In this document: positions 1 through 64,000 of the stretch, one piece after another
Numbering within the stretch: the stretch's first letter is position 1
Layout: the number at the start of each line of letters is the position of its first letter
Origin: Roseomonas alba
GTDB taxonomy: Bacteria; Pseudomonadota; Alphaproteobacteria; Acetobacterales; Acetobacteraceae
Direction of reading: 5' to 3'
Length of the DNA stretch: 64,000 nt
Assembly: GCF_019430885.1 (NCBI RefSeq)
Contig: NZ_JAHYBZ010000005.1
Coordinates: 248,001 to 312,000, forward strand
Program-made: the position numbers and the translations under genes
Notes under the pieces: model-generated
Databases searched by the model: none
Told to the model about the DNA's origin: nothing
The model's input: the letters and a program-made list of their open reading frames with translations, nothing else

Positions 1-1
1 G

Positions 2-379
2 GCCATCAAGATCTTCCATCGCGACCATCCGGACCTGATGCTGCCCCTGATCTCGAAGGACGCCCGCTTTGTGGTGTGGCCCGGTACGGGCTCGCATGTG
101 GCAAACATGAACTATGTCCGGCTTGAGCCGGGCGAATCCAACGTCCCGCATGTGCATGTGGAATCCGAGGATACGATCTTCATCCTTGAAGGCAGCGGCA
201 CGATCCGTGACTTTGACAACGACTTGGCGATTCCGTTCACCGCCGGACAGGCAGTGCATGTGCCGATCGGCATCAAGCACGCGGTTTGCGCCGATCGCGG
301 GGTTGGCATTGTCAGCGTCGGCGGGCCCTCGCCGGCAGACAAGCCACTGTTACGCAAGGTCGGCGCGTTGCGGGATTGA
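2..379 (+). CDS. Cupin-domain protein, 5' end outside the window
   Basis: Small single-domain cupin. The reading frame is open to the window edge, and an internal ATG sits at 38, so the true start may lie upstream. Visible cupin motif 1 is PHVHVESEDTIFILEGSG, giving the metal-binding His-x-His and Glu. The second motif falls near VPIGIKHAV, which keeps a His. The fold is a small beta-barrel, and cupins this short are often sugar-isomerase-like, dioxygenase-like or sensory domains. The substrate cannot be told from sequence. It is followed by an IS3 scar on the other strand, so no operon partner is visible downstream. Confidence 0.8.
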   Translation, partial: AIKIFHRDHPDLMLPLISKDARFVVWPGTGSHVANMNYVRLEPGESNVPHVHVESEDTIFILEGSGTIRDFDNDLAIPFTAGQAVHVPIGIKHAVCADRGVGIVSVGGPSPADKPLLRKVGALRD

Positions 380-440
380 TGGAATGATGAGCGCCCATCG
401 AATGATCCGAGAACGATAATAGTCGGTCGCCGCCCGCTCC

Positions 441-640
441 TGCCCCCAACTCAGATACGGGTAGCTAGGCAGCTTCTCGAGTTTGGTTGCCCGTGTAACT
501 GAATCAGGCCCGCCCGACCGGAGAGCTTCCGGGCTTCACGAGCAGGCCTGCTGAGCCGCTCGGGCACCAAACTCCTGGGGCGTCGGATGGCCCAGGGCGC
601 TGTGAGGCTGGGACGCATTGTAGTCGCCCCGCTGGACCTT
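441..640 (-). mobile_element. IS3-family transposase (orfB) C-terminal scar
   Basis: On the minus strand the segment 625 to 536 reads DYNASQPHSALGHPTPQEF, the characteristic C-terminal tail of IS3-family OrfB transposases. The frame then shifts, and an AREA-type ending can be read in the next frame. The stretch near 441-480 (ccccaactcag, then taggcagcttctcg) closely matches the 3' end of a second IS3 scar at 53868-53895, so both appear to be leftovers of related elements. There is no DDE catalytic core, no orfA and no intact inverted repeat pair, so this is an inactive fragment. Confidence 0.7.
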
Positions 641-1043
641 TCCCCGCACCGCACGGGCACGCAGGATCAGCCGCGTCATCGTTGGATCGGCAGCTGGCAC
701 CGCCGCCGGGTAACCCTCCCCCCTGAACGGGATCCGCCTGTGGGGAGAGAGTTGGCCTCCTTGGAAGTAGGTAGGAAGCCGGACCACAGAAGGGGGCAGA
801 TCCAACCCCGCAGCCGGATCACATCACACGCCGATCCCGTTCCGGGGGGAAGCTCGTATGCACTGTGCCACCGGGAGCAACGATGCGGCGGCCGCGGCGA
901 ACGTCGTCGTCATGCTGATCGGCCGGAGACATCGGGCGGAAAGCCACGATCCGCATGACCGACCCGGATGGGCAGGCTGCTGCGATGCCGCACGAAAGTG
1001 GTGCAGCGAGCTCGCCAGCCTTGCCCCGGCACAGCGCGGGTTG
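641..1043. other. Gene-free stretch
   Basis: About 400 bases between the IS3 scar and the end of the AtzH-like gene. Frames are open by virtue of high GC but I recognise no protein, RNA or convincing hairpin here. It may be decayed mobile DNA continuing from the neighbouring scar. Confidence 0.4.
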
Positions 1044-1430
1044 TCACCGCATCAGGCTGACATGCGCCGCTACCACCTTCCATCCTTCGGGGGTGCGCAT
1101 CCAGGTCTGGCTCTGCCGCCCGCGTTGTCCCGTCGCGAGCACCACATACTCGGTATTCGCCACCGCGAAGTCGCGTCCGAAGGTGACGATGCGCGTATTC
1201 TCCAGTTGCCTCGCCCGCGCCTTGTGCTGCTCCGGCGTGCGGCTCGCGCGGAAGGCCGCGATCTGCGCGTGGCCATAGAGGTTCTCGCCCACGCCGTAGC
1301 GCAGCGTGTGCTCGCTGTCCCAGAAGCTGTCGTCCAACACGGCGACGTCGTTGTCCACCAGGCCCTGATCGTAGCGTTCGAAGGCAGCGCGGACTTCGGT
1401 GACCACCTCGGGGATGTTGATTTCGGTCAT
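1044..1430 (-). CDS. AtzH-like (DUF3225, NTF2-fold) protein
   Basis: 128 aa, a compact NTF2/SnoaL-type fold. The sequence around LDDSFWDSEHTLRYGVGENL and the end GWKVVAAHVSL match the DUF3225/AtzH family. AtzH is encoded beside the amidase AtzE in the cyanuric-acid/biuret pathway and appears beside amidases in many proteobacteria. The start codon overlaps the amidase stop by 4 bases (ATGA), indicating translational coupling and a joint function. It is the last gene of the dpp-like transporter operon. Family membership is clear. A role in triazine breakdown is not shown, because no atzD, atzF or atzG partner is visible. Confidence 0.85.
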   Translation of the reverse strand: MTEINIPEVVTEVRAAFERYDQGLVDNDVAVLDDSFWDSEHTLRYGVGENLYGHAQIAAFRASRTPEQHKARARQLENTRIVTFGRDFAVANTEYVVLATGQRGRQSQTWMRTPEGWKVVAAHVSLMR

Positions 1431-2605
1431 GCGGTCTCTTCCAGATAACGGGCGATGGCGGCGAGGCGCGCATCCGCGCCACGCCAGCCGATCAGCGACA
1501 GCCCGCAGGGCTTGCCGCCGGCGGTGGCGAGCGGAAGGTTGATCTGCGGGAGGCTGACCAGCCCCGCGAAGGAGGTCAGCAGCCCGATCCGCGCGGAGTA
1601 GCGATCGAGTTCGGAGAGCGACAGCCCGACCGGGGGTGCCGTAAACGGCGTGGTTGGGATGCACAGCAGTGCACCACCTTCCAGCAGGACACGCGCGCGC
1701 TCCACGGCGCGGCGCCGCGCGACCTGGGCGAGGGCGACCTGCTCCGCCGTGATGGCCGAGGCGTTGGCGAGATTGCGCGCGACGCTGTAGCCGAAGCGCG
1801 GGTTCACCGCGTCGATCCAGCCGCGGAAGGTCTGCCAGCTCTCCGCGCGCTGGAGGATATTGCGCTGGCTGGCCCAGACCTCGAGCTCGCCGGGCTCGGC
1901 GATGCTGACGGTCTCGGCACCGCCCAGCGCGGCACCGATGCGCGCCGCGACGGGGCGCAGCGCGGTGGCGACCTCCGCATCGGCGAAGGAGAAGGCGTCC
2001 TCGGCGATCAGGATGCGTGGCCTGTCCGGGGCGGGCAGGGTGGTGGCGAGCATCACCTCTGTCACGCGGGCGAAGGTCGCCGCATCGCGTGCAAACCAGC
2101 CCACCGTGTCGAAGGTCGGTGCCTGGCGGCAGCAGCCTTCCAGGGGCACCGCGCCCAGTGTGGTCCGCATGCCATACAGCCCGCAGAGGCTGGAGGGCAC
2201 GCGCACCGATCCGCCGGAATCCGTCCCGAGCGCGGTGTCGCACAGTCCGGCCGCGACGGCCGAGGCCGAGCCGCTCGACGACCCGCCCGGCAGGCAGCCC
2301 GGCGCGGCAGGATTGGGCGGCGTGCCGTTGAAGGGATTGTAGCCGAGGATGCCGAGCGAGATCTCGCAGGTGATGGTCTTGCCGACCAGCGTCGCGCCAC
2401 CGTCGAGCAACGCCTGCACCGCCCAGGCATGTGCCGTCGGCACGGGATGCGTCGCGCCCCAGTCGGGGTTGCCGCCGCCCGTGACATGGCCCGCTACGTC
2501 GAAAAGATCCTTTGCCGCGAAGGTCAGGCCGGCGAGCGGCCCGCCGGGCGCGCCGTCGATCTCCGCCCTGGGACCGGGCAGGAAGGCTTCGGCTGGAAAT
2601 TCCAT
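1427..2605 (-). CDS. Amidase-signature hydrolase, AtzE-like
   Basis: 392 aa cytoplasmic amidase of the amidase-signature family, on the short side (about 450 is usual). The Ser-cisSer-Lys triad is visible: Lys32 in AAKDLFDV, the serine cluster S109-S111 in PGGSSSGSA, and nucleophile Ser133 in GTDSGGSVR. It would hydrolyse a carboxamide to a carboxylate and ammonia. It lies 5 bases downstream of the transporter ATPase gene and overlaps the AtzH-like gene, so the operon imports a peptide-like or amide compound and releases nitrogen from it. AtzE-like is suggested by the AtzH partner. A general amidase or a Gat-like paralogue remains possible, but GatB and GatC are absent. Confidence 0.85.
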   Translation of the reverse strand: MEFPAEAFLPGPRAEIDGAPGGPLAGLTFAAKDLFDVAGHVTGGGNPDWGATHPVPTAHAWAVQALLDGGATLVGKTITCEISLGILGYNPFNGTPPNPAAPGCLPGGSSSGSASAVAAGLCDTALGTDSGGSVRVPSSLCGLYGMRTTLGAVPLEGCCRQAPTFDTVGWFARDAATFARVTEVMLATTLPAPDRPRILIAEDAFSFADAEVATALRPVAARIGAALGGAETVSIAEPGELEVWASQRNILQRAESWQTFRGWIDAVNPRFGYSVARNLANASAITAEQVALAQVARRRAVERARVLLEGGALLCIPTTPFTAPPVGLSLSELDRYSARIGLLTSFAGLVSLPQINLPLATAGGKPCGLSLIGWRGADARLAAIARYLEETA

Positions 2606-2610
2606 GATCG

Positions 2611-4239
2611 CTACTCCGCGGGAACCGGCATGTGAGCGCTCCAGGCGGCGCCGGGGACGGCGTCAAACAGTGCCTTGGTGTAGGGGTGGCTGGGTGCGCT
2701 GAAGATCTGCGCAGCCGGCCCGATCTCGACGATCGACCCATGGCGCATCACGGCGATGCGGTCGCAGATCAGCAGGGCGACACGCAGGTCGTGGGTGACA
2801 AACAGCATCGAGATGCCGAGCTTCGCCTTGATGTCCGCAAGCAGGTCCAGCACCTGCGCCTGCACGGAGACGTCGAGGGCCGAGACCGGCTCGTCCGCCA
2901 CCAGCACATCCGGTTCCAGCGCGAGCGCGCGGGCAATGCCGATGCGCTGCCGCTGCCCGCCTGAGAATTCATGCGGATAGCGATCGGCGGCGGAGGGATC
3001 GAGCCCGACCAGGCCGAGCAACCGGCGCGCGCGCGCCTGGGCCTCCTTCGCCGCGACGCCGTGGATGATCGGCCCTTCGGCGATGATGTCCGCCACACGC
3101 TGGCGCGGATCGAGCGAGGCATAGGGATCCTGGAACACCATCTGGATGCGGCGGCGGTGGGGCCGCATGGCGCGCGGCGCCAGATGCGTGATCGCCTCGC
3201 CTTCCAGAATGATGTCCCCGGAATCGATGCCGAGCAGCCGCGTCATCGCGCGCGCCAGCGTCGACTTTCCCGATCCGGATTCCCCGACGAGGCCGAGCGT
3301 CTCGCCCCGATGCAGCTGCACGCTGACATGGTCGAGCGCGCGCGTGGCCCGCCCGCGCACGAAGAGACCCCGCGCCGCATAGGATTTTGCCACATCGATG
3401 GCTTCGAGCACCACCAGGCCCGGCTCCGTCGCCGGCCGGTCCGGCACCACCAGCCGCGGCACCGCTGCGAGCAGAGCCTTGGTATAGGGATGCTGCGGTT
3501 CGTTCAGCACTGCATCGCGCGGGCCGGATTCCACCAGCACGCCTTTCTGGAGCACCGCGACCTGGTCGGCGATGTCGGCCACCACGCCGAAATCATGGGT
3601 GATGAACAGCACCGCCGTGCCGTGTTCGCGCTGCAATTCGTGGATCAGGTGCAGGATCTGCGCCTGGGTGGTGACATCGAGCGCGGTGGTCGGTTCGTCC
3701 GCGATCAGCAGCTTCGGTTCCAGCGCCAGCGCCATGGCGATCATCGCGCGCTGCCGCTGCCCACCGGAAAGCTGATGCGGATAGGACCGCGCGATCTTCT
3801 CCGGATCTGGCAGATGCACATCGGCCAGCAGCTTAACCACGCGCGCCCGGCGTTCGGCGCGGCCCAGCGTGGTGTGGATGCGGAAGACCTCCTCGATCTG
3901 CCGGCCGATGCGGTGCAGCGGGTTCAGCGCCGTCATCGGTTCCTGGAAGATCATGCCGATGCGCGCGCCGCGGATCTTCGCCATATCCCGGGGCGCGATC
4001 GTGGCGAGGTTCTGGCCTTCGAAGAGAATGCGCCCACTCGTGACGCGCACGCGCGGCGCCGGCAGCAACCCCAGTACGGCCCGGGCGGCAAGCGACTTGC
4101 CGGAGCCGGATTCGCCGATCAGGCAGGTGACCTCCCCCGCGCGCAGGGTGAGGTTCATGCCGGTGACCGCGCTTGGCCGATCCGCGCCCTTCGGCAGGCT
4201 GATGGTCAGGTCCTGGATGTCGAGGACGATGTCGCTCAT
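2611..4239 (-). CDS. Dipeptide/oligopeptide ABC transporter, fused DppD-DppF ATPase
   Basis: 542 aa protein with two complete ABC ATPase domains in tandem (about 1-265 and 275-542), corresponding to DppD and DppF fused. Each half has Walker A ([17 protein letters not shown]), signature ([16 protein letters not shown]) and Walker B ([24 protein letters not shown]). Each half also ends in the HPYTKAL oligopeptide-binding-type tail ([24 protein letters not shown]). It powers import through the DppB/DppC-type channel encoded upstream. The chosen ATG at 4239 overlaps the permease stop by 4 bases. An upstream in-frame extension exists but would overlap the permease gene extensively. Confidence 0.95.
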
Positions 4240-5066
4240 CGTTCGCGCAGCCTCGGGTTCAGCGCCTCGTTCAGCCCGTCGCCGACGAGGTTGATCGACA
4301 GGACGGTGAGCAGGATGGCGATGCCGGGGAAGGTGCAGACCCACCAGGCGGTGCGCAGCGACACGCGCCCCGCGCTGATCTGCAGCCCCCAACTCATGAT
4401 GTTCGGATCGCCGAGGCCGAGGAAGGCGAGCCCGGTCTCCAGCAGGATCGCGGTGGCCACCAGCAGCGAGCCCACGGTGATGATGGCCGACAGGCAGTTC
4501 GGCAGCAGGTGGCGGAAGATGATGCGCGGCCCGCTGGCGCCGAGGCCGAGGCTCGCCAGGATGAACTCGCGCCCGCCCAGGGCGACGAACTCGCCGCGCA
4601 CCAGCCGCGCGATGCCGGGCCAGGACACCGCCGCGATGGCGATGATGACGCTGAGCAGCGAGGGCGAGAGGATGACCACCAGCAGCATGGCCAGCAGGAA
4701 GGCGGGTATGGTCTGGAAGAACTCGGTGACGCGCATCAGCACGATGTCCACCGTGCCACGGTAATAGCCGGCGATGCCGCCGATCATGGCACCGAAGATC
4801 ACGGCGGAGAGCGCGGCCGCGATGCCGATCAGCAATGACGTGCGGGCACCTTCCGCCACGCCTGCCGCGACATCGCGTCCCAGCGCATCCGTGCCGAGTG
4901 GGAATTGCAGGCTCGGCGGCTGCAAGGGCTGTCCCGCCAGGCTGAAGGCGCCCTTCGGATACAGGAACGGTGCGAGGACCGACACCAGCACGATGATCGC
5001 GATGACGATCGCCCCGAGCACCGCCATGCGGTTGCGCGCGAAGCGCCTCAGCCCGTCAGGCATCAC
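4236..5066 (-). CDS. Peptide-type ABC transporter permease (DppC-like)
   Basis: 276 aa inner-membrane permease with the N-terminal DppC/OppC cap region followed by about five or six membrane spans. The coupling-helix segment around LVRGEFVALGGREFILAS corresponds to the EAA loop that contacts the ATPase. It forms a heterodimeric channel with the DppB-like protein. It overlaps both neighbours by 4 bases, consistent with one polycistronic message. Substrate is set mostly by the binding protein upstream and cannot be fixed from this sequence. Confidence 0.93.
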   Translation of the reverse strand: MMPDGLRRFARNRMAVLGAIVIAIIVLVSVLAPFLYPKGAFSLAGQPLQPPSLQFPLGTDALGRDVAAGVAEGARTSLLIGIAAALSAVIFGAMIGGIAGYYRGTVDIVLMRVTEFFQTIPAFLLAMLLVVILSPSLLSVIIAIAAVSWPGIARLVRGEFVALGGREFILASLGLGASGPRIIFRHLLPNCLSAIITVGSLLVATAILLETGLAFLGLGDPNIMSWGLQISAGRVSLRTAWWVCTFPGIAILLTVLSINLVGDGLNEALNPRLRER

Positions 5067-6034
5067 GCCTGGATCCTGGGATCGAGCAGCACATAGAGCA
5101 GTTCCACGATCAGGTTGATCGCCACGACGATGCAGGCGGAGATGAAGAAGATGCCGAGCAGCAGATTGAGGTCGCGCGATTGCAGCGCCGTGAAGGCGAG
5201 GGTGCCGACGCCGGGCCAGCCGAAGACCGTCTCGACCACGATCGAGCCGCCGATCAGGTTGCCGGCCTGCACGCCCGCCATGGTCAGCACCGGCAGGAAG
5301 GCATTGCGCAGCATGTGGCCGAACATGATGCGTGTCTCGGTCTGCCCCTTGGCGCGCGCGGTCACGACATAGTCCATGCCGGTCTGTTCCAGCATGGAGG
5401 CCCGCATCACCCGCGTGTAGAGCGCGAGGTAGAAGAGCCCGAGCGCCATGGCCGGCATCACGAGGTGCAGGGCGATGTCCTGCACGCGCTCCCAGCCCTC
5501 ATAGCCCTCGGCGATGTTCTCGAAGCCGCTGGTCGGCAGCCAGCCGAGGGTGAGGGAGAACACCACGATCAGCATGAGCCCGAGCCAGAAGCCCGGCGTC
5601 GCGTAGCAGATCAGCGTGGCGACCGAAATCGCCGCATCGCGCCAGGTGTTGCGCGCCACCGCGGCCAGCAGCCCGAGCAGCGTGCCGAGCGCCAGCGCCA
5701 TGGTGAAGGCCGTGCTCATCAGCAGCAGCGTCGGCCCGAGCCGTTCGAGAATCAGGTCCAGAACCGGCGAGTCATTGCGGAAGGAGAAACCGAGGTCGAA
5801 ACGCAGTGCAGCGGTGATGTAGGCGATGAACTGCTCCGGCATGGGCCGGTCGAGGCCGAATTTCTGTCGCAGCAGCTCGGTGTATTCCGGCGTCGCCGCG
5901 CCGCTTTCCCCCGCCAGCACCGAAGCCGCATCGCCGGGCGCGAGGCGGATGAGGAAGAAGTTCAGGACGAGGATGCCGAAAATGACGGGCACCGCCAGCA
6001 GCAGGCGGTACCCGAAATATCGCCAGCGGCGCAT
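5063..6034 (-). CDS. Peptide-type ABC transporter permease (DppB-like)
   Basis: 323 aa inner-membrane permease of the DppB/OppB family, which starts with a short cytoplasmic end and a first span (LLLAVPVIFGILVLNFFLI). The family motif LAPGDAA follows it. The EAA-type loop is near YVVTARAKGQ. It pairs with the DppC-like protein, with which it overlaps by 4 bases, and lies 3 bases after the binding-protein gene. Confidence 0.93.
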   Translation of the reverse strand: MRRWRYFGYRLLLAVPVIFGILVLNFFLIRLAPGDAASVLAGESGAATPEYTELLRQKFGLDRPMPEQFIAYITAALRFDLGFSFRNDSPVLDLILERLGPTLLLMSTAFTMALALGTLLGLLAAVARNTWRDAAISVATLICYATPGFWLGLMLIVVFSLTLGWLPTSGFENIAEGYEGWERVQDIALHLVMPAMALGLFYLALYTRVMRASMLEQTGMDYVVTARAKGQTETRIMFGHMLRNAFLPVLTMAGVQAGNLIGGSIVVETVFGWPGVGTLAFTALQSRDLNLLLGIFFISACIVVAINLIVELLYVLLDPRIQA

Positions 6035-6037
6035 GGG

Positions 6038-7654
6038 TCAGCGTTCCAGCCAGGCCCTGTCCAAGGCCTGATAGGCACCGAGCGGACCGGTGTGGTCGTG
6101 CAGTTTCCTGTTGAAGATGGTGACGTACTGGACCTCGCACAGCCAGGCGCCGGGGCTGTCCTCCACCAGGATCTGCTGCGCCTGGTGATACAGTTCCGCG
6201 CGCTTCGCGTGGTCGTTCTCCCGCGTCGCCGCATCCATGATCCGGTCGAGTTCCGGATTGCGATAGTCCTTGTTGTTCACAAAGGTCGTGCCGCGCCGGA
6301 TCGCCGAGGAGACATAGTGGCGATGCACGCCCACCACCGGATCGGCGCCGGCGGAATAGAACGGCTCGTTGATGTCGAAATCATAGTCAGTGTAGCAGCG
6401 CCGCAGCCAGGTGGCGGTGTCCTCGCTGCGCAGCGTGAGGTCGATGCCGATCTGCGCCAGCGCCTGCTTGATGTATTCGCCCTGACGCAGCCATTGCTCG
6501 CCGAAGGAGTTGATCTCCAGATACAGCGACATGCGCTTTCCGTCGGCCCCGCGCGGGAAGCCGGCCTCGTCCATCAGGCGGTTGGCGATCTCGATGCGGT
6601 CGGGCACGTCGAAGCGGCGCACTTGGTCGGTATAGAAGCCCTGGGTCGCGAAGACCGAGCTCAGCGGCCCGGTCGCCGGCTTGGCGAAGCCATAGAGCAC
6701 GTTGTCGACGAGGAACTGCCGGTCGATCGCATAGGCGATGGCCTGGCGCACTTCCTTCTTCGCAAGGTTCGGGCGGCGCGTGTTGAATTCCAGCGTCGTC
6801 AGCGCCGCCGTCATGCCGTAGCCCCGCGTCGTGCTGTCGAGGATCGGGTTTGCCTGCAGGCGCCGGATGTCGGCGGCATTGACCGCGCTGTAGGCGGCGT
6901 AGTGCGCCTCGCCGGCCTCCAGCGCCGCGGAGCGCGTCGACGCGTCGGGAATGAAGCGTGCGATGATGCGGTTGAGCATCGGCAGCCCCGGCTTCCAGTA
7001 GCGGTCGTTGCGATCGAGGCGGATGAACTGTCCGCGGCTCCATTCCGCGAACTTGAAGGGGCCGGTGCCGATCGGGCGGTTCGCGCTCGGGTTCTGCATG
7101 GGCTGCGTGCCCTCGAACACCGATTTGCAGACGATCGGGATGTAGTTCGCGGAGAGCGAAACCATCAGATACGGCGCCGGATTGGCAAGGTTGAACACCG
7201 CGGTCAGCGGATCCGGCGTGTCGATGGAGGTGAGCTCGGCGAGGATCACCGGCCCGTTCGGGTTCACCTTCTTCGCGATCTCCATGAAGGAGTACTGCAC
7301 ATCGGCGCTGGTGAAGGGCTGGCCGTTGTGGAAGGTCACGCCTTCCTGCAGGCGGAAGGTGATGGTTTTGCCGTCCGGGCTGATCTCCCACGATTTCGCG
7401 AGCAGAGGTGCCGGCTTCAGGTCCCAGTCATAGGTGAGCAGGCCTTCATAGATCTGCGTCGTCACGGGCGGGATATTGCCTGCGGAGACGGCGTAGGCTG
7501 CCAGCGTTGAAGGCTCAGGATGGACGAGCATTACCATCGTGCCGCCCCGACGCGGTGAGGCTGTCTGTGCCTTTGCGCCATTGGCGATCGCCCCAAACAC
7601 GCTGGCGAGCAGGAGCGCGCGGCGGCCAGGACGGATGGATTGCAGATCGAACAT
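6038..7654 (-). CDS. Periplasmic binding protein of peptide-type ABC transporter (SBP_bac_5)
   Basis: 538 aa exported cluster-C solute-binding protein, first gene of the transporter-amidase operon. From the ATG at 7654 it has a basic stretch (RPGRRALLLASVFGA) and a cleavable signal ending near AKAQ. The family features GGTMVMLVHPEPSTL and GLLTYDWDLKPAPLLAKSWEISPDG are evident. A longer in-frame start at 7738 exists but would bury the signal peptide. Members bind di- and oligopeptides, nickel, glutathione or opines. The downstream amidase suggests an amide-bearing ligand. Confidence 0.92.
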   Translation of the reverse strand: MFDLQSIRPGRRALLLASVFGAIANGAKAQTASPRRGGTMVMLVHPEPSTLAAYAVSAGNIPPVTTQIYEGLLTYDWDLKPAPLLAKSWEISPDGKTITFRLQEGVTFHNGQPFTSADVQYSFMEIAKKVNPNGPVILAELTSIDTPDPLTAVFNLANPAPYLMVSLSANYIPIVCKSVFEGTQPMQNPSANRPIGTGPFKFAEWSRGQFIRLDRNDRYWKPGLPMLNRIIARFIPDASTRSAALEAGEAHYAAYSAVNAADIRRLQANPILDSTTRGYGMTAALTTLEFNTRRPNLAKKEVRQAIAYAIDRQFLVDNVLYGFAKPATGPLSSVFATQGFYTDQVRRFDVPDRIEIANRLMDEAGFPRGADGKRMSLYLEINSFGEQWLRQGEYIKQALAQIGIDLTLRSEDTATWLRRCYTDYDFDINEPFYSAGADPVVGVHRHYVSSAIRRGTTFVNNKDYRNPELDRIMDAATRENDHAKRAELYHQAQQILVEDSPGAWLCEVQYVTIFNRKLHDHTGPLGAYQALDRAWLER

Positions 7655-7831
7655 CGAGGTTACCCCGGAACTGCTAGGCCGAATGTGGCCGCCGGGCATG
7701 GAGCAATATGCGCGCCACTCGATCTGCGTCATGCGCATATGAGCGCTGCGTACAAATCAGGCATCCTCCGAATGGACGGAGCACGGACGCAAACACCGGT
7801 AAGGATTAGAGCCTCTTCTGATCAGTCTAGG

Positions 7832-8292
7832 TGTCTGATCCCAGGGTTTGATGGTGCTGTGTCTTCCTGGCCATCGAAGGACGCGCTAAGGGCCAGGTTC
7901 TCCACGGGAGCGCCCGCACGACAGAGGCGGTCCGTCGAGCGATCCAGCATAATCAAGCGAGCCCGAGGGACCTGGCGCGACACTACGGGGTAAACCCGAA
8001 GATCATCGCCAAGTGGCGCAAGCGATCCTCAGGGACCGACCAGCCCACCGGCCCGAAGGCGCCACGCTCAACCACTCCGTCTGCAGAGCAGGATGTCACC
8101 GTCAAGCGCTTCCACCACGAAAGCCACGACCAGCTCCGACGGCAACTCGATGCCTTCGTCGCCGCCTGCAATTTCGCCCAGCGCCTCAAACGCCTGCGCG
8201 GCCTCACTCCATACGAATACATCTGCAAGGCATGGGCCGATCAGCCCCAACGCTTCACCCAAACCCGCACCATCAAATGCCGGGACTAAACA
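7832..8292 (+). mobile_element. 461-bp internally deleted IS481-type element
   Basis: The ends are TGTCTGATCCCAGGGTTTGA and its imperfect inverse (about 20 of 26 positions match when the flanking AGG/CCT is included), beginning TGT and ending ACA as in the IS481 family. Inside, one frame from about 7891 reads the IS481 transposase N-terminus (GQVLHGSARTTEAVRRAIQ, LARHYGVNPKIIAKW). At about 8092 it switches in frame to the C-terminal tail (VKRFHHESHDQLRRQLDAF, GLTPYEYICKAW). The DDE core between them is gone, and the usual start ATG before GQVLHG is AAG. The left flank TCTAGG fits the NCTAGN target of IS481. The right flank CCTGGC is only similar. It sits one base from the neighbouring Bug stop codon. 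Confidence 0.8.
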
Positions 8293-8298
8293 CCTGGC

Positions 8299-9264
8299 TC
8301 ACAGCTGCGCGCCTGAGATCCGAACAAGATTCTGCCAGAAGGACGTCTCGCTTTCAGCTCGCTGGCGCATGACCGCAGGGCTCGATGATACGGGCCGCGC
8401 GCCAGCGGCGGTGATGCGCTGCGCAATCTCGGGTCGCGCAATGATATCGCGCAGGGCGGTGGATACCGTCTCCACGATCGGCGCTGGCGTCGCGGCTGGT
8501 GCGACGAAGCCGGCCCATACCGCGGCCTCGAAACCGAGCATCCCGAGTTCCGTAAAGGTCGGCACATCAGGCAGCAGGGGCGTACGCGACGCATCGGCCA
8601 TGGCGAGAGCACGGACCTGGCTGCTCTCGATCAGCGGTAGCCAGCTCGCGAGGTTGTCGATGGCGAACAGTACGTCACCGCGCAGCATGTTCGGCGCGGC
8701 ATCCGCCGCCCCGCGGAAGGGGACGTGCGTGACGCGAATCCCGTTCCGCTGTCCGAAGAGCTCGCCCAGCAGATGAGAGGTGAAGCCCACACCGCTGCTG
8801 GCGAAATTCACGCCATCCGGTCGTGGCCTGGCCCAGGTCACAAACTCCGCCACGCTACGTGACGGAACAAAGGCCGTCGGCACGATCATGACATTCGCGT
8901 TCTCCCAGCAGATAGCGACGAAGGCGAGGTCACGCATCGGGATGATCGGCAGGCTGCGGTAGAGGAACTGGTTGGTCACCCACTGCGTCACCGTCCCGAC
9001 GCCGAAGGTGTAACCATCGGGTGCTGCGCGGGCAGTCGCTTCCGTACCGATATTGCCGCCGGCGCCGCCACGGTTCTCGACGACGAAGGGTTGCCCGAAG
9101 CGCCCCGACAACTCGGCGGCCAGGATACGTGCCAGAACATCGGAGGATCCGCCTGCAGGGTTCGGCACGATGATGCGGACGGGCCGTGTCGGCCAGGTCT
9201 GCGCGGCCGCGGGCGGCGACAGGGCCGCGGTGGCCCCCGTGACGAGGACGGTGCGGCGCCTCAC
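8299..9264 (-). CDS. Bug/TctC-family periplasmic receptor
   Basis: 321 aa tripartite tricarboxylate-type solute receptor with a signal peptide (RRRTVLVTGATAALSPPAAA). Family landmarks are present: TWPTRPVRIIVPNPAGG, VVENRGGAGGNIG, a DGYTFG segment and PDVPTFTE. Such receptors bind carboxylates, amides or aromatic acids in the periplasm. No TctA or TctB membrane subunits are encoded nearby. It overlaps the preceding Bug gene by 4 bases and ends the hyuAB operon. The IS481 remnant begins right behind its stop codon. Confidence 0.92.
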   Translation of the reverse strand: MRRRTVLVTGATAALSPPAAAQTWPTRPVRIIVPNPAGGSSDVLARILAAELSGRFGQPFVVENRGGAGGNIGTEATARAAPDGYTFGVGTVTQWVTNQFLYRSLPIIPMRDLAFVAICWENANVMIVPTAFVPSRSVAEFVTWARPRPDGVNFASSGVGFTSHLLGELFGQRNGIRVTHVPFRGAADAAPNMLRGDVLFAIDNLASWLPLIESSQVRALAMADASRTPLLPDVPTFTELGMLGFEAAVWAGFVAPAATPAPIVETVSTALRDIIARPEIAQRITAAGARPVSSSPAVMRQRAESETSFWQNLVRISGAQL

Positions 9265-10232
9265 CGGATCACCCCCATGGCCCGCAGCAGCGGTGGCTGC
9301 TCCAGCAGCATGGTCGCGACATACTCCTCATAGGCTGCGCGGCCGCGCCACCATGGCGTCAGATGGACGCGCGCGAGCAGCGTCGCATGCTCCGGGTCGT
9401 CGAAGCTGCGCTTCAGCCGGTCGGTGATGAGGTCCGCGAGCTCGGGCGCCATGCCACGCGGGGCGACGAAGCCCGACGCATAGTCGAACTCCACATCGAA
9501 GCCCTGTTCCCGCGCCGTTGGTACATCGGGATATCGCGCGAGGCGTTCCTTGGCGGTGGTGGCAAGCAGGCGCACGTCGCCGCTTTCCAGCAGACCGGCG
9601 ATGCCGCCGATCGTGTCGTACATCACGTCCACGTCGCGGCCCATCAGCGCATTCGCGGCAGGGCCGGCGCCGGGGAAGGGCACGAAGAGGAACTGGATGC
9701 CGGCGCGATGTTCCAGCAGCTTCATGCCGAAGGGCGGGTTCGCCGGCGTGCCGCTGCCGGCATAGGTCACGCCCTCGGGCTTCGCCCGCGCGCGCTCGAC
9801 CAGGTCCTTCAGGTCGCGGATCGGGCTGTCACGCAGCACCGCCCAGCCTAGGGCGAGGTTGTTCATTGCAGCGAGGTAGGTGAAGTCGCGCGTCGGATCG
9901 TAGTCCACCTGCTGGACCATGGTGATGCGCCAGCTCGCATCCGTCGCGCCGCAGATCAGCGTGCCGTCGGGCGGTTGGTTCTTGGCATAGGCCATGCCGA
10001 TCGAACCCGATGCGCCGGGCCGGTTCTCGACCACCATGGTGCGTTCGAAATGCCGGCGCGCGATGGTGACGAACCCGCGCAGATAGGCATCGAAGGCGCC
10101 GCCCGGCGCCCAGGGGCAAATCACGCGGATCGGTCGGTCCGGCAGGCTTGCCTGGGCATGGCCCCGGCTGATGCGAAAGGCAGGCAGCGTGGCCGCGGCG
10201 GCAAGCAGTCCTCGGCGCGATGACGCAGGCAT
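9261..10232 (-). CDS. Bug/TctC-family periplasmic receptor
   Basis: 323 aa exported receptor. The chosen ATG (10232) gives a twin-arginine-like signal, SSRRGLLAAAATLPAF, ending near GHAQ. Bug landmarks are LPDRPIRVICPWAPGGAFDA, VVENRPGASGSIG and YPDVPTAREQG. It lies 58 bases after hyuB and overlaps the next Bug gene by 4 bases. Co-transcription with hydantoinase genes suggests a ring-amide or ureide ligand, but that is inference. It is diverged from its neighbour, so the two may recognise different compounds. Confidence 0.92.
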   Translation of the reverse strand: MPASSRRGLLAAAATLPAFRISRGHAQASLPDRPIRVICPWAPGGAFDAYLRGFVTIARRHFERTMVVENRPGASGSIGMAYAKNQPPDGTLICGATDASWRITMVQQVDYDPTRDFTYLAAMNNLALGWAVLRDSPIRDLKDLVERARAKPEGVTYAGSGTPANPPFGMKLLEHRAGIQFLFVPFPGAGPAANALMGRDVDVMYDTIGGIAGLLESGDVRLLATTAKERLARYPDVPTAREQGFDVEFDYASGFVAPRGMAPELADLITDRLKRSFDDPEHATLLARVHLTPWWRGRAAYEEYVATMLLEQPPLLRAMGVIR

Positions 10233-10290
10233 CGGGTCTCTCCTTCTACGGTTGGCGTCGCTCCAGCTGTCGCTGTTCGGTCTCTCTCCG

Positions 10291-12051
10291 TCAGTTGGCG
10301 GCCGTTTGCAGGCTCTCGCTGCGCGACCGCCGCAGGATGCTGGTCGCAGCGTGGTCGATGGTTGCCTCCGCTCCCTCAAGGAGGACGCCGTAGTCGGCCT
10401 GCGCCCCTGCCCGCGTCACGAGGCCGGCCAGGACATCCGCGCGCACCGCGTCGGCATCACGCGTCAGTGGATCGCCATGCCCGCCGCCGCCGGGCAGCAG
10501 AAGGCAGACCTCGTCACCGGGACGCAGCTGCTGGCGGCCGCCCTGCGGGACCGGATTGCCGTTCAGGGTCAGCGTGGCGCCGCGCCCCGCCCCGCCGCCA
10601 TCCCGCCCGAAGGCCGGATAGGTCGAGTTGGGATTGCGCGGCGACCCGCGCAGTGTGGAGGCCACTGGCGAGGGCGGGGCATGCGACCCGTCCGCTACGC
10701 GGAACACGACTTCCTGCCCAACGCCACCACGATGGCGGCCCGGGCCCGCCGTATCGGCGGCGAATTCCTTGCGCTGATAGACCAGGCAGGTATCCGCCTC
10801 GGTGACTTCGACGGGGATCGCGGCCGTGTTGTAGGGGAAGCAGAGCGTGCCGTAACCATCCCGGTCGGCGGAGGCCCCGAAACCGCCGCAATGCGAGATG
10901 ATGGAGAGGAACTCTTCCCCATCATGCTTGCGGCCGTTGAAGTACATCGCGACCAAGGGCGTGGACCCGCAGGCGGCGATGACCTGACCGGGCATGGCCG
11001 GCGCCAGGGCACCGAACAGCGCCTCGGGCAAGTTGTGCGCGATGACCGTGCGGCCCCAGGTTGGGGCCGGCGGGTTGCAGCTGATGATGCTGCCGCGCGG
11101 CGCCCGCACCGTGATGGGTTCGAGGCAGCCCGCATTGTTCGGCACCGTCGGGTCCACCATCACCTTGATGCCATAGGCGGTGTAGGAGGTGGCGAAGGGC
11201 AGGGTGCAGTTCACCGCCGCTTCGACTTCGGGGCTCGATCCCTCATAATCCACGATGACGCTCTCATCGGCGATCTCCACGGCAACGCGGATCACCATCG
11301 GTTCCGTCAGCGCGCCCACCGGGGGCAGGCGCACCTCGTTGCGATAGATGCCATTGGGCAGGGCGCGCAGGCGGGCACGCATGCTCTGCCCCGCCAGCCT
11401 CGTGATGGTGTCGGCCAGCGCCTCCAGATCGGCGAAGTCGTATTCGCGGATCATCTTGCGGACGCCGGCGATGACGATGCTGTTCGCCGCCATCTGGGCA
11501 TTGATGTCGCCCAGGACCTTCGGCGACATGCGAACATTGGCCCGGATCACGGATAGCAGTGTCTCGTTGGGCTGGCCGGCCTCATAGAGCTTGAGGATGG
11601 GGATCTTCAGCCCTTCCTCGTACATGTCGCGGGATTCGATCGAGGCCATGCGGCCGCCGATATCCAGGTGATGCACGACGCAGACAGTGAAGCCCACCAG
11701 CGTGCCGTCGAGGAAGATCGGCGCCGCCACGGTGAGGTCGAGCAGATGCCCCGTCGCGATCCACGGGTCATTGGTGGCGATGACGTCGCCTTCGCGCAGT
11801 GTCTCCACCGGATAGACCTGCATGAAGTGCCGCATCGCATTCGGCATCATCGCGATGAAGCCCGGGGCGGTCTTGGTCGAATGCGCCAGCATGTTGCCGC
11901 GCGCGTCGAAGATGCCGACGCAATAGTCGTGGTAGTCGCGCACCACGATGGAGTAGGAGGTGCGGACCAGCCCCGTCGCCGCCTCGTCCACGATGGAGAT
12001 CAGGCGGTTCCACAGGATCTTGGTCAGGATGGGGTCGAGCGAGCGAGCCAT
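10291..12051 (-). CDS. hyuB: Hydantoinase B/oxoprolinase-family protein
   Basis: 586 aa, beta-type subunit of an ATP-dependent N-methylhydantoinase/5-oxoprolinase or acetone-carboxylase-like complex. Landmarks are the start DPILTKILWNRLISIVDEA, HSTKTAPGFIAMMP, VIATNDPWIATGHLLD and the C-terminal glycine-rich LLLPGGGGHGDPLTR. HyuB proteins work with HyuA, encoded 14 bases upstream, to open a cyclic amide with ATP hydrolysis. Two Bug receptors follow in the same operon. Whether the substrate is a hydantoin, an oxoproline or another cyclic imide cannot be decided from sequence. Confidence 0.93.
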   Translation of the reverse strand: MARSLDPILTKILWNRLISIVDEAATGLVRTSYSIVVRDYHDYCVGIFDARGNMLAHSTKTAPGFIAMMPNAMRHFMQVYPVETLREGDVIATNDPWIATGHLLDLTVAAPIFLDGTLVGFTVCVVHHLDIGGRMASIESRDMYEEGLKIPILKLYEAGQPNETLLSVIRANVRMSPKVLGDINAQMAANSIVIAGVRKMIREYDFADLEALADTITRLAGQSMRARLRALPNGIYRNEVRLPPVGALTEPMVIRVAVEIADESVIVDYEGSSPEVEAAVNCTLPFATSYTAYGIKVMVDPTVPNNAGCLEPITVRAPRGSIISCNPPAPTWGRTVIAHNLPEALFGALAPAMPGQVIAACGSTPLVAMYFNGRKHDGEEFLSIISHCGGFGASADRDGYGTLCFPYNTAAIPVEVTEADTCLVYQRKEFAADTAGPGRHRGGVGQEVVFRVADGSHAPPSPVASTLRGSPRNPNSTYPAFGRDGGGAGRGATLTLNGNPVPQGGRQQLRPGDEVCLLLPGGGGHGDPLTRDADAVRADVLAGLVTRAGAQADYGVLLEGAEATIDHAATSILRRSRSESLQTAAN

Positions 12052-12065
12052 CGCGTTGTTCTCCT

Positions 12066-14126
12066 TCAGCCCAGTTCGACGAAGACGGCGCCGCTGGCGT
12101 GCACGCGCAGCCGGTCGTTGGCGCGGATTGCGAAGCCGGATTCGCGTTCCTGGACCACCACGGGGCCGGCGATCTCCTCGCCCGGCTGAAGTGCGGCGCG
12201 GTCGATCACCGGCACGTCGTGGAACGCCTTGGTGGCGGGGTCGTAGAGCCGCCGCGTCCCGAGCGAGCGAGCGGTGCCGGGGGCAAAGGGCGCGACCTCG
12301 GTCAGGCGCTGTTCCGGCAGGTCGCCGACGACGCGCAGACCCGCGAGTTCCACCGGCGTGTCGTCGCCAGGCCGGCCATACAATTCGCGGTACCGCTCGG
12401 CGAAGCGGGCGGCGAGTAGCCTTGGCAGCGCTTCATCGAATTCGGCCGGGGTGAAGCCGATCTCGATCGGGTACTCCTGGCCCTGGTGCCACATCTCCGC
12501 GACGTAGCGGAAGGTGACGGCGGCTTCCGGCTGCGCCAACGTGGCGGCAATCGCGGTGCGCAGCGGAGCGACGGCCTGGCGCAGCGCCGCGACCGACAGC
12601 GTAGCGGCGCGTAGCTTCAGCGGCAGGACGCGCTCGAAGGACGGCGGGGCGGTGAGCAGCCCGACCGAGGACATCACGCCGGCATTGGGTGGGAAGACAA
12701 CGCGCGGGCAACCGAGCTTGCGCGCAAGTTCCGTCGCATGCACCGGCCCCGCCCCGCCGAAGGCGATGACCGAAAGCCGCGTCGGGTCGCAACCCTTCTC
12801 CGCGACATGAAGCCGTGCCGCGGCGGCCATGGTCTCGTTCACCAGGTCGAAGATGCCGTAGGCCGCCTCGGTGACGCTGATGCCGAGCGGTTCGGCGACC
12901 GCTTCCCGCACCGCCTGTTCGGCGGCGGCGACGTCCAGCGCCATCTGACCGCCCAGGAAATGCGCGGGGTCGAGCAGGCCAAGCAGCAGGTCGGCATCGG
13001 TCACGCTGGGCAATGCGCCGCCCTGGCCGTAGCAGGCGGGGCCGGGATCGGCGCCGGCGCTCTCCGGCCCTACGGCGATCAGGCCGAGCTGATCGAGCCG
13101 CGCGATGCTGCCGCCGCCCGCGCCGATCTCGACCAAGTCATAGACCGGGACCGCGACCGGGTGCCCGCTGCCGGCGACGAAGCGATGCACGCGCCCAGCT
13201 TCGAACTTGCGGGCCCGGCCCGCTGTGCCGTCGCGGATCACGCAGAGCTTCGCGGTGGTGCCACCCATGTCGAAGGACAGTGCATCGGCGATGCCGATCT
13301 GCCCGCACGTCCAGATTGCTGCCTCGACGCCGGCTGCGGGGCCGGACTCGATGATCTGGATCGGGTAGTCGCGCGCGGTGCTGGCGGTGGTGCTGCCGCC
13401 GTTCGAGAGCATGATCTCAAGCTCGCGCCTGATGCCGCGCTGCGCCAACTCGCCGGACAGGCGCTCAAGATAGGCGCTGACCACCGGCTTCACATAGGCG
13501 TCCAGCACCGTGGTCGAGCTGCGCTCGTACTCGCGCGGCTCGGGGTTGACGGCATGGGAGAGCGAGACCGGCACGCCGGGCAGGTGCTCGACGAGGAGCT
13601 CCGCGGTGCGCCGCTCATGCACGGGGTTGCGGTAGGCATGCAGGTAGCAGACCGCGACGGCCTCGATGTCGAGGCGCTTCAGCTCGGCGACGACCTCGAG
13701 GAGCTGTGCCTCGTTCAGCGGCGTGAGGACATCGCCATCGGCATAGACGCGCTCCTCGATGCCGAAGCGAAGCTGGCGCGGCACGACGGGGTCAGGGAAG
13801 CGGATGAAGAGGTCGTACACGTCGTAGCGGAACTCCAGCCGCTGCTCGATGACGTCACGGAATCCCTCGGTCGTGAGCAGTGCGACGCGCGCGCCCTTCC
13901 GCTCCAGGATCGCGTTGGTGACGAGGGTGGTGGCGTGGTTGACGCGCTCGCTTTGCGCCTCGAGCCCCGGGATGCGGCGGGCGAGGGCCTCCAGGCCGTT
14001 GAGCACGGCACGCTCCGGCTCGCGCGGGGTGGTGAGGCACTTTTCCACGAAGAGGCGGCCGGTGCGCCGGTCATGGACGGTGAAGTCGGTAAACGTTCCG
14101 CCGATATCGACGCCGATGCTGAACAT
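12066..14126 (-). CDS. hyuA: Hydantoinase A/oxoprolinase-family protein
   Basis: 686 aa ATP-binding subunit of the hydantoinase/oxoprolinase family, actin-like ATPase fold. The N-terminal phosphate loop GVDIGGTFTDFTV supports the ATG at 14126. A second ATPase segment is visible at SFDMGGTTAKLC, and GAGGGSIARLDQLGLIAVGP is typical. The C-terminal region matches the Hydant_A C domain (GQEYPIEIGF). It is the first gene of hyuA-hyuB-Bug-Bug and is transcribed away from an IclR-type regulator. Two palindromic sites lie in the shared promoter region. Confidence 0.93.
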   Translation of the reverse strand: MFSIGVDIGGTFTDFTVHDRRTGRLFVEKCLTTPREPERAVLNGLEALARRIPGLEAQSERVNHATTLVTNAILERKGARVALLTTEGFRDVIEQRLEFRYDVYDLFIRFPDPVVPRQLRFGIEERVYADGDVLTPLNEAQLLEVVAELKRLDIEAVAVCYLHAYRNPVHERRTAELLVEHLPGVPVSLSHAVNPEPREYERSSTTVLDAYVKPVVSAYLERLSGELAQRGIRRELEIMLSNGGSTTASTARDYPIQIIESGPAAGVEAAIWTCGQIGIADALSFDMGGTTAKLCVIRDGTAGRARKFEAGRVHRFVAGSGHPVAVPVYDLVEIGAGGGSIARLDQLGLIAVGPESAGADPGPACYGQGGALPSVTDADLLLGLLDPAHFLGGQMALDVAAAEQAVREAVAEPLGISVTEAAYGIFDLVNETMAAAARLHVAEKGCDPTRLSVIAFGGAGPVHATELARKLGCPRVVFPPNAGVMSSVGLLTAPPSFERVLPLKLRAATLSVAALRQAVAPLRTAIAATLAQPEAAVTFRYVAEMWHQGQEYPIEIGFTPAEFDEALPRLLAARFAERYRELYGRPGDDTPVELAGLRVVGDLPEQRLTEVAPFAPGTARSLGTRRLYDPATKAFHDVPVIDRAALQPGEEIAGPVVVQERESGFAIRANDRLRVHASGAVFVELG

Positions 14127-14143
14127 GCCAGCTCCGCTCAGAT

Positions 14144-14160
14144 GTTCCACAATATGGGAC
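14144..14160. promoter_or_regulatory. Candidate operator of the IclR-type regulator, site 1
   Basis: 17-bp imperfect palindrome gttccacaatatgggac, 18 bases upstream of hyuA. Its arms (GTTCCA/TGGGAC) resemble the inverted half-sites bound by IclR-family proteins. A close copy lies at 14217-14233. Binding is inferred from position and symmetry. Confidence 0.55.
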
Positions 14161-14216
14161 ACGCTGACGGCCCAGCCCCCAACCGTCAACCCGGAATCCG
14201 CTGGATGATGGCAAAT

Positions 14217-14233
14217 GTGCCATAATGTGGGAC
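14217..14233. promoter_or_regulatory. Candidate operator of the IclR-type regulator, site 2
   Basis: gtgccataatgtgggac, matching site 1 at 13 of 17 positions. The offset is 73 bp, about seven helical turns, so both would face the same side of the DNA. It lies 56 bases upstream of the regulator ATG. Confidence 0.55.
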
Positions 14234-14289
14234 AAATTGGGCCGGGACCGGCGTTTGCGCGCCTGCCTCCGGACGCTTAAACGGCACCC

Positions 14290-15960
14290 ATGAACGATCC
14301 CGCCCCCTCATCAGCCGACGATCCCGGCCGGCTGGACATGGTCGCGCCAGGGGATGAGGCGTCGGCCTTCGGCGACACGGATGCCATCGGCAAGGCATTC
14401 GCCGTGCTGCGCTGCTTCATCGATGGGCAGGAGGAATGGGGCGCGCGGGAACTCGCCACCGCGCTCGGGCAACCGGCCAGCTCGGTGCACCGGCTCCTCA
14501 AGACGCTGCGCCGCGAAGGCTTCCTGCAGTTCGATCCCGTGCTGCGCCGCTATCGCCTTGGTCTTGAATTGCTGCGCGTCTCGGCCGTCGCCTTGCGGCG
14601 GCCGGGGGTGCATGCCGTCGCCGCGCCGGTCATCCGGCAACTCGCGGAACGGACCGGAGAGACCGTCTCGCTCGCCCTCCTCGAAGCCGAGCGAGGGCGG
14701 ATCGTCTATGTGCAGGAATACGGGTCGCCGCGATCGGCGGATGTCGATCCGGCGCTGGGACGCAGCGCCGCGGTGGCGGCCGACATCGCCGGCGTCGCGA
14801 TCCTGGCTGCCTCGGCCGCGGCCGGGGCGGCACCGCATCTAGAAACCATCCGACAGCGCCGCTATGCCAGTGAGATCGTCGAGGAAGGGCGGCGCGAGCG
14901 CACGGCGCGGCTCGCCGCCGTGATCCGCGACCATGCCGGGGCGGCCATCGGTGCGCTGGTGCTGGCCATGACGGAAAGCCGGCTGCGCGCGGCGACGGAA
15001 CTGCGGCTCGCCACCGACCTGGTCGCCGCGGCGAATGAGGTGTCGTCGCGCCTCGGTGCGCGCATCCTGGGTGGTGCGAGCTCCGGCAGTTGGCGGGACG
15101 GGCTGGAGGCGCTGACCACGCTCATTGGTGATCGCATTCCGGGCCTTGCCACCGTGCCCTCGTTGGGCGGAGGGGTGAGCAATCTGGTCGAGTTGGAGGA
15201 AGGGCGAGCCGCCTACTGCATCACCACGGCGACGACGATCCATGCGGCCTATGAGGGGCGGCCGCCTTTCGCCACGGCGATGCGTCGGCTGCGGATTGCG
15301 ACCCGACTGTCGACCGTCACGCTTCATGCTGTTGCGTCCCGGCGGGTGCGGTTCGGGAGTCTGCGTGAGGCGGCCGGCCTGCGCATCTCCAGCGGACTGC
15401 CCGGCTTCGCGAGTCAGCGCCTGTTGCGGGACCTGCTGCGGATGGCGGGCGTCTCGGCGCGGCGGATGCAGGAAGCCGGTGGGCAGATCGCGGAATTCGA
15501 ATTCGCCGAAGCCGCGCGGCAACTACTTCTGGGTAATGTTGATCTGATCATGGGGTTGCTCGACAGCGAAGCACCGAGCTTCCGAGCGGTGCTGCAGGAT
15601 TATCCGGAAGCCGCATATCCAATCCAGCTCGATCCGGCGCTGATTGATCAGCTCATCGACAGCAATCCAGGCTACCGCCCCGCGATTATCCCGGCCGGCA
15701 CCTATCCGGAGCAGCAGGCTGATATTCGGACGCTGTCGGTCGACACCGTGCTCGCGACCTCCGAGGCGCGCGATGAGGAGGAGGTCTTGGCGTTGGTTCG
15801 GCTCCTGGCGGAGCGGCGGGACGAGCTGCGGCGGTCGTCCTCAGCCTATTCAGGGCTGCTGGCGATCGCCGAAGGGCGCGATCTGCCCGTGCCACTGCAC
15901 CCAGGCGCTGCGAGGTTTTGGAAAGAGGGACGCTGGCCCATTGGACGGAGTGCAGGCTGA
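14290..15960 (+). CDS. IclR-type transcription factor fused to a TAXI-type solute-receptor domain
   Basis: 556 aa, about twice the usual IclR length. Residues about 29-92 form the winged helix (AIGKAFAVLRCFI, LGQPASSVHRLLKTLRREGF). About 100-262 match the IclR effector domain (PVIRQLAERTGETVSLAL). From about 268 the protein continues into a domain matching the TAXI family of TRAP-transporter receptors: GGGVSNLVELEEGRAAYCIT, SGLPGFASQRLLRDLLRMAG and the hallmark ending VPLHPGAARFWKEGRWP. No signal peptide or membrane span is present, so the receptor fold should act in the cytoplasm as a ligand sensor. Divergent from hyuAB, it probably regulates that operon. No frameshift or internal stop is seen. 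Confidence 0.85.
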   Translation: MNDPAPSSADDPGRLDMVAPGDEASAFGDTDAIGKAFAVLRCFIDGQEEWGARELATALGQPASSVHRLLKTLRREGFLQFDPVLRRYRLGLELLRVSAVALRRPGVHAVAAPVIRQLAERTGETVSLALLEAERGRIVYVQEYGSPRSADVDPALGRSAAVAADIAGVAILAASAAAGAAPHLETIRQRRYASEIVEEGRRERTARLAAVIRDHAGAAIGALVLAMTESRLRAATELRLATDLVAAANEVSSRLGARILGGASSGSWRDGLEALTTLIGDRIPGLATVPSLGGGVSNLVELEEGRAAYCITTATTIHAAYEGRPPFATAMRRLRIATRLSTVTLHAVASRRVRFGSLREAAGLRISSGLPGFASQRLLRDLLRMAGVSARRMQEAGGQIAEFEFAEAARQLLLGNVDLIMGLLDSEAPSFRAVLQDYPEAAYPIQLDPALIDQLIDSNPGYRPAIIPAGTYPEQQADIRTLSVDTVLATSEARDEEEVLALVRLLAERRDELRRSSSAYSGLLAIAEGRDLPVPLHPGAARFWKEGRWPIGRSAG

Positions 15961-16030
15961 CCGCAGGACTCTGGTCACGATCAGCGTCAGTTCATGCCTG
16001 AGGTGCACGCGGGATTTCGAGGCAACAGCC

Positions 16031-16138
16031 TAGAGCAGATCCTGTCCGGATGAACTCATCTGGACAGGCGAAGATGCTCGCAAAAACAAATGCCTAGAGC
16101 ATTGCAGGTGAAGGGAAGTTTGCCGGAAATGCTCTAGT
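16031..16138. repeat. Alphaproteobacterial-type palindromic intergenic repeat, possible terminator
   Basis: The segment opens with TAGAGCAGATCC, then a strong hairpin at 16041-16068 (CCTGTCC pairing with GGACAGG, inner GAT/ATC). It continues AAGATGCTC and AAAACAAA, and finishes with a 10-bp inverted repeat CTAGAGCATT (16094-16103) / AATGCTCTAG (16128-16137). The order TAGAGCA-hairpin-ATGCTC-AAACAAA-TAGAGC resembles a dispersed repeat common in Rhizobiales and relatives. Lying behind the IclR-type gene, the first hairpin could also terminate its transcript. Confidence 0.5.
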
Positions 16139-16365
16139 GACGGTTCACGCCCTAGCAAACTCCCGCCGCTTGGCAGAGCACCAAGACGTCGCTGCTCCAT
16201 TGCGGCCGGTCTCTTGGCCGGGCGCTCGGGCGGCCTGGGAGAAGCGATCCGGGTCGGCCAGCGAGTGTCCGTCGTCGAATGCGGTGAGACAGCGGAGCCG
16301 GCTGCTTAGCGGAGGATGTGGCCCATCTGGTGTTGAGGTAAGGCGGCAGGCTGCTGGTGGATCAT

Positions 16366-16413
16366 GCGGCCGCCATGCAGCGGCATGTCGGCGGTGCCGG
16401 CACGCTGCGCCAT
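16366..16413 (-). pseudogene. DUF763 gene stump (first 16 codons)
   Basis: Reads MAQRAGTADMPLHGGR, matching the first residues of the intact DUF763 protein encoded at 45896-47149 (TAHRAGSADLPLHGGH). The start overlaps the stop of the adjacent dinB pseudogene (TGATG), as in the intact operon. After codon 16 the similarity stops abruptly. It marks this locus as a truncated second copy of the dinB-DUF763-alkB cassette. Confidence 0.75.
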
Positions 16414-17132
16414 CAGCCAGCCTCGGAGAACAGGGGAAGGTCGCCGGCGGCGTCGGCTATGAAGTTTGACGCGGTCACGCCGACCAGTCTGATGCCCGTC
16501 CGGGGGGGGTAGACCGACCGGGCCAGGTCGAGGCTCCCTGCAGCAACTGCGCGTGCTCGGTGATGGCGGCGGCCAGGGTCCGGCTCCGGGTGATCTGCCG
16601 GAATTCCCCGAACTTGACCTTCACCGTTACGGTCCGCCCGAAGGCCTGGGCCTTCTCGCACCACGCCCAGACGTCGTCGGCCATCTGCAGCACGCCGGCC
16701 TCAATCCCGGCGGGATCCACGAGATCGCAATCGAAGGTCGTTGCCGAGCCGGAGGAACTGCGCGTCCGGTCGGGATCGACGGGACGGTCATCCTCGCCGC
16801 GAGCGATGGCATGGCACCAGGCGACAGTACTGCCGAAATGCGCCTGCAGGAAGGCCGGCGACTTCGCGCGGAGATCGGCGCCGGTCTGGATACCGAGCGC
16901 CTGCATGCGCTTCGTCGTGACCGGGCCGACGCCGTGGAAGCGCCCGACCGGCAGCGTCTTCACCCAGGCTGGCCCCATCTCCGGCGTCACGGCGAACTGG
17001 CCGTTGGGCTTGCGCTGATCCGAGGCGAGCTTCGCCAGGAACTTGTTGTAGGAGATGCCGGCGGAAGCGGTCAGTCCGGCCCCTCGTAGATGCGGGCGCG
17101 GATCTCCTTCGCAGTGGCCCGGGCAGTGGGCA
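16413..17132 (-). pseudogene. DNA polymerase IV pseudogene (dinB copy 2)
   Basis: Corresponds to residues about 120-359 of the intact DinB at 47146-48225, with highly similar text (SYNKFLAKLASDQRKP-type segment, GRFHGVGPVT, ARGEDDRPVDPDRT, WAWCEKAQAFGRTVTVKVKF). The final beta-clamp motif GDLPLF is retained. It has lost the first third, including the catalytic carboxylates. It also has a one-base loss near 17075 (after RIYE) and another near 16540 (before SLDLARS). The broken edge at about 17132 abuts an IS630 transposase fragment, which probably removed the front. Not functional. Confidence 0.9.
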
Positions 17133-17133
17133 A

Positions 17134-17315
17134 TGCCCCGAGCTCAACGTCATGGAGAACGTCTGGCAGTTCATGCGAGACAACTGGCTCTCGAACCGAG
17201 TCTTCCTTGATCACGACGACATCGTAGACCACCGCTGCCACGCCTCGAACAAGCTCACCGACCAGCCCTGGCGCATCATGTCCATCGGGCTGCGCGATTG
17301 GGCTCATCTGTTCCA
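17134..17315 (+). mobile_element. IS630-family transposase C-terminal fragment
   Basis: In frame from 17134: PELNVMENVWQFMRDNWLS, then DDIVDHRCHASNKL and PWRIMSIGLRDWAH. This is the well-conserved end of IS630-family transposases, with the final DDE glutamate in the ELN-x-x-EN motif. The upstream catalytic region is missing, and the left edge touches the broken dinB copy. Inactive remnant that marks the break point. Confidence 0.85.
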
Positions 17316-17439
17316 CTCAACGGGAGCTTGTATGAGTTGTGCGTTTCAGGGACCCGGGACGCAGACACAGCCCTTCGACGCTTTCCTTGGTCGGCGGTAA
17401 CGCGGAGCGTGCCCCTACAACTCGATGCGAGGACTCTCA

Positions 17440-17690
17440 TGCGTGCGGATTCCAAGCCCCAGCCAGCACAGCAATCGTCGTCACCCAGCGGGCGACGCCG
17501 TCCCGCCGATCGGCCGCGCTTCTTTGAGCCGCAAGCGCTGATGGAGGTTTGGCTCGCGGTAGAGGAGTATGGGGCGCGCCATCGGTCCTCCGTCAACACG
17601 GCGTGCAATAAGCTCTCACTGACTTTCCTGATCGCCGGCACCAAGGCCGCGGACCGTGAGCAGCAAGCCTTATGCGCGCAGGTCTCATAG
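17440..17690 (+). CDS. Uncharacterised short open frame
   Basis: 83 codons from the ATG at 17440, a basic proline-rich start then FEPQALMEVWLAVEEYGARH and SSVNTACNKLSLTFLIAG. I do not recognise a family. It lies in a scarred region between an IS630 fragment and the aroQ-like gene, has no clear ribosome-binding site and no partner. It could be a chance frame in high-GC DNA or a gene fragment. Confidence 0.25.
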
Positions 17691-17717
17691 CAACGACGCC
17701 GGCGAAAGCCGGAACTG

Positions 17718-18164
17718 CTACGCCGCGCTCGCGTCCAAAAGCTGCCGGATCGACCGCATGGCAGTCGCATATCCTCCTGCCCCGAGCCCCGCAATGACGG
17801 CTGTCGCAACGGTGGAAACAAGGGACTGATGGTAGATCGGCTCGCGCCGGTGAATGTTCGAGATATGCAGCTCGATGATGACGCCGCTGAACATCTTCAA
17901 GGCGTCAAGGACGGGGATGGAGCGAAAAGTCAGTCCAGCAGGATTGATCACGATGCCGGCTGCCTCACCATCGATCGCCTCATGGATCCATTCAACGAGC
18001 TGGCCTTCCCAGTTCGTCTGTCGGAAGACGACGGCGTCGTCGCCGGCCTCAGCCCGGCACATCGCCTCGACCTCGGCGAGCGTGGTGCTGCCGTAGATTT
18101 TTGGCTCCCGCTTTCCGAGACGGTTGAGGTTCGGTCCGTTGAGCACGTGGATGACGCGGGGCAT
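17718..18164 (-). CDS. aroQ: Type II 3-dehydroquinate dehydratase family
   Basis: 148 aa, usual size for the dodecameric type II enzyme, which interconverts 3-dehydroquinate and 3-dehydroshikimate. Landmarks are LNGPNLNRLGKREPKIYG (active-site Arg and Tyr loop), a NPAG segment and ELHISNIHRRE with the catalytic His. The segment usually reading AYTHTS here reads GLTFRS, so a substrate-contact His appears replaced by Phe, marking a divergent subfamily. It is 37 bases after dctM in a TRAP-transporter operon and near aroE- and quiC-like genes. A catabolic role in quinate/shikimate use therefore fits better than aromatic amino-acid synthesis. Confidence 0.88.
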   Translation of the reverse strand: MPRVIHVLNGPNLNRLGKREPKIYGSTTLAEVEAMCRAEAGDDAVVFRQTNWEGQLVEWIHEAIDGEAAGIVINPAGLTFRSIPVLDALKMFSGVIIELHISNIHRREPIYHQSLVSTVATAVIAGLGAGGYATAMRSIRQLLDASAA

Positions 18165-18201
18165 GGCGGATTCTTCCTTGTTTGCGATCCTCGGTGCGAT
18201 C

Positions 18202-19503
18202 TCAGCCCTGGTAGCCGAGCTGCCGCGGCAGCCAGAGCACGAGTTCCGGCACGTAGGTGATCAGGGCCAGGGCACCGATGGCAGCGGCGATGAAGGGCAG
18301 CACATGCCGCACCACGGCGAGCAGCGGCGTTTCCGACAGCTTCGCCACAATAAAGAGCAGCAGCCCGTATGGCGGCGTGATCAGGCCGATCATGATGTTG
18401 ACCACCACCACGACGCCAAAATGTACGAGGTCGACGCCAAGCGCCTGGGCTGTCGGGATCAGCACCGGAACCACCACCAGCAGGATGGTGCTGCCTTCCA
18501 GCAGGCAGCCGAGCACCAGCAGCACCAGGTTCACGACGAGCAGGAACTGCCCCCGCGATAGCTCCCATCCCGCGAGCAGGTCGCGCACCGCGGCCGGGAT
18601 GTTCTCGCTGGTGACCACGTAGTTGAAGGCGAGCGCGCCGGCGATGAGCATGCCGATCGCGGTGGTCGACCGCGCGCTGTCCAGAACCGCGCGATACAGG
18701 TCGCGCAACGACAGGCTGCGGTACAGCAGCACGGCGACGAGGAAGGCATAGGCGGCGGCGACTGCCGCAGCCTCGGTTGGTGTCATCACCCCGCCATAAA
18801 TGCCGCCGAGCAGAATCGCTGGCATCAGCAGCGTCGGCATTGCCTCCCAGGTCAGGCGAGGAATGTCGCGCAGCGGCACACGCTCGGCCACGGGGTAGTC
18901 GTGCCGGTGCGCCATCCAGGTGTTGATGCCCATGTAGCCGATGGCCATCAGCAGCCCAGGTACGACGCCGCCGAGGAAGAGGTAGCCAATCGACGAATCC
19001 GAGATCAATGCATAGAGCACCATCGGAATGGAAGGCGGGATGATTGGCCCCACCACCGCCGTGGCCGCGGTGATGGCGGCGGCGTAGCTGGCCGGATATG
19101 CGCCACCGCGGCGCATCATGTCGATCATGACCTTGCCGCTGCCTGCCGCATCCGCGATGGCGGAACCCGACATGCCGGCGAAGATGACGCTTTGGACCAC
19201 GTTCACATGGCCGAGTCCGCCGCGGAAACGTCCGACGAGCAGGTTGCAGAAGCGAAGCAACCGGTCGGTCATCGTTCCGGCGTTCATGAGGCCGGCAGAG
19301 AAGATGAACAGCGGTACAGCGAGGAGGATGAAGCTGCCATTCAGCCCGTTGAGCACCTGCTCCGCGGCGATCGACATGTCCTGCCCCGACAGCGCGAGGT
19401 ACAGGATGGTACCCGTGATCATCGCAAGCCCGATCGGCAGGCCCATGACCGACAGCCCGATGAGGGCGGCAAGCGCGAGTGAGAAGGGGCTCTCGAAATT
19501 CAT
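18202..19503 (-). CDS. dctM: TRAP transporter large permease (DctM)
   Basis: 433 aa inner-membrane protein with about 12 hydrophobic segments, the sodium-driven translocation subunit of a TRAP transporter. Typical text includes PLFIFSAGLMNAGTMTDRLL, GHVNVVQSVIFAGMSGSAIA and IIPPSIPMVLYA. The start overlaps dctQ by 4 bases. With DctP and DctQ it imports an organic acid. Neighbouring aroQ-, aroE- and quiC-like genes point to quinate, shikimate or dehydroshikimate. Confidence 0.95.
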   Translation of the reverse strand: MNFESPFSLALAALIGLSVMGLPIGLAMITGTILYLALSGQDMSIAAEQVLNGLNGSFILLAVPLFIFSAGLMNAGTMTDRLLRFCNLLVGRFRGGLGHVNVVQSVIFAGMSGSAIADAAGSGKVMIDMMRRGGAYPASYAAAITAATAVVGPIIPPSIPMVLYALISDSSIGYLFLGGVVPGLLMAIGYMGINTWMAHRHDYPVAERVPLRDIPRLTWEAMPTLLMPAILLGGIYGGVMTPTEAAAVAAAYAFLVAVLLYRSLSLRDLYRAVLDSARSTTAIGMLIAGALAFNYVVTSENIPAAVRDLLAGWELSRGQFLLVVNLVLLVLGCLLEGSTILLVVVPVLIPTAQALGVDLVHFGVVVVVNIMIGLITPPYGLLLFIVAKLSETPLLAVVRHVLPFIAAAIGALALITYVPELVLWLPRQLGYQG

Positions 19504-19988
19504 GCTGGCCGCGACGATCCGCTGAGTGCGCGCCAGACGATCGCGCCATGCCGCACGATCATCGCCACCGCGAAGATTACATAGACCGAGTAGAGGTAGT
19601 CGAAGCGGATACCGAGATAGGCCGCCCTCTCCACCTTCATGAACGTCACGTAGTCGACGACGGCAGGAAGCGACCAGCCGAAGACGGCGACCACTGCACC
19701 GCCTGTCACAACATCGCAGGCCCGCCGCAACCCTTGGGGCAGGATTCCGTAGAGGACATCAAATCGGATCTCCTCCTCCTCGCGTAGAACCAGTGCCGCA
19801 CCCCACAGCACGCCCCACAGCCATGCCAACGTGGACACCTCGATCGTCCACCCGACCGGAGAATTGACGATGTACCGCATGAGGATCTGGATGATGAAGG
19901 CGACGAACATCGTCACGAGGAGCAGGGCCAGCACGTTCTCGGCGCGCCGCCGCGTCCAAGCCAAAGCGCGGCCCACCGCCGAGGACAT
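19500..19988 (-). CDS. dctQ: TRAP transporter small permease (DctQ)
   Basis: 162 aa with four membrane spans (LALLLVTMFVAFIIQILMRY, WLWGVLWGAALVL and two more), the small membrane subunit that joins DctM. The conserved W-x-E-E-like region falls at VLREEEEIRFDVL. It is 5 bases after dctP and overlaps dctM by 4, so the three are co-translated. Confidence 0.92.
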   Translation of the reverse strand: MSSAVGRALAWTRRRAENVLALLLVTMFVAFIIQILMRYIVNSPVGWTIEVSTLAWLWGVLWGAALVLREEEEIRFDVLYGILPQGLRRACDVVTGGAVVAVFGWSLPAVVDYVTFMKVERAAYLGIRFDYLYSVYVIFAVAMIVRHGAIVWRALSGSSRPA

Positions 19989-19993
19989 GCGGA

Positions 19994-20983
19994 TCAGCGC
20001 ACCGCGTTGATGCGTTCAAGAATTCCCGCCGGCCAGCTCTGGGCCTGCGACGATGCCAGGTAGCGACGCTGCGCCTCTGCCCGGAACGCCGCGACGTCGG
20101 GCTCGTAGACTTCGAGACCCTGGGAGCGGAAGAACGTGGCGGTCTCCTGCTCCTGCGCGAGGTGCTGACGGGTGCTCTGGTCGATCGCCTTGTTTGCGGC
20201 GGCCTCGACGCGGTTGCGCTGCGCCTGGTCGAGACCGTCCCAGAAGCGCGACGATATCGAGAGCAGGTCGTAAGCCACGAGGTGGCTGGTCAGCACGAAC
20301 TGCGTCGTGACCTCATAGAAGCGCATGGTGCGGCTGGTCGGCAGCGGATTGTCCTGCCCGTCCACGGCGCCGGTCTGCAGCGCCGTGTAGAGCTCCGCGA
20401 AGGCGACCGGCGTCGGGTTGGCGCCGAGCGCCTCGCCGAGGAACTGCCACGTCTCGCCGGGCGGCATGCGCAGCTTCATCCCCGCCATGTCGATTGGAGT
20501 ATTGATGCGCTTGCGAGGCTTCAGGTTGACGTGCCGCGTACCAAAATACAGCGGCCCGAGGATGTGTACGTTGAGCTGCTCGCGCGCCATGCGCTTGAAC
20601 TCGGCGCCTATCTCTCCGTCGAACACCTTCCTCATGTGATCGGCGTCGCGGAACAGATAGGCGGAGGCCATGACCGACCAGGCAGGGATCTGGCGCGAAA
20701 TGTCCTGTGGCGAGAGGTTCCCCATCTCGACATTGCCGCGCTGCATGGCGACGAGCTCGGTCCCTTGGCGGTACAGCGTCGCGTTCAGGTGCAATTCGAC
20801 GTCGAAGTCGGCGGCAAGGTCATCCTTGAAGGCGCGCATTGCCCCGGCGCGAATGTCCTGGTCGGAGAACACTGCGGTGAAGCGAATGCGACGGCGCGTT
20901 TGCGCACCAGCAGGCAGCGCCGGCACAGCCAGCGTTGCCGCGGCAGCCGTCAGGACGGACCGGCGTCCAGTAAGCGGTCGCAT
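19994..20983 (-). CDS. dctP: TRAP transporter periplasmic receptor (DctP)
   Basis: 329 aa exported receptor beginning with a twin-arginine-like leader, TGRRSVLTAAAATLAVPALP, cleaved near AGAQ. DctP-family features are ELYTALQTGAVDGQDNPLPT and KLRMPPGETWQFLGEALGAN, with the conserved arginine that binds the ligand carboxylate. It is the first gene of dctP-dctQ-dctM-aroQ, and its promoter region is shared with a divergent GntR regulator. Confidence 0.94.
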   Translation of the reverse strand: MRPLTGRRSVLTAAAATLAVPALPAGAQTRRRIRFTAVFSDQDIRAGAMRAFKDDLAADFDVELHLNATLYRQGTELVAMQRGNVEMGNLSPQDISRQIPAWSVMASAYLFRDADHMRKVFDGEIGAEFKRMAREQLNVHILGPLYFGTRHVNLKPRKRINTPIDMAGMKLRMPPGETWQFLGEALGANPTPVAFAELYTALQTGAVDGQDNPLPTSRTMRFYEVTTQFVLTSHLVAYDLLSISSRFWDGLDQAQRNRVEAAANKAIDQSTRQHLAQEQETATFFRSQGLEVYEPDVAAFRAEAQRRYLASSQAQSWPAGILERINAVR

Positions 20984-21173
20984 GGGCGTTCTCCCTTCCC
21001 AAGTTTTCCTTGGCCGTCTCGCAGCGGCTGAGCACGACGCTAGGAGCGGATGGGAGGGCGATCAATAGTGATTTCACGAATCGTCCAAGATTTCGGAGAA
21101 TACCGGCTATTGTTCCTGGACGCTGTCCTCGCCGATACTGAGCGGGGGACGGCTCCCCGCGGGAGGCGCGATA

Positions 21174-21929
21174 TTGGCCCGGTTGGCAGGCGCAGGACAC
21201 GAAACCGAGGAGACACCAGGCGAGGCGGCCTATCGTCGCATTCGCGCAGATGTCCTGGCCGGCAGTCTGGCGCCGGGACGCAAGCTCGGCCTCGACGGCC
21301 TGCGCGCGATCTACGGCGTCGCCATCGGTACGCTGCGCGAGGCACTGTTTCGCCTGGCGTCGGAGGGCCTCGTTGTCGCGGAAGGCCAGCGCGGCTTCGC
21401 TGTCGCTCCGGTGTCGTCCGAGGATTTCCGCGAGGTGGCGGAGCTGCGCCTGCTCCTCGAATGCTACGCCGTGACTGAGTCTTTCGCCGCCGGGGACCTC
21501 GATTGGGAAGGGCAGGTCGTCGCGGCCCACCACAAGCTCGCAATCCTGGAACGGCGCCTTTTGGCCGGCGAGGCGGCGGACGCCACGCAGTGGAAGCGCT
21601 ACGATCGTGAATTCCATCAGGCGCTGATCTCGGCCTGCGGCTCGGTGACGCTGTTGGAGACCTACGCGGCCGCTTACGACCGGTTCCTGCGCTATCAGAT
21701 GGTCGCCGTGGTGTTCCGCGGCGCAGTCGCGGCGGAACAGCATGCCGCCCTCCTGGCCTGCGCCCTGGCGCGGGATGCCCCGCGCGCGCAGGCGATCCTG
21801 CGCGACCATGTCGATGGCTGCGTGGACCACGTTGTCCGCGGTGGTGCCCTCGCACCCTTCGCCCGGCGATCGCCCGGGATGGCGTCGGTAACGCCCGAGC
21901 CAAACGTCGCGCTGGTCCGTGGGCGATGA
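21174..21929 (+). CDS. GntR-family regulator, FCD (FadR) type
   Basis: 251 aa with an N-terminal winged helix (EAAYRRIRADVLAGSLAPG, YGVAIGTLREALFRLASEGL) and an all-helical FCD ligand domain (metal-binding type Asp/His pattern, YDREFHQALISACGS). The start is a TTG at 21174, about 8 bases after GGGAGG, and no ATG is nearby. It overlaps the next gene, a paralogue, by 4 bases. Divergent from the TRAP-aroQ operon, it is the probable local regulator, responding to an organic acid. Confidence 0.88.
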   Translation: MARLAGAGHETEETPGEAAYRRIRADVLAGSLAPGRKLGLDGLRAIYGVAIGTLREALFRLASEGLVVAEGQRGFAVAPVSSEDFREVAELRLLLECYAVTESFAAGDLDWEGQVVAAHHKLAILERRLLAGEAADATQWKRYDREFHQALISACGSVTLLETYAAAYDRFLRYQMVAVVFRGAVAAEQHAALLACALARDAPRAQAILRDHVDGCVDHVVRGGALAPFARRSPGMASVTPEPNVALVRGR

Positions 21930-22594
21930 GCGGGCCGGACACGGGCTCGGTGGATACGAGCGAACGCGCCTATGGCCGAATCCGCGCCGATATCCTGCAA
22001 GGCGCCCTGGCACCCGGCCGAAAGCTCACGCTCGACCGGCTGCGCGAAAGCTATGGCGTCGGGGTCAGCACCTTGCGCGAGAGCCTCAGTCGCCTCGTCA
22101 CCGAGCGCCTGGTTCTCGCCGAAGGCCAGCGCGGTTTCGAGGTCGCCCGCTTTTCCAGGACCGAGTTGCGTGAACTGGCGCAACTGCGCCTGCTGTTGGA
22201 AGGCCATGCGCTGGAACACGCCTTCCGTGCGGGCGACGTGGAGTGGGAAGCACGGGTCGTCGCCGTCCACCACAAGCTTGAGCAGATGCAATGCCGCCTC
22301 GGCAACGGTGACGGCGCGGCACTCGTGCCCTGGCGCCGGTTCGATGCCGAGTTCCACCAGACGCTGATCTCCGCATGCGGATCGCGCACGCTGATGGCGA
22401 CGCATGCGAGCGTCTTCGACCGGTATACGCGCTACCAGAACCTCGCTCTGGGTTTCCGAGGAGAGATTGCGGTTCGCGAGCATCGCGGCCTTTGCGACGC
22501 TGCGATCCGCCGGGACGCAGCGGCGGCTCGCGAGATATTGGCGGCTCACATCCTCGGCGGCGTCGAGCACGCATTGGCCAGCGGCGCGCTCTGA
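21926..22594 (+). CDS. GntR-family regulator, FCD (FadR) type, paralogue of the preceding gene
   Basis: 222 aa, collinear with the upstream GntR protein: ERAYGRIRADILQGALAPG, YGVGVSTLRESLSRLVTERL and FDAEFHQTLISACGSRTL match corresponding parts. The four-base overlap and shared architecture show tandem duplication. Two such regulators in one message could form heterodimers or read two pathway intermediates. That is inference, and no separate target site was identified. Confidence 0.88.
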   Translation: MSGPDTGSVDTSERAYGRIRADILQGALAPGRKLTLDRLRESYGVGVSTLRESLSRLVTERLVLAEGQRGFEVARFSRTELRELAQLRLLLEGHALEHAFRAGDVEWEARVVAVHHKLEQMQCRLGNGDGAALVPWRRFDAEFHQTLISACGSRTLMATHASVFDRYTRYQNLALGFRGEIAVREHRGLCDAAIRRDAAAAREILAAHILGGVEHALASGAL

Positions 22595-22642
22595 CAGGGC
22601 GCCGCAGCTGTGGCAGACTGCCATGGTCACAGCGGAGCAGCC

Positions 22643-23299
22643 ATGCCCAGCCCCCCCGAACCCGAGCAGGCCCACGCGCCGGTGCGCCGACGCATGCCCG
22701 AACAGACACGTCTGGAGGTGTTGGAAGCGGCGATCGCGGAGTTCAGCGAGAAGGGGTTCTCGGGTGGGCGCGTCGACGACATCGCCGCGCGCATGCGTAC
22801 CACCAAGCGCATGATTTACTACTATTTCGGCGGCAAGGCGCAGCTCTATGCTGCGGTACTCGAACACATGTACGGCCGCATGCGCGATGCGGAACAGGCC
22901 CTGCATCTGGACGCGCTGTCGCCGACCGAGGCTTTGAGTCGCCTGGTCGAAGTGACCTTCGACCACCACGCGGAGCACCCCGAATTCGTCCGCCTGGTCA
23001 GTGTCGAGAACATCCACGAGGCGCGCATGGTCGCAGCCTCCCCGATCATTCAGGAACGCAATGCGGCGATCATCGGGACCCTGAAGACCCTGATCGCGCG
23101 GGGCGAAACGTCGAACGACTTTCGGCGAGGGCTGGATCCCCTGGACCTGCACATGCTGATCAGCAGTTTCTGCTTCTACCGCGTCTCCAATCGCCACACG
23201 CTGCGGACCATTTTCGGTGCCGATCTGGCAGCACCGGAAACCGTCGCGGCGCACCGGCGCATGATTGTGGAAGCCGTGCTGCGCTATGTGCAGCCGTAA
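22643..23299 (+). CDS. TetR-family regulator
   Basis: 218 aa from the ATG at 22643 (an in-frame ATG at 22610 is also possible). The N-terminal helix-turn-helix is clear: RLEVLEAAIAEFSEKGFSGG, VDDIAARMRTTKRMIYYYFG. The C-terminal helical domain is TetR_C-like (HPEFVRLVSVENIHEARMV), as in regulators of protocatechuate or quinate genes. It follows the two GntR genes on the same strand and lies next to the aroE-like and quiC-like pair, whose shared promoter holds a matching palindrome at 24361-24376. Confidence 0.9.
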   Translation: MPSPPEPEQAHAPVRRRMPEQTRLEVLEAAIAEFSEKGFSGGRVDDIAARMRTTKRMIYYYFGGKAQLYAAVLEHMYGRMRDAEQALHLDALSPTEALSRLVEVTFDHHAEHPEFVRLVSVENIHEARMVAASPIIQERNAAIIGTLKTLIARGETSNDFRRGLDPLDLHMLISSFCFYRVSNRHTLRTIFGADLAAPETVAAHRRMIVEAVLRYVQP

Positions 23300-23460
23300 G
23301 GCTCATACCAAAGGTCGAAGTCGTCGACCTTTGGTATGCGCATTTGCGGACCTCAGACGCCGGGCGCAAACCTCCGGTTTGCTTGGCTTTCGCCGGACTG
23401 CCGGCGGGCCGCATTCGCGGCCTCGGCACGAGGCAAAGCCTCGTGCCGTTGGTATCAGAC
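23300..23460. repeat. 161-bp multi-hairpin intergenic repeat
   Basis: Fills the space between the convergent tetR and aroE-like genes. The ends are imperfect inverted copies: GGCTCATACCAA at 23300-23311 and TTGGTATCAGAC at 23449-23460. Inside are a 15-bp perfect stem (23304-23318 with 23324-23338, CATACCAAAGGTCGA), a short AAACC/GGTTT stem and an 11-bp stem with a 3-base loop (23424-23434 with 23438-23448). The right end supplies the aroE-like stop codon. Likely acts as a bidirectional terminator. MITE-like origin is inferred. Confidence 0.65.
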
Positions 23461-24321
23461 ACCCGTCATTTCCCTGAAGTGGCGCAGCATGCGCTCGGCA
23501 TCAGGCGCCTTCCCGGTAAAGAGACGAAAGGCACCCACGGCCTGGAATACCGCCATGCCGCCGCCATCGAGGCTGCGGCAGCCCAGGGCGCGTGCGCTGC
23601 GCAGCAATTCGGTCTCGAAGGGGAAGTAGACGACGTCGGCGACCCAGATGTCGGGCCGCAGCAGAGCGGCAGGCAGTGGCATCCCGGGGTGCTTGGCCAT
23701 GCCGACCGGCGTGCAGTTCACGAGCCCATCCACCGCCGCCATGACGGATGCGGCATGAGGGACGGCCCGGGCCCTCCCCACGCCGAAACGCGCCACCAGG
23801 CTCTCAGTCAGGGCCTCGGCGCGCGACGCTTCAGCATCCGTGATCGAGAGCCGCTCTACCTCCTCGGTCAGCAGGGCGTGGGCCACCGCGGCACCTGCGC
23901 CCCCGGCGCCAAGCACCAGCACATGCTCGCGTGGCGCGCCCGGCAGGCCGCGCCGAAACGCCTCGGCGAAGCCGGCGCAATCGGTGTTGTGCCCAACCCG
24001 CCGCCCGTCGCGCAGCACCACCGAGTTCACCGCGCCAAGCGCCAGGGCTTCTTCCGACAGTTCGTGCAGCAGCGGGATCACCGCCTGCTTGCACGGGAAG
24101 GTGATGTTCAACCCGGCGAAACCCATCCATTCCGCAGCGGACAGCAAATCGGGCAGGGCCGACGCCGCCAGGCCGAGCACCTCCAGGTCAATGCGGCGAT
24201 AGACAAGGCGCAGGCCCTGTTCCGCACCCTCGCGCTCATGCATGGCAGGTGTCCGAGAGGCCTGGATGCCGCTGCCGATCAGCCCGACCAAGACTGAGGG
24301 ACGCTGATCCCACCGCATCAT
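23455..24321 (-). CDS. Shikimate/quinate dehydrogenase family (AroE-like)
   Basis: 288 aa NAD(P)-dependent dehydrogenase with an N-terminal substrate domain and C-terminal Rossmann domain. The substrate-binding segment reads LIGSGIQASRTPAMHE. The catalytic Lys lies in NITFPCKQ, the Asp in HNTDCAGFAEAF, and the cofactor loop is VLGAGGAGAAVAH. The SRTPAMHE variant is typical of AroE-like paralogues found in catabolic clusters rather than housekeeping AroE. It would oxidise shikimate (or quinate) to the 3-dehydro acid used by the divergent QuiC-like enzyme. An AGGAGG lies rather far (17 bases) upstream of the ATG pair. Confidence 0.88.
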   Translation of the reverse strand: MMRWDQRPSVLVGLIGSGIQASRTPAMHEREGAEQGLRLVYRRIDLEVLGLAASALPDLLSAAEWMGFAGLNITFPCKQAVIPLLHELSEEALALGAVNSVVLRDGRRVGHNTDCAGFAEAFRRGLPGAPREHVLVLGAGGAGAAVAHALLTEEVERLSITDAEASRAEALTESLVARFGVGRARAVPHAASVMAAVDGLVNCTPVGMAKHPGMPLPAALLRPDIWVADVVYFPFETELLRSARALGCRSLDGGGMAVFQAVGAFRLFTGKAPDAERMLRHFREMTGV

Positions 24322-24360
24322 CGCGAGTTACATCCGCCTCCTTTGGACTTGCTCCATGAA

Positions 24361-24376
24361 TGAACCAATTGGTACA
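24361..24376. promoter_or_regulatory. Palindromic operator, probably for the TetR-family regulator
   Basis: tgaaccaattggtaca: perfect core ACCAATTGGT with TG/CA outer arms, 14 of 16 positions symmetric. It sits in the 114-base divergent promoter region between the aroE-like and quiC-like genes, a typical TetR operator size and place. Confidence 0.6.
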
Positions 24377-24435
24377 TAACGGTCAATGCGGTCCCGGGCT
24401 CCATCCTCGGGAATGCCGACGCCGCGAGGTCCGAC

Positions 24436-26322
24436 GTGACAGTTTCGCCTCGTCTTCCAACGTCAATCGCCACGGTCTGCCTCTCCGGGACCCTGCCCGA
24501 CAAGCTTGAGGCCGCATCATCCGCCGGCTTCGAAGGCATCGAGATCTTCGAGAACGATCTCCTGACCTTCGACGGTACGCCAGGCGACGTCAGGCGGATG
24601 TGTGAGGACCTGGACCTTGCCGTCACCATCTTCCAGCCGTTCCGTGACTTCGAGGCGATGCCCGAGCCGCAGCGCGCCCGCAATCTTGATCGCGCGGAGC
24701 GGAAGTTCGACACCATGCAGGCACTCGGGACCGACCTGATCCTGGTCTGCTCCAGCGTGCATCCCGCTGCCCTGCCGGAACCCGAGCGGGCGGCCGCGGA
24801 TTTTCACGAGATGGCGGACCGTGCCAGCCGCCGCGGCCTGCGTGTATGCTACGAGGCGCTGGCCTGGGGCCGCCACGTCAGCCGCTGGCGCCAGGCATGG
24901 GATGTCGTCCGCCGGGCGGATCATCCGGCGCTTGGCCTTTGCCTGGACAGTTTCCACACCCTGGCGCTTGGCGATGACCTGGGCGGGATCGCCGCTGACG
25001 TGCCGCCGGAGAAGCTGTTCTTCCTACAACTCGCGGATGCGCCGATGCTCTCGATGGACGCCCTGTCCTGGAGCCGACACCATCGTCTCTTTCCAGGGCA
25101 GGGCGAATTGCCGGTCGCGCCCTTCCTCGCTGAGTTGCTTGCTGCCGGCTATGCGGGGCCACTGTCGCTAGAAATATTCAACGACGAGTTCCGTGCCGCG
25201 CCATCACGACGGATTGCGCGCGACGGATTGCGCAGCCTGGTCTGGCTCGAGGAGCAGGTCGGTCGCGCCCCGTTGCCGGCGATACCGGCGCTGAGCGGGA
25301 TCGAGTTCGTGGAATTCGCCGTCGACGCTGAAGCAGCCGGGGCGCTCGGGCATTTCGTCTCGACGCTCGGCTTCCGTCGCGTCGGACGCCATCGCTCCAA
25401 GGAGGTCGAGCTGTGGCGAAACGGCGACGCCAACCTCGTGCTCAACAGCGAAGCTGACAGCGCGGCAGCCGAGCACTTCATTCAACACGGCCCTTCCGTC
25501 TGCGCCTTGGCGTTCCGGGTCGACGACCCCGCGCGCCTGGTCGCGCGGGCCGAAGCGCTGCACTATTCCATTTGGAGCGAACGCATCGGCGCCGGTGAAA
25601 GCAGCATTCCCGGCATCCGGGCACCCGACGGCACCCTGATCTACCTGATACAGGAAACCGCCGCGCGCCCGAATTGGGAGAATGACTTCCACCTCGAGGC
25701 GGAGGGCCAGGATGGCGGCATGCTCGGCATCGATCATGTGGCGCAGGCCGTGCCCCCCGGCATGGTGGACAGCTATGTGCTGTTCTTCCGCGCGCTGTTT
25801 GGCCTGACGCCGGATTCGCCGTGGGACCTGCCTGATCCCTACGGGCTGGTACGGTCCCGTGCCTTCATCGGCGGCGAGGGCTGCTTGAGGCTGCCGCTCA
25901 ATGTCTCGGAGAGCGGTCGCACCGGGACGGGACGCTTCGTCTCGGCGACGGCTGGCGCCGGCGTGCATCACATCGCCTTTCTGGTCCGCGACGCGGCGAA
26001 GGCGGTTGATGCCGCGGCGGCCCGGGCTGCGCCCTTGCTCGACATCCCTGCGAACTACTACGAGGACCTCGGGGCGCGGTTTGGCTTAGCCGAGGACGAG
26101 CTGGCGATGCTGTCGCGACGCCATCTCCTCTACGATCGCGACGCTTCCGGTGGCGTCTATCGTCACGTCTACACCGCCTCCTATCGCGACCGCTTCTTTC
26201 TGGAGATGGTGGAGCGCAGCGGAGGCTATGCCGGCTTCGGCGCGGCGAACGCATCCATCCGGATGGCCGCGCAACGTCGACGGGATTCCGGCGCGGACTT
26301 TGGCGGTGCCGAGAGCTCGTGA
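24436..26322 (+). CDS. quiC: 3-Dehydroshikimate dehydratase, two-domain (QuiC-like)
   Basis: 628 aa from a GTG start 7 bases after GAGG. The N-terminal half (about 8-275) is a xylose-isomerase-like TIM barrel carrying the dehydratase metal ligands (CYEALAWG, LCLDSFHTLALG, FLQLADAP, PLSLEIFND). The C-terminal half is a VOC/4-hydroxyphenylpyruvate-dioxygenase-like module (about 290-600), with metal-type residues in GIDHVAQAV, HHIAFL and FFLEMVER. This is the architecture of Pseudomonas QuiC, which turns 3-dehydroshikimate into protocatechuate. It is divergent from the AroE-like dehydrogenase. No protocatechuate ring-cleavage genes lie in this window. Confidence 0.9.
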   Translation: MTVSPRLPTSIATVCLSGTLPDKLEAASSAGFEGIEIFENDLLTFDGTPGDVRRMCEDLDLAVTIFQPFRDFEAMPEPQRARNLDRAERKFDTMQALGTDLILVCSSVHPAALPEPERAAADFHEMADRASRRGLRVCYEALAWGRHVSRWRQAWDVVRRADHPALGLCLDSFHTLALGDDLGGIAADVPPEKLFFLQLADAPMLSMDALSWSRHHRLFPGQGELPVAPFLAELLAAGYAGPLSLEIFNDEFRAAPSRRIARDGLRSLVWLEEQVGRAPLPAIPALSGIEFVEFAVDAEAAGALGHFVSTLGFRRVGRHRSKEVELWRNGDANLVLNSEADSAAAEHFIQHGPSVCALAFRVDDPARLVARAEALHYSIWSERIGAGESSIPGIRAPDGTLIYLIQETAARPNWENDFHLEAEGQDGGMLGIDHVAQAVPPGMVDSYVLFFRALFGLTPDSPWDLPDPYGLVRSRAFIGGEGCLRLPLNVSESGRTGTGRFVSATAGAGVHHIAFLVRDAAKAVDAAAARAAPLLDIPANYYEDLGARFGLAEDELAMLSRRHLLYDRDASGGVYRHVYTASYRDRFFLEMVERSGGYAGFGAANASIRMAAQRRRDSGADFGGAESS

Positions 26323-26378
26323 ACGAGCGTGTACGTCCTACTGCCCGCCAAGATCACGTATTGAGAGTAGCGAGACGC

Positions 26379-26465
26379 ATGAGTCCCGACAGCGAATTCG
26401 TCCAGCGCGACCGCGCGGCCCATCCCGCCGCGGTCACACCGATCTACAAGACCAGCGTTTACCGT
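26379..26465 (+). pseudogene. Possible N-terminal stump of a PLP-dependent (Cys/Met-type) enzyme gene
   Basis: From the ATG at 26379 the frame reads SEFVQRDRAAHPAAVTPIYK then TSVYR, resembling the N-terminal PIYKTS region of Cys/Met-metabolism PLP enzymes. Similarity ends at about 26465, where IS3-related sequence begins. Too short for firm assignment. Confidence 0.3.
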
Positions 26466-26562
26466 GGACGGCACCGGCCGCCTCTGAGGTGGTCTCCAAC
26501 CGTCGGACAGTTTGACGGTCTGGATAAGCTCGGTCCTGGTCGTCGTCAGGCCGCCAATGTCG

Positions 26563-27272
26563 TCATCCCAGTTGCCCCATACGCATCGTCGGAGGGCGCC
26601 CGGCAAGCACGCTGTGTGGGCGTTCGGCATTGTAGTAGCCGATCCACTTCGGTCAGCCCGGCCCGCTGCAGCACGCCGGTGAAGCGCGGCGAGGTGAACT
26701 GGCCGTCCCGGTTAGTGTTGAAGATCTCAGGCCGCCCGAACCGCGCCAACGCCTCCTCCAGCGCCTCCAGGCAACACTCCACGTCCAGCGCGTTCGACAC
26801 CCGCCAGGACAGCACCTTCCGCGTCGCCCAGTCCATCACCGCCACCGGGCAGAGGAAGCAGCGCCGCATCGGCAGGTAGGTGATGTCGGCGCACCAGACC
26901 TGGTTCGGCCGCTCGATCGCCAGGTCCCGCAGCGGGTAGGGGAAGATCCGGTGCTCCGGATGCGGCATGCTGGTCCGCGGCCGCACGTGGATCGGCGCCA
27001 GGCCCATCTTCGCCATCAACCGCCGGATCCGCTTGCGGCCGACGGCATAGCTCCCGCGCCGCAGGTGCCGCGCCATCGGCCGCGAGCCGTACCACGGCGT
27101 CTCCAGGAACTGTCCGTCAATCAGCCGCATCAGTTCCAGATTCAGCGGCGTCTCCCCACCAGGCCGGTGGTAGAACCCCCGACCGGCTGATCGAGACCAG
27201 CTTGCACTGGCACACGATCGACAGCCGTGGGTGCCCCTGCTCGATCACCTGGCGTCGCCGATCAAGGCTCAT
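26563..27272 (-). mobile_element. IS3-family orfB scar, frameshifted and internally deleted
   Basis: OrfB start MSLDRRRQVIEQGHPRLSIV, then SISRSG, followed by a frameshift near 27175. The second piece is a long in-frame block: LIDGQFLETPWYGSRPMARH, KRIRRLMAKMGLAPIH and the DDE-core text QVWCADITYLPM with the first Asp. After RFTGVLQRAG it jumps to the C-terminal YYNAERPHSVLAG in another frame, so the segment with the last catalytic residue is deleted. orfA is missing. Inactive. Confidence 0.88.
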
Positions 27273-27614
27273 CGACCGGACGGCTTGGCCAAAAAGTCCG
27301 GTGCACCAGCAGCAGGCCGCATAGCCTTCAACCAAGGTGAGCCAGACATTCCAATCCTAAGCACCCTCCTCCGTCTCAAATCATCCGACGACGGATAATC
27401 GGGTCGATAGCACGTCGCAGTTTCTGATCTGGGCGGATGAGCGCCCGCCACCGATCCCGACGATCGGGGCAACCAGCATTCCCAAGGAGCCCTGGCCGGA
27501 TCGGTGGGAAACACGCTGGTAGAAGACGCAGGTGCCCGAACGAGTGGCCCTCACGTCGGAGCAGATGTCAGGTTCAGGACCTATCTGACGACGGACAGGG
27601 CGGCGCGCCATGTC
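27273..27614. other. Gene-free stretch behind the IS3 scar
   Basis: About 340 bases without a recognisable gene. A short direct repeat, ATC(C/T)GACGACGGA, occurs near 27383 and 27583. It is too short to call a target-site duplication with confidence. Probably decayed mobile DNA. Confidence 0.4.
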
Positions 27615-28565
27615 CTATGATACCCCATCGGTGTCGAGTACGGCCTGGACTGCGGCGGGATCGCACCTGACGGTCACGTTCGCACGTTCGAGCTGAAGCT
27701 TCATCGGCACACGGCTGTCGAGGTTCTCCCAGCCGCGGTTCAGCGCCTCATTGATCTCCTCCAGCGTCAGGTTGCACAGGCGCATCGGCACGCCGAGGTC
27801 GCGGCCCATGCTGACCGCGAGGGAGACATCCTTGTGCGCAAGCTTGAGCGAGAAGGCCGGCGGATCGTAGTGATCGACCATGAACTGGTCGGCCAGGCGG
27901 TCGAAGGTACGCCGGCGCCCAAGCGCGCCCTGGCGCACCGCGCTCCACAACTCCAGCGGATCCATGCCCGCCTTCACGCCCATCGAGAAGACCTCGGCCA
28001 TCACCGTCTGGATCGCATAGCCGGCCATGTTGTGCACGAGCTTTGCGACGGTGGCGCTGCCAATCGGGCCGATGTAGCGCGCCTGGTCGCCGAAGGCGTC
28101 GAGCACCGGCTTATACTTCTCGTAAATGGCTCGATCGCCGCCAACCCAGATGGCGAGCCGGCCTGTCTCAGCACCCTTCGGGCCGCCGCTGACCGGCGCG
28201 TCGAAGCCGTGCGCGCCCTTCTCGGCCAGGGCGGCCGCGAAGCGGCGCACCAGCGCCTGCGAGTTGGTGGTGAGGTCGAACCAGGCCGCGCCCTTCCGCA
28301 CGCCGGCCAGGATGCCATCGGGGCCGAAGGCCACCGGCTCGACCTCCTTCGGGCCGGGTAGCGAGGTGAAGATGACCTCGCATTGCTCGGCGACCGCCTT
28401 CGGGCTGTCCGCCCAGATGGCATCGGCGGCCAGGCGATTGGCCCCCGCCTCGCGCCGGACGTCGTGGATCACAAGCTGATGGCCGGCCTTCTGCAGGTTG
28501 GCCGCCATGAAGGCGCCCATGGTGCCGAGGCCGATGAATCCGACCTTCATCGCGGGATCAGACAT
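27615..28565 (-). CDS. 3-Hydroxyisobutyrate dehydrogenase-family oxidoreductase
   Basis: 316 aa beta-hydroxyacid dehydrogenase. N-terminal Rossmann motif VGFIGLGTMGAFMAANLQKA, substrate-binding segment FDAPVSGGPKGAETG, and catalytic Lys in GSATVAKLVHNMAG. Family members oxidise 3-hydroxyisobutyrate, tartronate semialdehyde, sulfolactaldehyde and similar acids with NAD(P). It is the last gene of the liv-type operon and overlaps the CMD-family gene by 8 bases. The specific substrate is not deducible. Confidence 0.9.
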   Translation of the reverse strand: MSDPAMKVGFIGLGTMGAFMAANLQKAGHQLVIHDVRREAGANRLAADAIWADSPKAVAEQCEVIFTSLPGPKEVEPVAFGPDGILAGVRKGAAWFDLTTNSQALVRRFAAALAEKGAHGFDAPVSGGPKGAETGRLAIWVGGDRAIYEKYKPVLDAFGDQARYIGPIGSATVAKLVHNMAGYAIQTVMAEVFSMGVKAGMDPLELWSAVRQGALGRRRTFDRLADQFMVDHYDPPAFSLKLAHKDVSLAVSMGRDLGVPMRLCNLTLEEINEALNRGWENLDSRVPMKLQLERANVTVRCDPAAVQAVLDTDGVS

Positions 28566-28887
28566 CGCGCTTCTCGAACACGTTGGTGGCCACGCTCGCG
28601 CCCGTCATGCCCGCCGGCCAGCCGGCATAGAAGGCGAGATGCGTGACGAGTTCCGCGATCTCGTCCCGCGTCACGCCGTTGTCGAGTGCCCGGCCGATAT
28701 GGGTCTCGAGCTGCTCGGGCCGGTAGGTGGCGACGAGCGCGGCGACGGTGATCAGGCTGCGATCGCGCTTCGACAGGCCCGGGCGTTCCCAAAGGTCCCC
28801 GTAGAGGACGCCTTCGGTATAAGCGACCAGCGCCGGCGCGGTCTTGCGGACCCGATCTCGCTGCGCCGAGGTTGGGATCTTGGCCAT
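28558..28887 (-). CDS. Carboxymuconolactone decarboxylase-family protein
   Basis: 109 aa all-helical protein from the ATG at 28887, preceded by GGAG at a suitable distance. Upstream in-frame ATGs at 28899 and 28935 lack such a site. CMD landmarks are WERPGLSKRDRSLITVAALV and LVTHLAFYAGWPAGMTG. The AhpD-type Cys-x-x-Cys is absent, so a decarboxylase-like or isomerase-like role is likelier than peroxidase partner activity. It is located between a liv-type receptor and a dehydrogenase gene in one operon. Confidence 0.88.
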   Translation of the reverse strand: MAKIPTSAQRDRVRKTAPALVAYTEGVLYGDLWERPGLSKRDRSLITVAALVATYRPEQLETHIGRALDNGVTRDEIAELVTHLAFYAGWPAGMTGASVATNVFEKRDV

Positions 28888-28957
28888 ATCGTGCTCCATC
28901 CAGGGGTGATGAAAGCGCGTGGCCGGGCGTCGCACCGGCCACGCGTCAGGCTGTCTG

Positions 28958-30199
28958 TCAGGTCCGTCGCGGCCAGACGGCTTCGGCGACGGCGGATTGC
29001 GACGGGTAGACGGTCACCGGCCGCCCGCCTTGCCACTGCACGACCATCAGCCCGGCATTCTCGCGCAGCCCGTTGGCGTCGAACTTGATGCGCCGGCCGG
29101 GGAAATACGCCGCCGGCCCGTCGGTCACGTCCATGGTGCGGATCGCCTGGGCCACCGCGTTGCGGTCGGCACGCCGTGCGGCCTCCAGCGCATACTTCAC
29201 GATCCACATGTCGCCATAGGTCGAGATCGCGTTCTGCGTCATCCAGGGCTCGTTGGTCTCGCGCCGCCACTCCTCGATGATCTGTTCCTGGCCCTTGGCG
29301 TCCCAGTTCGCGACAACGGTCATCAGGCCTTCGAGCTGCTCCGCGCCCACATTCTGCAGCATATCGGTCTGCGCCACCGCGATGCCGTTCGCGATGGTCG
29401 GCAGCCGCCCGCGACCGAGCCCGAATTCGTTCATCTTCTCGATCACCAGCTTGGCGTCGGAGATGACGGTGACTGGGAAGATCAGCATGTCCGGCCGGCG
29501 CGAGCGTATGCGCTGCACCAGCTGCGTCGCGTCCGACAGCGGGGGGGTGAAGGTCTCGTCCACCACCACGCGCACGCCGAACCGGGCCTGCGCCTCCTGC
29601 CGGATCGGCTCGACGAAGGAGATCGAGGCGGCGGTGTTGTCGGTCAGGATGCCGACCGTCTCCGGCCGCCGGCCCGATGCGCTCTGCGCGAGCTGCATCA
29701 GGGTCGGGATCGCCTCCCGCGCCTGGTCACCCGCGCGCGAGGAGGTCTGGAAGACGTAGCGGAAGCCGCGCCCGGTGATGAGGTCGGAGTAGGACAGCGT
29801 GAGCATCAGCAGCTCCGCCCGCTCCGTCACCTCGGTCGCGGCGAGGGTGAAGGAGCTGAGATAGGCGCCGGTCGCGGCGACCATGTCGGGTTCCTGCGCG
29901 ACCATGCGCTGCGCAGCGTTCTTCGCCTTCTCCGTGCTGTCGCCGGCATCGAGTACGACGAGGCGCATGCGAGCCCCGTTCAGCGCCGCGACGCCGCCGC
30001 GCTCATTGATGTGGCGCACGGCGAGCTCGGCGCCGCGACGCATGATCTCGCCGAAGCGCGCCCAGGGTCCGGACAGGGGCACGAGCAGCCCCACCTTCAC
30101 CTCGGCTGGCGCCTGCGCCTGCCCGATCCGTACCGTGAGGCCGGTCGCCGCCGTCAGGCCGAGCGTCGCCGCCATCACATCGCGCCGTGTCTGCGTCAT
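28958..30199 (-). CDS. Periplasmic receptor of liv-type ABC transporter
   Basis: 413 aa type I receptor (HAAT family). Start ATG at 30199 gives the leader TQTRRDVMAATLGLTAATGL with a twin-arginine-like pair. Mature domain begins VKVGLLVPLSGPWARFGEIM, typical of LivJ-like receptors. Such proteins bind branched-chain amino acids, amides, urea or aromatic acids. It lies 29 bases after livF. The enzymes encoded downstream suggest an organic acid rather than an amino acid, which is inference. Confidence 0.92.
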   Translation of the reverse strand: MTQTRRDVMAATLGLTAATGLTVRIGQAQAPAEVKVGLLVPLSGPWARFGEIMRRGAELAVRHINERGGVAALNGARMRLVVLDAGDSTEKAKNAAQRMVAQEPDMVAATGAYLSSFTLAATEVTERAELLMLTLSYSDLITGRGFRYVFQTSSRAGDQAREAIPTLMQLAQSASGRRPETVGILTDNTAASISFVEPIRQEAQARFGVRVVVDETFTPPLSDATQLVQRIRSRRPDMLIFPVTVISDAKLVIEKMNEFGLGRGRLPTIANGIAVAQTDMLQNVGAEQLEGLMTVVANWDAKGQEQIIEEWRRETNEPWMTQNAISTYGDMWIVKYALEAARRADRNAVAQAIRTMDVTDGPAAYFPGRRIKFDANGLRENAGLMVVQWQGGRPVTVYPSQSAVAEAVWPRRT

Positions 30200-30228
30200 G
30201 TCGTGGCCTCCCTTGCCATGTCGCGCCG

Positions 30229-30933
30229 TCACAGGCCGAGATAGGCCTGCCGCACGCGGTCGTCGCCGCTGAGAACCTCGTAGTCGCCTTCGAGGGCGAT
30301 GCGCCCGCCCTCGAGCACGTAGCCGCGATCGGCGGAGGCCAGCGCCTCCGCCACGCGCTGTTCGACCAGCAGGATCGCGATACCGTCGCGGTGGATCTCG
30401 GCCAGGCGCTCGAAAATCTGCTCCGAGATTGCCGGCGCGAGGCCCATCGAGGGTTCGTCGAGCATCAGCAGGCGCGGCGAGGAGGCGAGGCCGCGCGCAA
30501 TCGCCACCATCTGCTGCTGCCCGCCCGAGAGCGTGCCGGCCGGCTGGCCGCTGCGCTCGCCCAGGATCGGAAAGAGGTCGAGGATCCGGCGCCGGTTGCG
30601 GACCCAGTCGCGCCGCCCGGCCGCGGTGCTGGCGCCCATCTCAAGATTGTCCATCACGCTCAGCGAGGGGAAGACCTGCCGCCCCTCCGGCACATGCGCG
30701 ATGCCGAGATGCGGACGCTCGGACGGGCGTACCGCCAGCAGGTCCCGCCCGTCGAAGCGGATCCGCCCGGCGGTCGGGGACAGGATGCCGGAGATGGTCT
30801 TGAACAGCGTTGTCTTGCCTGCACCGTTCGGGCCGACGATGGATACGAACTCGCCGGCCTCGACGCGGATCGACAGGCCCTTCAGCACGGTCGGGCCACC
30901 ATAGCCGGCGTGCAGATCCTCGATCTCAAGCAT
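30229..30933 (-). CDS. livF: Liv-type ABC transporter ATPase (LivF)
   Basis: 234 aa ATPase with canonical motifs: Walker A GPNGAGKTTL, signature LSGGQQQMVAIARGL and Walker B LLMLDEPSMGLAP. Standard LivF length. Overlaps the upstream livM-livG fusion gene by 8 bases. It would pair with the divergent LivG half, so the transporter probably has one canonical and one degenerate nucleotide site. Confidence 0.94.
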   Translation of the reverse strand: MLEIEDLHAGYGGPTVLKGLSIRVEAGEFVSIVGPNGAGKTTLFKTISGILSPTAGRIRFDGRDLLAVRPSERPHLGIAHVPEGRQVFPSLSVMDNLEMGASTAAGRRDWVRNRRRILDLFPILGERSGQPAGTLSGGQQQMVAIARGLASSPRLLMLDEPSMGLAPAISEQIFERLAEIHRDGIAILLVEQRVAEALASADRGYVLEGGRIALEGDYEVLSGDDRVRQAYLGL

Positions 30934-32695
30934 CGGCGCGCTGCCACTTCTTGCCGAGATAGGCCTCGATCACGGCGGGGTTTCGCATCACGTCCGCCGG
31001 CGCGCCTTCCGACAGCAGCGCGCCGTGGTCGAGCACGATGAAGCGGTCCACCAGGCGCACCATGGCATGCATGGTGTGCTCGATGATGACGATGGTGATG
31101 CCCCGTGCGGCGAGGCGACGGATGACAACGAGCAGCACCTCGACCTCCGGCGCGCCGAGGCCGGCCAGCGTCTCGTCCAGCAGCAGGATGCGCGGCTGGC
31201 CGGCGAGCGCGCGGGCGATCTCCATCAGCCGCAGTTGGAGATTGGTCAGCCCGCCGGCGAGTTGCCTGACATCGCGGTCCAGCCCGACCAGGCGCAGCGC
31301 ATCGGCAGTGACGGCGCGCGCTTCGTCCAGCGTGCGGGTGCGGGCGAAGGCGCCGACCATCACGTTGTCGGCGATTGTCAGGCGCGGGAAGGGCCGCATG
31401 ATCTGGAAGGTGCGGCCGGCGCCGGCGCGGCAGACCTTGTGCGGCCGCCAGCCGACGATGCTGCGGCCCTCGAGCAGGATCTCGCCCTCGTCTGGTCGCA
31501 GGAAGCCGTTCAGGAGGTTGAAGACCGTCGTCTTCCCTGCGCCGTTCGGGCCGATGATGCCGAGGATCTCGCCCTGGCGGACCGCGAAGCTCATCTGCTG
31601 CACCGCGCGCAGGCCGGAGAAGGATTTCGAGAGGTTGCGCACCTCGAGGATGACGGGAGCATCGGCCGCGGGTTGGGTGCGCGGCGGGGCTGCGTCGGTC
31701 GGCGCTTCGACGGCGCTCGCCTCCGGTGCGGGTGGCGCGCGGCGGCGCGCCAGCGCATCCGCGACGCGCCAGAACACGCCCTCGGGCGCGACCAATACCA
31801 CGGCGATGATGGCGGCGCCGAAAACGAAGCCCTGGATTCCCGGGATGGTCGCGCCAAGCTCCGCCTGCAGCACCTCGCTGAGCGGGATCAGCACGACCGA
31901 GCCGATGACCGGACCCCAGGGTGTCGCGATGCCGCCGAACATCGTGACCGTCAGCGCCTGGGCCGAGACCAGCATGCCGAACACGGCCTCGGGCGTCACG
32001 ACGAGCAGGATCACGGCGTAGAAGCCCCCGATCGCCGAAGCGAGGCCGCCACTCATGACGATCGCGACCAGCTTGGTGCGCCATGTGTCGATCCCCGCCG
32101 CCTCCGCCGCCGCCTCGTTCTGCTTGATGGCAATGAGGGAGAGGCCGAAGCGCGCGCGCTCCACCGCGATGGTCAGAGCCATCGCGCCGCCAAGCAGCGC
32201 GACGGCGATCCAGCCATAGATGCGCGCATCGGCGAACTGCATGAAGGCGGGCCCATCCTCCCGCCGCATCGGCAGCGAGACCTCCTGGTAGCCGAGCCAC
32301 AGGAAGACATGCAGCAGCGCCAACGGATAGGCGAGCATGGCCAGCGCGAAGTAATGCCCGCGCAGCCGGAAGGTCGGTACGCCGATCACCACCCCCGCCA
32401 GGCAGCCGAGCAGCCCGGCGACCGGAATGCCGATCCAGGGCGAGACGTGCCATTCGGCAAAGGCGAGCGCGACCGCATAGGCGCCGAGCCCGAAGAAGGA
32501 CGCGTGCCCGAAGGAGATCAGCCCGCTGTAGCCGCTGAGCAGGTTCCAGGCGAGGCCGAACACCGCCCAGATCGGCACGATGGTCAACACCAGGCGGTAG
32601 TAGGAGTTTGTCACGAGCAGGAAGGCGAGCGCCCAAAGCGCGAGGAAGGCGGCCACCGGCAGCACGGTCCGCAGCAGGGGGCGGGGGACGAACAT
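30926..32695 (-). CDS. Fused liv-type permease and ATPase (LivM-LivG)
   Basis: 589 aa. Residues about 1-320 are a LivM permease (NLLSGYSGLISFGHASFFGL, TMFGGIATPWGPVIGS). A proline/alanine-rich linker (about 322-350) leads into a LivG ATPase (about 352-585) with Walker A GPNGAGKTTVFNLL and the LivG-type segment AGRTFQIMRPFPRLT. The signature loop reads GGLTNLQLRLMEIARAL in place of LSxGQ, and Walker B is LLLDETLAGL with Thr for Pro. This resembles the known LivG variants lacking LSGGQ. The fusion fixes 1:1 stoichiometry. It lies 4 bases after livH. Confidence 0.92.
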   Translation of the reverse strand: MFVPRPLLRTVLPVAAFLALWALAFLLVTNSYYRLVLTIVPIWAVFGLAWNLLSGYSGLISFGHASFFGLGAYAVALAFAEWHVSPWIGIPVAGLLGCLAGVVIGVPTFRLRGHYFALAMLAYPLALLHVFLWLGYQEVSLPMRREDGPAFMQFADARIYGWIAVALLGGAMALTIAVERARFGLSLIAIKQNEAAAEAAGIDTWRTKLVAIVMSGGLASAIGGFYAVILLVVTPEAVFGMLVSAQALTVTMFGGIATPWGPVIGSVVLIPLSEVLQAELGATIPGIQGFVFGAAIIAVVLVAPEGVFWRVADALARRRAPPAPEASAVEAPTDAAPPRTQPAADAPVILEVRNLSKSFSGLRAVQQMSFAVRQGEILGIIGPNGAGKTTVFNLLNGFLRPDEGEILLEGRSIVGWRPHKVCRAGAGRTFQIMRPFPRLTIADNVMVGAFARTRTLDEARAVTADALRLVGLDRDVRQLAGGLTNLQLRLMEIARALAGQPRILLLDETLAGLGAPEVEVLLVVIRRLAARGITIVIIEHTMHAMVRLVDRFIVLDHGALLSEGAPADVMRNPAVIEAYLGKKWQRADA

Positions 32696-32699
32696 CGCT

Positions 32700-33662
32700 T
32701 CAGGTCCGTTCTACAGAGCGGCCGAAGAAGCCTTGGGGGCGCAGCAGCACGATCAGCAGGAAGACGACGAAGATCGCGGTGTTCTGCAATTGCGTCGGCA
32801 GCACGAGCGTCGAGAGCTGCTGGATCAGCCCGATCACCATGCCGCCCCAAAACGCCCCGCCGATGCTACCCATGCCGCCGAGCACGACGCCGGCATACAT
32901 CACGATGACGTATTCGAGGCCGACATAGGGCGTGAAGGGATAGGAGGAGGCCAGAAGGCCGCCCGCGATCGCGGTGATGCCGACACCGAGCGCGAAGGCG
33001 ACGCGGTGCGCGCGTTCCACGTCGATGCCCATGTAGATCGCGGCCTGCGGATTGTCGGCCGCGGCGCGCAGCGTCTTGCCGAGACGCGTCCGGTTGATGA
33101 AGAGCAGGAGGCCGATCGCCACCGCCACCGAGACCAGCGCCGCGATCGCACGCGCCTTGTTGACGAAGATGGTGAGGTAGCCGTCCTCGAGCAATGGCCC
33201 GATCTCGAAGGCCGAGGAGGAGAGCGGCGTGCGAATCGACACGGGCACCGAGCCCAGCACGAACAGCCCGCCATTCTGCAGGATCAGCGCGATGCCAAGG
33301 GTCAGCAGGAGCTGTGCGTAGTGCCCCTCGCCTTCCAGCGCCGTGACGCGCATGCCGGTGACGCGCGAGAGCAGCAGCCGGTGCACCGCCCAAGCAAAGA
33401 GGAAGAGCGGCGGTCCCGCGAGGATCGCGGCGATATAGGGCCCTCCATAGGGCCCGAAGGCCGCCTGCACGCCGAGCGCGGTAAACAGGTAGAAAGCGGC
33501 GTACATGCCGCACATCATGAAGTCGCCCTGAGCGAAGTTGATCACGCGCATGACGCCGAAGATCAGGCCGAGGCCTACGCACATCAGCCCATAGAGCGCA
33601 CCGACCAGCAGGCCCGCATTCAGGGCCTGGAGCACGTCCTCGAGGAGCTGCGCCATCGGCAT
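32700..33662 (-). CDS. livH: Liv-type ABC transporter permease (LivH)
   Basis: 320 aa inner-membrane permease with about eight spans. Landmarks: GALYGLMCVGLGLIFGVMRV, NFAQGDFMMCGMYAAF and MYAGVVLGGMGSIGGAFWGG. Start taken at 33662; a second ATG at 33656 is equally possible. It is the first gene of livH-livMG-livF-receptor-CMD-dehydrogenase. A TGGTATCGATATCA palindrome sits in the region between it and the lacI-type gene. Confidence 0.93.
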   Translation of the reverse strand: MPMAQLLEDVLQALNAGLLVGALYGLMCVGLGLIFGVMRVINFAQGDFMMCGMYAAFYLFTALGVQAAFGPYGGPYIAAILAGPPLFLFAWAVHRLLLSRVTGMRVTALEGEGHYAQLLLTLGIALILQNGGLFVLGSVPVSIRTPLSSSAFEIGPLLEDGYLTIFVNKARAIAALVSVAVAIGLLLFINRTRLGKTLRAAADNPQAAIYMGIDVERAHRVAFALGVGITAIAGGLLASSYPFTPYVGLEYVIVMYAGVVLGGMGSIGGAFWGGMVIGLIQQLSTLVLPTQLQNTAIFVVFLLIVLLRPQGFFGRSVERT

Positions 33663-33814
33663 CGCGTTAGTGCCCCGCCTGGGGCCGCAGCGATGCGTCG
33701 GGGGCAGGTGAGGGGCTGCGGGCCGCCGTCGCCCGGCGCGGCGCAATCTGCGTCATGCGGCCGGAATCGACGCCGCCGAGCCTGTAGCCCGTCGTCATGC
33801 GTTTCCCCTCGATG

Positions 33815-33828
33815 TTCTACCGATATCG
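33815..33828. promoter_or_regulatory. Weak LacI-type operator candidate
   Basis: ttctaccgatatcg matches the inferred TGATATCGATATCA pattern at 10 of 14 positions. It lies between the stronger site at 33902 and livH. Confidence 0.3.
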
Positions 33829-33901
33829 CGGGCGCTCCGCTGATCCCGGCTGGCTTGACGGGATGCTAGCGACGCCCGACGGGCCAGCGCAATCCGAAAT
33901 A

Positions 33902-33915
33902 TGGTATCGATATCA
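33902..33915. promoter_or_regulatory. LacI-type operator candidate upstream of the liv operon
   Basis: tggtatcgatatca, a near-perfect palindrome centred on CG as in LacI-family operators. Related sites occur at 37698-37711 and 37599-37612, in the divergent promoter of the SDR and Bug/MmgE operons. Confidence 0.6.
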
Positions 33916-33929
33916 TTCGGCGCGGCGCG

Positions 33930-34919
33930 CTACGTGCTCGCCCGCTGGATGATCTCGAAGCCAAGATCGACGCGGACACGCTCCGACGAACGTCCGTGGA
34001 TGCGGTCCAGAAGGATCTCAGCGCTGCGCCGCCCGACCTCGAGGCGCGGCAGTCGCACGGTGGTGATCGCGGGGTTGAGCTGGCGCAGCAGGTCGATATC
34101 GTCGAAGCTCGCGATGGCGACGCGCCCGGGGACTGCCCAGACGCGCCGCTGGCATTCCAGCAGCGCACCGACGGCCAGCACGTCTCCCGCGAAGAAGACG
34201 GCATCGACGCTCGGCGTCATCTCGACCAGGCGGACGATCGCCTCGCAGCCGGACGGCAGGCCGGGCGGCATCTCGAGCATGATGCGCGGATCCGCCGGCA
34301 GGCCGGCCTCCGCGAGCGCCGCGCTGTAGCCCCTGCGGCGTTCCTGCGAACGCTCGTTGTGCGCGAGCGGCAGCGTGACGAGCCCGATGCGCCGGTAGCC
34401 CAGCCGCAGGAGGTGCAGCGTCATCGCCCGCGCCGCATCCACGTTGGAATAGCTGACCACCATGTCGAGCGGGTCGTCGGTCAGGGTCCCATTCTCGACG
34501 ACCGGCACGCCGGACCGCCGGATCAGCGCGCGCAGCGCCGGCGTGTGCGTCGTGTTGTGCAGCACGAGCCCAGCCACCCGCTGCGCCACGAAGGCAGTGA
34601 CGAGCGCCTCCTCCTCGGCGGGGCTGTAGCCGCTGTCGGCCACCATGAGGTGATGACCGTGCCGCCGCAGCACGTCCGAGATGCCCTGGATGGTGTCGGA
34701 GAAAAGGGTGTTGCGAATGCTCGGCACGACGAGGCCAGCAACGTTCGAGCGATTGGAGGACAGGTTCCCCGCCAATCGGTTCGGCACGTAGCCGATGGCG
34801 CTGACCGCCTCCTCCACGCGGCGCCGCACCTCGGGCGAGACCCGGTCCGGGCTGTTCAGCGCGCGGGAGACGGTCATGGTGGAGACGCCGGCGCGCTCGG
34901 CGACGTCGCGCATCCGCAT
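33930..34919 (-). CDS. LacI-family transcription regulator
   Basis: 329 aa from the ATG at 34919, which follows GGAGAAGG. The N-terminal helix-turn-helix and hinge are RMRDVAERAGVSTMTVSRAL and YVPNRLAGNLSSNRSNVAGL. The remainder is a periplasmic-binding-fold sensor (VPSIRNTLFSDTIQGISDVL, FFAGDVLAVGALLECQR), closest in style to GntR/IdnR-type LacI regulators that sense sugar acids. It lies between the SDR gene and the liv operon on the same strand. Matching palindromes in three promoter positions suggest it controls the whole 27.6-40.2 kb module. Confidence 0.92.
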   Translation of the reverse strand: MRMRDVAERAGVSTMTVSRALNSPDRVSPEVRRRVEEAVSAIGYVPNRLAGNLSSNRSNVAGLVVPSIRNTLFSDTIQGISDVLRRHGHHLMVADSGYSPAEEEALVTAFVAQRVAGLVLHNTTHTPALRALIRRSGVPVVENGTLTDDPLDMVVSYSNVDAARAMTLHLLRLGYRRIGLVTLPLAHNERSQERRRGYSAALAEAGLPADPRIMLEMPPGLPSGCEAIVRLVEMTPSVDAVFFAGDVLAVGALLECQRRVWAVPGRVAIASFDDIDLLRQLNPAITTVRLPRLEVGRRSAEILLDRIHGRSSERVRVDLGFEIIQRAST

Positions 34920-35030
34920 CGCCCCTTCTCCGGGGCGCTTCCCACGCATCCGCCCGTCGCCTGCCGCCGCCCGTCCGGGCGGCTCGCCGTCATCCATGCG
35001 CCGAATCGATCCCCTTCCGCCTCGCTCCCT

Positions 35031-35804
35031 TCATATCGCCCGGACCCACCCGCCATCCACGTCCAGGATCGCGCCCTGTAGATAGGCCGCCTGACGGGAC
35101 GCGAGGAAGGCGACAACCGCGGCGATCTCCTCAGGCTCTCCAAACCGCGCGACGCCGGTCTCCGCCGCGAGGGCCTGGGCGGCGGCTGCGGGATCGAGGC
35201 CGCGTTCCCGTTCCAGCGTGGCGATGCGCCCGGTCAGCCGGTCGGTCCGAATGCTGCCGGGGTTGATGCAGTTGACGCGCACGCCATCCGCCACGCCGCG
35301 GTCGGCCAATGCCTTGGTCAGGTTCATCAGCGCGGCATTCACCGAACCGCCGATGGCGAAGTCGGCGCTCGCGATCCGACCGCCGACGCCGGCAATGTTG
35401 ACGATGGCGCCGCCTCGCTCGCGCAGATGTGGCCAGGCGGCGCGCGCCATGCGCACGGCGCCGAACAGCTTCAGGGCGTAGCCGTCCGCCCAGGCCTCCT
35501 CGTCGAGCGCGAGGAAGTCGCCGCGCCGGGTCGCGCCGGCGCAGTTCACCAGGAGATCTAACCGCCCGAACTGCGTGAGGGCCGCCGCAACCGAGGCTGC
35601 CGCCGCCTCCGGGTCACGCAGGTCCGCGCCATGCGGCACCGCGCCCGGCAAGGCCGCCGCTTCGTCGCGCAGGCGGTCGGCCGAGCGCGCGACGAGCAGA
35701 ACGCGCATCCCTTCCGCCGCCAGCCTCCTCCCAATGGCGAGCCCGATGCCGCGGCTTGCGCCGGTCACGATGGCCGCTTGCCCGGAGAGATCGGGATAGG
35801 TCAT
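35031..35804 (-). CDS. Short-chain dehydrogenase-family protein lacking the YxxxK pair
   Basis: 257 aa SDR fold with the cofactor loop AIVTGASRGIGLAIG and LLVNCAG. Where classical SDRs have YxxxK this protein reads IGGSVNAAL, putting Gly at the Tyr and Asn at the Lys position (about 152 and 156). The usual Ser-Ser (NISS) is NIAGVGG. The cofactor site is intact but the standard catalytic acid is missing, so the reaction may be non-classical. The gene overlaps the Bug gene upstream by 4 bases and belongs to the SDR-Bug-SDR operon next to lacI. Confidence 0.88.
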   Translation of the reverse strand: MTYPDLSGQAAIVTGASRGIGLAIGRRLAAEGMRVLLVARSADRLRDEAAALPGAVPHGADLRDPEAAAASVAAALTQFGRLDLLVNCAGATRRGDFLALDEEAWADGYALKLFGAVRMARAAWPHLRERGGAIVNIAGVGGRIASADFAIGGSVNAALMNLTKALADRGVADGVRVNCINPGSIRTDRLTGRIATLERERGLDPAAAAQALAAETGVARFGEPEEIAAVVAFLASRQAAYLQGAILDVDGGWVRAI

Positions 35805-36763
35805 TCCATCGTGATCCGCGCTTCGCGCACCACGCGGCCGATCTTATCCATATCGACGCGCAGTAGCGCGCCCATCTCGGCCGGCGTGCCGCCGACGACC
35901 TGCGAGCCGAGGTCTAGCAGGCGGGCGCGCCCCTCCGGCGTGCCGACGATGGCCATGAATTCTCGGTTGAGGCGGTCGACCACCGGCTCCGGCATGCCGG
36001 CCGGGCCGATCACGGCGTACCACTCCACGATGTCGAAGCCGGGCAGCGCCGCCTCGGCGATGGTCGGCACCTCGGGGAGGTAGGGCTGGCGCTGCGCGGA
36101 GGTGACGCCGAGCGCGTGCACCGCGCCGGTGCGGACATGCGGCAGTGTCGAGCTGCCATTGCCGAACATCAGCTGGATTTCACCGGCCACCAGCGCAGCG
36201 ATCGCCGGCCCGCCGCCGCGATAGGGCACGTGCACCATGTCGACGCCGGTCATCAGCTTGAACATCTCGCCTGAGATGTGCACCGCCGACCCGATGCCCG
36301 GCGAGCCGAAGGATAGCTTGCCGGGGTTCGCCCTCCCGTAGTCGATCAGTTCGCGCACTGACTGCACTGGCAGGCTGGGGTGGACGGCGAGGATGTTCGC
36401 CACGTCCGCCAGGTGCAGGATTGGCGTCACGTCGTTCACGGGATGAAAAGGCTGGCGCGACAGCAGCGGGGCCGACACCAGCGTGCTGGTCACGATCCCG
36501 AAATTGTAGCCATCGGGCGCGGATCGCAGCAGCTCCGCCGTGCCGATGGCGCCGGAGGCGCCGCCGCGGTTCTCGATCACCACGGGCTGGCCCAGGGCAC
36601 TGGACAGCGGCGGCTGGATGATCCGCGCAAGGATGTCAGTGGTCCCGCCCGGTGGCCACGGGATCACCATCCGCAGCGGCCGCGTGGGCCAGGCCTGGGC
36701 CTGCGCGATCACCGGCATCGCCAGAGCGGCCGTTGCGCCAATCATGATGTCCCGACGCTTCAT
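35801..36763 (-). CDS. Bug/TctC-family periplasmic receptor
   Basis: 320 aa exported receptor with signal KRRDIMIGATAALAMPVIAQ and Bug landmarks AWPTRPLRMVIPWPPGGTTD, VIENRGGASGAIG and LPEVPTIAEAA. No TctAB membrane pair is near. It sits between two SDR genes in a putative LacI-controlled operon, so it probably captures or senses the substrate of those dehydrogenases. Confidence 0.92.
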   Translation of the reverse strand: MKRRDIMIGATAALAMPVIAQAQAWPTRPLRMVIPWPPGGTTDILARIIQPPLSSALGQPVVIENRGGASGAIGTAELLRSAPDGYNFGIVTSTLVSAPLLSRQPFHPVNDVTPILHLADVANILAVHPSLPVQSVRELIDYGRANPGKLSFGSPGIGSAVHISGEMFKLMTGVDMVHVPYRGGGPAIAALVAGEIQLMFGNGSSTLPHVRTGAVHALGVTSAQRQPYLPEVPTIAEAALPGFDIVEWYAVIGPAGMPEPVVDRLNREFMAIVGTPEGRARLLDLGSQVVGGTPAEMGALLRVDMDKIGRVVREARITME

Positions 36764-36792
36764 TCTTCGTTCCTCCCCGTCGTCTCATTCGT

Positions 36793-37590
36793 TCAACTCG
36801 CGGACCAGGCTCCGTCGATCGGCAGAGCCGCCCCGGTGATGTCGTCGCCCCCCGGGCCGCACAGGAAGGCGACCATGCCGGCCACCGCCCCCGGCGCGAC
36901 GAAGCGACGCGTCGGCTGCTTTTCCGCGAGGAAGTCCGCGATCGCCGCCTCGCGGTCGGTCTCTCCGCGCGCCGCCATGCCGGCGGCGATGCGCGCCTCG
37001 ATCGCCGGCGTCGGGGTGGACCCCGGGCAGATCGCGTTGCAGGTGATGCGGTCGCGGACGGTCTCCAGCGCCACGGCGCGCGAGAGCCCGATCAGGGCGG
37101 TCTTGGTCGTGACGTAGCCGACGCGCCCCGCTGTGCCGAATAGGCCGTAGACCGAGGACATGTTCACGATGCGCCCCCAGCCCCGCGCGCGCATGCCCGG
37201 CAGGGCAAGCCGGATCGCGTGGAAGGGCGCGGACAGGTTCACCGCGAGATCCTCGTCCCACGCGGCCGGCGTCAGGGCCTCGATGGGAACGAGATGTCGC
37301 GTAACCGCGTTGTTCACCAGAATGTCGGGCCCCCCGCCCGTCGCCGCAAGCAGCGCCTCGACCTCGGCCAGGTCGGCGAGGTCCGCGCGCCTGTAGGTCA
37401 CGGCGGCGCCGTGGCGGCTTGCGAGCCCATGCGCGACCGCATCGCCCTCGGCGGCCGGCGCCAGGCCATGGATCAGCACCTCGCATCCCATCGCGGCGAG
37501 GCGGTCGGCGATGGCGAGGCCAATCCCGCCCGTCGACCCCGTCACCAGCGCCCGGCGGCCCGCCAGGGTGTCATCCTTCATCCATCCCAC
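36793..37590 (-). CDS. Short-chain dehydrogenase, 3-hydroxybutyrate-dehydrogenase-like
   Basis: 265 aa classical SDR with RALVTGSTGGIGLAIADRLA, NILVNNA-type loop (DILVNNAVTRH), SSVYGLFGTAGRVGYVTTK carrying catalytic Ser-Tyr-Lys, and the segment ITCNAICPGSTPTPAIEARI typical of the 3-hydroxybutyrate dehydrogenase group. First gene of the SDR-Bug-SDR operon. Start at 37590, with a second Met at 37581. Candidate LacI operators lie at 37599-37612, directly upstream. Confidence 0.9.
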   Translation of the reverse strand: MGWMKDDTLAGRRALVTGSTGGIGLAIADRLAAMGCEVLIHGLAPAAEGDAVAHGLASRHGAAVTYRRADLADLAEVEALLAATGGGPDILVNNAVTRHLVPIEALTPAAWDEDLAVNLSAPFHAIRLALPGMRARGWGRIVNMSSVYGLFGTAGRVGYVTTKTALIGLSRAVALETVRDRITCNAICPGSTPTPAIEARIAAGMAARGETDREAAIADFLAEKQPTRRFVAPGAVAGMVAFLCGPGGDDITGAALPIDGAWSAS

Positions 37591-37598
37591 CCATCGAC

Positions 37599-37612
37599 TG
37601 AGATCGATAACC
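37599..37612. promoter_or_regulatory. LacI-type operator candidate upstream of the SDR operon
   Basis: tgagatcgataacc, 11 of 14 matches to TGATATCGATATCA. It is 8 bases upstream of the SDR start codon, a position suited to repression. Confidence 0.4.
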
Positions 37613-37697
37613 TAGGAGAGCCGCCGGGGTGACGACAAGCGGCGCAATGATCCATGCCAAGGGCCGCCTTGGCTTGCCTCGAGCCTGCAGTCTGGCA

Positions 37698-37711
37698 TGA
37701 TAGCGATATCA
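37698..37711. promoter_or_regulatory. LacI-type operator candidate upstream of the Bug-MmgE operon
   Basis: tgatagcgatatca, 13 of 14 matches to a perfect TGATATCGATATCA palindrome. It is 36 bases upstream of the Bug start, in the promoter region shared with the divergent SDR operon. Confidence 0.6.
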
Positions 37712-37747
37712 AAATGATGCGGCGAGGCCGTACGGGAGGACAACGTC

Positions 37748-38791
37748 ATGCCAGGCAGCAGGAGGCCCCATGCGCGGTGGCGGGGTGCGCCGGCCGCCGC
37801 ATCCCCGCATCAGGTCGGCCGGCGCGCCGTCCTCGCCACCGGCGGGGCGCTGGCAGCGCCCGGCGTGCGCGCGCAGGGCGGCGCTTGGCCGCAGCGCAGC
37901 ATCACGATCATCGTGCCGGCCGCTCCGGGCGGCACGCTCGACGCCCTGGCGCGTTTCTTCGCGCAAGCGATGACGCCGGCGCTGGGCCGCACCGTGGTCG
38001 TCGAGAATGTCGGCGGCGCGGGCGGCCTGATCGGCATGCAGCGCGTGACGCGCGCCGATCCGGATGGATACGCGATCGTCTTCGGGAACATGGGCGTCAT
38101 GGCCGCCTTCGTGGCGCTGCATCCGACCTCGGGCTACGACCCGCGACGCGATCTCGCGCCGGTGGCCATGGCCGCCTATGTGCCGATGGTCATCGCCGCC
38201 AGCCCGCAGAGCGGCGTGCGCAGCCTGGCAGGCCTGCTCGACCGCATCCGCGAGCGCGGGGAAGGTGTGACGTTCGGGACGGCGGGCCTCGGCACCACGA
38301 GCCATCTCGCGCCTGCGCTGCTCCTGCACCTGACGGGGCTGCGCGCGACGCTCGTCGCCTATCGCGGCGCGGGACCGGCGATGAACGACCTTGCGTCGGG
38401 AACGGTGGATGCCGTCATCGATCAGACGGTGACGATGATCCCGGCGCACCGGGGCGGGACGGCGGTCGCCCTCGCGGTGAGCGGTTCGCAGCGGGCGCCG
38501 CAACTGCCGGATGTGCCGACCTTCGCCGAAGGCGGCGTGCCTGCCTTCGACCTCGTGGTCTGGAATGCCTTCGCCGCCCCGCGCGGGACGCCCGAGCCGA
38601 TCGTCCAGCGGCTCGCCGGCGCGGTGGACGCGGCGCTCGCGGATGCCGAGTTGCAACGACGCCTCGGTGAACTTGCCGCCAGCGCGCCGGCGCGCGAGGA
38701 GCGTGGCCCGGGCCCTCTTGGCCAGCGCATCACCGCCGATGCCGCGCGGTGGATTGCAGTGGTAGAAGCGGCAGGCTTGGCGCGGCAGTAG
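37748..38791 (+). CDS. Bug/TctC-family periplasmic receptor
   Basis: 347 aa. Long N-terminal leader with a twin-arginine-like core, GRRAVLATGGALAAPGVRAQ, then Bug landmarks WPQRSITIIVPAAPGGTLDA, VVENVGGAGGLIG, DPDGYAIVFGNMG and LPDVPTFAEGG. First gene of a two-gene operon with an MmgE/PrpD-family gene 17 bases downstream. Divergent from the SDR operon, with a LacI-type palindrome between them. Confidence 0.92.
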   Translation: MPGSRRPHARWRGAPAAASPHQVGRRAVLATGGALAAPGVRAQGGAWPQRSITIIVPAAPGGTLDALARFFAQAMTPALGRTVVVENVGGAGGLIGMQRVTRADPDGYAIVFGNMGVMAAFVALHPTSGYDPRRDLAPVAMAAYVPMVIAASPQSGVRSLAGLLDRIRERGEGVTFGTAGLGTTSHLAPALLLHLTGLRATLVAYRGAGPAMNDLASGTVDAVIDQTVTMIPAHRGGTAVALAVSGSQRAPQLPDVPTFAEGGVPAFDLVVWNAFAAPRGTPEPIVQRLAGAVDAALADAELQRRLGELAASAPAREERGPGPLGQRITADAARWIAVVEAAGLARQ

Positions 38792-38808
38792 GGAGAGCGG
38801 TCAGCGGC

Positions 38809-40164
38809 ATGATGTCCGGGAAGGATGGGGCGCCTGCCCACTTGGGCGGTGCGCTCGCGCAGTTCGTCGTCGACTCGCGCTGGGACGACATACCGGCCGC
38901 CGTGCGGCACGAGGCGAAGCGCACGTTGCTCAACCATGTCGGCTGTGCGATCGGCGTGGCGCAGGATCCCGCGGTGCGGACGGCGCTCGCGGTCATGCGC
39001 CCCTTCTCCGGCGCGCCCGCGGCCACCGTGATCGCGCAGGGCGTGCGCCTCGACCCGATGGCGGCGAGCTTCGTCAACGCCATCGCCTCCAACCTGCTCG
39101 ACTACGACGACACGCATCTGGCGACCGTGATCCACCCGGCCGCCCCCGTCGCGCCGCCGGCCCTGGCCCTGGCGGAACAGCGCGGCCTGTCCGGCGCGGC
39201 CACGCTGCATGCCATCCTGCTCGGCATCGAGGTTGCCTGCCGGGTCGGGCTCGGCGTCTCGCCCGGGCATTACGCGCGCGGCTGGCACATCACGGCGAGC
39301 GCCGGCGTGTTTGGCGCCGCTGCAGCCTGCGCGAAGTTGCTCGGGCTGTCGCCGGCGCAGACCTGGCACGCGCTGGGCATCGCGGCGAGCCAGTCGGGCG
39401 GCCTCGTCGAGAACCTGCCCACGGCGGCTAAGAACGTCGCAGTCGGCAACGCGGCCCGCAACGGGCTGCTCGCGGCGCTGTTTGCCGAAGCGGGCTATGA
39501 GGCGGCGCCGGCCGCGATCGAGGGGGCGCTGGGCTGGGCCCGCGCGACCGGCGACGCCATCGACGGTGACGCCGTGGCGGGCGATCTCGCGACGCGATGG
39601 GAGGCCGCGCGGAACACCTACAAGCCCTATCCCGCTGGAATCGTCTTCCATGCGGTGATCGAGGCATGTCTCGGCCTGCGGGAGCAGCTCGGTGGCGCGG
39701 CCGACACGATCGATCGCGTGACGGTTGCGGGAGACGCCCTGCTGCTGGCCCGCGGCGACCGCGAGGTGCGCAATGAGCGCGACGCGCGTGTGAGCATCCA
39801 CCATGCCGCGGCTGTCGGCTTGATCCGGGGCCGCGCCGGCGTGCGGGACTTCGAGATGGCGGCCGTGACCGACCCTGCCCTGGCGGCGTTTCGTGGAAGG
39901 GTGACCGCGCAGCTGGACGCCGTATTGCCGCGCGGTGCGGCACGGGTGCAGGTGCGGCTTGTTGATGGATCGGAGGTCATCCGCACGGTCACCACGCCGC
40001 GCGGCAGCCTCGAGATGCCGATGACGGATACGGAACTCGCCGCGAAGTTCAGGGAGAACGCCGCCCTGGGCGGCATCGCCGAGCGGAGTGAAGCCCTCGT
40101 CGACGCGCTCTGGGCGATCGATGCCGCGCCGTCGTTGCAAGGCCTGTCGAGGCTGCTGGCCTAG
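38809..40164 (+). CDS. MmgE/PrpD-family protein
   Basis: 451 aa. The ATG at 38809 follows GGGAGAG. Landmarks of the family (2-methylcitrate dehydratase, cis-aconitate decarboxylase, iminodisuccinate epimerase): EAKRTLLNHVGCAIGVAQDP, NLLDYDDTHLATVIHPAAPV, GWHITASAGVFGAAAACAKL and KPYPAGIVFHAVIEAC. It likely acts as a hydro-lyase, epimerase or decarboxylase on a di- or tricarboxylic acid. Paired with a Bug receptor and controlled region of a LacI regulator. Propionate-pathway partners prpB and prpC are absent, so methylcitrate use is unlikely. Confidence 0.9.
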   Translation: MMSGKDGAPAHLGGALAQFVVDSRWDDIPAAVRHEAKRTLLNHVGCAIGVAQDPAVRTALAVMRPFSGAPAATVIAQGVRLDPMAASFVNAIASNLLDYDDTHLATVIHPAAPVAPPALALAEQRGLSGAATLHAILLGIEVACRVGLGVSPGHYARGWHITASAGVFGAAAACAKLLGLSPAQTWHALGIAASQSGGLVENLPTAAKNVAVGNAARNGLLAALFAEAGYEAAPAAIEGALGWARATGDAIDGDAVAGDLATRWEAARNTYKPYPAGIVFHAVIEACLGLREQLGGAADTIDRVTVAGDALLLARGDREVRNERDARVSIHHAAAVGLIRGRAGVRDFEMAAVTDPALAAFRGRVTAQLDAVLPRGAARVQVRLVDGSEVIRTVTTPRGSLEMPMTDTELAAKFRENAALGGIAERSEALVDALWAIDAAPSLQGLSRLLA

Positions 40165-40261
40165 GCCGCCCCATCCGATTCGTCGCGGATCCCGACCCGC
40201 CGCGGCGCCGCCAGACGCGCCGTCGCGGCATTGGGCTTCTGCGCTGCGGCAGGCGGAGAGT

Positions 40262-40360
40262 AGAACGGCGGTGGAAGAGATTTGCCGCAAGCCCGGCGTC
40301 TCCGAGCCGACCTTCTACAGGCGGAAGAAGCAGTTCGCCGGGATGGGCGTGGCGGAGATG
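40262..40360 (+). mobile_element. IS3-family orfA fragment
   Basis: About 33 codons reading VEEICRKPGVSEPTFYRRKK then QFAGMGVAEM, the helix-turn-helix of IS3-family OrfA. It begins and ends abruptly inside otherwise unassigned sequence between the MmgE-type gene and a GntR gene. Inactive scar. Confidence 0.75.
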
Positions 40361-40455
40361 GTAACGAGAGCCCTCGAACTCCCCTTGGAGGCAACCTGTC
40401 CTAACGATCCCGTTGATCTGGCGCTTCCAGGAGCACACACGTGATCAGATGCATG

Positions 40456-40490
40456 CATGAGGTCCTGTGCCGTCTCGACCCGACCTCATG
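40456..40490. promoter_or_regulatory. Inverted repeat upstream of gntR
   Basis: Perfect 9-bp arms catgaggtc (40456-40464) and gacctcatg (40482-40490), 17 bases apart, ending 20 bases before the GTG start. Possible autoregulatory site. Confidence 0.4.
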
Positions 40491-40510
40491 AAGGCCTGTA
40501 GTCTGCGGCT

Positions 40511-41290
40511 GTGACGCGCATCCCTGTGCCAGTTCCCGATGCGGGTGAAACGCAGCCCAGGCGCCGGGCGGCTACAGGCGCGACTTTCCCGCCCGGCCTG
40601 TCCGCGGTGCCGAAGCTCACCGACCGGGTAGCCCAGGCGCTTCAAGACCACATCGTTGGGAGTGGCCTTCTGCCTGGCGCACAGCTTCCAACCATCGCCA
40701 CGCTGTCCAGCACCTACGGCGTCAGCCCGACGGTGGTGCGGGAGGCGCTGGCGCGGCTGCGATCCGAGGGACTTGTCGAGGTCCGCCAAGGGTCCGGCGC
40801 CTATGTCTCCGGCGCATTGCGGCCCTTCCGGATTGCGGCTGAGCCGGGGGGCGACGCCTCCGTCCTGCGCGTGCTGGAATTGCGCCTGGGACTGGAAGCG
40901 GAAGCCGCCGCGCTGGCCGCCACCCGCGCCAGCCGGACCCAGCTGCGGCACATCCGGGACGCCTTCAAGGCCTTCACGGTGCGGATCGAAGCAGACGAGC
41001 CCGCGATGGCGGAAGATCTGCGCTTCCATCGCGCAGTCGCGGAAGCGGCCGGCAACCCGCTCTTCGCGGAGTTCCAGACCTTCCTGCAGCAGTATCTCAC
41101 CGACAGCATCGGCGTGTCGCACGGCCGCAGCCGCGAGGCCGGACGGATGCGAGCGGTGCTGGCGGAGCACGGCCGTATCCTCGACGCGATCGCGGCCCGC
41201 GACGCCGAGGGCGCGCGGGCCGCAATGCGGGATCATCTGCAGGCTGGCATGGCGCGGCTTCGGCGTCCCGTGCGGAGGGGATCGCCCTAG
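40511..41290 (+). CDS. GntR-family regulator, FCD (FadR) type
   Basis: 259 aa from a GTG start. A 30-residue lead precedes the winged helix (LTDRVAQALQDHIVGSGLLP, YGVSPTVVREALARLRSEGL, VRQGSGAYVS). The FCD domain follows (VLRVLELRLGLEAEAAALAA, DLRFHRAVAEAAGN, EHGRILDAIAARDAEGARAA). The sequence resembles regulators of sugar-acid dehydratase operons. It is convergent with the MR/MLE gene behind it. A palindrome at 43555-43567 in the divergent promoter of that module is a plausible target. Confidence 0.9.
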   Translation: MTRIPVPVPDAGETQPRRRAATGATFPPGLSAVPKLTDRVAQALQDHIVGSGLLPGAQLPTIATLSSTYGVSPTVVREALARLRSEGLVEVRQGSGAYVSGALRPFRIAAEPGGDASVLRVLELRLGLEAEAAALAATRASRTQLRHIRDAFKAFTVRIEADEPAMAEDLRFHRAVAEAAGNPLFAEFQTFLQQYLTDSIGVSHGRSREAGRMRAVLAEHGRILDAIAARDAEGARAAMRDHLQAGMARLRRPVRRGSP

Positions 41291-41317
41291 GCTGCGTGCA
41301 CCCGTCGACGGTTGGCG

Positions 41318-42472
41318 CTAGGTCAGGACGCGCCAGATCTCCTCACCGCCGATGTCCTGCGCGCCGTAACGGCGGATGGCTTCCGGGTCGAAGTCGAAGC
41401 CGAGCCCCGGTCCCTTCGGCAGCAGCAGATCACCCTTGTCCAGCACGAGCTGCGTGTCGATCAACCGGCGGAAGTTCACCACGTGATCGTCGGGCATGAA
41501 CTCGACATAGGAGACACTTGGCGCGCTGGCGGCGAGATGGACATGCACGTCGTGCCAGGCATGGGGCGAGGTCGCGACACCGAAGCAGGACGCCATGGCC
41601 GTGATGCGCCGCCATTCCGTGATGCCGCCGCAGACCGTCGCATCGGTCTGGAGGATCGCCGCGGCGCGCTTCTCCAGCAATTCGCGGAAGCGCCAGCGAC
41701 CGGCCTCGATCTCGCCGGTCGCCACGGGGACCGGCGTGGCGCGGGCAAGGGCGGCGTGGTTCTCGATGTCATCCGGGAGGAACGGCTCCTCGATCCAGTA
41801 GGGATTCATCGGCTCGAAGCGGCGGATGTACTGGAGCGCGGTGGGCAGGTCTGACCAGGCGTTGTTCGCGTCGAGCATCAGCTCCACGTCAGGGCCGACG
41901 GCGTTGCGCGCCACCTGCAGGCGGGCGGCCTCCTGCGCCGGGGTCCGGCCCCGGGCGCCGACCTTGATCTTCACCGCACGGTGGCCCGCCGCGACGAAGG
42001 CCTGCAACTCCTCCGCCAGCTCCTTGTCGCCCTTGCCTGGCCAGTAGTAGCCGCCGCTGCCGTAAGAGGGCACGCGGTCCAGCGCCGCGGCGCCGAGATA
42101 GCGGTAGAGCGGTAGCCCCGCGAGACGGGCATTGAGATCCCAGATCGCGATATCGATGGCGCTGAGCGCGCGCATGACGCCGCCGACGCGGCCGAGCAGC
42201 AGTGTCTCCTGGTACATGTCGTGCCAGATGCCCTCGACGCGGTGGCAATCCTGGCCGACCACCTTGTGCGAGAGCGCGTCCACCACGGCATCGAAAAGTA
42301 GACGCCCCGCCTTGTTCACAGCGTAGCAATAGCCGAGCCCGGCTGTGCCATCCTCCGCCCGCACACGGACAAGGCAGTACTCGCGGGCTGTGACTTGCCG
42401 GGTGGAGAAGTTGATGGGCCGGTCCAGCGGGACGCGGGCGACACAGACCTCGACCGAGGCGATCTTCGGCAT
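41318..42472 (-). CDS. Enolase-superfamily enzyme (mandelate racemase/muconate cycloisomerase type)
   Basis: 384 aa. The active-site pattern is complete: K168 and K170 in AVKIKVG, metal ligands D201 (LDANNAW), E228 (WIEEPF), E254 (ATGEIE), then D277 (QTDATVCGG) and H304 (SPHAWHDVH) of the His-Asp dyad. This KxK plus His-Asp arrangement is that of mandelate racemase-type racemases and acid-sugar dehydratases. It follows a Bug receptor gene by 9 bases. Substrate is probably a hydroxy or sugar acid, but it cannot be named. Confidence 0.9.
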   Translation of the reverse strand: MPKIASVEVCVARVPLDRPINFSTRQVTAREYCLVRVRAEDGTAGLGYCYAVNKAGRLLFDAVVDALSHKVVGQDCHRVEGIWHDMYQETLLLGRVGGVMRALSAIDIAIWDLNARLAGLPLYRYLGAAALDRVPSYGSGGYYWPGKGDKELAEELQAFVAAGHRAVKIKVGARGRTPAQEAARLQVARNAVGPDVELMLDANNAWSDLPTALQYIRRFEPMNPYWIEEPFLPDDIENHAALARATPVPVATGEIEAGRWRFRELLEKRAAAILQTDATVCGGITEWRRITAMASCFGVATSPHAWHDVHVHLAASAPSVSYVEFMPDDHVVNFRRLIDTQLVLDKGDLLLPKGPGLGFDFDPEAIRRYGAQDIGGEEIWRVLT

Positions 42473-42481
42473 GGAGTTTCC

Positions 42482-43474
42482 TTATTCGGGGCGGATGTTG
42501 GCGGCGCGGATCAGCTCCGACCACTTCCGGTCCTCGTCCAGCATGAGCCGGGCGAATTCCTCCGGCGGCCGGTTGAGGACCACCGCGTCCTGCGAGGTGA
42601 AGCGTTCCTGCACCGCCGGATTCGACAGGGCGCGCGAGACGTCCGCCGCCATGCGCTGCACCATCGGCTGCGGCATCCTGGCCGGGCCGATCACGCCGAA
42701 CCACACATCGGCCTCGTAGTCGCGCAGGCCTTGCTCGGCCATGGTCGGCACGTTCGGCAGCATGGTGGAGCGCGCAGCAGTGGTGACGCCGATCGGGGTC
42801 AGCAGACCCTCCCGCACCTGGTTCAGAACCTGCGTCGTGGTGAGGAGGGCGAGCGGGACCACGCCCGACAGCAGATCCGTCATGGCCGGTGCGCCGCCGC
42901 GATAGGCGACGTGATTGAGGCGGATGCCAGCCGTCTTCGTCAGCAATTCCATGGCGAGCTGCTGAGCCGAGCCCGGGCCGGGCGAAGCATAGTCGATGTC
43001 GCCGGGCTTGTCCGACGCGAGTCGGATCAGGTCCTGCAAGCTCCGCGCGGGGAAGCGCGGATTGCCCACCACGATGAAGGGAGAGCGGGCGACGAGGCCG
43101 ATCGGCGTCACGTCGCTCAGCGGGTTGTAGGGCAGGTTCGGGTAGAGCGCGCGGTTGGTGACGTGGGAGGAGATGGTGAACATCAGCGTCTCGCCGTTCG
43201 GTTCGCTCTTCACCAACGCCTCGGTCGCGATGATGCCGTTGGCGCCGCCGCGATTCTCCACCACGACCGGGACGGACCACATCTTCGAAAGCTCGTCCGA
43301 CAGGGCCCGGGCGAAGATGTCGGTGGAGCCGCCCGGTGGGAAGCCGACGATCATTTTCACCGGCCGTCCGGCCGTCGGAGACGCCGTAGGCTGCGCCCGG
43401 ATGGTGGCTGGCAGGACGGCCATCGGCGCGGCGAGCGCCAGAACGGCGCGTCGGGTCGGGTTCCGTTGCGACAT
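42482..43474 (-). CDS. Bug/TctC-family periplasmic receptor
   Basis: 330 aa from the ATG at 43474, with leader NPTRRAVLALAAPMAVLPAT ending near IRAQ. Bug landmarks are GRPVKMIVGFPPGGSTDIFA, VVENRGGANGIIA and LPNVPTMAEQG. First gene of a Bug-MR/MLE operon, divergent from a second enolase-superfamily gene. A longer in-frame start at 43546 would run past the likely operator and lacks a signal at the N-terminus. Confidence 0.92.
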   Translation of the reverse strand: MSQRNPTRRAVLALAAPMAVLPATIRAQPTASPTAGRPVKMIVGFPPGGSTDIFARALSDELSKMWSVPVVVENRGGANGIIATEALVKSEPNGETLMFTISSHVTNRALYPNLPYNPLSDVTPIGLVARSPFIVVGNPRFPARSLQDLIRLASDKPGDIDYASPGPGSAQQLAMELLTKTAGIRLNHVAYRGGAPAMTDLLSGVVPLALLTTTQVLNQVREGLLTPIGVTTAARSTMLPNVPTMAEQGLRDYEADVWFGVIGPARMPQPMVQRMAADVSRALSNPAVQERFTSQDAVVLNRPPEEFARLMLDEDRKWSELIRAANIRPE

Positions 43475-43554
43475 GTCCGTGTTCCTCTGCTCCCGGCTTG
43501 TTGGGGGTCGGGCTGCCGCGGAACCTAGCCAGCTTGGCGACGGCAAGTCAAATG

Positions 43555-43567
43555 GTCATCATATGAC
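43555..43567. promoter_or_regulatory. Palindromic operator candidate in the divergent promoter
   Basis: gtcatcatatgac: perfect 5-bp arms GTCAT/ATGAC around 3 bases, the size of FCD-type GntR operators. Located between divergent Bug-MR/MLE and galactonate-dehydratase-like genes. Confidence 0.5.
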
Positions 43568-43591
43568 TCTATCGCCAAGGGAGAGAGGCGC

Positions 43592-44764
43592 ATGAGGATC
43601 ACCGGCATCCGGACCATCGTCGTGAACGCGCAGATGCGGAACTGGGTCTTCGTGAAGGTAGAGACCGATCAGGACGGCCTTTACGGATGGGGCGAGGCGA
43701 CGCTGAACTGGAAAACCCGCGCCGTGACCGGCGCAGTGGAGGACCTGGCGCCGCTGCTGATCGGGCGCGACCCACGCGACATCGCCCAGGCCTGCCGCAT
43801 CATGCAGAAGCACAGCTACTATCGCCTGGGCATCATCGGCATGACGGCGATCAGCGGGATCGAGCATGCGCTTTGGGATATCGCTGGCAAGGCGCTTGGC
43901 GTCCCCGTCTGGCGGCTGCTCGGTGGTAAGGTGCGCGACAAGGTGCGCCTCTACACGCATCTCGGTCTCGGCGACATGAGCGCGGTCTATGAGACCTTCG
44001 ACGAGGGCCGGCTGGCCGAGCGCGCCCAGGCCGTGTTGGCGGCTGGCTACGACGCGTTGAAGGTGGTGTTCATCCCCTATGTCGGAGCGACCGCCTCGCC
44101 GGCCGCTTTGCGCCACGTGGAACGGCTGGGCCGCGCGCTCCGCGCGGCGGTGGGCGAGAATACGGAAGTGATGGTGGACTTCCACGGGCGTCCCGCCACC
44201 GTGTCCGCGTCCCTCCAGTTCATCCGCGCGTTGGAACCGCTCGCTCCGATGTTCTGCGAGGAGCCGATCCAGCCTGGCGACACGGAAGGGTTGGCGCAGA
44301 TCGTCGCGCAGTCCCGCAGTCCGATCGCGACTGGCGAGCGGCTGGTGGGCGTGCGCGAGTTCGCGGACCTTCTCCAGCGCCGAAGCGTGCACATCCTGCA
44401 GCCGGACCTGAACCACTGCGGCGGGCTGCTGGAGGCGCAGAAGATCGCTGCCTTTGCGGAAGTCGCCCAGGTCGGCATCGCGCCGCACAATCCGAACGGC
44501 CCGTTGGCCGGCATCGCCGCGCTGCACTACGCCGTGGCCACCCCGAACTTCGTGATCCAAGAGGCGATGCCAGGATCGGTCCCCTGGTACCACGATGTGG
44601 TCCGCCAACCGGTCCAGCGGAACGGCGGTTTTTGGCCGGTGCCGGAACTGCCGGGCTTCGGGGTGGAGGTGGACGAGGACCAGGCGGCGAAGCACCCCTT
44701 TGAGCAGGAGGTGCTGCACACGCAGAATGCCGTGCTTGAGGACGGCACGGTGGTGGATTGGTGA
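43592..44764 (+). CDS. Acid-sugar dehydratase of the enolase superfamily (galactonate-dehydratase-like)
   Basis: 390 aa, family length for DgoD/GalD-type dehydratases. Active-site residues are visible: D196 and H198 in MVDFHGR, E223/E224 in FCEEP, E249 in ATGER, D272 in LQPDLNHCGG and H299 in APHNPNGP. The early segment GWGEATLNWKTRAV is typical of galactonate dehydratases. It would dehydrate an aldonic acid to a 2-keto-3-deoxy acid. GGGAGAGAGG precedes the ATG. Divergent from Bug-MR/MLE. Confidence 0.9.
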   Translation: MRITGIRTIVVNAQMRNWVFVKVETDQDGLYGWGEATLNWKTRAVTGAVEDLAPLLIGRDPRDIAQACRIMQKHSYYRLGIIGMTAISGIEHALWDIAGKALGVPVWRLLGGKVRDKVRLYTHLGLGDMSAVYETFDEGRLAERAQAVLAAGYDALKVVFIPYVGATASPAALRHVERLGRALRAAVGENTEVMVDFHGRPATVSASLQFIRALEPLAPMFCEEPIQPGDTEGLAQIVAQSRSPIATGERLVGVREFADLLQRRSVHILQPDLNHCGGLLEAQKIAAFAEVAQVGIAPHNPNGPLAGIAALHYAVATPNFVIQEAMPGSVPWYHDVVRQPVQRNGGFWPVPELPGFGVEVDEDQAAKHPFEQEVLHTQNAVLEDGTVVDW

Positions 44765-45075
44765 GACTGGGCCACGGTCCCTCCCGCCAGGGCGCCTCGG
44801 CCCAAAGTCCGAAGCCTGGGTTCGCGCCAGGCGCACCTCGGAGCACCTCCCCGAGAATCACGTGGATGGACATGCCGAGGTGGTCATCAGGGCGCGGTTG
44901 CTGGCCCTCTCCTGAACCACTGGCCCCAGCGGTCCGGGCGCGGCCTATCCGTCGCTCTTGAACGATACAACGGAGATACCGGAGATGCCCGGCAGTTCCG
45001 AGAAGACATTGGGAGGGCCCGGCTGCGTCGATGCGGTCCTGGGGTGATGGACAAGACCCCCAGACGCCGCCGCCA
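44765..45075. other. Gene-free stretch
   Basis: About 310 bases between the dehydratase-like gene and a Bug gene stump. On the minus strand a frame ending NVFSELPGISGISVVSFKSD is open but unrecognised. It may be debris from the rearrangement that placed the dinB cassette here. Confidence 0.35.
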
Positions 45076-45339
45076 CTATTGCGGTGTGATGTTGGCCGCG
45101 CGCACCAGCGCCGTCGTGCGCTCCGTCTCCTCGGCCAGGAAGGTCCGGAACTCGGCCGGCGTCATCGGCATCGTCGCCATGTCGAGTTCCCGATATTTCG
45201 CGACCGCCCCGGGTTGCCGGAGGGCGTCCAGGATGGTGGCGTTCATCCGTGCCGTGACTCCGGGCGGCAAGCCCGCGGGCCCGACGAAGCCGTACCACTC
45301 GGACCGCTCGAACCCCGGGTAGCCGGGCCGGGTACTCAC
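45076..45339 (-). pseudogene. Bug/TctC receptor gene stump (C-terminal third)
   Basis: Encodes only the end of a Bug receptor: YPGFERSEWYGFVGPAGLPP, NATILDALRQPGAVAKY and a final TTALVRAANI segment. About 240 N-terminal residues, including signal peptide and ligand pocket, are missing. The break coincides with the stop codon of alkB at 45336, so the stump marks the left border of the inserted dinB-DUF763-alkB cassette. Confidence 0.85.
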
Positions 45340-45899
45340 GATGTCTGATCCGCGAGACTCCGAAAGGTGACCGACCAGCGCGGCCGGTTCATCTCGGCGA
45401 TGCTGTGTTCCCAGTCGTGCCGGGCCTCGCCGCTGAGGTGATACGCCCCGCGTGGTTCAAGCGGCAAGTTGGCGCGCTCGAACCCCGCGCCGCGCCGCCG
45501 CCGGAAGCGCATGACCGCCGCTGCGCCAAGCGAAAGACCGACCACCTGGTTGAAGACGGGGCGATCCTTGTGCCAACCGATACCCGCGCCGGGGCCATAG
45601 CGGATCAGCAGTGCCTGGACCAGCGCCCCGACCGGCAACCCTGCGAAGCGCGCGGCGCGGTCGCGGAAGGGCCGCAGCCAAGCCGGCAGCGGTTCTCCCT
45701 GGCTCAGACGGCCGGCATCGAAGTCGTAGGTCCAGCCGAACGACGCCGTCAGCCGCTTCCCCTCCCATCCTTGGAATCGGAAGGGGGAAAGATCCATGGC
45801 GTCGATCGCCGCGATCAGGGCGCGCTCCTCCTCCGGCGTGACCAAGTCATCCTCGGTGGACAGCCCGGGCAGCACAGCCGTGCCGAAGAGATCCATCAT
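45336..45899 (-). CDS. alkB: AlkB-family Fe(II)/2-oxoglutarate dioxygenase
   Basis: 187 aa, short AlkB-type nucleic-acid dealkylase. Iron ligands H110 and D112 in GWHKDRPVF and H165 in DWEHSI. The 2-oxoglutarate and substrate arginines are in RWSVTFR (R174, R180). Such enzymes oxidatively remove methyl groups from N1-methyladenine and N3-methylcytosine. Last gene of dinB-DUF763-alkB, overlapping DUF763 by 4 bases (ATGATGG, two possible starts). It is therefore expected to be made in the SOS response rather than under Ada control. Confidence 0.92.
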   Translation of the reverse strand: MMDLFGTAVLPGLSTEDDLVTPEEERALIAAIDAMDLSPFRFQGWEGKRLTASFGWTYDFDAGRLSQGEPLPAWLRPFRDRAARFAGLPVGALVQALLIRYGPGAGIGWHKDRPVFNQVVGLSLGAAAVMRFRRRRGAGFERANLPLEPRGAYHLSGEARHDWEHSIAEMNRPRWSVTFRSLADQTS

Positions 45900-47149
45900 C
45901 CGCCTGTCCCGACCTCATCCGGAGCAGGCTCCCAACCGAAGACGCTGCGCCCGCCGAAATCGTGCGACCGAGCGCGTTCCTCCGCGATGAGAGCAGCGAC
46001 GGACGGGCCGGTCGCCGTCCGCTCGAGGCGCCGCGCCTGGTCGTCCAGCCGCTGAATCGCGGCCATTTCCTCGGCGCTTCCAAGCTTCGCCTTACGAACC
46101 GCCGACCTCATGACCGCGATGGTCCGGTCATAGACGCGTGTCGGCACCGGGAAGGGATGGCGATCCTTGCCGCCATGCGCGAGTGAGAAGCGCGCCGGGT
46201 CGGTAAAGCGGCAGGGCGCGCCATGCACCACTTCGGCGACCATCGCCAGCGCCCGGACGGTTCTCGCACCGACACCCGGCACCAGCAGCAGATCCGCGAA
46301 GTCCGTCGGCCCACTCGCCGCCGCCGCTGCAAGGGCGCCGTGGAGCCGGCGCTCGACCACATCCTCCGGGCGGACGTCGTGATGGGCCGGCATGACGAGA
46401 TGCGGCAGCAATGGCTGCGGGCCGGCCGGCGCCGACCACCCCTCCATCCGCCGCAATTCGCGCAGGATGCCGTCCGGGCCGATCCCGCCGAGCAGGTCGA
46501 GTTGAACGCCGCGAGAGGCCGCTGCACGCAGGTCGGTCAGGTTCACAATCCGGCCCTGCCCTTCGCCCTCGATCGCCGCGTGCGGCGCATCGACGAAGCT
46601 TGCCATGCCCTCGGAGAGCCAATGGTAACGCCGGGCCTGCCGGCGCGCATCGCTCATGCCCTGCTGCACCACCACCCAGCGCCCGTCATCGGCCACGATG
46701 AAGGCGTGCAGGTAGAGATCGAAGCCATCCTGCACCGCCGCGCTGTCCACCTTCGCGACGAGGCGGCTCGCCCGGGCCAGCCCTTCCCCGTCCAGCCCCA
46801 CGCGCTCGCCAACCGCAATCAGTTCGCTGGGCGTCTGCCGGCTGTGCCGCCCGCGGCCGCCGCAGACGGTCAGGCCGAGTTCCTTCGACAGCGGCGCAAG
46901 CCCCCGCTTCAGGGCGCCGATCACACTCGTCGTGATGCCCGACGAGTGCCAGTCCATGCCCATCACCGCACCGAAGGACTGGAACCAGAAGGGATGGGCC
47001 AGGCGCCGCAGCAGCTCATCGCGCCCATATTCCAGGATGATGGCCTCAACGATCACGGCACCCATCCGCGTCATGCGCTGGCCGAGCCAGGCCGGCACGT
47101 GGCCGCCATGAAGCGGCAAGTCGGCGCTGCCCGCCCGGTGCGCTGTCAC
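45896..47149 (-). CDS. DUF763 protein with helix-hairpin-helix
   Basis: 417 aa protein of the poorly understood DUF763 family. N-terminal text AGSADLPLHGGHVPAWLGQR, then a core with GMDWHSSGITTSVIGALKRG and KVDSAAVQDGFDLYLHAFIV. A helix-hairpin-helix-like segment LLLVPGVGARTVRALAMVAE follows, the kind used by DNA glycosylases and polymerases to hold DNA backbone. The DUF763 hallmark FSLAHGGKDRHPFPVP comes after it. GTG start overlapping the dinB stop, and overlap of its own stop with alkB, indicate tight co-translation. A DNA-repair or damage-processing role is inferred from its partners and the HhH. No activity is established. Confidence 0.88.
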   Translation of the reverse strand: MTAHRAGSADLPLHGGHVPAWLGQRMTRMGAVIVEAIILEYGRDELLRRLAHPFWFQSFGAVMGMDWHSSGITTSVIGALKRGLAPLSKELGLTVCGGRGRHSRQTPSELIAVGERVGLDGEGLARASRLVAKVDSAAVQDGFDLYLHAFIVADDGRWVVVQQGMSDARRQARRYHWLSEGMASFVDAPHAAIEGEGQGRIVNLTDLRAAASRGVQLDLLGGIGPDGILRELRRMEGWSAPAGPQPLLPHLVMPAHHDVRPEDVVERRLHGALAAAAASGPTDFADLLLVPGVGARTVRALAMVAEVVHGAPCRFTDPARFSLAHGGKDRHPFPVPTRVYDRTIAVMRSAVRKAKLGSAEEMAAIQRLDDQARRLERTATGPSVAALIAEERARSHDFGGRSVFGWEPAPDEVGTGG

Positions 47150-48225
47150 ATCGCCTCTGCGAAGAGCGGGAGGTCGCCAGGCTCACCGGTGTCGAAGTTC
47201 GAGACCGTCACGCCAACCAGCCGAACGCCCATGCGCGGTGGATAGATCGAGCGAACGAGGTCAAGGCTCGCCTGCCGCAACTGTCCCCGCGCGCCAAGTG
47301 CAGACGGATGGCTCCGGCTGCGCGTGATCTGCCGGAAATCCGCGAACTTGACCTTCACCGTTACGGTCCGCCCGAAGGCCTGGGCCTTCTCGCACCACGC
47401 CCAGACGTCGTCGGCCATCTGCAGCACGCCGGCCTCAATCCCGGCGGGATCTATCAGATCACGATCGAAGGTGGTTTCCGATCCGGAGGATTTGCGCGTT
47501 CGGTCGGGATCGACGGGGCGGTCGTCCTCGCCGCGGGCGATGGCGTGGTACCAGGCAGCGGCGTTGCCGAAATGCTGCTGCAGGAAAGCCATCGACTGCG
47601 CCCGGAGATCGGCGCCGGTCTCAATGCCGAGCGCCTGCATGCGTTTCGCCGTGACTGGGCCGACGCCGTGGAAGCGCCCGACCGGCAGCGTCTCCACCCA
47701 GGCTGGTCCCATCTCCGGCGTTACGGCGAACTGCCCGTCTGGCTTGCGCTGATCCGAGGCAAGCTTCGCCAGGAACTTGTTGTAGGAAATGCCGGCGGAG
47801 GCGGTCAGCCTTGTCTCCTCGTAGATGCGGGCGCGGATCTCCTTCGCAGTCGCCCAGGCGGTGGGCAGGCCGCGCCGGTTCCCCGTCACGTCGAGATAGG
47901 CCTCGTCCAGCGAGAGCGGCTGTATGAGCGGGGTGTAGTCCGCGAAGATCGCGTGGATCTGCCGCGACACGGCCCGATACACCTCGAAGCGCGGTGGGAC
48001 GAAGACGAGTTCCGCACATTTGCGCTGGGCGGTAACCGAGGGCATCGCCGACCGGACGCCGAAGGCCCGCGCCTCATAGCTGGCCGCGGCCACCACACCA
48101 CGGGCGGCGCCATGGCCGACCGCCACCGGGCGGCCGCGCAGCGCCGGGTCGTCGCGCTGTTCCACCGACGCGTAGAAGGCATCCATGTCGATGTGGATGA
48201 TCTTGCGGGGCGCCTGCGTCTGCAT
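47146..48225 (-). CDS. dinB: DNA polymerase IV (Y-family translesion polymerase)
   Basis: 359 aa, full-length DinB. Palm carboxylates D13 in HIDMDAFYASVEQR and D107-E108 in SLDEAYLDVT are present. Helix-hairpin-helix motif is GRFHGVGPVTAKRMQALGIE and the little-finger domain runs about 245-350. The C-terminal GDLPLF is a beta-clamp-binding motif. It copies past lesions at low fidelity. First gene of a three-gene cassette; a GTTC-N7-GTTC LexA box lies 22 bases upstream. Two broken copies occur at 16413-17132 and 56281-56552. Confidence 0.96.
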   Translation of the reverse strand: MQTQAPRKIIHIDMDAFYASVEQRDDPALRGRPVAVGHGAARGVVAAASYEARAFGVRSAMPSVTAQRKCAELVFVPPRFEVYRAVSRQIHAIFADYTPLIQPLSLDEAYLDVTGNRRGLPTAWATAKEIRARIYEETRLTASAGISYNKFLAKLASDQRKPDGQFAVTPEMGPAWVETLPVGRFHGVGPVTAKRMQALGIETGADLRAQSMAFLQQHFGNAAAWYHAIARGEDDRPVDPDRTRKSSGSETTFDRDLIDPAGIEAGVLQMADDVWAWCEKAQAFGRTVTVKVKFADFRQITRSRSHPSALGARGQLRQASLDLVRSIYPPRMGVRLVGVTVSNFDTGEPGDLPLFAEAM

Positions 48226-48247
48226 TTCCTAAAGGCTAGCATGTCGA

Positions 48248-48262
48248 GAACGTATAGGGAAC
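48248..48262 (-). promoter_or_regulatory. LexA (SOS) box of the dinB operon
   Basis: gaacgtatagggaac on the plus strand, that is GTTC-N7-GTTC reading with the gene, the direct-repeat LexA box of Alphaproteobacteria. It is conserved in the remnant copy at 56566-56580. Confidence 0.8.
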
Positions 48263-48364
48263 ACGATAGTTTGTCGCCGAAAGCGGTTGCGACCGCGCTA
48301 TCGGTTGATGAGGTGATGCGACGAACACACGGCTGAAGCGCCGCTCAGGCAGGTGCAGCCGGCA

Positions 48365-48515
48365 GCCCGTGTCACGAACGCGACGCCAAGACATGAGGCG
48401 ATCACCGCAGCGACGGTCGTCCCTTCCGGCACCTCACCGAGCAGGGCGAATCCTCCCGCGCAGGCCGCTCCGGGACACAGGCTTCCGAAGGCCGCGGCTT
48501 ACGAAGCACCGAGCC
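48365..48515 (-). pseudogene. EamA transporter gene fragment
   Basis: In frame reads RLGAS, a stop, then AAAFGSLCPGAACAGGFALL, GEVPEGTTVAAVIAS and CLGV. This matches the last 50 or so residues of the intact EamA transporter at 60017-60928 (RRLGASQAAAFGSLSPGAA, LLGEVPDGLSLMAVIAACLG). A CAG codon has become TAA. The fragment is fused at RL to an IS3 orfA fragment and marks the right border of the dinB cassette. Confidence 0.8.
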
Positions 48516-48693
48516 GCTTCACCTGGTTCAGCTTCAGACCAACGAACTCCGTCCGCCAGCGGTAGTAGGTCGGCTCGGTCACCCCGATCGTCCGCACGGC
48601 TTCGGTCACCGTCTTGCCCTGGCCGCTCAGCAACTCCGCCTGGCGCAGCTTCGCGACGATCTCCTCCGGCGCGTGCGCCTTCTTCCGCTCCAT
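48516..48693 (-). mobile_element. IS3-family orfA fragment
   Basis: From the ATG at 48693: MERKKAHAPEEIVAKLRQAE, then VTEAVRTIGVTEPTYYRWRT and EFVGLKLNQVKRL, the complete N-terminal part of an IS3-family OrfA. It ends at the join with the EamA fragment. The leucine-zipper part and orfB are absent. Confidence 0.85.
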
Positions 48694-48793
48694 TCCACAA
48701 GCGGCGGACGGCTGGAACCGGGCCCCTAAGACCTCAGTCCGTTGTTCCAGCTTCAATCTTCGCTTTCCACCAAAAGCCATACATGATAGCTAA

Positions 48794-48818
48794 ATTGTAT
48801 GTTGAGAGGCCATACAAT
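48794..48818. promoter_or_regulatory. Palindromic operator overlapping the MocR promoter
   Basis: Perfect 8-bp arms attgtatg (48794-48801) and catacaat (48811-48818), 9 bases apart, 13 bases before the MocR start. The right arm contains TACAAT, a good -10 candidate, so bound regulator would block its own promoter. Confidence 0.55.
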
Positions 48819-48831
48819 ATGAGGGGACCAT

Positions 48832-50208
48832 ATGTGGAAGCCGAGGCTCGTTGAAACGGCCCGGATGAAATATCTGGGTATCGTCGAGGCATTGGAGGCG
48901 GACATCCGGTCTGGCCGGGTCGCTCGCGGTGACCGCCTCCCCGCCCAGAGGGCCATCGCCGAAACGCTCGGCGTCGATCTCACGACGGTCACGCGCGCGT
49001 TCAACGAGGCTCGCCGGCGCGGACTCGTCGCCGCCCAGGCCGGTCGCGGAACCTTCATCAGCGAGACCGTCGACGGGGACGCCGGCAGCCAGCCGCACGC
49101 CCTCATCGACCTCAGCATGAACATCCCCTCGCAGCCCTCCGCGGTCGACTTTCGCAAGATCTTTCCGACGGGTGTGGCAGGGGTGCTCGGCAGTCCGAAA
49201 GGCTTGCTCCATCTCCACTACCAGGAAAGCACCGGTTCCGAGCCCGACCGATCCGCGGCGGCGAGTTGGCTTGGGGCGCGTATCGATGGGGTGACGCCTG
49301 ATCGCCTGGTCGTGACCGGGGGCGCGCAATGCGCTCTGTTCAGTGTGTGCGAACTGCTTCTTGGCCGGGGCGACGTGGTGGCCGCCGGGGCGATGACTTA
49401 TCCGGGCCTCAAGGCGGTGGCGATGCAGAAGGGGCTGGTGGTGGAGCCTCTCGAGATGGACGAACACGGCATCATTCCCGAGGCGTTCGAAAAGGCCTGC
49501 CGCGAGCGTCGCCCCAAGGCGCTCTATGTCATTCCGACCATCGACAATCCGACCACGGCGACACTGCCCGAGGATCGCCGGCGCGCTTTGACGATGATCG
49601 CACGCAAACACGACGTAACGATCATCGAAGACGATCCATATGCGCCGCTTCGTCCCGATCGGACGACCGCGTTCGCTGAGCTCGCGCCGGACATCACCTG
49701 GCATATCGCCACGCTGTCGAAATGCGCGACGCCGGCCCTGCGGGTCGCCTATCTGATCGCGCCGTCGCCGAGCAAAGCGCTGCGGCTGGCCGGCGTCCTT
49801 CGCGCGACGATCCTGATGGCGCCGCCTCTCATGTCGGCCCTTGCGAGCCGTTGGATCTCCGAGGGCTCTCTCGATGAGGTCGCGAAGTCAATCGCGGCCG
49901 AGAACGCGGAGCGCCAGAAACTGGCGTCATCGATCCTCAGCGGATTGAAGTTTTTCGCGGACCCCTTCGGCCATCATCTCTGGCTCCCGCTGCCCAATCA
50001 TTGGCGGGCTCCCGATTTCGCAGAACATGCCGATCGCGCAGGTGTTTCTATCGTGCCGAGCGCTGCGTTCGCCACCGTGTCCTATCCAATCGAGGCCGTC
50101 AGGATCTCGCTGGGCGTAGCGCCCGATCGTGGAGACCTGGAAGACGGCCTCACGCTGCTCGCAAACCTGATCTCGCAGCCATCTCTTGGCTCGAAAGCCG
50201 TGGTGTAG
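48832..50208 (+). CDS. MocR-type regulator (GntR helix fused to aminotransferase fold)
   Basis: 458 aa. Winged helix at about 10-80 ([48 protein letters not shown]). A fold-type I aminotransferase-like domain fills the rest, with [29 protein letters not shown] and the PLP-binding Lys in [15 protein letters not shown]. MocR proteins use PLP-amine adducts as effectors and usually control an adjacent operon. It is 17 bases upstream of the nitrilase gene on the same strand, so it is also part of the transcript. A palindrome overlaps its promoter. Its codon choice is less GC-biased than that of neighbouring segments, as in the genes that follow. Confidence 0.93.
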
Positions 50209-50225
50209 CCTCGAAGGATCTCCCG

Positions 50226-51230
50226 ATGTCCACAACAATCAAGGCGGCTGTTGTTCAGGCCGCGCCCGTTCTCTTCGATACGCGCAAGACCGTGTCCAAG
50301 CTCGCTGACCTCGCGCGCGATGCGGCCGAAAAGGGGGCTGACCTTGTGGTCTTTCCTGAGGCGTTCGTGGGCGGTTATCCCAAAGGGCTCGATTTCGGCG
50401 CACGACTGGGAATGCGCAGCCCGGAAGGACGTGAGGAGTTTCGGCGCTATTTTGAGAGCGCGATCGAGCTCGGCGGGCCGCATGCGAACCGCCTCGGCGA
50501 AATTGCACGCGACAACGGGATCCACCTTGTCGTCGGCGTCATCGAACGGGACGGCGGGACGCTCTATTGCACTGCCTTGACCTACGCGCCCTCTGGCAAG
50601 CTGATCTCCAAGCATCGAAAGCTCATGCCGACGGCGCTCGAGCGTCTCGTCTGGGGCTTTGGTGACGGCTCGACTCTCGGCGTGGTCAACACGCCTCTCG
50701 GCCGGATCGGCAGCGTCATTTGCTGGGAAAACTATATGCCGCTGCTACGCGCGGCGATGTATGCCCAGGGCGTTGAGCTCTACTGTGCGCCGACCGTGGA
50801 CGACCGCGACACTTGGCTGCCGACGATGCGGATGATCGCGTTGGAAGGACGCTGCTTCGTCATTTCGGCCTGCCAGTATCTGACACGGGCCGATGGCCCG
50901 GCCAATTACTCGCCAATCCAAGGCGACGATCCGGGAACCGTGCTGATCCGGGGCGGTTCCTGCATCGTCGACCCCCTGGGCAACATCCTCGTTGAGCCCG
51001 ACTTCAGCGGCGAAACCATCCAAATCGCCGAGATCGATCGGCGCATCATCGCGCGCGGAAAGTATGATCTCGACGTCGTCGGCCATTATGCGCGCCCGGA
51101 TGTGTTCCGCCTTTCCGTCGACACACGCGCCAAATCGGCGGTCGCGTTCGAGAACGCAGCGCATTCGCCCATCGATCTCGACAAGGTCGATGGGCCTGAG
51201 CCGAAGGACCTCGCATCATGTTTGGACTGA
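50226..51230 (+). CDS. Nitrilase
   Basis: 334 aa carbon-nitrogen hydrolase of branch 1 (true nitrilases). Catalytic triad E45 (VVFPEAFVGGYP), K132 (KHRKLMPT) and C166 (SVICWENYMPL). The CWENY motif and length fit nitrilases that turn R-CN into acid plus ammonia, with cyanide dihydratases as close relatives. The gene ends inside cioA (13-base overlap, cioA start ATG within its last codons), so production is coupled to a cyanide-insensitive oxidase. The substrate, organic nitrile or cyanide, is not resolved by sequence alone. Confidence 0.93.
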   Translation: MSTTIKAAVVQAAPVLFDTRKTVSKLADLARDAAEKGADLVVFPEAFVGGYPKGLDFGARLGMRSPEGREEFRRYFESAIELGGPHANRLGEIARDNGIHLVVGVIERDGGTLYCTALTYAPSGKLISKHRKLMPTALERLVWGFGDGSTLGVVNTPLGRIGSVICWENYMPLLRAAMYAQGVELYCAPTVDDRDTWLPTMRMIALEGRCFVISACQYLTRADGPANYSPIQGDDPGTVLIRGGSCIVDPLGNILVEPDFSGETIQIAEIDRRIIARGKYDLDVVGHYARPDVFRLSVDTRAKSAVAFENAAHSPIDLDKVDGPEPKDLASCLD

Positions 51231-52633
51231 CCGCTCTCGAATTGGCGCGGATCCAGTTCGGTTTCACGGTTTCGTTCCACATCATCTTCCCGGCGATCAC
51301 GATCGGGCTCGCGAGCTATCTGGCCGTTCTTGAAGGTCTTTGGCTCTGGAAGAAAGACACGGTTTATCGCGACCTCTATCATTTCTGGTCTAAGATTTTT
51401 GCCGTGAACTTCGCCATGGGCGTCGTGTCAGGTCTCGTCATGGCGTACCAGTTCGGCACCAACTGGAGTTACTTCTCGGGCTTCGCCGGATCGATAACCG
51501 GCCCTCTTCTCGCCTATGAAGTCCTTACCGCCTTCTTCCTCGAAGCCGGCTTTCTCGGCGTGATGCTCTTCGGCTGGAACAAGGTGGGCCCGGGGCTGCA
51601 TTTCTTCTCGACCATCATGGTGGCGATCGGCACGCTGATCTCCGCGACCTGGATTCTGGCGTCGAACAGTTGGATGCAGACCCCGCAGGGCTTTGAGATC
51701 GTCAACAATGTCGTCGTCCCGGTGAATTGGTTCGAAGTGATCTTCAATCCATCCTTCCCGTATCGCCTGGTGCATATGACGGTCGCAGCTTTTCTGGCGA
51801 CAGCGCTCTTCGTCGGCGCGTCGGGCGCATGGCATCTCCTGCGTGGACGCAAGGATGCACACGTCCGCACGATGTTCTCGATGGCTATGTGGATGGTGCT
51901 GATCGTCACGCCGCTGCAGATCGTCATCGGTGATCTCCATGGCCTCAACACGCTCGAGCACCAGCCCGCCAAGGTCGCCGCGATGGAAGGTCATTGGCGG
52001 AGCGAACCCGGCGCGGGCGTGCCGCTGATCCTCTTTGGCTGGCCGGACATGGAAGCTGAAGAGACGCGCTACCGCATCGAGATTCCCAGGCTCGGCAGCC
52101 TTATTCTGACGCACAGCCTGGACGGACAATATCGGGGGCTGAGCGAGTTCGCCCGCGAAGACCGGCCGAATTCGACAGTCGTGTTCTGGTCATTCCGCAT
52201 CATGGTCGGCCTCGGCATGTTGATGCTTCTGATCGGCCTCTGGAGCGTGTGGCTGCGCTGGCGCAGGACCCTCTATGAGCGGACTTGGTTCCTCCGTTTC
52301 GCGACATGGATGGGACCCTCCGGACTGATCGCGATCTTGGCCGGATGGTACACGACGGAAATCGGCCGCCAGCCTTGGGTCGTCTATGGCGTCATGCGAA
52401 CCAAGGATGCGGTCTCGAACCATTCGGCGCTCGCGCTGTCGACGACGCTCATCGTATTCATGGTGATGTATTTCGCGGTGTTCGGCACCGGCGTCAGCTA
52501 CATGCTCAAGCTCGTCGCGAAGGGACCAGGCCACAGCGAGGACGATAACGCGCCGCATGAGCCCGGTCAGTCGCAGCGACCGGCCCGTCCCCTGTCCGCC
52601 GCGCCCGACGACGTCGATCCGGCTCGGGGCTGA
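51218..52633 (+). CDS. cioA: Cytochrome bd-type quinol oxidase subunit I (cyanide-insensitive type)
   Basis: 471 aa inner-membrane haem protein. Haem ligand His21 in FTVSFHIIFPAITIG, another His in YRLVHMTVAAFL, the E-rich quinol loop near GDLHGLNTLEHQPAKVAAME and the conserved GRQPWVVYGVMRT. The Q-loop is short, as in CioA-type rather than E. coli CydA-type enzymes. With CioB it oxidises ubiquinol and reduces oxygen without proton pumping and tolerates cyanide. Overlaps the nitrilase gene. It ends in a hydrophilic tail. Confidence 0.93.
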   Translation: MFGLTALELARIQFGFTVSFHIIFPAITIGLASYLAVLEGLWLWKKDTVYRDLYHFWSKIFAVNFAMGVVSGLVMAYQFGTNWSYFSGFAGSITGPLLAYEVLTAFFLEAGFLGVMLFGWNKVGPGLHFFSTIMVAIGTLISATWILASNSWMQTPQGFEIVNNVVVPVNWFEVIFNPSFPYRLVHMTVAAFLATALFVGASGAWHLLRGRKDAHVRTMFSMAMWMVLIVTPLQIVIGDLHGLNTLEHQPAKVAAMEGHWRSEPGAGVPLILFGWPDMEAEETRYRIEIPRLGSLILTHSLDGQYRGLSEFAREDRPNSTVVFWSFRIMVGLGMLMLLIGLWSVWLRWRRTLYERTWFLRFATWMGPSGLIAILAGWYTTEIGRQPWVVYGVMRTKDAVSNHSALALSTTLIVFMVMYFAVFGTGVSYMLKLVAKGPGHSEDDNAPHEPGQSQRPARPLSAAPDDVDPARG

Positions 52634-52647
52634 GGAGGAAAAGCACC

Positions 52648-53655
52648 ATGGGTATCGACCTCCCTCTGCTTTGGGCTGTCATCATCGGCTTCGGATTGAT
52701 GATGTATGTCATCATGGACGGCTTCGATCTCGGGATCGGCATCCTGTTTCCGTTCGTTCGCGACCGCGAGGAGCGCGACGTCATGATCAATAGCGTTGCG
52801 CCAGTCTGGGACGGGAACGAGACTTGGCTGGTGCTCGGCGGCGCGGCTCTGCTGGCGGCGTTTCCACTGGCCTATGCCGTGATCCTGAGTGCGCTCTATC
52901 TCCCGTTGATGCTCATGCTCGCGGGCCTGATCTGGCGCGGTGTGGCCTTCGAGTTCCGGTTCAAGGCGGACGAAAGCCACAAGCCGTTCTGGGACAAAGC
53001 CTTCATCTGGGGCTCCTACATCGCCACGTTCTCACAGGGGCTGGCGTTGGGCGCCTTCATCAACGGTTTCGACGTCAGAGACGGCGCTTATGCCGGCGGG
53101 CTGTTCGACTGGCTCAGCCCGTTCAGTCTGTTCACGGGCCTTGGGATGGTGGTCGCTTACGCCTTGCTGGGCACAACTTGGCTGGTAATGAAGACCGAAG
53201 GACGCCTTCAGCGACATATGCGGCAACTCGGACGACCGATCACTCTCGCTGTTCTCGCGACGATCGTAATCGTGAGCCTGTGGACACCCTTCGCGCACCC
53301 CGACATCGCAGCACGCTGGTTCGCCCTGCCCAACCTGTTCTTCTTCGCTCCGGTGCCGTTGCTTGTTGTCCTGGCGACGTGGCTGCTTCTGAAAACGCTT
53401 GCCAGCGAGACGCACGCCGCGCCGTTCATCCTCTCGCTGGCGCTGTTGTTCCTTGGCTACTCGGGTCTGGCGATCAGCCTTTGGCCGAACATCATTCCGC
53501 CGGCCATCTCAATCTGGGAGGCGGCGTCGCCGCCTCAAAGTCTCGGCTTCGCGCTCGTGGGCGCCCTGTTCATCATCCCCTTCATCCTCGCCTACACCGC
53601 GTGGTCCTACTACGTGTTTCGCGGAAAGGTGAAAGTGGGCGAAGGATATCACTAG
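52648..53655 (+). CDS. cioB: Cytochrome bd-type quinol oxidase subunit II
   Basis: 335 aa with about eight membrane spans. Landmarks are MYVIMDGFDLGIGILFPFVR, VAPVWDGNETWLVLGGAALL and GVAFEFRFK. A strong ribosome site (GAGGAGG) precedes the ATG, and the gene starts 15 bases after cioA. It stabilises the haem subunit. Its stop shares a base with the GTG start of the following small gene. Confidence 0.95.
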   Translation: MGIDLPLLWAVIIGFGLMMYVIMDGFDLGIGILFPFVRDREERDVMINSVAPVWDGNETWLVLGGAALLAAFPLAYAVILSALYLPLMLMLAGLIWRGVAFEFRFKADESHKPFWDKAFIWGSYIATFSQGLALGAFINGFDVRDGAYAGGLFDWLSPFSLFTGLGMVVAYALLGTTWLVMKTEGRLQRHMRQLGRPITLAVLATIVIVSLWTPFAHPDIAARWFALPNLFFFAPVPLLVVLATWLLLKTLASETHAAPFILSLALLFLGYSGLAISLWPNIIPPAISIWEAASPPQSLGFALVGALFIIPFILAYTAWSYYVFRGKVKVGEGYH

Positions 53656-53798
53656 TGTCCGATGCGTCTCGCGATCGAAAGCCCTGGTTACGTCGGGGTG
53701 GCTGGTTCGTCCTGATCTGGCTCGTCAGCGTGCTGGCGCTTGCCGTCGTAGCCGTTGTCTTTCGGCTTCTCATGAACCTGACCGGAATGACAGTCTGA
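53655..53798 (+). CDS. DUF2474 small membrane protein of the bd oxidase
   Basis: 47 aa from a GTG start overlapping the cioB stop (TAGTG). Reads RKPWLRRGGWFVLIWLVSVL then ALAVVAVVFRLLMNLTGM: a basic N-terminus and one membrane helix, matching DUF2474, a small subunit-like protein typically encoded after CioAB. By analogy with CydX it may stabilise the haem site. Easily missed because of the non-ATG start and size. Confidence 0.8.
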   Translation: MSDASRDRKPWLRRGGWFVLIWLVSVLALAVVAVVFRLLMNLTGMTV

Positions 53799-53867
53799 TC
53801 GTCAACGAACCAAGGGGCCAGCGCGGCGTTTCGCGGTGGCACCTGAGATTTCTGACCAGCCCTGGTC

Positions 53868-54055
53868 CTGACCCCAACTCAGGTCCGTGGCCTAGGCAAC
53901 TTCTCGGGCCTGTTGAGCCTGCTCGGCGAACGCCCGCGGGGTCAAGTTGAGTAGTGACCCATGCGGCCGCTCCTCGTTGTACTCGCGTCGCCAGGCGTCC
54001 AGCCGCTGCCGTGCATCGGCCAGCGATAGGAACCACGAGGCGTTCAAGCATTGGC
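53868..54055 (-). mobile_element. IS3-family orfB C-terminal scar
   Basis: Minus strand reads CLNASWFLSLADARQRLDAW, then YNEERPHGSLLNLTPRAFAE and ends AREVA, the end of IS407-type OrfB. The 3' flank (ctgagttgggg) matches that of the scar at 441-480. It marks the right edge of the MocR-nitrilase-cio segment, whose left edge is the IS3 orfA scar at 48516-48693. Confidence 0.85.
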
Positions 54056-54157
54056 TATGTGGCCTTCGGACGCCCGCTGCTGGGCAGAAGATTTTCAGGT
54101 GGCAGGCAACCGGGCCAGCCGACGTGCTCAGAGCGCTCAACGCGAGACGCGTATTGC

Positions 54158-54172
54158 GAACAAAACGGGAAA
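54158..54172. promoter_or_regulatory. Degenerate LexA-like box upstream of the helicase gene
   Basis: gaacaaaacgggaaa fits GAAC-N7-GAAC except for the last base and lies 37 bases upstream of the helicase ATG. Weak match. Confidence 0.3.
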
Positions 54173-54208
54173 CTGAGAGACTTATCGGCCCATGTCACGA
54201 TTCCCGCC

Positions 54209-56275
54209 ATGACTGCGGCCTACCTTGAGCGACTGAATCCGGAGCAGCGTCGCGCGGTGGAACATGGGCTGGGCGAGGCCGACCGATTTCCCGGCCCGCT
54301 GCTGGTCATCGCCGGCGCCGGTTCCGGCAAGACCAACACCATCGCGCATCGCGTGGCGCATCTCCTAGTCAATGGCGCTGATCCAGAGCGCATCCTGCTG
54401 ATGACCTTCTCCCGCCGGGCGGCAAGTGACCTCACGCGTCGCGCCGAAGCGATCGGCAGGCAAGCGATGGGGGAACGCGCCGGCATTCTCGCCGCGGGCC
54501 TGCCGTGGGCGGGAACCTTCCATAGCATCGGTGTCCGGCTGCTGCGCGACTATGCAGGCCAGATCGGCCTGATGCCGGACTTCTCGATCCACGATCGTGA
54601 AGATTCCGCCGACCTGATGAACCTGACCCGCGACGACCTCGGCTATTCGCGGATGGAGCGCAGGTTCCCAACCAAGGCAACCTGCCTCGAGATCTATTCT
54701 CGTGTGGTCAACAGCGGCGCCGCTTTGGCCGATGTGCTCAAGGAGGCGTTTCCCTGGTGTGCGTCCTGGGAGGGCGAGCTCCGGGCGCTTTTCGCGGCCT
54801 ATGTCGAGGCGAAGCAGGCGCAGGGCGTGCTCGATTTCGACGACCTGCTGCTCTACTGGGCGCGGATGCAGGCCGATCCGGACCTGGCAGCGGAGATTGG
54901 CGGTCGCTTCGATCACGTGCTGGTCGATGAGTACCAGGACACCAATCGCCTGCAGGCCAGCATCCTGTTGACGATGAAGCCGGATGGGCGCGGCCTGACT
55001 GTGGTCGGCGATGATGCGCAATCGATCTACGCCTTCCGTGCTGCCACGGTGCGCAACATCCTCGACTTTCCGGCGGCCTTCGATCCACCGGCCGAGACTA
55101 TCACGCTCGATCGCAACTACCGTTCGACGAGACCGATCCTCGATGCCGCGAACGCCGTCATCGGTCTTGCGAAGGAAAGGTTCACGAAGAACCTGTGGAC
55201 GGATCGCGCAGGAACGCAGCGGCCGGAACTGGTGACCGTCCGCGACGACGTGGAGCAGGCACGCTTCATCGCGACGCAGGTGCTGGAGAACCGCGAGGCC
55301 GGCGCGACATTGAGGCAGCAGGCCGTGCTGTTCCGCACGGCGAGCCACAGCGCGGTGCTGGAGGTCGAGCTGACGCGGCGACGCATCCCCTTCGTGAAGT
55401 TCGGCGGGCTGAAGTTCCTGGACAGCGCGCATGTGAAGGATGTGCTGGCGCTGCTGCGCTTCGTGCAGAATCCGCGCGACCTCGTGGCCGGCTTTCGCGT
55501 CATGCTGCTGGTGCCGGGCGTGGGGCCGGCGACAGCGCGGCGCGCCCTGGCGGCGATGAGCATGGCGGCTGAACCGATCGGCGCACTAGCTGCCTTCCCC
55601 ACGCCGCCACGCATCGGCGGGGAATGGCAGGGTTTCGTCGCGCTGCTGGTGGCGCTCCGTGGGCGTGGGACGGCATGGCCGGCGGAGCTCGACATCCTGC
55701 GGCAGTGGTATGAGCCGATCCTGGACCGCCAGCACGACGACGCATCGACGCGGCTTGCGGATCTGCTGCAGCTGCAGGGTATCGCCGCGGGGTATCCGTC
55801 GCGCGAGCGGTTCCTGACGGAACTGACCCTCGATCCGCCGGCGGCGACTAGCGATGAGTCGGGCGTCCCGTCACTCGACAACGACTATCTGATCCTGTCG
55901 ACGATCCATTCGGCTAAGGGGCGGGAGTGGCGGTCGGTCTTCGTGCTGAACGCGGTCGATGGCTGCATGCCATCGGATCTCGGCACCGGCACGACGGCGG
56001 ATATCGAGGAAGAGCGCCGACTACTCTATGTCGCGATGACGCGGGCAAGGGACAGCCTGCACCTGATCCTGCCGCAGCGCTTCTACACGCATGCACAGCG
56101 CGCTAAGGGCGATCGGCACGTCTATGCGTCACGGACCCGCTTCATTCCGCGCGAGATCCTCGACCACTTCGACTATGTGAGTTGGCCAGGAAGCCGGCAC
56201 GCCGTGCCTACCGCCCAGCCCGCCGCCGCCCCGCGCATCGATATCGCCGCCCAGATGCGCGGCATGTGGCGGTGA
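54209..56275 (+). CDS. UvrD/Rep-family (superfamily 1A) DNA helicase
   Basis: 688 aa ATP-dependent 3'-5' helicase. Motifs in order: Q-motif LNPEQRRAVEHG, Walker A IAGAGSGKTNTIAHR at 34-48, Ia MTFSRRAASDLTRR, motif II VLVDEYQDTNRLQ, motif III VVGDDAQSIYAFRAA, motif IV LDRNYRST, motif V LSTIHSAKGREWRSVFVLN and motif VI RRLLYVAMTRARDSLHL. Slightly shorter than UvrD. An upstream in-frame extension runs into the IS3 scar and is discounted. Unwinds DNA during repair or replication restart. It sits between an IS3 scar and a remnant of the SOS cassette. Confidence 0.94.
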   Translation: MTAAYLERLNPEQRRAVEHGLGEADRFPGPLLVIAGAGSGKTNTIAHRVAHLLVNGADPERILLMTFSRRAASDLTRRAEAIGRQAMGERAGILAAGLPWAGTFHSIGVRLLRDYAGQIGLMPDFSIHDREDSADLMNLTRDDLGYSRMERRFPTKATCLEIYSRVVNSGAALADVLKEAFPWCASWEGELRALFAAYVEAKQAQGVLDFDDLLLYWARMQADPDLAAEIGGRFDHVLVDEYQDTNRLQASILLTMKPDGRGLTVVGDDAQSIYAFRAATVRNILDFPAAFDPPAETITLDRNYRSTRPILDAANAVIGLAKERFTKNLWTDRAGTQRPELVTVRDDVEQARFIATQVLENREAGATLRQQAVLFRTASHSAVLEVELTRRRIPFVKFGGLKFLDSAHVKDVLALLRFVQNPRDLVAGFRVMLLVPGVGPATARRALAAMSMAAEPIGALAAFPTPPRIGGEWQGFVALLVALRGRGTAWPAELDILRQWYEPILDRQHDDASTRLADLLQLQGIAAGYPSRERFLTELTLDPPAATSDESGVPSLDNDYLILSTIHSAKGREWRSVFVLNAVDGCMPSDLGTGTTADIEEERRLLYVAMTRARDSLHLILPQRFYTHAQRAKGDRHVYASRTRFIPREILDHFDYVSWPGSRHAVPTAQPAAAPRIDIAAQMRGMWR

Positions 56276-56280
56276 GACGG

Positions 56281-56552
56281 CGCGGCCGCTATGGCGCTGC
56301 GGAAGGTCACCGACCAGCGTGGCCGGTCCATCTCGGCAATGCTGTGTTCCAATTCATGGCAGGCATCGCCGACCGGACGCCGAACGCCCGCGCCTCGTAG
56401 CTCGCGGCGGCCACCGCGCCACGGGCGGCGCCATGGCCGACCGCCACCGGGCGGCCGCGCAGCGATGGATCGTCGCGCTGTTCCACCGACGCTTAGAAAG
56501 CGTTCATGTCTGTGTGGATGATCTTGCGAGCCGGGCGCTCCATCCATGGCAT
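56281..56552 (-). pseudogene. Internally deleted remnant of a dinB-DUF763-alkB cassette
   Basis: From the ATG at 56552 the frame begins MPWMERPARKIIHTDMNAF, then a stop replaces the Tyr of FYASV. It continues with [20 protein letters not shown] and [13 protein letters not shown], matching DinB residues about 8-61. At about 56360 it jumps to the AlkB C-terminus ([19 protein letters not shown]). Everything between, most of dinB, all of DUF763 and most of alkB, is missing while gene order is kept. The LexA box upstream survives. Confidence 0.88.
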
Positions 56553-56565
56553 GCTAGTCCATCCG

Positions 56566-56580
56566 GAACGTACAGTGAAC
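56566..56580 (-). promoter_or_regulatory. LexA (SOS) box of the cassette remnant
   Basis: gaacgtacagtgaac: GAAC-N7-GAAC, 11 of 15 positions matching the box at 48248-48262. It lies 13 bases upstream of the remnant start and about 80 bases upstream of the divergent hydrolase gene. Confidence 0.7.
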
Positions 56581-56659
56581 AACTCAGGGGCAAATAACCC
56601 CTTTGCCCTTCCGTTGTTGGCACTTGCGGCCTAGCTTCGTCCGACGGAGGAACGATCCC

Positions 56660-58618
56660 ATGCACATCCGAACTGCCGCGCTGGCCGTGGCCGGCCTTAG
56701 CATGCTGTCGGCGCCGCCGCGCGCTGAGGTCACGCGCTTCGAGGTGGCCGGCGCTCCGGAGATCGTCTTCGAAGGCCGATCCTTCGGCGAGGTAGGGCGC
56801 TATGAGCGTATCGCGGCCCGCGCCACCATCGCCTTGGACCCGGCCGATCCGCGCAATGCGCTGATTGCCGACATCGCTCTTGCGCCACGCAATGCGCAGG
56901 GCCGAGTGGAGGCCGTCACCGAGGTCGTCGTGCTGCGCCCCGCCCAGGCCTTCCGCGGCAATGGCACCTTGATGGTCGAGGCGCCGAACCGCGGCCGGGA
57001 GCTCGCAGGCCAGCTCTACAATGACGGCGCCGCCAATGGGCTGATGAGCGGGCGCGATGCCGGCAACGGTTTCCTGCTGCGTCAGGGCCTCACCCTGGTC
57101 TGGGTCGGCTGGCAGGCTGATATTCCCCCCGGTGAGGGACGCGGCGCGGGGCTGCGGCTGGAGGCACCCGTGGTGCCGAATATCACCGGCGTCTCGCGCG
57201 AGGAGTTCCTCTTCGACAACACGACCAGCCCGGTCACTGTGACGCTCACCTATCCCGCGGCAAGCGAGCAAGGCGCGACGCTCACCGTGCGCGGGCGCTT
57301 CGAGGATGCGCGGCAGACGCCGCCGGGACTGTCCTTCCGCTTCGTCGATCCGCGGCGGATCGAGATTGCGCGGCCGCCCGGCTTCGATGCCGGTGCGCTG
57401 TACGAATTCACCTACACGGCGCGCGATCCGGTGGTGCAGGGGATGGCCTTCGCCGCCATGCGCGACGTCGGCTCCTTCCTGATGCGGGAACGCGGCGCAG
57501 CCAATCCGCTGGCAGCGGATGGTCGGGTCACGGTGGACCGTGCCGTGCTGCACGGCGTTTCGCAGTCGGGTCGCTTCGTGCGGGACTACCTCTATCTCGG
57601 CTTCAACGAGGATGAGCGCGGCCGGCGTGTCTATGACGCGATGCTGCCGCACATCCCGGGCACGCGACGCACCTTCACCAATGCCCGCTTCGCCCAGCCA
57701 GGCCGTAATCCGACACCGCATGGCGACAGGCTCTATCCGGCCGATCAGTTCCCCTTCACCTACGCGGTCACGGAAGATCACCTGACCGGGCGGCGGGATG
57801 GGCTGCTGCTGCGTTGCCGCCTGTCCAACACCTGCCCGTTGGTGATGCAGACGGACAGCGAATACGAGTTCTGGGGCGCGCGCGCTTCCCTGCTCGTGAC
57901 CGATACGCGCGGCAATCACATCGATCTGCCGCCCGAGGTCCGCGCCTATGCCATGATCGGGCATCCGCATTTCGCGCTGGCGACTGCGACAGCCTCGCGC
58001 ATCGACCGCTGCGCGTTGCCGGTAAATCCGCTGCACGCGGGTGCGCCTTCGCGGGCATTGCTGGTCGCCATGGAAGCCTGGATGCGCGAGGGCGTCGAAC
58101 CGCCAGCCACCCGTTACCCCATGCGTAGTCAGGGAACGCTGGTGCCGGCGGAAGGTCTCTACGCCGGGATCGCGGCGCTCGGCTATCGGGGGGCCTATGG
58201 TCCGGCGCAACTTGTGGACAACAGCGTCATGCCGCCAGCCGTGCGTGGCGAGTACACGGTGCTGCTGCCGCGTGTGGATGCGGACGGCAACGCGATAGGA
58301 GGTGTCCGCAGCGTGGTGGTCGAGGTGCCGCGGGCGACCTACACGGGCTGGAATCAGCGTAGCGAAGGCTTCGCACCGGGAGCCCTCTGCTACAATACCG
58401 GCGCGGTGCTGCCTTTTGCCGCCACCCGCGCCGAACGCGATGCGGCGCGCGACCCGCGGCTGTCTATTGAGGAGCGTTATGCGTCGCAGGACGACTACGC
58501 TGCCGCCGTACGCCGGGCCGCAGAGCGTCTGGTCGTCGAACGGCTGATGCTGGCGGAAGACGTTGATGCGGTCGTCTCGTCCGCGCGAGCCGATACTCTT
58601 GCGAGGCTGCGTCGATAG
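56660..58618 (+). CDS. Exported alpha/beta hydrolase-domain protein
   Basis: 652 aa from the ATG at 56660, preceded by GGAGG at good spacing. Signal peptide IRTAALAVAGLSMLSAPPRA. The mature protein matches the large alpha/beta-hydrolase-domain family seen in many soil bacteria: ITGVSREEFLFDNTTSPVTV, catalytic-type nucleophile elbow HGVSQSGRFVRDYLYLGFNE, and FPFTYAVTEDHLTGRRDGLL. Likely an esterase or related hydrolase working in the periplasm. No partner gene in the same direction is adjacent. Substrate unknown. Confidence 0.85.
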   Translation: MHIRTAALAVAGLSMLSAPPRAEVTRFEVAGAPEIVFEGRSFGEVGRYERIAARATIALDPADPRNALIADIALAPRNAQGRVEAVTEVVVLRPAQAFRGNGTLMVEAPNRGRELAGQLYNDGAANGLMSGRDAGNGFLLRQGLTLVWVGWQADIPPGEGRGAGLRLEAPVVPNITGVSREEFLFDNTTSPVTVTLTYPAASEQGATLTVRGRFEDARQTPPGLSFRFVDPRRIEIARPPGFDAGALYEFTYTARDPVVQGMAFAAMRDVGSFLMRERGAANPLAADGRVTVDRAVLHGVSQSGRFVRDYLYLGFNEDERGRRVYDAMLPHIPGTRRTFTNARFAQPGRNPTPHGDRLYPADQFPFTYAVTEDHLTGRRDGLLLRCRLSNTCPLVMQTDSEYEFWGARASLLVTDTRGNHIDLPPEVRAYAMIGHPHFALATATASRIDRCALPVNPLHAGAPSRALLVAMEAWMREGVEPPATRYPMRSQGTLVPAEGLYAGIAALGYRGAYGPAQLVDNSVMPPAVRGEYTVLLPRVDADGNAIGGVRSVVVEVPRATYTGWNQRSEGFAPGALCYNTGAVLPFAATRAERDAARDPRLSIEERYASQDDYAAAVRRAAERLVVERLMLAEDVDAVVSSARADTLARLRR

Positions 58619-58814
58619 GATTTGCACACGGCCGCGACGCGACGGTCGGCGTGCGCCTCGATGTTGAGGCGGATCGCCGGTCATCGGCTCCGACGGATTC
58701 TTCAAGCTTCCTGGCTGCTCCGTGCCCAAGCCGCTCGTCGGTCCGACGTCACACATGAACCGAAAGCGGCCGCGGCGTAGGAAACACGGCAGCTCTCCAA
58801 GGCCACGTGCTTGG

Positions 58815-59901
58815 CCTATCCCGCGTGTCAGCCAGGCGACCTGCTCGATCTCACCCGGCCGCCACGTCTCGGTAGAGAACGCCTCCAGCGGGCTGTAGAG
58901 CCGGAGGGTGGTGAACCAACCCTTGCCCGGTGTCGTCTGTATCCAGTTGCCGCGGGCAACACCGGTCGGCTGCGTCGGCGCGAAGCGGATCACCGTGCTG
59001 CCGTCCGGGTCCGCCGTGGCGGCCGGTGACGGGAAAGACTGGCTGCCGGCCCGCGGATAGCGCTGCGGCGTGTCAAGCATGGAACGGGTCTGGTTGTCGT
59101 AGACGGTGAAGGACCAGAACTTCGCATCCGGGATCTCCTTCAGCAGCGTCACCCGATAGTGCTTCGCCCCATCGAAGGGGTGCTTCGCCGCATCCTGAAA
59201 GGCCGGCAGGTACTGCGACCCGATGCCCGGCAGGCGCATCGACATCGCGGGCGTGATGCCCGTGATGCCGTAGAGGAACATGCTCCGGATGTTCATCGTG
59301 CGGTAGCCGGTGGGCTGGTGCACGCGCACACCCTCGCGCCTGCGAGGAACTCGGCGATGGACGTCCCCGTGCCGCCAGGCTGATAGCGGTAGATCCTGGT
59401 GTGGCGCTTGATGACCGCAACCGCCGGCCGCGGGTTGTTGTCGACCATGAAGGAACGGCCGAGGAGCAGCACCCGCGTGGTGCGGGCGCGGGCGACGTAC
59501 TAGCCCCCTTCGGGCACGATCCCGTCATAGCCGGGCGGCAGAGGCAGATACTTCCCGCCCAGGCCGCGATCCGGGCCGGGCGCGCCGAAATCGATCACCC
59601 ACCGCCACCAGTAGTCGTCGATGGTGCCGAGCGCCTCGGGCGGCGTCTCCAGGACCATCGGCCCGTTCGACAGGTCGATCATGCCGACGCAGTAGACCGT
59701 GTCGGCATTCGCGGTCAGGAACAGGGACTTCGCGTCCATCAGCTCCGAGAAGATCAGGATCTTGTTGTCCTTGACGCCGATGTCGCGAAAGCCATGGCGG
59801 ATGGCCCGTGCATTGACGCCCAGGAAGGTGTTGACGAAGGCGTGCGAAGGCACGCGCACGGTCGAGGTTTCCGTAGGCGCACCATTCTCCTCCCCCGTCA
59901 T
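58815..59901 (-). pseudogene. DUF1254/DUF1214-family gene, disrupted
   Basis: N-terminal part (59901-59500) encodes PSHAFVNTFLGVNARAIRHG and LTANADTVYCVGMIDLSNGP, typical DUF1254. A TAG stop follows PEGG at about 59502. The same frame goes on YVARARTTRVLLLGRSFMVD to FLAGARV, shifts frame near 59335, and resumes in the DUF1214 part (FWSFTVYDNQTRSMLDTPQR, GNWIQTTPGKGWFTTLRLYS). A middle block of roughly 200 residues is missing and the true end is lost near 58815. Not expected to make a functional protein. Confidence 0.85.
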
Positions 59902-60016
59902 CGCACTGGCCTCCGCTGTCTGATCGGAGCGTTACGATTCAATGGGCCGCAGGCGATTGCCGAGACATTCCTGCATCATGGGCGCGCGCCAAGCCAGCTT
60001 GACGCGCGCTCACCGG

Positions 60017-60928
60017 TCATGCCGCCGCTCGGTGGTGCGCCCCCGCCCCGTCAGAACTCCGCGCGAGCAGCACGACACCGAGACAGGCGGCGATTACCGC
60101 CATCAGCGACAAACCGTCCGGCACCTCGCCAAGCAGGGCGAAGCCGCCCGCGCAGGCTGCCCCGGGGCTGAGACTGCCGAAGGCCGCCGCCTGCGATGCG
60201 CCCAGCCGCCGCACCGCCGCCGCGAAGGCAACCGGAGCCAGGATGCCAGACCCCAGGCCCTGGAAAGCCGCCTGCATGACGACGTCGCGCAGAGGGACCG
60301 CCAGCACGCCGGCCTCCATCCCGAACACATAGAGCGGACCAAGCCCGGCGATCGATCCGGCACTGACGAAAGCGGCCGCCTCCCACGCGCCGATGCCGCT
60401 GCGCCGCAGCGCGATGGTGTACCCCGCGGCAAGCAGTGCCGCGAGCAAGAGCAGCAGGTAGCCGGCCGGGTCTGCTGCCGTGCCGCCCATGATCGCGGGC
60501 AGCACGATCACCGCCACGGCCGCGCCGATCATCGCGAGCCCGGCCAGGCGCAGCGGGCGCATGCGCTCGCCCATCAGCAGGGAGACGAGCACGACGCAGA
60601 GCGGCACCGTTCCCGGCAGCAGCGCGCCCGCTTCGGCCGCGCCGGCGATGCTGAGGCCGCGCCCCGCGACGAGCACGAACGGCGCACCGCCACCCGCGAG
60701 CAGCAGGGCGAGCAGCCAGGGCGAGACCTGACGCAGGCGCGGCCAGGCACGGCGCAGCACCGGCAGCAACAGTAGCGCGGGCCCGGCGAAGCGCAGCATG
60801 GCGATGTCGGTCGGGCCGAGCGACGCATCGCCGGACACGGCGAGACGCGTGACGGCGATGGCCCCGCCCCAGATGGTGGCCGCTGAAAGCCCGGCCGCGA
60901 TGCCGAGCGGAGAGAATGTGGTCGTCAT
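60017..60928 (-). CDS. EamA/DMT-family transporter
   Basis: 303 aa from the ATG at 60928 with ten predicted membrane spans in two EamA repeats (IAAGLSAATIWGGAIAVTRL, then GGTAADPAGYLLLLLAALLA). Drug/metabolite transporters of this kind export amino acids, purines or small organics. A duplicate fragment of its 3' end survives at 48365-48515, so this gene or a close copy took part in a rearrangement. It is preceded by a DUF1127 gene on the same strand, 44 bases upstream. Confidence 0.9.
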   Translation of the reverse strand: MTTTFSPLGIAAGLSAATIWGGAIAVTRLAVSGDASLGPTDIAMLRFAGPALLLLPVLRRAWPRLRQVSPWLLALLLAGGGAPFVLVAGRGLSIAGAAEAGALLPGTVPLCVVLVSLLMGERMRPLRLAGLAMIGAAVAVIVLPAIMGGTAADPAGYLLLLLAALLAAGYTIALRRSGIGAWEAAAFVSAGSIAGLGPLYVFGMEAGVLAVPLRDVVMQAAFQGLGSGILAPVAFAAAVRRLGASQAAAFGSLSPGAACAGGFALLGEVPDGLSLMAVIAACLGVVLLARSSDGAGAHHRAAA

Positions 60929-60972
60929 GTCGGATGCCTCCGGTGTGCCCGACGGCGGGAGACGCGGGCGCG

Positions 60973-61134
60973 TCAGTCCCGCCACCAGGGCTTGTTGGCT
61001 TCCGCCGCGGCGATGCCCCGCGAGATGCCGATGTCCTTAAGCAGCCGCTCATCCATCTCGAGCAGCAGCTTCCGCCCACGCGCGCGTTCCCGGATGCGCG
61101 CGAAGCCGTCGATCAGCGTTCCGATGGTGGTCAT
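60973..61134 (-). CDS. DUF1127 small protein
   Basis: 53 aa, basic: RIRERARGRKLLLEMDERLL then KDIGISRGIAAAEANKPWW. The segment LLEMDERLLKDIGISR is the DUF1127 hallmark. Ribosome site AAGGAA lies about 10 bases before the ATG. Members of this family in Agrobacterium and Rhodobacter affect phosphate uptake and RNA turnover. No such role is shown here. Confidence 0.85.
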   Translation of the reverse strand: MTTIGTLIDGFARIRERARGRKLLLEMDERLLKDIGISRGIAAAEANKPWWRD

Positions 61135-61403
61135 GGAAAGTGTTCCTTCCGTTGCATGCCGCCGACACGACCGTCGTGCGGTGCAAGGACTCTGCGGCGC
61201 CGCGCCGCGCGGCGCTTGGTGCCGCGCTTGCGGGCGTCTGAAGAATTGCTTGAGCCTTCCGTACCTCTCGTGACCTGGCGCACTCGACTGTTGAGCCGGG
61301 GCGGGCGAGTGACGGATACTCAGTAGGTCGCGGTGTGGCCGCGACCCTGCATGGCGACCGGGATGCCGCCGCGACGGGGCGGCATGTTGCACGGAGGAGC
61401 GAG
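61135..61403. other. Divergent promoter region without a recognised gene
   Basis: 269 bases between the DUF1127 start and the winged-helix regulator start, expected to contain both promoters. No convincing operator or hairpin was identified. Confidence 0.4.
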
Positions 61404-63008
61404 ATGTCTCTCACCTTCGCCGGCCACGAAGTCGATTTGCGCCGGCATGAGTTGCGTCGTGATGGCAATCGCGTGCATGTCGAGCCACAGGTCTTCGACC
61501 TGCTGGTTCACCTCGTGCGCAACCGCGACCGCGTCGTCAGCAAGGATGAGCTGCTCGACGAGATCTGGAGCGGACGCATCGTCTCCGAGGCGGCGCTCAG
61601 CAGCCGCATCAACGCCGCGCGCAAGGCGGTGGGCGACGATGGCGAACGCCAGACGCTCATCAAGACCATCCACAAACGTGGCTTCCGCTTCGTCGGCGAG
61701 GTCATCGAACGGCCGGAGGAGACCAAGCCCGCGCCAGAGCCGGCGCCGGCGACGGAAGCGCCTGCCGCGGATCGGTCGCAGCGGCCTTCGGTCGTCGTGC
61801 TGCCCTTCGCCAATCTCAGCGCAGAGCCCGATACGGACTATTTCAGCTATGGCCTGACCGAGGACATCATCCGCCTGCTCGCGCGCCATCGCTGGATGGA
61901 TGTGCTGAGCCGCCACACCGCCGCCGCCTTCCGCGATCGTGATGTCGACGCGCGCGAGATCGGCACGACATTCGGCGTGCGCTACCTGGTGCATGGCAGC
62001 GTCGCGAAGCGCGGCGATCATGTGCGCCTCGCCGCGGAGCTGGTGTCGTGCGAGAGCGGGCGCCAGCTCTGGTCCGAGACCTATGACCTCGCCCTCGCCG
62101 ATGTGCTCGAGGTGCAGCGCACGATGTCGGAGCAGATCGCCGCGGCGATCGAGCCCGAGCTCGCGCGGCTCGAACGCGAGGCCGCCGCGCGGCGCCCGCC
62201 GGTCAATCTTGGCGCCTGGGACTGCTACCAGCGCGGGCTGTTCCATCTCTGGGGCTTCACCCAGCCGGGCATGGCGGAAGCCGAGGCGATGTTCCGCCGC
62301 GCCATTGCGCTCGACCCGTCCTTTGCGCGCGCCCATGGCGGCCTCGCCTATGTGCTGCTGCAGGAAGCGGTGGTGGACGGCACGGCCGAACGCAAGGCGC
62401 GAATCGACGAAGCGCTGCGCGCGAGCCGCAGCGCGGTCGCGCTCGACAACCAGGACTGCATGAACCTCTGCGTGCTTGGCCGGGTGCACGCCTTCCGCCA
62501 TGATTTCGAGGAAGCGATCGCCTTGCTGTCCGAGGCCCTGGTCCTCAATCCGAGCTTCGCCCAGGCGCATTACGCCCTGGGCTGTACCATGATCTGGAGC
62601 GGGCGGGCGCAGGAGGGCGTCGTGCATATCGATCGCGCCGCGGCGCTCAGCCCGCGCGACCCGCATCTGTCGAGCTTCCACGCGGCGCGCGCCTTGGCTC
62701 ATATCCATCTCGGGGAACTGACCGAAGCGGTTGATTGCGCCCGTCGCGCGACGCGGGTGCCGAATGCGAAGGCCTGGCCGCACATAATGCTGGTCGCCGC
62801 GCTGGGGCTGCTGCAGCGTCACGAGGACGCACGGCGCGCGCTTGCCGGATTGAAGGAGAAGGCGCCGGGCTACAATCTGGTCGCGGCGCGCGCCGATTTC
62901 TTCTTCTGCTCGGAGGAATCGCTGATCGAGCGCTGCCTCGACGGGCTGCGGCAGGCGGGCCTCGATGACAGCCCTCCTGCGCTGGCCGATACTCAGCAGG
63001 GCGGATAG
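61404..63008 (+). CDS. Winged-helix regulator with TolB-like and TPR domains
   Basis: 534 aa from the ATG at 61404 after GGAGGAGCG. N-terminal OmpR/CadC-type winged helix (about 1-100: LRRHELRRDGNRVHVEPQVF, AALSSRINAARKAVGDDGER, TIHKRGFRFVGEV). Proline-rich linker, then a TolB-like domain (about 130-260: VVLPFANLSAEPDTDYFSYG, GVRYLVHGSVAKRGDHVRLA). C-terminal TPR array (about 290-510: EAEAMFRRAIALDPSFARAH, ALVLNPSFAQAHYALGCTM). No transmembrane segment is evident, so it is a soluble relative of CadC. Such proteins are usually stress-type activators. Target unknown; the divergent DUF1127-EamA genes are candidates. Confidence 0.9.
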   Translation: MSLTFAGHEVDLRRHELRRDGNRVHVEPQVFDLLVHLVRNRDRVVSKDELLDEIWSGRIVSEAALSSRINAARKAVGDDGERQTLIKTIHKRGFRFVGEVIERPEETKPAPEPAPATEAPAADRSQRPSVVVLPFANLSAEPDTDYFSYGLTEDIIRLLARHRWMDVLSRHTAAAFRDRDVDAREIGTTFGVRYLVHGSVAKRGDHVRLAAELVSCESGRQLWSETYDLALADVLEVQRTMSEQIAAAIEPELARLEREAAARRPPVNLGAWDCYQRGLFHLWGFTQPGMAEAEAMFRRAIALDPSFARAHGGLAYVLLQEAVVDGTAERKARIDEALRASRSAVALDNQDCMNLCVLGRVHAFRHDFEEAIALLSEALVLNPSFAQAHYALGCTMIWSGRAQEGVVHIDRAAALSPRDPHLSSFHAARALAHIHLGELTEAVDCARRATRVPNAKAWPHIMLVAALGLLQRHEDARRALAGLKEKAPGYNLVAARADFFFCSEESLIERCLDGLRQAGLDDSPPALADTQQGG

Positions 63009-63169
63009 AGCAAGGCGAGCTCGTCCTTCCAGGACAGCGCCTCGCGTGGCGTCGCAAGCGCCAGGGCTGGCGCATGGGCGTCGGGCGGCGGCGGGGCATC
63101 GGGCCGTGACGCTGGAGTAGGACGGGATTTTGCTGCCTTCGGCGCGCCGGTCTTGGACGTCGTGGTCAT
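62993..63169 (-). CDS. Small Pro/Ala-rich hypothetical protein
   Basis: 58 aa from the ATG at 63169, preceded by GAGGAG at good spacing. Reads TTTSKTGAPKAAKSRPTPAS, a proline-rich middle and ALSWKDELALLYPPC. No known family. Its end overlaps the 3' end of the convergent regulator gene by 16 bases. The good ribosome site is the main support. Confidence 0.45.
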   Translation of the reverse strand: MTTTSKTGAPKAAKSRPTPASRPDAPPPPDAHAPALALATPREALSWKDELALLYPPC

Positions 63170-63264
63170 GGTCGGGTCTCCTCGGTTGTAGGCGCTCTTC
63201 GCAAGGGGAGGGCGGGTGGCCGCGGCGGCCTGTGGCGCCGCCGCGGGGAGCGGGCGTCCGTGGC

Positions 63265-63708
63265 TCAGGCGGCCGGGCGCAGCGGCGCGGTCCAGGTCAC
63301 GGCGGTGCCGGTCAGGCAGTCCTCTCCCGCCGCGTTGCGCACGGTCGTGGCCAGGGTGCAGATCGGCTTGTCGTCGCGCACCGTCACGACCTCGACGCGC
63401 GCGGTGATCGTCTCGCCGACGGGCACCGCCTTCACGAAGCGCCATTCGACGCCGAGGAAGACGGTGCCCGGTCCGGGCAGGTCCTCCGCCACCACGGCGT
63501 TGAGCAGCCCCGAGGTGATGCCGCCCTGCACGATCAGGCCGCCGAAGGGCGAGGCCGCGGCGAGCGCGGCGTCGTAGTGCAGCGGATTGCGGTCGCCGGT
63601 GATGGCGGTGAAGGCCTCGACATCGGCCATACCGGTGCGGCGGGTGCGCTCCGCCACCTGGCCGGGGCTCGGCTTGCCAGCCAGGGTGCGGGACCAGACG
63701 TCGCTCAT
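63265..63708 (-). CDS. MaoC-like (R)-specific enoyl-CoA hydratase
   Basis: 147 aa single hot-dog domain from the ATG at 63708. Catalytic Asp39 and His44 in AITGDRNPLHYD, with FGGLIVQGGITSGLLNAVVA following, as in PhaJ-type (R)-hydratases. It overlaps by 4 bases the stop of the upstream monooxygenase gene, so the two are co-translated. The acyl substrate is unknown. Confidence 0.92.
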   Translation of the reverse strand: MSDVWSRTLAGKPSPGQVAERTRRTGMADVEAFTAITGDRNPLHYDAALAAASPFGGLIVQGGITSGLLNAVVAEDLPGPGTVFLGVEWRFVKAVPVGETITARVEVVTVRDDKPICTLATTVRNAAGEDCLTGTAVTWTAPLRPAA

Positions 63709-64000
63709 GCCACCACCTCCGCGGCCAGCGCCGCGATCTCGTGCTTCATCGCCCGGTTCAAAGCGATGTGCAGTGCCTGCGCCTGCTCGAGCGTCCATTC
63801 GTAGCCGGCGATTTCGTCTGTCACGTGGAACAGCGGCAGGGATAGGGCGTCGCGACGCTCGGCGAAGCGGGCGAAGGCAGCCTCGCCGCCGATGGCGGCC
63901 GCATCGGCCAGCAGCGCGGCGTCGCGGAGCGCATCGGTGATGCCATGGGCGGTGATCGGGTCCTTGAAGTATCCCGCATCGCCGATCAGCGCCCAGCCGG
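63705..64000 (-). CDS. FAD-dependent monooxygenase/oxidoreductase, C-terminal part (runs off the window)
   Basis: About 98 C-terminal residues: GWALIGDAGYFKDPITAHGI, then TDALRDAALLADAAAIGG and a helical end. GDAGYFKDPITAHGITDALR is the FAD ribityl-binding GD motif and following helix of group A flavin monooxygenases and tryptophan-halogenase-like or geranylgeranyl-reductase-like proteins. The N-terminal FAD-binding part lies beyond the window edge. Its stop overlaps the MaoC gene start (ATGA). Confidence 0.85.
   Translation of the reverse strand, partial: GWALIGDAGYFKDPITAHGITDALRDAALLADAAAIGGEAAFARFAERRDALSLPLFHVTDEIAGYEWTLEQAQALHIALNRAMKHEIAALAAEVVA

Follow-up and report, generated by a model that had tools for sequence, protein, structure and literature searches.

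What might a protein of a family without an assigned function be doing between a bypass polymerase and a dealkylase? This question is raised by three genes on the reverse strand of the window, the 64,000-nucleotide stretch of DNA analysed here. The genes encode a DinB polymerase, a DUF763 protein (PF05559, to which Pfam assigns no function) and an AlkB-family oxygenase. We consider it likely that they form a LexA-repressed DNA damage operon, in which DUF763 would be a DNA-acting enzyme that works on replication-blocking lesions, above all those caused by alkylation.

Organization of the operon

48248..48262, reverse strand: predicted direct-repeat LexA box GTTCCCTATACGTTC, GTTC-N7-GTTC (motif scan)
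47146..48225, reverse strand: dinB, Y-family DNA polymerase IV, 359 aa (open reading frame list, Pfam, NCBIfam)
45896..47149, reverse strand: DUF763 gene, 417 aa, GTG start (open reading frame list, Pfam)
45336..45899, reverse strand: AlkB-family 2-oxoglutarate/Fe(II) oxygenase gene, 187 aa (open reading frame list, Pfam)

The three reading frames are found exactly where the original prediction had placed a dinB-DUF763-alkB trio with overlapping stops and starts, and the overlap is 4 nt at both the dinB/DUF763 and the DUF763/alkB junctions. Comparison with three relatives gives dN/dS values of 0.12-0.21, indicating purifying selection on dinB, DUF763 and alkB. The DinB protein contains the Pfam domains IMS, IMS_C and IMS_HHH and exceeds the full-length equivalog cut-off (NCBIfam NF002677, 443 bits versus 256), and a DLPLF sequence close to its end is what we take to resemble a clamp-binding motif. 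The third protein matches Pfam 2OG-FeII_Oxy_2 (55.7 bits versus a cut-off of 31.2), and alignment of its sequence with structure chains reveals the AlkB-like residues H110-x-D112, H165 and R174-x5-R180. It falls below the equivalog cut-off for the E. coli type of AlkB (NF011930, 19.9 bits versus 267), and the solved chain that it most resembles in sequence is ALKBH8 (3thp, E 1e-8).

Two other readings of the operon were considered and rejected. The PADLOC defence models gave no match to the three proteins at E 0.01, which argues against a known anti-phage defence system. A phage origin was rejected as well, with DUF763 absent from phage records and two queries giving no confirmed viral-contig relative; in a PHROGs search, the polymerase alone was matched.

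A predicted LexA box ahead of dinB

The GTTC-N7-GTTC box predicted ahead of dinB is present: GTTCCCTATACGTTC lies 23-37 nt ahead of the gene, and a -10-like TA element can be seen by eye downstream of it. GTTC-N7-GTTC is the LexA motif given for Alphaproteobacteria in PMC3323433. By itself the pattern is not rare, as the 64-kb window contains 2 matches versus 0.94 expected, and 28 of 100 shuffled windows also reach two. Three observations make the box convincing. The motif precedes lexA, recA and an imuA-like gene in the same genome, with the boxes of lexA and of the imuA-like gene in the opposite orientation to the gene. It is retained before dinB at -37/-38 in three related cassettes (L143, L144 and L043) despite diverged flanks. 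Finally, the other match in the window stands at the head of a decayed cassette copy. In a further cassette (L051), the box is at -27 and the flanks differ. The whole genome contains 124 matches to GTTC-N7-GTTC versus 46 to the backwards pattern. This context of motif and conservation supports the proposed SOS control of the operon, in which LexA would bind the box and DNA damage would induce the genes.

The window contains two decayed copies of the cassette:

56566..56580, reverse strand: predicted LexA box GTTCACTGTACGTTC of the decayed second cassette (motif scan)
56290..56545, reverse strand: decayed second cassette, dinB codons 7-65 fused to alkB codons 157-181
16368..17136, reverse strand: decayed third copy, the 3' two-thirds of dinB, frameshifted, with the first 16 DUF763 codons

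The second cassette has lost its middle and carries a stop codon within the dinB part. The same-genus cassette L143 is located at the place matching this copy, beside a UvrD-like helicase gene.

LexA boxes at DUF763 genes in other genomes

DUF763 was found in 2 of 13 listed genomes of the same genus and in 6 of 240 genomes of the class, and it also occurs in a Sulfolobus control genome and on haloarchaeal plasmids. Where two collections supplied near-identical entries for one species, these were merged, which reduced 169 loci to 158 distinct ones. Left out before counting were own-genome duplicates (L001, L007, L178 and L179), a contig-edge fragment (L006), a truncated locus (L189) and the second fragment of G626. 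Thirteen short loci were swapped for longer ones at the same place, and the counts are without G458, G1605, G1609 and G1637, which have no readable locus. The operon-box count excludes L044, which lies at a contig edge. Loci from the genome search span 1.5 kb past the match, and farther neighbours come from the named loci and 13 extended ones.

Since lexA and the imuA-like gene of the window's own genome have their boxes in the opposite orientation, both orientations were scanned. Of the 158 distinct loci, 51 have an exact box ahead of DUF763 or of the operon that contains it. Counting only boxes no more than 250 nt from the start of DUF763 gives 46/158 (18 in gene orientation and 28 opposite), compared with 9/816 for control genes more than 1.6 kb from DUF763 (Fisher p 2e-30, uncorrected for kinship), and the backwards pattern occurs at 2/158 starts. 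In gene orientation alone, the box was found in 23/158 DUF763 loci when operon starts were included. A one-orientation control whose genes included neighbours of DUF763 gave 16/1106. On a tree of 131 of 138 rows (seven short or internal-stop rows excluded), the state of the box changes at least 13 times. Nine of ten intact copies in the G839 family have the box, and it also precedes lone DUF763 genes in several lineages.

Some of these boxes need to be read with care. A group of 15 Rhizobium-type loci keeps the site at -59/-60, also when the upstream gene is a different one; the group is a single clade and does not count as 15 events. In 9 or 10 of these loci the site falls within the final codons of an upstream aminotransferase-like gene, and coding constraint therefore adds to its conservation. 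Sites with one mismatch within 150 nt are no evidence alone, because they occur in 28/107 unboxed loci versus 92/816 control genes. For the DUF763 copies of xanthomonads, whose LexA motif is a different one, the scan used the alphaproteobacterial motif.

An exact box, an AlkB or Tag neighbour and a GTTT variant of the box are all missing from 91 of the 158 loci. These include all 9 named Microvirga copies, Sinorhizobium meliloti and 19 of the 30 loci in the window's own family. Together with the accessory distribution among genomes and the turnover seen in the decayed copies, this favours an incidental SOS context, with DUF763 serving some general function on nucleic acids or RNA and its gene captured, in some lineages, by operons that respond to damage. 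Such capture would not readily explain why repair genes of different kinds (two AlkB types and Tag, see below) repeatedly turn up beside DUF763, or why solitary DUF763 genes of several lineages have the box, and we regard it as improbable. Our preferred reading is that, in several lineages, DUF763 processes DNA lesions as part of the SOS response. The lesion-processing role foreseen in the original prediction thus gains support at the loci with a box (51/158) or an AlkB or Tag gene (25/158), but the signless loci argue against extending it to all DUF763 proteins.

Genes near DUF763

The proposed survey of neighbourhoods for dinB and alkB gave a divided answer: alkylation-repair genes recur, but most loci lack repair neighbours and the trio is rare. 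An AlkB-family gene (21 loci) or tag gene (4 loci) lies within 1.5 kb of DUF763 at 25/158 loci in several branches, and genes for alkylation repair are the only neighbours to reappear on the same strand in different lineages. The AlkB neighbours are of two types, about 41% identical to each other. Among 80 named loci, an AlkB-family gene is found in 13 within 238 kb of near flank, and the 1,202 kb of more distant flank contain a single one. In Mesorhizobium, alkB is up to 970 nt away and need not share a transcript with DUF763. In four loci of one genus, a gene for a Tag-type 3-methyladenine glycosylase overlaps the DUF763 stop, and these loci have a GTTT-N7-GTTC site located between -31 and -35. 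The fewest changes needed on the tree are four for alkB, three for dinB and one for Tag.

The polymerase gene abuts or overlaps DUF763 in the window and in L143, L144, L043 and L051. This arrangement would fit a DUF763 that acts as a partner of DinB, a clamp or polymerase accessory comparable to ImuA and ImuB for DnaE2, and is not a lesion enzyme. However, dinB is within 1.5 kb of just 6/158 DUF763 genes and was rejected as a general partner. Nine boxed copies in the G839 family have no dinB within 1.5 kb, and DUF763 is also present in the Sulfolobus genome and on the haloarchaeal plasmids. We therefore think a polymerase partner very unlikely and keep to a lesion-processing enzyme, although a haloarchaeal plasmid copy with no repair gene in 6 kb to its left or right counts against the latter. 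The suggested coupling of dealkylation to lesion bypass may hold for the few dinB cassettes, the only loci whose gene order reflects it.

Other neighbours are single or clade-bound cases. An error-prone polymerase gene is found near DUF763 in L044, a UvrD-like gene in L143 and, named by reading, a uracil-glycosylase-like gene in L048. L091, L121 and L122 have a Ku gene at a distance of 1.8-1.9 kb. The rhizobial neighbours, annotated as EEP nuclease-family and phospholipase-D-like or, by reading, aminotransferase-like, were rejected as functional links, being clade-bound.

The DUF763 protein

The window protein matches the whole DUF763 profile (404.6 bits versus a gathering threshold of 35.5, profile positions 1-319 of 319, E 4e-121). 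It is 72-82% identical to 48 aligned bacterial relatives, 41% to a divergent bacterial copy and 45% to a haloarchaeal one. The predicted helix-hairpin-helix can be recognized as a weak match at residues 281-300, but it remains under the Pfam cut-off (HHH, 12.0 bits versus 24, E 0.21), as does that of a haloarchaeal relative (E 0.01).

This stretch, together with an HGGKD sequence that is invariant in the C-terminal part, may suggest a narrower form of our reading, that DUF763 is a base-excision glycosylase of the helix-hairpin-helix type or an AP lyase that removes alkylated bases. The overlaps of its gene with Tag and AlkB genes are in line with this. Besides the sub-threshold match, the numerous invariant polar residues in the N-terminal part speak against it, as does the lack of a fold match, although the AF2 models compared are poor (pLDDT 59 for the whole protein and 72 for the N-terminal part). 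The fold search with them returned nothing usable; the best VIA match, Z 5.7 over 79 residues, is too weak, and a missing match in that comparison excludes nothing. The search for solved-structure relatives by sequence gave a single chance match (E 0.73). We hold the glycosylase or lyase assignment to be possible but rather unlikely. As the models are poor and without a fold match, we assign no catalytic class to DUF763 and retain the broader reading of a lesion-processing enzyme.

Proposed role and comparison with known systems

In the mechanism we propose, DNA damage would release LexA from the GTTC-N7-GTTC box, and DinB, DUF763 and the AlkB-type dealkylase would then be expressed from one coupled transcript. 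AlkB would reverse damage of the 1-methyladenine/3-methylcytosine type, DUF763 would cut or trim DNA at a damaged base or after base removal, and DinB would copy past the remaining lesions. In pseudomonads, DinB as well as the glycosylases AlkA and Tag are reported to be important for coping with alkylation damage (PMC5261740). For the family as a whole, the balance tips slightly towards a new family of lesion-processing enzymes, which occurs in archaea and here and there in bacteria, was recruited to the SOS response by several lineages of Alphaproteobacteria, and acts on alkylation damage together with AlkB, Tag and DinB.

The open-access papers searched contained no link of DUF763 to SOS or alkylation repair and no description of it as a member of a LexA-regulated cassette. 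A 2005 paper (PMC554113) includes DUF763 in its list of domains from plant-associated bacteria and archaea, and a repair role would be a different lead. The LexA boxes and the two kinds of alkylation-repair enzyme turn an orphan domain into a testable repair protein, and the small DUF763-alkB and DUF763-tag operons provide handles on its role.

The AlkB dioxygenases and Tag/AlkA are represented here by an AlkB-family oxygenase, replaced by a Tag-type enzyme in one genus. Unlike those enzymes, the window oxygenase is behind a LexA-type box, is joined to dinB and DUF763, and is distant from the E. coli-type AlkB model. LexA-regulated repair cassettes are already known as a kind, among them imuA-imuB-dnaE2, the lexA-regulated mutagenesis cassette of Proteobacteria, reportedly described in 2004. 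The operon resembles it as a multi-gene cassette with a bypass polymerase under predicted LexA control, but consists of a Y-family DinB, DUF763 and an AlkB-type oxygenase in place of ImuA, ImuB and DnaE2; the same genome has a separate imuA-like gene behind its own LexA box.

The dinB-DUF763-alkB cassette

LexA-controlled repair cassettes are of a known kind, and the dinB-DUF763-alkB gene set is a variant of them. The positions of the three reading frames in the original prediction were borne out, and both junctions are 4-nt overlaps.

48248-48262 (-): direct-repeat LexA box, GTTC-N7-GTTC
48225-47146 (-): dinB
47149-45896 (-): DUF763 gene
45899-45336 (-): AlkB-family oxygenase gene
56290-56580: decayed second copy of the cassette, with the box, dinB codons 7-65 and alkB codons 157-181; adjoins a UvrD-like gene
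16368-17136: decayed, truncated third copy, with the 3' two-thirds of dinB and the first 16 DUF763 codons

Pfam and NCBIfam identify the products as DNA polymerase IV (DinB), DUF763 and an AlkB-family 2-oxoglutarate/Fe(II) oxygenase. The oxygenase retains H110, D112 and H165 as a metal-ligand pattern, along with the R174-x5-R180 pair, but it is distant from the E. coli-type AlkB model. Purifying selection acts on each of the three genes (dN/dS 0.12-0.21, with relatives at synonymous distances of ~0.5-1.2). The two decayed copies within the 64 kb share 84-91% DNA identity with the intact cassette, and are therefore not recent duplicates; a genome of the same genus, G550, carries an intact cassette at the place matching 56290-56580. 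Given these decayed copies and the presence of DUF763 in 2 of 13 same-genus genomes among the matches listed, the cassette is accessory and turns over.

An ORF at 45076-45339 shares a 4-nt overlap with the alkB stop and, by reading, resembles the C terminus of a receptor protein for tricarboxylate transport. The cassette may have inserted within or next to a receptor gene of this kind. Transposase-like pieces flank the region on both sides, at 48499-48780 (weak Pfam matches to transposase HTH domains) and 53892-54140 (called by reading only), and are possible vehicles for cassette movement.

The LexA box

The exact box occurs twice in the window against 0.94 expected by chance, and since about one chance occurrence is expected per 64 kb, the match alone proves little. 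Four points add weight to it as a putative LexA site: sites elsewhere in the genome, the decayed copy, related cassettes and lone DUF763 genes. GTTC-N7-GTTC is the established LexA motif for the class, according to an excerpt of PMC3323433. The genome has 124 copies of it, compared with 46 of the same pattern spelled backwards. Among 20 sites read, picked mostly for AT-rich spacers, boxes are found upstream of lexA, recA and an imuA-like gene, and also where the gene for a ligase-associated DEXH helicase begins. By NCBIfam, the DEXH_lig_assoc, lexA and recA models scored over the cut-off and ImuA under it; near most others of the 20 sites, no repair gene was recognised. The box has the orientation of the gene at recA and the opposite one at lexA and the imuA-like gene. 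Elsewhere in this genome, three boxes lie within ~120 bases (G000:C1:65473-65593). The second occurrence in the window heads the decayed copy at 56290-56580. In related cassettes (L numbers denote DUF763 loci of other genomes), the box is retained before dinB at -37/-38 in L143 (same genus), L144 (same family) and L043 (Sphingomonas metalli) and at -27 in L051 (Rhodopila), while the sequence around it is altered in all four.

DUF763 genes without dinB also carry the box themselves. We collected all readable loci and merged copies at 97% DNA identity, which left 158 distinct DUF763 genes. An exact box lies within 250 nt of the DUF763 start in 46 of them (18 in the gene's orientation, 28 opposite), and in five further loci, the window's among them, it lies where the operon begins (51/158 in total). 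As a control, a box in either orientation was found at 9 of 816 genes located more than 1.6 kb from DUF763 in the same loci. Seven loci have a GTTT-N7-GTTC variant at -31 to -35. Counting boxes in either orientation, a tree of 131 rows requires no fewer than 13 changes of box state.

Fifteen of the 28 reversed boxes sit at -59/-60 in loci of Rhizobium, Neorhizobium, Ensifer and Sinorhizobium type, and count as one clade. In about 10 of the 15, translations show the site within the final codons of an aminotransferase-like gene upstream (GAAC-N7-GAAC in L077, L078, L083-L085, L087, L107 and L110), so coding constraint could help to preserve it there. The other five (L070, L098, L102, L120 and L194) have different upstream sequence, not the aminotransferase-like gene, and still share GAAC-N7-GAAC-TTTTC-CTGTC, along with a TATAA element close to the start. 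This persistence argues for a promoter element, and the site is possibly a regulatory element overlapping a coding end. The other reversed boxes are scattered (for example L050, L052, L112, L176, L207, L208 and L211); in L052, L112 and L176, the box immediately follows GCTA, by eye a -10-like element.

Distribution and repair partners of DUF763

DUF763 is sparse, occurring in 6/240 genomes of the class, 31/397 of the window's family and 21/398 of the phylum (each including the window's genome). It was found in 33/297 genomes of the family of genome G676 and 11/397 of the family of genome G839, which we take to be that of Sphingomonas because L185 and L187 match the Sphingomonas loci L046 and L048 at ≥97% DNA identity. 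A scan of named genomes gave at least 581 relatives, and the 80 best were retained.

Box and AlkB/Tag neighbours at DUF763 loci, by sample
Sample; box (DUF763 or operon); AlkB/Tag; no sign
Window's family, 30 loci; 7; 10; 19
Family of G839, 10 intact loci; 9; 2; 1
Family of G676, 30 loci; 11; 2; 17
Phylum, 21 loci; 4; 3; 15
Best 80 of at least 581 named loci; 28; 13; 44

The original prediction tied DUF763 to both dinB and alkB. Within 1.5 kb, the link to alkylation repair recurs (AlkB-family genes at 21/158, Tag at 4/158), whereas dinB is present at only 6/158. A box or an AlkB/Tag neighbour marks 64/158 loci; 91/158 have no box, AlkB/Tag neighbour or GTTT variant, including all nine named Microvirga loci and the xanthomonad-type, Sinorhizobium meliloti and S. 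medicae copies. In the best 80 named loci, 13 have an AlkB-family gene within 1.5 kb, and the remaining flank (1,202 kb) holds one, ~8 kb away in L117.

All 13 loci of g262, a genus of the window's family, are without any sign. In its rows among L019-L041 (genomes of 3.3-3.8 Mb), a gene of 167-186 aa lies ahead of DUF763 in the same orientation, mostly 30-90 nt away, in a different context with no box. By reading, its product resembles a metal-dependent repressor.

Two AlkB types, ~41% identical, accompany DUF763, one in cassettes of the window's family and Sphingomonas, the other in Mesorhizobium. The latter lies downstream of DUF763, or upstream in L091 and L122; in L146 and L147, alkB and DUF763 point away from each other, and a box lies in the gap separating them or where alkB begins. 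At four loci, all from one genus (L039, L040, L042 and L152), the start of a DNA-3-methyladenine glycosylase I-type gene overlaps the DUF763 stop (L039: Pfam Adenine_glyco 229 bits, over the cut-off; NCBIfam tag 212 bits, slightly under the cut-off of 232.5). The fewest changes on the tree are 4 for alkB, 3 for dinB and 1 for Tag, counting gains and losses alike by a quick method that leaves 42 of 125 inner forks open. Further neighbours are an error-prone polymerase gene (L044) and a UvrD-like helicase gene (L143), each a single case, Ku in L091 (Pfam match), L122 and L121, and a uracil-glycosylase-like gene in L048 and, ~2.8 kb away, in Sinorhizobium. The abstract of PMC5261740 reports that pseudomonads need DinB against alkylation damage, above all without AlkA and/or Tag; on that account, the cassette partners would make mutual sense.

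The DUF763 protein

On the basis of genomic context, and in line with the lesion-processing role suggested in the original prediction, we propose that DUF763 is a lesion-processing, DNA-acting enzyme; the proposal commits to no particular type of cut or base removal. An alignment of six sequences, including divergent (41% identity) and haloarchaeal (45%) copies, has 100 invariant columns, with many polar residues among them (such as H14, D66, H68, S69, S70, K81, R104, D135, Q140, D141, H148, Q162, Q163, R173, R174, H176 and D329). Together with a helix-hairpin-helix-like stretch at residues 281-300, these give the protein an enzyme-like look, short of proof. AF2 pLDDT is 59 for the whole protein and 72 for residues 1-232, modelled as mainly helical with one strand and a three-stranded meander; this part gave no usable PDB match.

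In open-access literature, text searches for DUF763 and for PF05559 led to the domain tables of one and the same paper, with no mention of COG1415 and no link of DUF763 to LexA or AlkB. Priority is not proven, since the search spanned open-access papers.

A divergent copy (41% identity), L157, comes from a genome of the same class that is 2.6 Mb in size. Its 431 bits are the top family score among the matches listed, and it was possibly transferred from archaea.
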